From Eubacteriales bacterium (GTDB taxonomy: Bacteria; Bacillota; Clostridia; Peptostreptococcales; Anaerovoracaceae), in assembly GCA_028702415.1 (NCBI GenBank), contig JAQVOT010000011.1, positions 1 to 13,381 on the forward strand: a DNA stretch of 13,381 bases, read 5' to 3'. Made by a program: the position numbers and the translations under genes. How positions within the stretch are numbered: position 1 is the stretch's first letter; each line of letters begins with the position of its first letter. This document shows, piece by piece, positions 1 through 13,381 of the stretch. The notes below the pieces were generated by a model. That model searched no databases and was not told where the DNA came from. It saw only the letters and a program-made list of their open reading frames with translations.

Positions 1-1
1 A

Positions 2-73
2 GGATTCTCGGGTAATCATTTGAAATGGATAAGTACCGGTTTCACCAGGTTCTTCCTGAGGGGGTATTTATAA
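2..73 (+). CDS. Possible 3' end of an upstream gene (23 codons)
   Basis: One plus-strand frame is open from the window edge to a TAA at 71-73. It gives 23 residues that are rich in Phe, Arg and Gly and end in RGYL. The other two plus frames stop within the first 30 bases. This could be the tail of a gene that starts outside the window, but so short an open stretch can arise by chance. No family can be recognised. Nothing else convincing is visible in bases 1-93. Confidence 0.25.
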   Translation, partial: GFSGNHLKWISTGFTRFFLRGYL

Positions 74-106
74 ATGGGTAGAGAAATATGATAAGAGGTG
101 AAATAT

Positions 107-1036
107 ATGAATCGTAAGATAATTCAGATTGGAGATACGCCGCTGAGCTACTCGGTGTTTTCCCTTGAAAGTTCACCTGCACATAAGAATAAGGAAGGTG
201 TGGTGGAGATCATTTTTTGCCTGAAGGGAAGCGTGCGATTCAGTTATGCCTTCGAAGATTTCACCTTGAGGGCCGGAGAGTATATTGCTGTAGACAAGGA
301 CGCATACTTCCTGTACAAAGGCAAGGATAACATATGCGTTTCATTCTATCTGGATATGATGAGATATGAAGACATATATCCATCTGTGAGGCATGCCTTT
401 TATGTTTGCGAGGGGACTCCGGAGACGGACGTTTCATACTATCCCAGTCCTTCACATATTAAACTGAAAGGTCTGATGATCGCAGCTCTGAAATGCGCAA
501 TCGAAGATTCCGATGACAAGCAGATGCGTGTTATTGCTGACAAGATGGCAGATCTTTTTGTTAACAAATTCGATATTGCATTCTATCATTATGGAAGCGA
601 AAACATGCCGAAGAAAATCCTGCAGAAAACCAGACTGACAAATGAGTATCTTCTTAAGCATCGACATGAAAAGGTATTCATAAAAGACCTGGCCGAAGCA
701 ATTGGAGTCAATGAGGCATACATTTCGGAATTCATGCGAAAGAACTCTGTTGGATTCAGAGGTATGCTGGGATATATCAGAGCCAATGAGTCTGAGGATT
801 ATCTGCTCAATACAGACAAGACCATAACGGAGATATCAGAGGAGTGCGGTTTTTCGGATGTGAAGTATTACTATTCAGCATTCAAAAAATGGTACAAGTG
901 TACGCCGCGTCAATTCAGAGAAAGATTTGGTAAAATTACTGATACGGATATCGAGTATTTACCGCTCAATAGTATCGGAAATCTTGTTGACGGAATGATG
1001 AAGGAACATTTTATGAGCATGTATACGGAAGAGTAA
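107..1036 (+). CDS. AraC-family transcriptional regulator (first of two paralogs)
   Basis: A 309-residue regulator with a cupin-like sensor domain (about residues 1-165) and a C-terminal AraC double helix-turn-helix (about 177-275). The second HTH carries the family signature around ITEISEECGFSDVKYYYSAFK, followed by TPRQFRERF. The ATG at 107 is preferred over the in-frame GTG at 98, because AGAGGTG (94-100) sits 6 nt before the ATG and contains the GTG. The protein is clearly paralogous to the minus-strand regulator at 5092-6042: both share a CLKGS motif in the sensor domain, the HTH signature and a C-terminal tail of about 35-40 residues. It lies just upstream of the permease operon on the same strand and is separated from it by a strong terminator. 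It is therefore probably a separate unit that may control that operon. The effector is unknown. Confidence 0.93.
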   Translation: MNRKIIQIGDTPLSYSVFSLESSPAHKNKEGVVEIIFCLKGSVRFSYAFEDFTLRAGEYIAVDKDAYFLYKGKDNICVSFYLDMMRYEDIYPSVRHAFYVCEGTPETDVSYYPSPSHIKLKGLMIAALKCAIEDSDDKQMRVIADKMADLFVNKFDIAFYHYGSENMPKKILQKTRLTNEYLLKHRHEKVFIKDLAEAIGVNEAYISEFMRKNSVGFRGMLGYIRANESEDYLLNTDKTITEISEECGFSDVKYYYSAFKKWYKCTPRQFRERFGKITDTDIEYLPLNSIGNLVDGMMKEHFMSMYTEE

Positions 1037-1063
1037 AGCAAACAAACTAGTAATTTCAATGAC

Positions 1064-1111
1064 AAATAACACGTAAACGGCAAACATATTGTCGTTTACG
1101 TGTTATTTTTT
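1064..1111 (+). terminator. Strong Rho-independent terminator after the first AraC gene
   Basis: Arms 1064-1079 and 1093-1108 are perfect 16-base complements. The stem can be extended inward by four more pairs, one of them G-U, leaving a 5-nt loop. The run of T at 1106-1111 completes an intrinsic terminator. The complementary strand also has A/T-rich flanks, but no minus-strand gene ends here. It lies 28 nt after the regulator stop codon and separates the regulator from the permease operon. Confidence 0.93.
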
Positions 1112-1143
1112 ATTGAAAAAGCCCATTAGCGTCGTTGCCGGAA

Positions 1144-1172
1144 TTGTCAGAAAAGGTTAAACTTTTGATAAC
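1144..1172 (+). promoter_or_regulatory. Candidate promoter of the permease-amidohydrolase operon
   Basis: TTGTCA (1144-1149), a 17-nt spacer and GATAAC (1167-1172) match the sigma-70-type consensus at about nine of twelve positions. This would start transcription near 1179, some 29 nt before the small membrane protein gene. The weak -10 would suit a promoter that needs an activator such as an AraC protein. A short inverted repeat (TAACA 1169-1173, TGTTA 1183-1187) overlaps it. The assignment is by motif only. Confidence 0.35.
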
Positions 1173-1207
1173 AAAATAGTAATGTTACAAGCAGGAAGGT
1201 AAAGGAA

Positions 1208-1390
1208 ATGAATATTTACAAAGTAGTCAATACAATTTGTCTGATAATGGGAATTGCGGTGCTTATTTTTGGTTCACTTATTGCAAGCGGCATTATCGCA
1301 TCAATTCCTGCTCATAAGGCGCCGGTACTATTTCTGCTTGGAGGTATTATAGTTGTCTGGTCAATAATATCATCATTCAGGCACAGATAG
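1208..1390 (+). CDS. Small two-helix membrane protein, function unknown
   Basis: A 60-residue protein made almost entirely of two hydrophobic segments (about residues 8-31 and 39-56). They are joined by a short turn containing SIPAHKAP, and the chain ends in the basic tail FRHR. AGGAAGG (1193-1199) lies 8 nt before the ATG, which supports real translation. It sits between the AraC terminator and the APC permease gene, 46 nt from the latter, and is probably the first gene of that operon. I do not recognise a family. Position and topology suggest an accessory or stabilising partner of the permease, but that is inference. The regular codon structure, good ribosome binding site and operon location argue against a chance ORF. 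Confidence 0.75.
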   Translation: MNIYKVVNTICLIMGIAVLIFGSLIASGIIASIPAHKAPVLFLLGGIIVVWSIISSFRHR

Positions 1391-1436
1391 ATACCCTGCA
1401 ATTATTTATCATTATAATTCTTTAGGAGGAAAAGTT

Positions 1437-2801
1437 ATGAGTCAATTACAAAACCAGGGCGAACTGAAGAAAACTTTAAGTTTGCCGCTTCTTATCGGTT
1501 TCGGTCTCGCATATCTGGCACCTACGGTAGTGTTTAACTACTATGGGATCTGGACGGCCGAGGACGGAACGGCAGGTCATTATCCGCTGGCACTCCTTAT
1601 TACCACAGTACTTATGGTGTTTACAGCATACAGCTACACCCACATGGTAAAAGAATTTCCACAGGCAGGCTCGGCTTACGTATATGTTAACAAGTCCGTC
1701 CAACCACACATCGGATTTTTGACAGGCTGGGTAATGCTTCTGGATTATCTGCTTCTGCCGATGATCTGCTACCTGCTTCTGGGAATCTACATTAATGAAT
1801 ATTTCCCTTCAATCCCTGTATGGATAATCGTAGTTGCAGTAGCAGGCATTGGTGCACTGCTTAATATTCTCGGTGCGCACCTGGCTTCATTTATTGATTC
1901 AATAATAATAGCCGCACAGCTAATTTTCACAGCATTTGCAATCGTCCTTTGTATCATTTATGTATTTGGTGATGGCGGAGCAGGAAGCATTTTATCCGCA
2001 AAGGCATTGGTTAATCCTGAAACATTTAATTTCACAGCAGTATTCAATGCATCTGCAATACTATGTGTATCATTTGTTGGCTTCGACGCCGTAACAACAA
2101 TGGCAGAAGAAACCAAGAATCCTGAAAAGGTCATGACGCCTGCGATCATGGGTGTATGCATAGGTGCAGGAATCATTTTCTTCATTACTTCCTACTTCAT
2201 GAATGTTGCATGGCCTGATGCTGTTACCCAGATTCAGGATCCCGATGTTGGTATTTATGAATTCTACCCTGCAATCGGTTATGGATGGGTCGCTGACGTA
2301 TTCTTTGTTGTTGATAACTGTGCTTCATTTGTATGTGCCATGGCTGGCATGGGAGCAGTTTCAAGACTGCTGCTGGGAATGGGACGTGACAACATCCTTC
2401 CTAAGAAATTCTTCGGGTCAATTTCAAAAAAATTCCATACACCGGTTAAGAATATCCTCCTGGTTTCAGTTATTGGGTGCACAGGAATTTTCTATGCAGA
2501 TAACCTAATGGGTGCTGCAGAACTGGTATCATTTGGATGCATTATCGGTTTCGTCATGGTAAACCTATCAGTATTCATGCACTTCTACAAACATAAGAAG
2601 ATGAGAGATGGCTTTAAAAATAAGCTGAAATACATGATTCTTCCAATAATCGGTGCAATTATTCTGATAATCGCTTTCTTCTTCATAGGCAAAACTGCCA
2701 AGATTCTGGGAAGCATATGGCTTGTAATAGGTGTTATCTACCTGGCAATCAAGACAAAGGGTTTCAAGGAACTTCCGCCTGAAATGACATTTGAAGAGTA
2801 A
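1437..2801 (+). CDS. APC-superfamily amino acid/polyamine permease
   Basis: A 454-residue integral membrane protein with about twelve hydrophobic helices, the usual size for this family. Two regions identify it: EFPQAGSAY (residues 73-81, after the second helix) and GFDAVTTMAEETKNP (215-229), the hallmark around helix 6 of amino acid-polyamine-organocation transporters. The first helix (about 17-38) has the GLAYLAP-type sequence typical of the broken substrate-binding helix. AGGAGG (1424-1429) is 7 nt before the ATG. It should import an amino acid, amine or related compound by proton or sodium symport, or by exchange. The specificity cannot be told. It is followed 4 nt later by the GyrI-like gene and then the amidohydrolase, so the transported molecule may be the amidohydrolase substrate or its product. 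Confidence 0.92.
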   Translation: MSQLQNQGELKKTLSLPLLIGFGLAYLAPTVVFNYYGIWTAEDGTAGHYPLALLITTVLMVFTAYSYTHMVKEFPQAGSAYVYVNKSVQPHIGFLTGWVMLLDYLLLPMICYLLLGIYINEYFPSIPVWIIVVAVAGIGALLNILGAHLASFIDSIIIAAQLIFTAFAIVLCIIYVFGDGGAGSILSAKALVNPETFNFTAVFNASAILCVSFVGFDAVTTMAEETKNPEKVMTPAIMGVCIGAGIIFFITSYFMNVAWPDAVTQIQDPDVGIYEFYPAIGYGWVADVFFVVDNCASFVCAMAGMGAVSRLLLGMGRDNILPKKFFGSISKKFHTPVKNILLVSVIGCTGIFYADNLMGAAELVSFGCIIGFVMVNLSVFMHFYKHKKMRDGFKNKLKYMILPIIGAIILIIAFFFIGKTAKILGSIWLVIGVIYLAIKTKGFKELPPEMTFEE

Positions 2802-2805
2802 TAAT

Positions 2806-3306
2806 ATGACTATAGAAATAAGAACAATCCCGGCATGTGTAGCGTATTCAGCTGAATATAATCTGCCCGGAATAGGCAGCTTCTTTAATACGGAAACAGG
2901 CGAAAATATTCTGTATGATCTGCAGCATGAAATGGAAGCTGACAATCCGGAGGTTCATGTACCGGACCTGGGAGATGATTACAATTTCTTCGAATATCCC
3001 CCGGCGGATAATGGGGACGGCACGGTACATATCAGATATTTTGATATGGTGGATGTTAAAGGAAAAGACAGCAAAACCGGTGCATACCGGTTTTGCGATG
3101 TTCCTGAAATCAAGGCTGCAACAATGATGCACCAGGGATATTACGATACTCTTGATGCGGGTTTTGCGAAGCTGTATGACTGGATTGAAGCCAAGGGATA
3201 CGAATGCTGTGGCAAGGCAAGAATATCTGCCATAAACGGATCATGGAATACGGAAAACCCGGATGAATGTGTGAACGAGCTGCAGGTTCCTGTAAGAAAA
3301 AAATAA
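2806..3306 (+). CDS. Stand-alone GyrI-like (AraC effector-binding-type) small-molecule-binding protein
   Basis: A 166-residue protein with no DNA-binding domain. The C-terminal half (about 98-166) has the typical GyrI/effector-binding pattern: a strand reading VPEIKAATMMHQGYYDTLD, a helix with LYDWIEAKGY, and the terminal strand NELQVPV that closes the fold. The N-terminal half (1-90) looks like the first of the two repeats of this domain. The ATG at 2806 is preferred because it places the first strand at the N terminus and has a weak GAAGAG 7 nt upstream. A TTG at 2791 in frame would overlap the permease. Family members bind cationic or aromatic ligands, and some stand-alone ones are reported hydrolases of cyclopropanoid toxins. 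Here it may sense, buffer or process the transported compound. Confidence 0.8.
   Translation: MTIEIRTIPACVAYSAEYNLPGIGSFFNTETGENILYDLQHEMEADNPEVHVPDLGDDYNFFEYPPADNGDGTVHIRYFDMVDVKGKDSKTGAYRFCDVPEIKAATMMHQGYYDTLDAGFAKLYDWIEAKGYECCGKARISAINGSWNTENPDECVNELQVPVRKK
3071..3096. repeat. Perfect 11-bp inverted repeat inside the GyrI-like gene
   Basis: GCAAAACCGGT (3071-3081) and its exact complement (3086-3096) are separated by the 4-nt loop GCAT. The element lies in codons 89-97 of the GyrI-like gene. In RNA it would form a compact tetraloop hairpin. No T run follows on the plus strand, and only an imperfect one (TGTCTTTT) follows on the minus strand, so it is not a convincing terminator. It could be an mRNA processing or stability element, a protein-binding palindrome, or coincidence. 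Confidence 0.6.
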
Positions 3307-3324
3307 CAGGAAAGAGGATAAGAA

Positions 3325-5055
3325 ATGGCAATAGAGAAAATATTATTCAACGGAAAAATTTATACCGAAAATCCTGACATGCCAAAAGCTACGGCTGTGG
3401 CAATAGACGGAAAAAAGTTTGCTTTTGTGGGAGACGATTATGGGGCGAAGGCTCTGGCTGATTCAAATACGGAAGTAATTGACATGGAAGGCAAGACAAT
3501 TGTTCCGGGGCTGCTGGATGGACATACTCATCCGTCAATCGTATCGAAGACTTTCTGGTATATCAGAGGATGTCTTCCACAGACAGAGGAAGAGTTGCTT
3601 GCAGATATTGCGAAGTTTGCGAAGGAATACCCGAAGGAAGATAGACCTTATTTCTATTATGAAAGTTATTTTACAACGACATTTGATGAGAAAGGACCCG
3701 ACAGATGGCTATTCGACCGGATAATCAATGACAGGCCTGCCCGTATTCAGGACTTCGGCGATCACGCATGCTGCTACAATACCAGGGCGCTGGAGATGCT
3801 CATGGATGAAAACGGCGTGCCTCATAGTGAGAGTCCAATCGGTGCTCCTGAGTTTGTGAAGAATGAAAATGGGGAATACACGGGTTGGTGCCACGAGTCT
3901 GTATGTGAAGGAGATCTTGGAATCTTCAAGGCACTAAAAGAAGAAACAGGATGGGAACCCGAATTCACCATGAATGATGAAATGTCTACGCCGCTGTTTG
4001 ATTACTTCAGACAGTATGGAATCATCGGTATGATGGATGGGTTCACTGAAGGTGAAGAAAATCTTGAATATGTGTGGCAACTGGATCAGGAGGACAGGCT
4101 TGGGATGTTCTACGAAGCATCAGTTATTCTTCCTGAGATTGAGAATCTTGAAGAGACAATTGCAACCGCCAGGGACTGGCAGAGAAAATATACAACTTAC
4201 CATATCAGAATAAATACGGTGAAGTTTTTCATTGACGGAACAAATGAAATGGGCGATTGTCTGTCAACCGAGCCCTTCCATAATGACCCTACGGGAACAA
4301 ATTATGGCATGGCCATGGCAACCATGGAAGAGATGCGTGATGTGATTGTTCGTCTTAACAATGAAAGACTGGATTTACATGTTCACACAATTTGCGATGG
4401 AGCATTCAGACTCATGTGCGATGCGGTTGAGGAAGCTCAGAAAATCTGTGGGGATGACTGGTGCATGAAGGTGACCCTCTGTCACTGCGAAATCATACAT
4501 CCGGATGATATTATTAGAGTTAAGGAACTGGGGATATATATCGACTATTCATGCCATTGGGCAGGCGGATACTTTGGGGAAGGCGCCGCCAAGTTCCTTG
4601 GGCAAAAAAGATGGGAAACGATGCACGACCAGAGCAAGCTTCTGGCTGTCGGTGCCAAGGTGGGGTTCTCAAGCGATGTATTCAGCTATCAGGAAGCAAT
4701 GCGTGCAAATCCAATGATTGGCATGCAGGTTTCAATGACAAGAGTTGAGCCTTGGGAAGCTGTAAGACTTGATTCAAACAAATATCCGGGCAGTGTAAGG
4801 CCTCCTGTGGATGCTAAACTTTCTATCGAACAGCTGATTCACGGATATACTGTAATCAATGCTGAGAGAATGAGACTGGACGATAAGCTGGGTTCAATAG
4901 AAGAGGGTAAGTTGGCGAACATGGTTGTTTTCAAGGAAGACATCTTTGATTTCGCCCACAAGACTCCTGAGAGATTCAGTGAAATTGACCCTTGGGGAAC
5001 CTTCTTTGAAGGTGAAGAAAGACATATTGTATCAACACTGAAGAAGGAAAGATAA
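3325..5055 (+). CDS. YtcJ-type metal-dependent amidohydrolase (Amidohydro_3)
   Basis: A 576-residue member of the amidohydrolase superfamily, close to the usual length for YtcJ-like enzymes. It opens with a short beta-sandwich segment (ILFNGKIYT... IVPGLLDGHTHP). The metal-site residues are visible in order: H67 and H69 in DGHTH; K300 in VKFFIDG, the candidate bridging lysine; H352 and H354 in LHVHTICDGA; H387 in CHCE; and D451 in GFSSD. The C terminus carries the family motif LGSIEEGKLANMVVF (about 522-536). AAAGAGG (3311-3317) is 7 nt before the ATG. It is expected to be cytoplasmic and to hydrolyse an amide or cyclic amide bond. The family is poorly characterised and the substrate is unknown. 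It is the last gene of the permease operon and ends 36 nt before the end of the convergent AraC gene. Confidence 0.88.
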   Translation: MAIEKILFNGKIYTENPDMPKATAVAIDGKKFAFVGDDYGAKALADSNTEVIDMEGKTIVPGLLDGHTHPSIVSKTFWYIRGCLPQTEEELLADIAKFAKEYPKEDRPYFYYESYFTTTFDEKGPDRWLFDRIINDRPARIQDFGDHACCYNTRALEMLMDENGVPHSESPIGAPEFVKNENGEYTGWCHESVCEGDLGIFKALKEETGWEPEFTMNDEMSTPLFDYFRQYGIIGMMDGFTEGEENLEYVWQLDQEDRLGMFYEASVILPEIENLEETIATARDWQRKYTTYHIRINTVKFFIDGTNEMGDCLSTEPFHNDPTGTNYGMAMATMEEMRDVIVRLNNERLDLHVHTICDGAFRLMCDAVEEAQKICGDDWCMKVTLCHCEIIHPDDIIRVKELGIYIDYSCHWAGGYFGEGAAKFLGQKRWETMHDQSKLLAVGAKVGFSSDVFSYQEAMRANPMIGMQVSMTRVEPWEAVRLDSNKYPGSVRPPVDAKLSIEQLIHGYTVINAERMRLDDKLGSIEEGKLANMVVFKEDIFDFAHKTPERFSEIDPWGTFFEGEERHIVSTLKKER

Positions 5056-5091
5056 AACCTTCTGCACATTCGAAGAAACAAAGGATGGAAT

Positions 5092-6042
5092 CTAAATCTG
5101 CAAACACTTTCTGAGGTGCCAGAATGTTATATAATCCTTGATCTTATCGGCGGCAGCATTATCCGAAAGGATGGTGCTGCTGTTTTTTTCTGCATTTGCT
5201 TCAGCATATTGCAAGGCGTAACGCTCCCTGTCTTCGGTAGGGGTCATGTGCCAGAGGGCTTTGAAGGCGCTGTAGAAGTATTTAGGGTCAGAAAAGCCGC
5301 ATTCAAAGGAAATCTCAGAAATGGGTTTATCCGTCTTCAGAAGCAGAGTTTCGGCGTTGTAGCAGCGTATGTAGTTCACCATGTTGGAAAAGCTTGAAAA
5401 GACGGTTTTGCTGATGAACTGTGAGAAGTAGTTCCTGTCCATGTGCTCACGATTGGCCAGCTGGGATACCGTGATCTTCTTCTGGTAATTTTTATTAATG
5501 TATTCGAGAATGCGAGTAAATCTGTCATATAGATCTCGGTTCATGTATTCGTCCTGGTTTTCGTAGTTGAACCAGTTGAAGTATTGCAAAAGCAGATCTG
5601 CCAGGTTTCTCACAACCATGTTGCAGTCCGTTTCACCTGAATTGCCGGTGAAATAAATATACGATAGAGCAAGAATTATATCCTTGACCTTATCCATGGC
5701 GGGTTTCTGGTAGGGGAAGCAGTGATTGCTTTCACATGCATAATAAACGTAGTTCAGCTCTTCCCACTCAGGCAGTTTTGACAGATCCAGATGGAATATG
5801 AGAGTCAGGTTTTCTTCGGAACCGTTCAGGTAGTGTATATCATAAAAATCTATGGAGTGAATCTGCCCCGGAGTAAGAAGGTAATCCTGGTCAGCTGCAA
5901 TAAGGTGTATTGAACCTTTGAGACAGTAGACAAGTTCAAGTTCTGTGGTATGTCTGTGGGGAAGCTGTTTGCTGATTTTGCATAACTGCGCTTCAAAGGG
6001 CATATCTTTTTTGTATTTGATCTTTTTTTCGATAATATCCAT
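5092..6042 (-). CDS. AraC-family transcriptional regulator (second paralog)
   Basis: A 316-residue regulator read on the minus strand. The cupin-like sensor domain (about 1-165) begins with PHRHTTELELVYCLKGS, a typical AraC ligand-pocket strand. The DNA-binding domain (about 178-275) contains ISEISFECGFSDPKYFYSAFK and MTPTEDRERY. The sequence TCCTCC at 6051-6056, read on the minus strand as GGAGGA, lies 8 nt before the ATG at 6042-6040. The protein is paralogous to the regulator at 107-1036 over the whole length, including the C-terminal tail. It is divergent from the saccharopine-dehydrogenase-like gene and convergent with the amidohydrolase, so it may activate or repress one or both. Its last 30 or so codons carry, on the opposite strand, the terminator of the neighbouring operon. 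Confidence 0.93.
   Translation of the reverse strand: MDIIEKKIKYKKDMPFEAQLCKISKQLPHRHTTELELVYCLKGSIHLIAADQDYLLTPGQIHSIDFYDIHYLNGSEENLTLIFHLDLSKLPEWEELNYVYYACESNHCFPYQKPAMDKVKDIILALSYIYFTGNSGETDCNMVVRNLADLLLQYFNWFNYENQDEYMNRDLYDRFTRILEYINKNYQKKITVSQLANREHMDRNYFSQFISKTVFSSFSNMVNYIRCYNAETLLLKTDKPISEISFECGFSDPKYFYSAFKALWHMTPTEDRERYALQYAEANAEKNSSTILSDNAAADKIKDYITFWHLRKCLQI
5151..5189 (+). terminator. Plus-strand terminator embedded in the convergent AraC gene
   Basis: On the plus strand, arms 5151-5164 and 5169-5182 pair over 14 bp, with three G-U wobbles (two internal, one near the base). They close on a GAAA tetraloop and are followed at once by seven T (5183-5189). This is a well-formed intrinsic terminator about 95 nt after the amidohydrolase stop codon. 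It lies wholly inside the 3' coding region of the minus-strand regulator, in its C-terminal tail and outside the HTH. It probably ends the permease-GyrI-amidohydrolase transcript. Confidence 0.82.
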
Positions 6043-6063
6043 TTAATTCTTCCTCCGCAAAAT

Positions 6064-6093
6064 ATTATAGTCATATTTTAGTTACAAAGTCAA
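6064..6093 (-). promoter_or_regulatory. Promoter of the minus-strand AraC gene
   Basis: Read on the minus strand, TTGACT (6093-6088) and TATAAT (6069-6064) are separated by 18 nt, eleven of twelve consensus bases. Transcription would begin near 6057, immediately at the ribosome binding site. The leader would be only about 15 nt and translation would start close to the 5' end. On the plus strand, the same 148-bp intergenic region holds a possible -10 for the divergent gene (TATAGA 6113-6118) but no good -35. Confidence 0.7.
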
Positions 6094-6190
6094 TTATTTA
6101 ATAAAAAACAGCTATAGAATAAGGGCTGGGCCTGGGAGATAATCTCTGTATGGAAACCCGCATAACTGATGATGAAGGAGTTGAATATTT

Positions 6191-7501
6191 ATGGGTAAAA
6201 AAATACTGGTATTGGGAACCGGCGCACAGGGAACAACCGTAGCCAAAAGACTGCAGTTGGAACCCAATGTGGATAAGATTATTCTGGCGGATTATGATGA
6301 AGCTGCTGTTAAAGAGCTGGCCGGAGAACTGGATAAGGCAGAAGCCTTCTTCTGCGATGCTTCAAGGAAGGAAAATATCACAGCTCTAATCAAGGGCTGC
6401 GATCTCGTAGTAAATGCGCTGCCGCTGGCCTTTGGCAAGAACGTGATCGATGCGGCACTTGAAGAAAAATGCAACTACCAGGACTTCGCAGCTCCGGAGG
6501 GATTTGAAGATACATGGGAAAAATGCATGTACAGACTCCTTGGAGATTACAATGAAAAATTCAGGGAAGCAGGAATTCTGGGAATTATGGGTACAGGTTC
6601 AGCTCCCGGAACAATGTGCGTTGTAGCCAGAGACACCATGAAGGATATCGATGAGTGTGAGACGATTTTCATGAATGTGTATGAGGGTGTTGAGGCCAGG
6701 AGATTCCAGCCTTACTGGTGGTCACCTGTAACCGCCCTCAATGACATGGATGATCTGGCTGTAGCATGGGTTGAAGGAAAGATGGTCAACACCAAGCCCT
6801 TCTCACTTCCAATTGAAAGAACCTATGATTACGTGGGATACCCCGTAAGATTTGTGGAGCACGCTCACGATGAACCTTTCTATGTTGGACTAAGATCTGA
6901 GGAATTGTTCAAGGGCTGCAGGAATGCGTACTTCAAATACGGCGGAGTAGGAATCGAATTCGCAGAACCTCTGGCAAGAGCCGGCCTTCTCAAGAGGGAT
7001 CCGGTGGAACTGCAGGGTCAGATGGTAAACACTCATGAAATGATTCTGAAGTTCCTGCCACAGCCTCCAAGGTTTGCCCACCAGGTGGAAGAAATAATAG
7101 AAGAGGGTCTGGTTTCAGATACAGGTGCTTTCGTGGTAGAAGCTCTGGGCAAGAAGGATGGCAAGCCGGTAAGGGTCGAATCCCATCTGTTCGCACCCGG
7201 ATTTGTGGAATCCTATGAAAAATTCGGAGTAACCGGCGAACAGTATCTGACAGGACAGGGCGGTTTCATGTTCACCAAGCTGTTTGTTAATGATGAACTG
7301 GAAGGTCAGAAGGGCTTCATTTCATCAGCTGAGCTTTCACCTGAAGCAAACGACAAGTATCTTGAATATGCCAGAGAACTTGAAATTACCATCGAAAGAA
7401 AAATAGTATGGGACGATCCGTACTTCGAAAATCAGCCTCCTGCTAAGGAATATGTTGAATGGTGGGAGCAGCCTACGATCACTCCTGTTGAGGCCCTGTA
7501 A
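6191..7501 (+). CDS. Saccharopine dehydrogenase-like NAD(P)-dependent oxidoreductase
   Basis: A 436-residue protein with an N-terminal Rossmann domain. The dinucleotide motif is GTGAQG (residues 9-14), followed by an acidic residue at the end of strand 2 (ILADYD) and by the family pattern DLVVNALP (71-78). GIMGTGSAPGTMCVVA (about 131-146) matches the domain crossover seen in saccharopine dehydrogenase and carboxynorspermidine dehydrogenase relatives. AAGGAG (6175-6180) lies 10 nt before the ATG. Relatives reductively join an amino group to a keto acid or aldehyde, or run the reverse reaction. Substrate cannot be assigned. It is transcribed away from the adjacent AraC gene and is the likeliest target of that regulator. 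No convincing terminator follows it, so transcripts may read into pyrC 75 nt downstream. Confidence 0.85.
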   Translation: MGKKILVLGTGAQGTTVAKRLQLEPNVDKIILADYDEAAVKELAGELDKAEAFFCDASRKENITALIKGCDLVVNALPLAFGKNVIDAALEEKCNYQDFAAPEGFEDTWEKCMYRLLGDYNEKFREAGILGIMGTGSAPGTMCVVARDTMKDIDECETIFMNVYEGVEARRFQPYWWSPVTALNDMDDLAVAWVEGKMVNTKPFSLPIERTYDYVGYPVRFVEHAHDEPFYVGLRSEELFKGCRNAYFKYGGVGIEFAEPLARAGLLKRDPVELQGQMVNTHEMILKFLPQPPRFAHQVEEIIEEGLVSDTGAFVVEALGKKDGKPVRVESHLFAPGFVESYEKFGVTGEQYLTGQGGFMFTKLFVNDELEGQKGFISSAELSPEANDKYLEYARELEITIERKIVWDDPYFENQPPAKEYVEWWEQPTITPVEAL

Positions 7502-7524
7502 AGGGTGCTATTTTCAAAAAGTGA

Positions 7525-7553
7525 TTGACATAGCATCTCCTATGTGACATAAT
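7525..7553 (+). promoter_or_regulatory. Promoter of the pyr operon
   Basis: A perfect TTGACA (7525-7530), a 17-nt spacer and CATAAT (7548-7553) make a near-consensus housekeeping promoter. Transcription should start near 7560, leaving a leader of only about 17 nt before the pyrC ATG at 7577. There is no room for a PyrR-type attenuator or a leader peptide upstream of pyrC. Any control must therefore act on the DNA around the promoter or within the coding sequence. Confidence 0.82.
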
Positions 7554-7572
7554 ATCGCAGATACATAGGAGA
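7536..7572. repeat. 10-bp inverted repeat bracketing the pyr -10 box and overlapping the pyrC ribosome binding site
   Basis: TCTCCTATGT (7536-7545) in the promoter spacer is an exact inverted copy of ACATAGGAGA (7563-7572). The arm centres are 27 bp apart. The right arm contains the pyrC ribosome binding site AGGAG (7567-7571). The left arm lies before the expected start of transcription, so RNA from the pyr promoter cannot form the hairpin. RNA entering from the upstream gene could, and would hide the ribosome binding site. As DNA, it could be an operator for a dimeric repressor. Confidence 0.65.
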
Positions 7573-7576
7573 AAAG

Positions 7577-8722
7577 ATGCTAGACAGAATAAAAATATTA
7601 GACAAATGCACATTTTTACCCGGCTTCACAGATGTTCACGTACATCTGAGAGAGCCGGGTTTTTTGTATAAGGAAACGATTGCAACAGGGACGGAGGCTG
7701 CTGCTGCAGGTGGATTTACAAATATATGCTCCATGCCGAATGTTAAACCATGTCCGGATAGTTACGATAATCTTCGTATACAGCTTGAGGCCATAGAAGA
7801 AACCGCCAGGATAAGGGTCTACCCCTACGGTGCAATAACCAAGGATCAGAAAGGCAGGGAACTGGCGGAGCTGGAGTCCATTGCAGGCAAGGTTATAGCC
7901 TTTACCGATGATGGCTTCGGGATAATGTCCGATGATCTGATGAGAGAAGCGATGGTCCGTGCCAAGGCATTGGGGAAAATGATCGTGGCCCACTGTGAAG
8001 ATGAGAGATATCCCAGGAATTCCAATGAATCCGAGTATAAGCAGCTGGAACGTGATCTGAATCTCGTCAGGCAGACGGGATGTTCCTATCACGCATGTCA
8101 TATTTCCACAAAGGAATCTGTTCAGCTCATAAGGCGGGCAAAGGCGGAGGGCCTGGATGTTAGCTGCGAAACAGCACCCCACTATCTGCTCCTCAGCAGG
8201 GCAGATGTTGAAGATGCGGTATCAGGACATAATGGAAGGACAGGAAGCCTTCCTGCGGGCTGGTTCAAGATGAATCCCCCCATCAAGTCGGAAGAGGACA
8301 GAATGATTTTGCTTGAGGCGGCGGTTGACGGAACCGTAGATATGATAGCCACGGATCACGCTCCTCATAGTGCAGAGGAAAAAAATCTGGACTTTGACAG
8401 ATGTGCCTACGGGATCGTGGGACTGGAAACCGCATTTCCGGTGCTCTATACCGGGCTGGTGCGAAAGGATATCATAAGTCTTGATAGACTGGTGGAAATG
8501 ATGAGCACAGCACCGGCAGAAAGATTTGGAATCAAGAGTACAGAGGATTACAGCCTCTGGGATCTGGAAACAGAATGCACAGTGGACAGCGGTGCATTCA
8601 AAAGCAAAGGCAGCGCCACCCCCTTTAATGGATGGAAGGTGTACGGCAGATGCATCAAAACAGTAATGGACGGAAAGGAGGTTTACAGTTTTGAAGAACA
8701 GAAAAGCAGAGATAATAAGTAA
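7577..8722 (+). CDS. pyrC: Dihydroorotase
   Basis: Third step of UMP synthesis: reversible cyclisation of carbamoyl aspartate to dihydroorotate in the cytoplasm. The metal ligands of class I dihydroorotases are visible: H21 and H23 in DVHVHLREPG, D111 in FTDDG, H139 in VAHCED, H175 in CHIST, H201 in TAPHYL and D260 in ATDHAPH. At 381 residues it is shorter than the usual 420-430, because the N-terminal strands that precede the HxH motif are cut to about 14 residues. AGGAG (7567-7571) is 5 nt before the ATG, and no earlier start is plausible given the promoter. It is the first gene of the pyr operon. A terminator-like hairpin lies within codons 14-30, and pyrK overlaps its last 32 bases. Confidence 0.95.
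   Translation: MLDRIKILDKCTFLPGFTDVHVHLREPGFLYKETIATGTEAAAAGGFTNICSMPNVKPCPDSYDNLRIQLEAIEETARIRVYPYGAITKDQKGRELAELESIAGKVIAFTDDGFGIMSDDLMREAMVRAKALGKMIVAHCEDERYPRNSNESEYKQLERDLNLVRQTGCSYHACHISTKESVQLIRRAKAEGLDVSCETAPHYLLLSRADVEDAVSGHNGRTGSLPAGWFKMNPPIKSEEDRMILLEAAVDGTVDMIATDHAPHSAEEKNLDFDRCAYGIVGLETAFPVLYTGLVRKDIISLDRLVEMMSTAPAERFGIKSTEDYSLWDLETECTVDSGAFKSKGSATPFNGWKVYGRCIKTVMDGKEVYSFEEQKSRDNK
7618..7665 (+). terminator. Terminator-like hairpin inside pyrC codons 14-30 (putative attenuator)
   Basis: The left arm 7618-7635 pairs with the right arm 7642-7660. The lower stem ACCCGGCT/AGCCGGGT is 8 bp. A short region with one bulge and one mismatch follows, then a perfect 7-bp upper stem (CAGATGT/ACATCTG) closed by a 6-nt loop. 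Six T (7660-7665) follow directly. A five-T tract (7613-7617) sits just before the left arm. The element starts about 58 nt after the expected transcription start and encodes the metal-binding HxH region. A translating ribosome would melt it. That makes coupled transcription-translation attenuation possible; this is inference from structure alone. Confidence 0.6.
8674..8681 (+). promoter_or_regulatory. Ribosome binding site that fixes the pyrK TTG start
   Basis: AAAGGAGG lies inside the end of pyrC, 9 nt before the TTG at 8691. The next in-frame ATG is at codon 21 of the PyrK frame, inside conserved sequence and without such a site. The strong site therefore decides for the unusual TTG start. 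Confidence 0.8.
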
Positions 8723-9431
8723 CAGACAGATTGCTGAAAATACATATGAAATGATATTGAGTCACGATGGAACAGAATTGAAGCCGGGTCAATTTATAAA
8801 TATCAAGCTGGAGGGTTTTTTCCTCAGAAGACCGATTTCAATCTGCGACTGGGATGAAAAAACAATTACGATAATCTACAAGACCGTGGGCAGGGGAACG
8901 GAGGCGATGAAGCGGTATGTTTCCGGAGGGTCCATTGACATTCTGCTTCCTCTGGGGAACGGATATGATGTCAGTGACGAAAGAATAGGGCAAAAGCCTA
9001 TCGTTGTCGGTGGTGGAGCAGGAGTTCCGCCTATGTTCGGCCTTTGCAGAGAACTTGTGGCCAGAGGCTCAAAACCTTTGGTGGTTTTAGGGTTTCGGAG
9101 TTCAAAGGAGATGTTCTATATTGAAAAATTCAGAGAGCTTGGCCTTGAGGTGGCAGTTGCTACGGAAGATGGCAGTTATGGTGTTAAAGGATTCGTAACG
9201 GATGTACTATCGGATTCTGAATGCACCTCTTTTTTTACCTGCGGTCCGGAGGGCATGCTGAAGGCCATGGATTCAACCATGGGCAGGGGCATAAGCGGAT
9301 GGTTCAGCTTTGAAGAGAGGATGGGCTGCGGGTTTGGCGCCTGCATGGGGTGCTCATGTGAAACCCGCTACGGAAGCAAGAGAATCTGCAAGGAGGGACC
9401 GGTTCTGGAGAGGGAGGAAATCATATGGTAG
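8691..9431 (+). CDS. pyrK: Dihydroorotate dehydrogenase B, electron-transfer subunit
   Basis: This is the iron-sulfur flavoprotein partner of PyrD. It passes electrons from the PyrD FMN through a 2Fe-2S cluster and FAD to NAD+. The 246 residues match the family length. RRPIS (46-50) is the FAD-binding motif of ferredoxin-reductase-like domains, GGGAGVPPM (107-115) is the nucleotide-binding turn, and FTCGPEGML (182-190) is the NAD-site motif. The cluster ligands are C213, C218, C221 and C233. An extra C223 sits beside them. The start is TTG, set by AAAGGAGG at 8674-8681. The gene overlaps pyrC by 32 bases and pyrD by 7, which suggests translational coupling and matched subunit amounts. Confidence 0.95.
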   Translation: MKNRKAEIISNRQIAENTYEMILSHDGTELKPGQFINIKLEGFFLRRPISICDWDEKTITIIYKTVGRGTEAMKRYVSGGSIDILLPLGNGYDVSDERIGQKPIVVGGGAGVPPMFGLCRELVARGSKPLVVLGFRSSKEMFYIEKFRELGLEVAVATEDGSYGVKGFVTDVLSDSECTSFFTCGPEGMLKAMDSTMGRGISGWFSFEERMGCGFGACMGCSCETRYGSKRICKEGPVLEREEIIW

Positions 9432-10375
9432 GAAGTGATAGAACGAATATGAAAGTTGAACTTTGTGGAATTACTCTGGATAATCCCATAATTCCCGCAA
9501 GCGGAACCTTCGGGTTCGGCAGAGAATTCGCAGAACTGTATGATATTAACATTCTCGGGACATTCTCATTCAAGGGAACAACAGGGAAAAATAGATTCGG
9601 AAATCCCACACCGAGAATTGCGGAATGTACAGAGGGAATGATAAATTCCGTGGGACTGGAGAATCCGGGTGTTGATGGGGTGATAAATGAAGAACTGCCT
9701 GAAATTTCCAAGATGTTCAACAAGTCTGTAATGGCAAATGTCAGCGGATTCAGCCTGGAGGAATATGTTGAGGTGGCCGGCAGACTTGCCCTTCAGAAGC
9801 AGGTCGGCTGGATTGAGTTGAACATATCCTGTCCCAATGTGCACAGGGGAGGCATGGCCTTCGGTACAGATCCGAAGGAGGCGGCCAGGGTGACGGGAGC
9901 AGTAAAAAAAGCCCTGGAAGCCCAGAGTTCAGATGGGGGAAACAAACCCCTGATCGTGAAGCTTTCGCCCAATGTTACAGATATAAGTGAAATAGCAGTT
10001 GCCTGTGAGATTGCAGGGGCGGACGGACTGACACTAATCAATACGGTACAGGGCATGAGAATAGATCTGAAAACGGGAAGACCTGTTATTGCCAATAAGA
10101 TCGGAGGTTTCTCAGGACCGGCCATACTGCCCATAGCCCTGGGAATGGTTTACCGGACCTACGAGAAAGTTAAGATTCCCATAGTAGGCTGCGGTGGGGT
10201 AAGCTGCCCCGAAGATGTGCTGGAAATGATGATGGCCGGAGCTACCGGGGTACAGGTTGGAGCAGCAAACCTTGTGAACCCCTGGATATGTCAGGAAATA
10301 ATAGAAGCTCTGCCCTCTCAAATGAAGAAATACGGTATTGAAAATTTAAGAGATATTATCGGAGGTGCGCACTGA
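9425..10375 (+). CDS. pyrD: Dihydroorotate dehydrogenase B (NAD+), catalytic subunit
   Basis: Fourth step of UMP synthesis: oxidation of dihydroorotate to orotate. The 316-residue FMN barrel is of class 1B, because the catalytic base in NISCPNVHRGG is cysteine (C136) and the PyrK partner is adjacent. K50 in FSFKGTT, INSVGLENPGV (73-83), KLSPN (179-183) and GCGGV (255-259) are the FMN- and substrate-contact motifs. AGGGAGG (9411-9417) is 7 nt before the ATG at 9425. A later ATG at 9449 has no ribosome binding site. The gene overlaps pyrK by 7 bases and shares one base with pyrF (TGATG). Confidence 0.96.
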   Translation: MVGSDRTNMKVELCGITLDNPIIPASGTFGFGREFAELYDINILGTFSFKGTTGKNRFGNPTPRIAECTEGMINSVGLENPGVDGVINEELPEISKMFNKSVMANVSGFSLEEYVEVAGRLALQKQVGWIELNISCPNVHRGGMAFGTDPKEAARVTGAVKKALEAQSSDGGNKPLIVKLSPNVTDISEIAVACEIAGADGLTLINTVQGMRIDLKTGRPVIANKIGGFSGPAILPIALGMVYRTYEKVKIPIVGCGGVSCPEDVLEMMMAGATGVQVGAANLVNPWICQEIIEALPSQMKKYGIENLRDIIGGAH

Positions 10376-11055
10376 TGCCAAAGGATGTAATCATAGCATG
10401 TGACTTCTCATCAGAGGATGAAACAATGAACTTTCTGGAAAAGTTCGGAGATGAGAGACCCTATGTGAAAATAGGAATGGAACTTTTCTATGGAACCGGA
10501 CCTGATATGGTGAGAAAGCTTAAGGCCAGAGGGCATAGTGTCTTTCTGGATCTGAAGCTCCACGACATACCAAACACCGTGGGCAGGGCAATGGCGGTTA
10601 TCAGCACCCTGGGAGTGGATATGTGCAATGTGCATGCTGCCGGAGCAAAGGCGATGATGTCAGCTGCGGCGGCGGAGGCCAAGGGTCTGGTAATAGGCGT
10701 AACTCAGCTCACATCAACCTCAGAGAAGGTCATGCGGGAGGAGATACTCATTGAAAAGCCCCTGAAGGAAACGGTCATTCAGTATGCGCTGAACTGCAAA
10801 GAAGCGGGACTTAAGGGTGTTGTATGTTCACCTCTGGAAGCGGAGGAAGTGCACAGGGCCTGCGGATATGATTTTCTCACGGTGACACCGGGAATAAGAC
10901 TTGAGGGAGACGCCAAAGGAGACCAGAAAAGAGTTACGACCCCGGCCATGGCAAGAGAGCTCGGCTCGGATTACATAGTTGTGGGCAGAAGCATAACCGC
11001 TGCCGCGGATCCACTGGCAGCCTATGAAAGATGCAGAAAGGAGTTTTTAGGATGA
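10375..11055 (+). CDS. pyrF: Orotidine 5'-phosphate decarboxylase
   Basis: Last step of UMP synthesis: decarboxylation of OMP. The protein is a 226-residue single-domain barrel, slightly shorter than the Bacillus and E. coli enzymes (about 239-245). The catalytic array is visible as D59, K61 and D64 in FLDLKLHDIPNT. The phosphate-binding end reads VTPGIR (about residue 170) and VVGRSIT (near residue 200). GGAGGTG (10361-10367) lies 7 nt before the ATG, inside the end of pyrD. The ATG shares one base with the pyrD stop codon, and the pyrF stop overlaps the pyrE start as ATGA. Both overlaps suggest translational coupling. Confidence 0.96.
   Translation: MPKDVIIACDFSSEDETMNFLEKFGDERPYVKIGMELFYGTGPDMVRKLKARGHSVFLDLKLHDIPNTVGRAMAVISTLGVDMCNVHAAGAKAMMSAAAAEAKGLVIGVTQLTSTSEKVMREEILIEKPLKETVIQYALNCKEAGLKGVVCSPLEAEEVHRACGYDFLTVTPGIRLEGDAKGDQKRVTTPAMARELGSDYIVVGRSITAAADPLAAYERCRKEFLG
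11037..11043 (+). promoter_or_regulatory. Ribosome binding site that fixes the pyrE start
   Basis: AAAGGAG lies 8 nt before the ATG at 11052. An in-frame ATG at 11031 comes before this site and would add seven residues not expected in the family, so 11052 is the start. Confidence 0.8.
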
Positions 11056-11666
11056 AGAAGAAAATAGCAGGATATCTGCTTGACATCGGGGCGGTTTTTC
11101 TAAGGCCGGAGGAGCCATTCACATGGGCCAGCGGAATTAAAAGTCCGATTTACTGTGACAACAGGCTGATTCTTACAGCCCCTGAGGTAAGAACAGAGGT
11201 TGAGCAGGCCATTGCGGATACTGTCAGGAGAGAGTTCCCTGAGGCTCAGGCCCTGTTCGGAACCAGCACAGCGGGGATCGCTCATGCGGCAATAGCGGCA
11301 CAGATCATGAACCTGCCCATGGGATATGTCAGATCAAAAGGTAAAGATCATGGCCGAAATAACAGAATAGAAGGAAGACTTCCGGAAGGGCAGAAGGTTG
11401 TGGTGATAGAAGACCTGATATCAACAGCCGGCAGCGCGGTGGAAGTCGTTGATGCTTTGAAAGATGCGGGGGCGGAGGTGCTGGGAATAGTGAGCATCTT
11501 CACATATGGAATGGAGAAGGGCAAGAGACGTCTAGAGGAGGCAGCTGTGAGGAACGTGAGCCTCACGGATTTTGATACTGCGATTCAGGTTGCCTACGAA
11601 AGAGGTGACCTGGATAAAAAGGGTATAGATGAGTTGAAGAAGTTTATCGAAGAAAACGGGAGGTAA
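11052..11666 (+). CDS. pyrE: Orotate phosphoribosyltransferase
   Basis: Fifth step of UMP synthesis: transfer of phosphoribose from PRPP to orotate. At 204 residues it has the usual length. The type I PRTase PRPP loop is [14 protein letters not shown] (116-129), with the acidic pair E120-D121. The flexible catalytic loop [15 protein letters not shown] (94-108) contains K96, K98 and H100. The N terminus [26 protein letters not shown] (13-38) is the orotate-binding region. The start overlaps the pyrF stop (ATGA), with its ribosome binding site inside pyrF. The stop is 1 nt before the pyrB ATG. Confidence 0.96.
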
Positions 11667-11667
11667 A

Positions 11668-12594
11668 ATGAGACATTTAATAGAGATTATGGACCTGTCA
11701 GTTGATGAAATTGACGAAATTATAGAAGTTGCCAATGATATTATCGCTGATCCTGAAAAATATCGTGAGAAATGCAAAGGCATGAAACTGGCCACCCTGT
11801 TCTTTGAGCCTTCAACAAGAACCAGACTGAGTTTTGAAGCGGCCATGTACGAGCTAGGTGGAAATGTGCTGGGATTTTCTGAGGCTCAGAGTTCATCTGC
11901 GGCCAAGGGAGAGAGCGTGTCGGATACAATAAGAACAGTTGGAGCATATGCCGATATCATAGCCATGAGACACCCCAAGGAAGGGGCCCCGGTGGTGGCA
12001 AGCTACAAATCGGATGTTCCCATAATAAATGCAGGAGATGGGGGTCACAATCGACCTACCCAGACTCTTACAGATCTGCTCACCATAAGCAGAGAAAAAG
12101 GGAGGCTCGATAACATGACGGTGGGGCTTTGCGGTGACCTGAAATTCGGCAGAACGGTGCATTCCCTCATAACCGCAATGTCCAGATATAAAAACGTGAA
12201 GTTCATTCTTATTTCACCTGAAGAGCTGTGCATTCCGGAGTATCTCAAGGATGAGGTTCTTCACAGGAACAATCTCGAGTATCTGGAAACCAAAGATCTC
12301 GAGGCTGCCATGCCTGAACTGGACATTCTGTACATGACAAGGGTTCAAAAAGAAAGATTCTTCAACGAACAGGACTACATGAGATTAAAGGACAGCTATA
12401 TTCTCACTCTGGACAAGCTGGATAATGCAAAGGCAGACCTGTCGATACTTCATCCCTTGCCAAGGGTAAATGAAATATCCGTAACCATCGATGAGGACCC
12501 GAGAGCGAAATATTTCCAGCAGGTCAGAAACGGCAAGTATATAAGGATGGCGCTGATACTCAAACTGCTGGCCGCTGCCGGGGTTCAGTCATGA
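11668..12594 (+). CDS. pyrB: Aspartate carbamoyltransferase, catalytic subunit
   Basis: Second step of UMP synthesis: carbamoyl phosphate plus L-aspartate gives carbamoyl aspartate. The 308 residues match the family. The carbamoyl phosphate site is S49-T-R-T-R53 in [12 protein letters not shown]80 belongs to the mobile loop shared between subunits. [14 protein letters not shown] (123-136) and HPLPRVNEI (262-270) are the other active-site motifs, and DPRAKYFQQ (277-285) lies near the C terminus. GGGAGG (11658-11663) is only 4 nt before the ATG and is followed by the pyrE stop, so coupling to pyrE translation is likely. With pyrI next, the enzyme should be the allosteric B-class holoenzyme of catalytic trimers and regulatory dimers. 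Confidence 0.96.
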
Positions 12595-12641
12595 GGCGAA
12601 TAATAACAGCGAGAAGGATTAAAGGGAGGATATTATCGTGA
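12591..12641 (+). CDS. Possible 16-codon coupling ORF between pyrB and pyrI
   Basis: An ATG overlapping the pyrB stop (ATGA, 12591-12594) opens a frame of 16 codons. It ends in TGA at 12639-12641, overlapping the pyrI GTG start as GTGA. The peptide would be [16 protein letters not shown], which is very basic. There is no clear ribosome binding site of its own, so it could only be translated by re-initiating ribosomes. It fills the only sizeable gap in the operon. It may be chance, or a way to carry ribosomes to pyrI. Confidence 0.2.
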
Positions 12642-13057
12642 TAATAGGAAAGATTGAGAACGGACTGGTCCTTGATCATATCAAAGCGGGTCAGGGAATG
12701 AAATTATACGGGATTCTGGGACTGGATAAACTGGACTGTCAGGTAGCCCTTATTAAGAATGCTGACAGCAAGAAGTACGGTAAGAAGGACATCATCAAAA
12801 TTGATAAACTTATAGATATAGATCTGAATGCTATAGGCTTTGTTGACCCCCATATAACCGTCAATGAAATCAAAGGAGGTCAGCTCGTAAAAAGGACACA
12901 TATCGAGAAACCCGAAAGAATCGAAGGCTTTGTCAAGTGCAAGAATCCCAGATGCATCACCACTGTTGAGCAGGAGCTCCCCCACAGATTTGTTCTTACG
13001 GACAGAGAAAAAGGGATTTACAGATGCATTTACTGTGAAAGTAAGCTGGAATACTAA
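12638..13057 (+). CDS. pyrI: Aspartate carbamoyltransferase, regulatory subunit
   Basis: The nucleotide-binding regulatory chain of aspartate carbamoyltransferase, 139 residues, typical of clostridial PyrI and shorter than the 153 of E. coli. The allosteric domain (about 1-95) contains GLVLDHI and GKKDIIKI, the effector-site elements. The zinc domain has C101, C106, C130 and C133 in a Cx4C...Cx2C pattern that holds the contact with PyrB. The start is GTG, supported by GGGAGG (12624-12629) 8 nt upstream. It lies 43 nt after pyrB and presumably gives CTP/ATP control of the pathway's first committed enzyme. No terminator is visible after it. Confidence 0.95.
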   Translation: MIIGKIENGLVLDHIKAGQGMKLYGILGLDKLDCQVALIKNADSKKYGKKDIIKIDKLIDIDLNAIGFVDPHITVNEIKGGQLVKRTHIEKPERIEGFVKCKNPRCITTVEQELPHRFVLTDREKGIYRCIYCESKLEY

Positions 13058-13075
13058 GGCTGCATGATGTATAAT
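13047..13075 (+). promoter_or_regulatory. Candidate promoter of thrH
   Basis: A perfect TATAAT (13070-13075), preceded directly by TG, lies 17 nt after TGGAAT (13047-13052), a poor -35. Transcription would start near 13082, about 24 nt before the thrH ATG. The gene could also be read from the pyr operon, as no terminator separates them. Confidence 0.4.
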
Positions 13076-13105
13076 GGATGAAAATATTTATAAGGAGATA
13101 TACAT

Positions 13106-13381
13106 ATGGCAGATAATAAAATGAATATCGTATGCCTCGATATGGAAGGTGTACTGGTACCGGAAATATGGATTGCTTTTGCAGAAGAAACCGGTATCCC
13201 AGAATTCAAGAAAACCACCCGGGATGAACCGGACTACGACAAGCTTATGAGATACAGAATAGAACTTCTCAAGGAACACGGTCTGGGACTTAAGGAAATA
13301 CAGCAAACCATTTCAAGAGTTGATCCCCTGCCGGGAGCCAGAGAATTTCTCGACAGGCTCCGTCAGCAGACCCAGGTTATT
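13106..13381 (+). CDS. thrH: ThrH-type phosphoserine phosphatase/homoserine phosphotransferase, 5' part
   Basis: Only the first 92 codons are inside the window, and the frame is open to the edge. The N terminus NIVCLDMEGVLVPEIWIAFAEETGI closely matches ThrH of Pseudomonas, a HAD-fold enzyme of about 205 residues. D12 is the expected phosphorylated nucleophile, and the second acidic position is E14 as in ThrH, in place of the usual second Asp of HAD phosphatases. TTRDEPDYDKLM and DPLPGAREFLD are further shared stretches. ThrH dephosphorylates phosphoserine and can transfer the phosphate to homoserine. AAGGAG (13092-13097) is 8 nt before the ATG. It follows pyrI by 48 nt on the same strand. Its metabolic tie to pyrimidine synthesis is not obvious. 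Confidence 0.88.
   Translation, partial: MADNKMNIVCLDMEGVLVPEIWIAFAEETGIPEFKKTTRDEPDYDKLMRYRIELLKEHGLGLKEIQQTISRVDPLPGAREFLDRLRQQTQVI

Follow-up and report, generated by a model that had tools for sequence, protein, structure and literature searches.

The 5′ coding part of pyrC in an Eubacteriales bacterium of the Anaerovoracaceae appears to act as a pyrBI-like, UTP-sensitive and ribosome-gated attenuator of the whole pyr operon, a reading of the sequence to which a probability of roughly 0.68 is attached. Its components carry different weights, which are judgements and not computed values. That a terminator inside pyrC is under selection seems, from comparison with relatives, close to certain; that this terminator is an attenuator of the operon is very probable, that the attenuator is gated by translation is probable, and that UTP is sensed via U-rich codons is likely, if a degree less so. 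In Escherichia coli pyrBI, such control is exerted through a separate leader peptide, with pausing at low UTP and translation-coupled control of the terminator. Here, the N-terminus of the enzyme would do the leader peptide's job.

The window, the whole 13,381-nt stretch that was analysed, belongs to contig JAQVOT010000011.1 (GCA_028702415.1). ORF reading and a profile scan place in it an operon with the gene order pyrC-pyrK-pyrD-pyrF-pyrE-pyrB-pyrI, all on the (+) strand. The first gene, pyrC (7577–8722), encodes dihydroorotase (TIGR00857 above cut-off, 340.9 bits) and is followed by a pyrK-like dihydroorotate dehydrogenase electron transfer subunit (8691–9431; best match NF000799 of NCBIfam, below its own cut-off), pyrD (9425–10375; NF005574), pyrF (10375–11055; NF001273), pyrE (11031–11666; TIGR00336), pyrB (11668–12594; TIGR00670) and pyrI (12638–13057; NF002063), the last five each above cut-off. 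Upstream on the same strand is a sigma-70-like promoter with 11/12 matches (7525–7553), read directly as TTGACA at 7525–7530, a 17-nt spacer and CATAAT at 7548–7553, with a TG before the −10 box. The Shine-Dalgarno sequence GGAG (7568–7571) and the pyrC ATG (7577–7579) follow, also by direct reading on the (+) strand. Judged from the −10 box alone, transcription would start near 7560, leaving a 17-nt leader ahead of the ATG. The predicted 5′ end (7560–7600) is unstructured, with a fold of −0.3 kcal/mol and no hairpin over the ribosome site. An inverted repeat, AGCATCTCCTATGT (7532–7545) and ACATAGGAGA...GATGCT (7563–7581), covers the pyrC −10 box, ribosome site and start codon; RNA of 7520–7600, which holds this repeat, folds at −17.3 kcal/mol, and the repeat could be an operator or could mask the ribosome site in read-through RNA.

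Within pyrC, again on the (+) strand, a T5 tract is read directly at 7613–7617 as a putative U-tract pause site, where most relatives have a longer U-rich N-terminal coding stretch. Behind it lies a terminator hairpin, identified by folding and conserved, whose 5′ arm (CCCGGCTTC plus CAGATGT) occupies 7619–7635 and whose 3′ arm (ACATCTG, GA and GCCGGG) occupies 7642–7659. A conserved T6 tract, read directly at 7660–7665 in codons 28–30, would supply the U-tail. The hairpin spans pyrC codons 14–28 (7619–7659) and folds at −24.4 kcal/mol, against a mean of −12.1 (sd 3.8) for 20,000 synonymous versions made with the window's own codon usage; 35 of the 20,000 are as stable, and none of these also holds the T run. 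The initial annotation had described the same promoter and short leader, had placed the T5 tract, hairpin and T6 tract within pyrC codons 13–30, and had proposed a comparison of the folding energy with codon-shuffled versions; its coordinates agree on reading, and the fold exceeds the shuffled controls. A simple terminator scan omits this hairpin because it demands an uninterrupted stem and a loop of at most 8 nt, whereas the stem has small bulges. No family reached its gathering score in an Rfam scan of the window, riboswitches and leaders included. Programmed frameshifting was dropped on reading, PyrC staying in frame and no spacer separating the T tract from the stem.

The same element recurs in close relatives. 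Protein searches yielded an alignment of 116 rows, the window included, made up of 36 PyrC sequences from the genus and the best 80 of 452 relatives in GTDB genomes; L009 and L032 are identical, leaving 115 distinct sequences. Within the genus, 36 of 49 genomes gave a PyrC-level match, and all 36 were read. A protein-level search found 7999 protein relatives of L036, and the peptide patterns listed in the GTDB-genome protein search fall outside the hairpin. A hairpin is present at the same codons in every one of the 116 rows, with folds of −15.6 to −25.6 and a mean of −21.1, compared with −13.0 after codon shuffling by each gene's own usage. A T run of at least 4 occurs in 115 rows, where 31.0 are expected from codon choice, and all 7 outer pairs form in 107 rows, where 15.8 are expected. 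The codons concerned are nearly fixed: the first Pro is CCC in 112/116 rows (33% elsewhere in these genes), the second Pro CCG in 115/116 (40%) and the last Phe TTT in 115/116 (43%). Peptide, pairing and T run are kept together, as the attenuator proposal had anticipated for related genomes. Taken row by row, the codon null is beaten at p ≤ 0.05 by only 89/116 rows and at p ≤ 0.01 by 43/116, since the peptide already favours pairing. The RNAalifold consensus is likewise weak (−3.35 kcal/mol) because the inner stem shifts register between rows.

Most stem positions are set by the protein, and covariation accordingly rests on two wobble pairs. For the Gly16:Glu26 pair, the 116 rows hold C-G in 51 cases, U-G in 43, U-A in 21, A-A in 1 and C-A in none, that is, GGC/GAG, GGT/GAG and GGT/GAA are used and GGC/GAA is not. 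The Fisher p of 9e-7 for this association assumes independent rows and is overstated, the rows being related. The Pro15:Pro27 pair is C-G in 138 of the 146 loci of the hairpin type defined below, swapped to G-C in 3 and mismatched in 5. The swaps, from CCC...CCG to CCG...CCC, are found in L080, L221 and L223, and L080 differs from L078 over 41 nt at exactly the two paired wobble sites. Among 82 diverse rows, the covariation score was reached by none of 500 shuffles and sliding the partner dropped pairing from 98% to at most 67%; in the same rows, neither the tally of pairs altered at both partners nor that of pair types rose above shuffles (127/500 each). Ordinary PyrCs carry many letter combinations at the equivalents of both pairs. 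The expectation that synonymous sites of the two arms would co-vary is thus borne out at the two pairs that are free to do so, with three double swaps.

PyrC sequences were sorted by the residue that follows the last PG-hydrophobic, with E, T or D marking the ordinary type and S, L, C, F, A or I the hairpin type. Hairpin-type PyrCs have a mean z of −2.31, and 144/146 have both stem and T run. In ordinary PyrCs, which have the same kind of motif, the mean z is −0.27, a T run occurs in 14/61 and a T run together with a stem of −15 or lower in 0/61. One of these 61, L222, is by its RNA-model score a decayed member of the hairpin kind; without it, the ordinary set has 0/60 with both, the same z of −0.27, 14 with a T run and 4 whose stem folds at −15 or below. 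The initial caveat that the protein motif by itself might drive the stem is contradicted by these 61 ordinary PyrCs and by the codon nulls. In hairpin-type members Phe is followed by S, L, C or F where E or T is usual, and the tail stays T-rich as a result. As a background measure, pyrC was recovered by the ORF picker in 130 of 144 hairpin loci, and 127 of these 130 ORFs match at the site, with 18 further terminator-like matches elsewhere within them and 18 matches in 410 other ORFs of the same loci.

A quick tree built from the residues after the motif (159 of 207 loci, many inner forks weak) unites the hairpin type as one group with support 100, in which 119/120 rows bear the feature; in the sole exception, L068, the T run is interrupted. 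An RNA model detects the element at 66 bits or more in 50 of 291 genomes of the same class, spread over 21 families, and reading all 50 gave 46 intact cases in 20 families and 4 that have lost stem or T run. More distant PyrCs are mostly without the feature, as 29 further loci from the phylum include 25 with the motif, of which 2 are hairpin-type and 23 ordinary. Since loci from L147 on were mostly collected via the RNA model, the hairpin-type share among loci is not a frequency, whereas the contrast between the groups holds. The hosts of the hairpin type form a large group of gut bacteria, most of them uncultured. Several ordinary PyrCs among L150–L176 show TTTTGAATATAA after a CCGGG-like motif, from which the T run may possibly have evolved. 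Decayed forms of the hairpin or T run were seen in L205, L222, L260, L266 and L267.

In the window pyrC opens the pyr operon and has a promoter of its own, and at most loci checked it stands ahead of other pyr genes. Of 140 hairpin-type loci, 43 have a promoter of similar strength no more than 260 nt from the hairpin, compared with 0/140 in the pyrC body and 1.2 expected from shuffled upstream DNA. At 50/116 loci pyrK is directly behind pyrC, and at 9 of 13 loci read the ORF after pyrC has a carB-like start, all three of those scanned being carB. Of 30 hairpin genomes checked, 27 have pyrB, and 24 of these carry it 4.1–8.4 kb behind pyrC, in the same orientation and on one contig; pyrB precedes pyrC in 1/116 rows.

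Ahead of the hairpin, the coding sequence of most relatives is rich in U. T makes up on average 40% of the 60 nt directly before the hairpin in the 116 rows, compared with 20% in the gene, and 107 rows reach or exceed the 95th percentile of their own gene. The window is among the nine rows under that mark: its hairpin is preceded by only 14 codons, and its T content is at the 69th percentile. At four-fold third positions of the hairpin type, T amounts to 0.51 before the hairpin (630/1243) against 0.23 in the body (4230/18191), while ordinary PyrCs have 0.32 before the motif site and 0.28 in the body, which argues that the U bias was chosen at the nucleotide level. C at four-fold sites is lower before the hairpin (0.19 vs 0.24), as is purine content compared with the gene (0.40 vs 0.56). 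In the 90/144 loci with a clear Shine-Dalgarno sequence, the median distance from start codon to hairpin is 40 codons. The best dihydroorotase profiles align to the window PyrC from residue 12–13, at profile positions 36–52, while in five hairpin-type relatives the full-length profile alignments begin between residues 4 and 39; the extent to which the usual N-terminus has been lost thus varies. The NusG pause motif TTNTTT was considered as a cause of the U-richness and rejected, being present within 60 nt in 62/142 hairpin loci against 57.3 in shuffled sequence. For the UTP sensitivity that had been proposed from the window, these relatives offer indirect backing in their U-rich codons, while the window's own tract is short and fits it less well.

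The proposed mechanism begins with steps that the sequence supports: an intrinsic terminator, a GC-rich hairpin and U run, is kept inside a translated region by selection on synonymous codons, and is preceded in most relatives by codons selected for U. When UTP is plentiful, RNA polymerase would pass the U-rich codons fast and outrun the first ribosome, so that the hairpin forms and transcription ends. The predicted stop would give a transcript of about 105 nt in the window, and of roughly 185–270 nt in those relatives whose promoter can be recognised. Under UTP shortage, polymerase would stall in the U-rich codons, allowing the first ribosome to close up and exclude the hairpin, and pyrC and the following genes would be transcribed. 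A stall at 7613–7617 in the window would leave about 40 nt past the ATG, by estimate roughly the room needed for one initiating ribosome behind polymerase.

Such a switch bears on how closely ribosomes follow polymerase in these hosts. The hairpin-clade hosts look like runaway transcribers by the placement of their terminators, which lie a median of 12 nt past stop codons (48 cases in 536 ORFs, from these loci alone); terminators a few nt after stop codons are a sign of runaway transcription in Bacillus subtilis, according to a review (PMC7858274). If this applies here, polymerase that meets no hindrance would run ahead of the first ribosome and terminate at the pyrC hairpin. In its fullest form, the proposal is that one Clostridia dihydroorotase clade has turned its N-terminus into a nucleotide sensor without any leader peptide, with U-written codons stalling polymerase at low UTP and DVHVHxREPG written as a terminator, the uncoupled state being OFF and UTP starvation restoring coupling for ON, intact in 20 families. 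The odds of this whole account are put only somewhat better than even.

PyrR, the protein required by the known pyr attenuator of Bacillota, was found above the NF003549 cut-off in 266/299 phylum genomes and in none of the 49 genomes of the genus, 18 of which have a completeness of 90% or more with contamination no higher than 5%. Within the class, PyrR is present in 19/50 hairpin genomes and 144/241 others (p = 0.007), and strict exclusion of PyrR by the hairpin is rejected by those same 19. Among the pyrR positions listed, which cover 17 hairpin genomes, that of G546 alone falls on the pyrC contig; as the assemblies are broken, pyrR in the others is only possibly distant from pyrC. The PyrR RNA element (RF00515) is absent from the window and from all 20 hairpin loci searched, two of which (L183 and L195) have less than 750 nt of upstream sequence. 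It occurs in 12/20 ordinary loci, equal to 11/18 genomes (p = 3e-5 against hairpin loci) as two genomes are included twice (L131/L165, L133/L159). The hairpin attenuator would therefore stand where a PyrR leader would be, and PyrR may persist elsewhere in the genome. That the window lacks a PyrR-type leader, as the initial annotation had remarked, agrees both with the Rfam scan and with the genus-wide absence of PyrR. PyrR is present in 4/5 decayed cases compared with 16/46 intact ones (p = 0.07), a difference only suggestive of hairpin decay where PyrR is present; no PyrR RNA element was seen near the decayed forms in the stretches examined. A ZMP/ZTP riboswitch lies near pyrC on the opposite strand in L194 (1896–1999).

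Several other explanations would keep the hairpin and change its role. The terminator could be real and translation-gated while responding to a signal other than UTP, such as ribosome availability, pyrC initiation, or the action of a small RNA or a protein on the leader. This is unlikely, even though the window's U-tract is weak (69th percentile) and the conserved part, hairpin and T run, requires no more than a trailing ribosome: ahead of the hairpin, codons are selected for U and not for C (T 0.51 vs 0.23; C 0.19 vs 0.24), the controlled operon makes UTP, and no second conserved block was visible by eye ahead of the hairpin in the upstream DNA of the 116 rows. Rho-dependent control, in which the pyrimidine-rich gene start loads Rho on untranslated RNA and the hairpin only assists, would suit the low purine content (0.40 vs 0.56) and the Rho protein found over cut-off in 38/49 genus genomes. 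Rho of B. subtilis targets pyrimidine-rich RNA, and genes of runaway species avoid pyrimidines and so escape it, as argued in a 2026 paper (PMC13323073). The pyrC start is pyrimidine-rich, the opposite of such genes, and Rho may therefore give some help. As the main explanation it is nonetheless quite improbable, since what has been conserved is an intrinsic terminator with its T run, C is lower and not higher before the hairpin, which rejects a C-rich Rho site, and no Rho was over cut-off in the window's own genome (about 90% complete).

An insulator against read-through from upstream genes, and not a regulator of the pyrC promoter, would agree with the co-directional gene that ends at 7501 in the window and with an inverted repeat that could mask the pyrC ribosome site in read-through RNA (−17.3). 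It becomes very doubtful given that the nearest upstream predicted ORF of at least 100 aa is on the opposite strand in 35/144 hairpin-type loci, and that promoters are directly upstream in 43/140. Equally doubtful is an effect of the hairpin on translation or mRNA stability, or the release of a free small RNA, with the T run incidental. Any 5′ structure can slow ribosomes, and a terminated leader could work in trans, but the T run is conserved like the stem (115/116) and the S, L, C or F after Phe keeps the tail T-rich. Coincidence imposed by the peptide PGFxDVHVHxREPGF and codon bias is scarcely credible; PG...EPG does permit CCNGG pairing, and the null forms 5.7 of the 7 outer pairs on average, yet the codon nulls, the ordinary PyrC controls and the double swaps all contradict it.

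The UTP-sensitive attenuator proposed here shares with E. coli pyrBI an intrinsic terminator before the operon's enzymes, a U-rich tract (in relatives; weak in the window) and the proposed coupling and UTP control. It differs in that no separate leader ORF is present, the terminator lies within the first structural gene, whose ORF continues through it, and the host belongs to the Bacillota. Attenuation by coupled transcription and translation, with pyrBI and pyrE as UTP-sensitive cases, is covered in PMC4491880. The nearest precedent is E. coli rph-pyrE (PMC2784333), in which a structural gene is likewise the translated leader and the position at which the ribosome stops relative to the hairpin bears on read-through. 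There, the hairpin occupies the 3′ end of rph and acts on the following gene, whereas the pyrC hairpin is in the first 30 codons (in the window) and would control the gene that contains it. The PyrR attenuator resembles the pyrC element in acting on pyr operons of the same phylum, but needs PyrR and an RNA site, which were found in 0/49 genus genomes and 0/20 hairpin loci, respectively. Start-site switching at E. coli pyrC, as outlined in PMC4491880, acts on ribosome binding and senses CTP; it too is nucleotide control without a repressor protein, as proposed for pyrC here, whose predicted 5′ end, in contrast, has no hairpin (7560–7600). No description of a terminator inside pyrC was found in the literature searched, from which subscription papers were largely absent.

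If the proposal is true, a ribosome-gated, UTP-sensing attenuator would operate in bacteria whose transcription may often outpace translation, and the local switching-on of coupling would become a directly testable question. The codons of a conserved enzyme motif would double as a terminator across one protein clade, where other Bacillota have a PyrR leader. Annotation and expression work would be misled, as synonymous recoding of pyrC should abolish regulation, and gut metatranscriptomes should contain short pyrC RNAs.

Elsewhere in the window, the gene upstream of the operon (6191–7501, in the same direction) encodes a saccharopine dehydrogenase-fold protein, with a match to carboxynorspermidine synthase that is weak and far under cut-off. 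Two AraC-type regulators (98–1036 and 5092–6042) flank an amino acid permease, a GyrI-like protein and an amidohydrolase.
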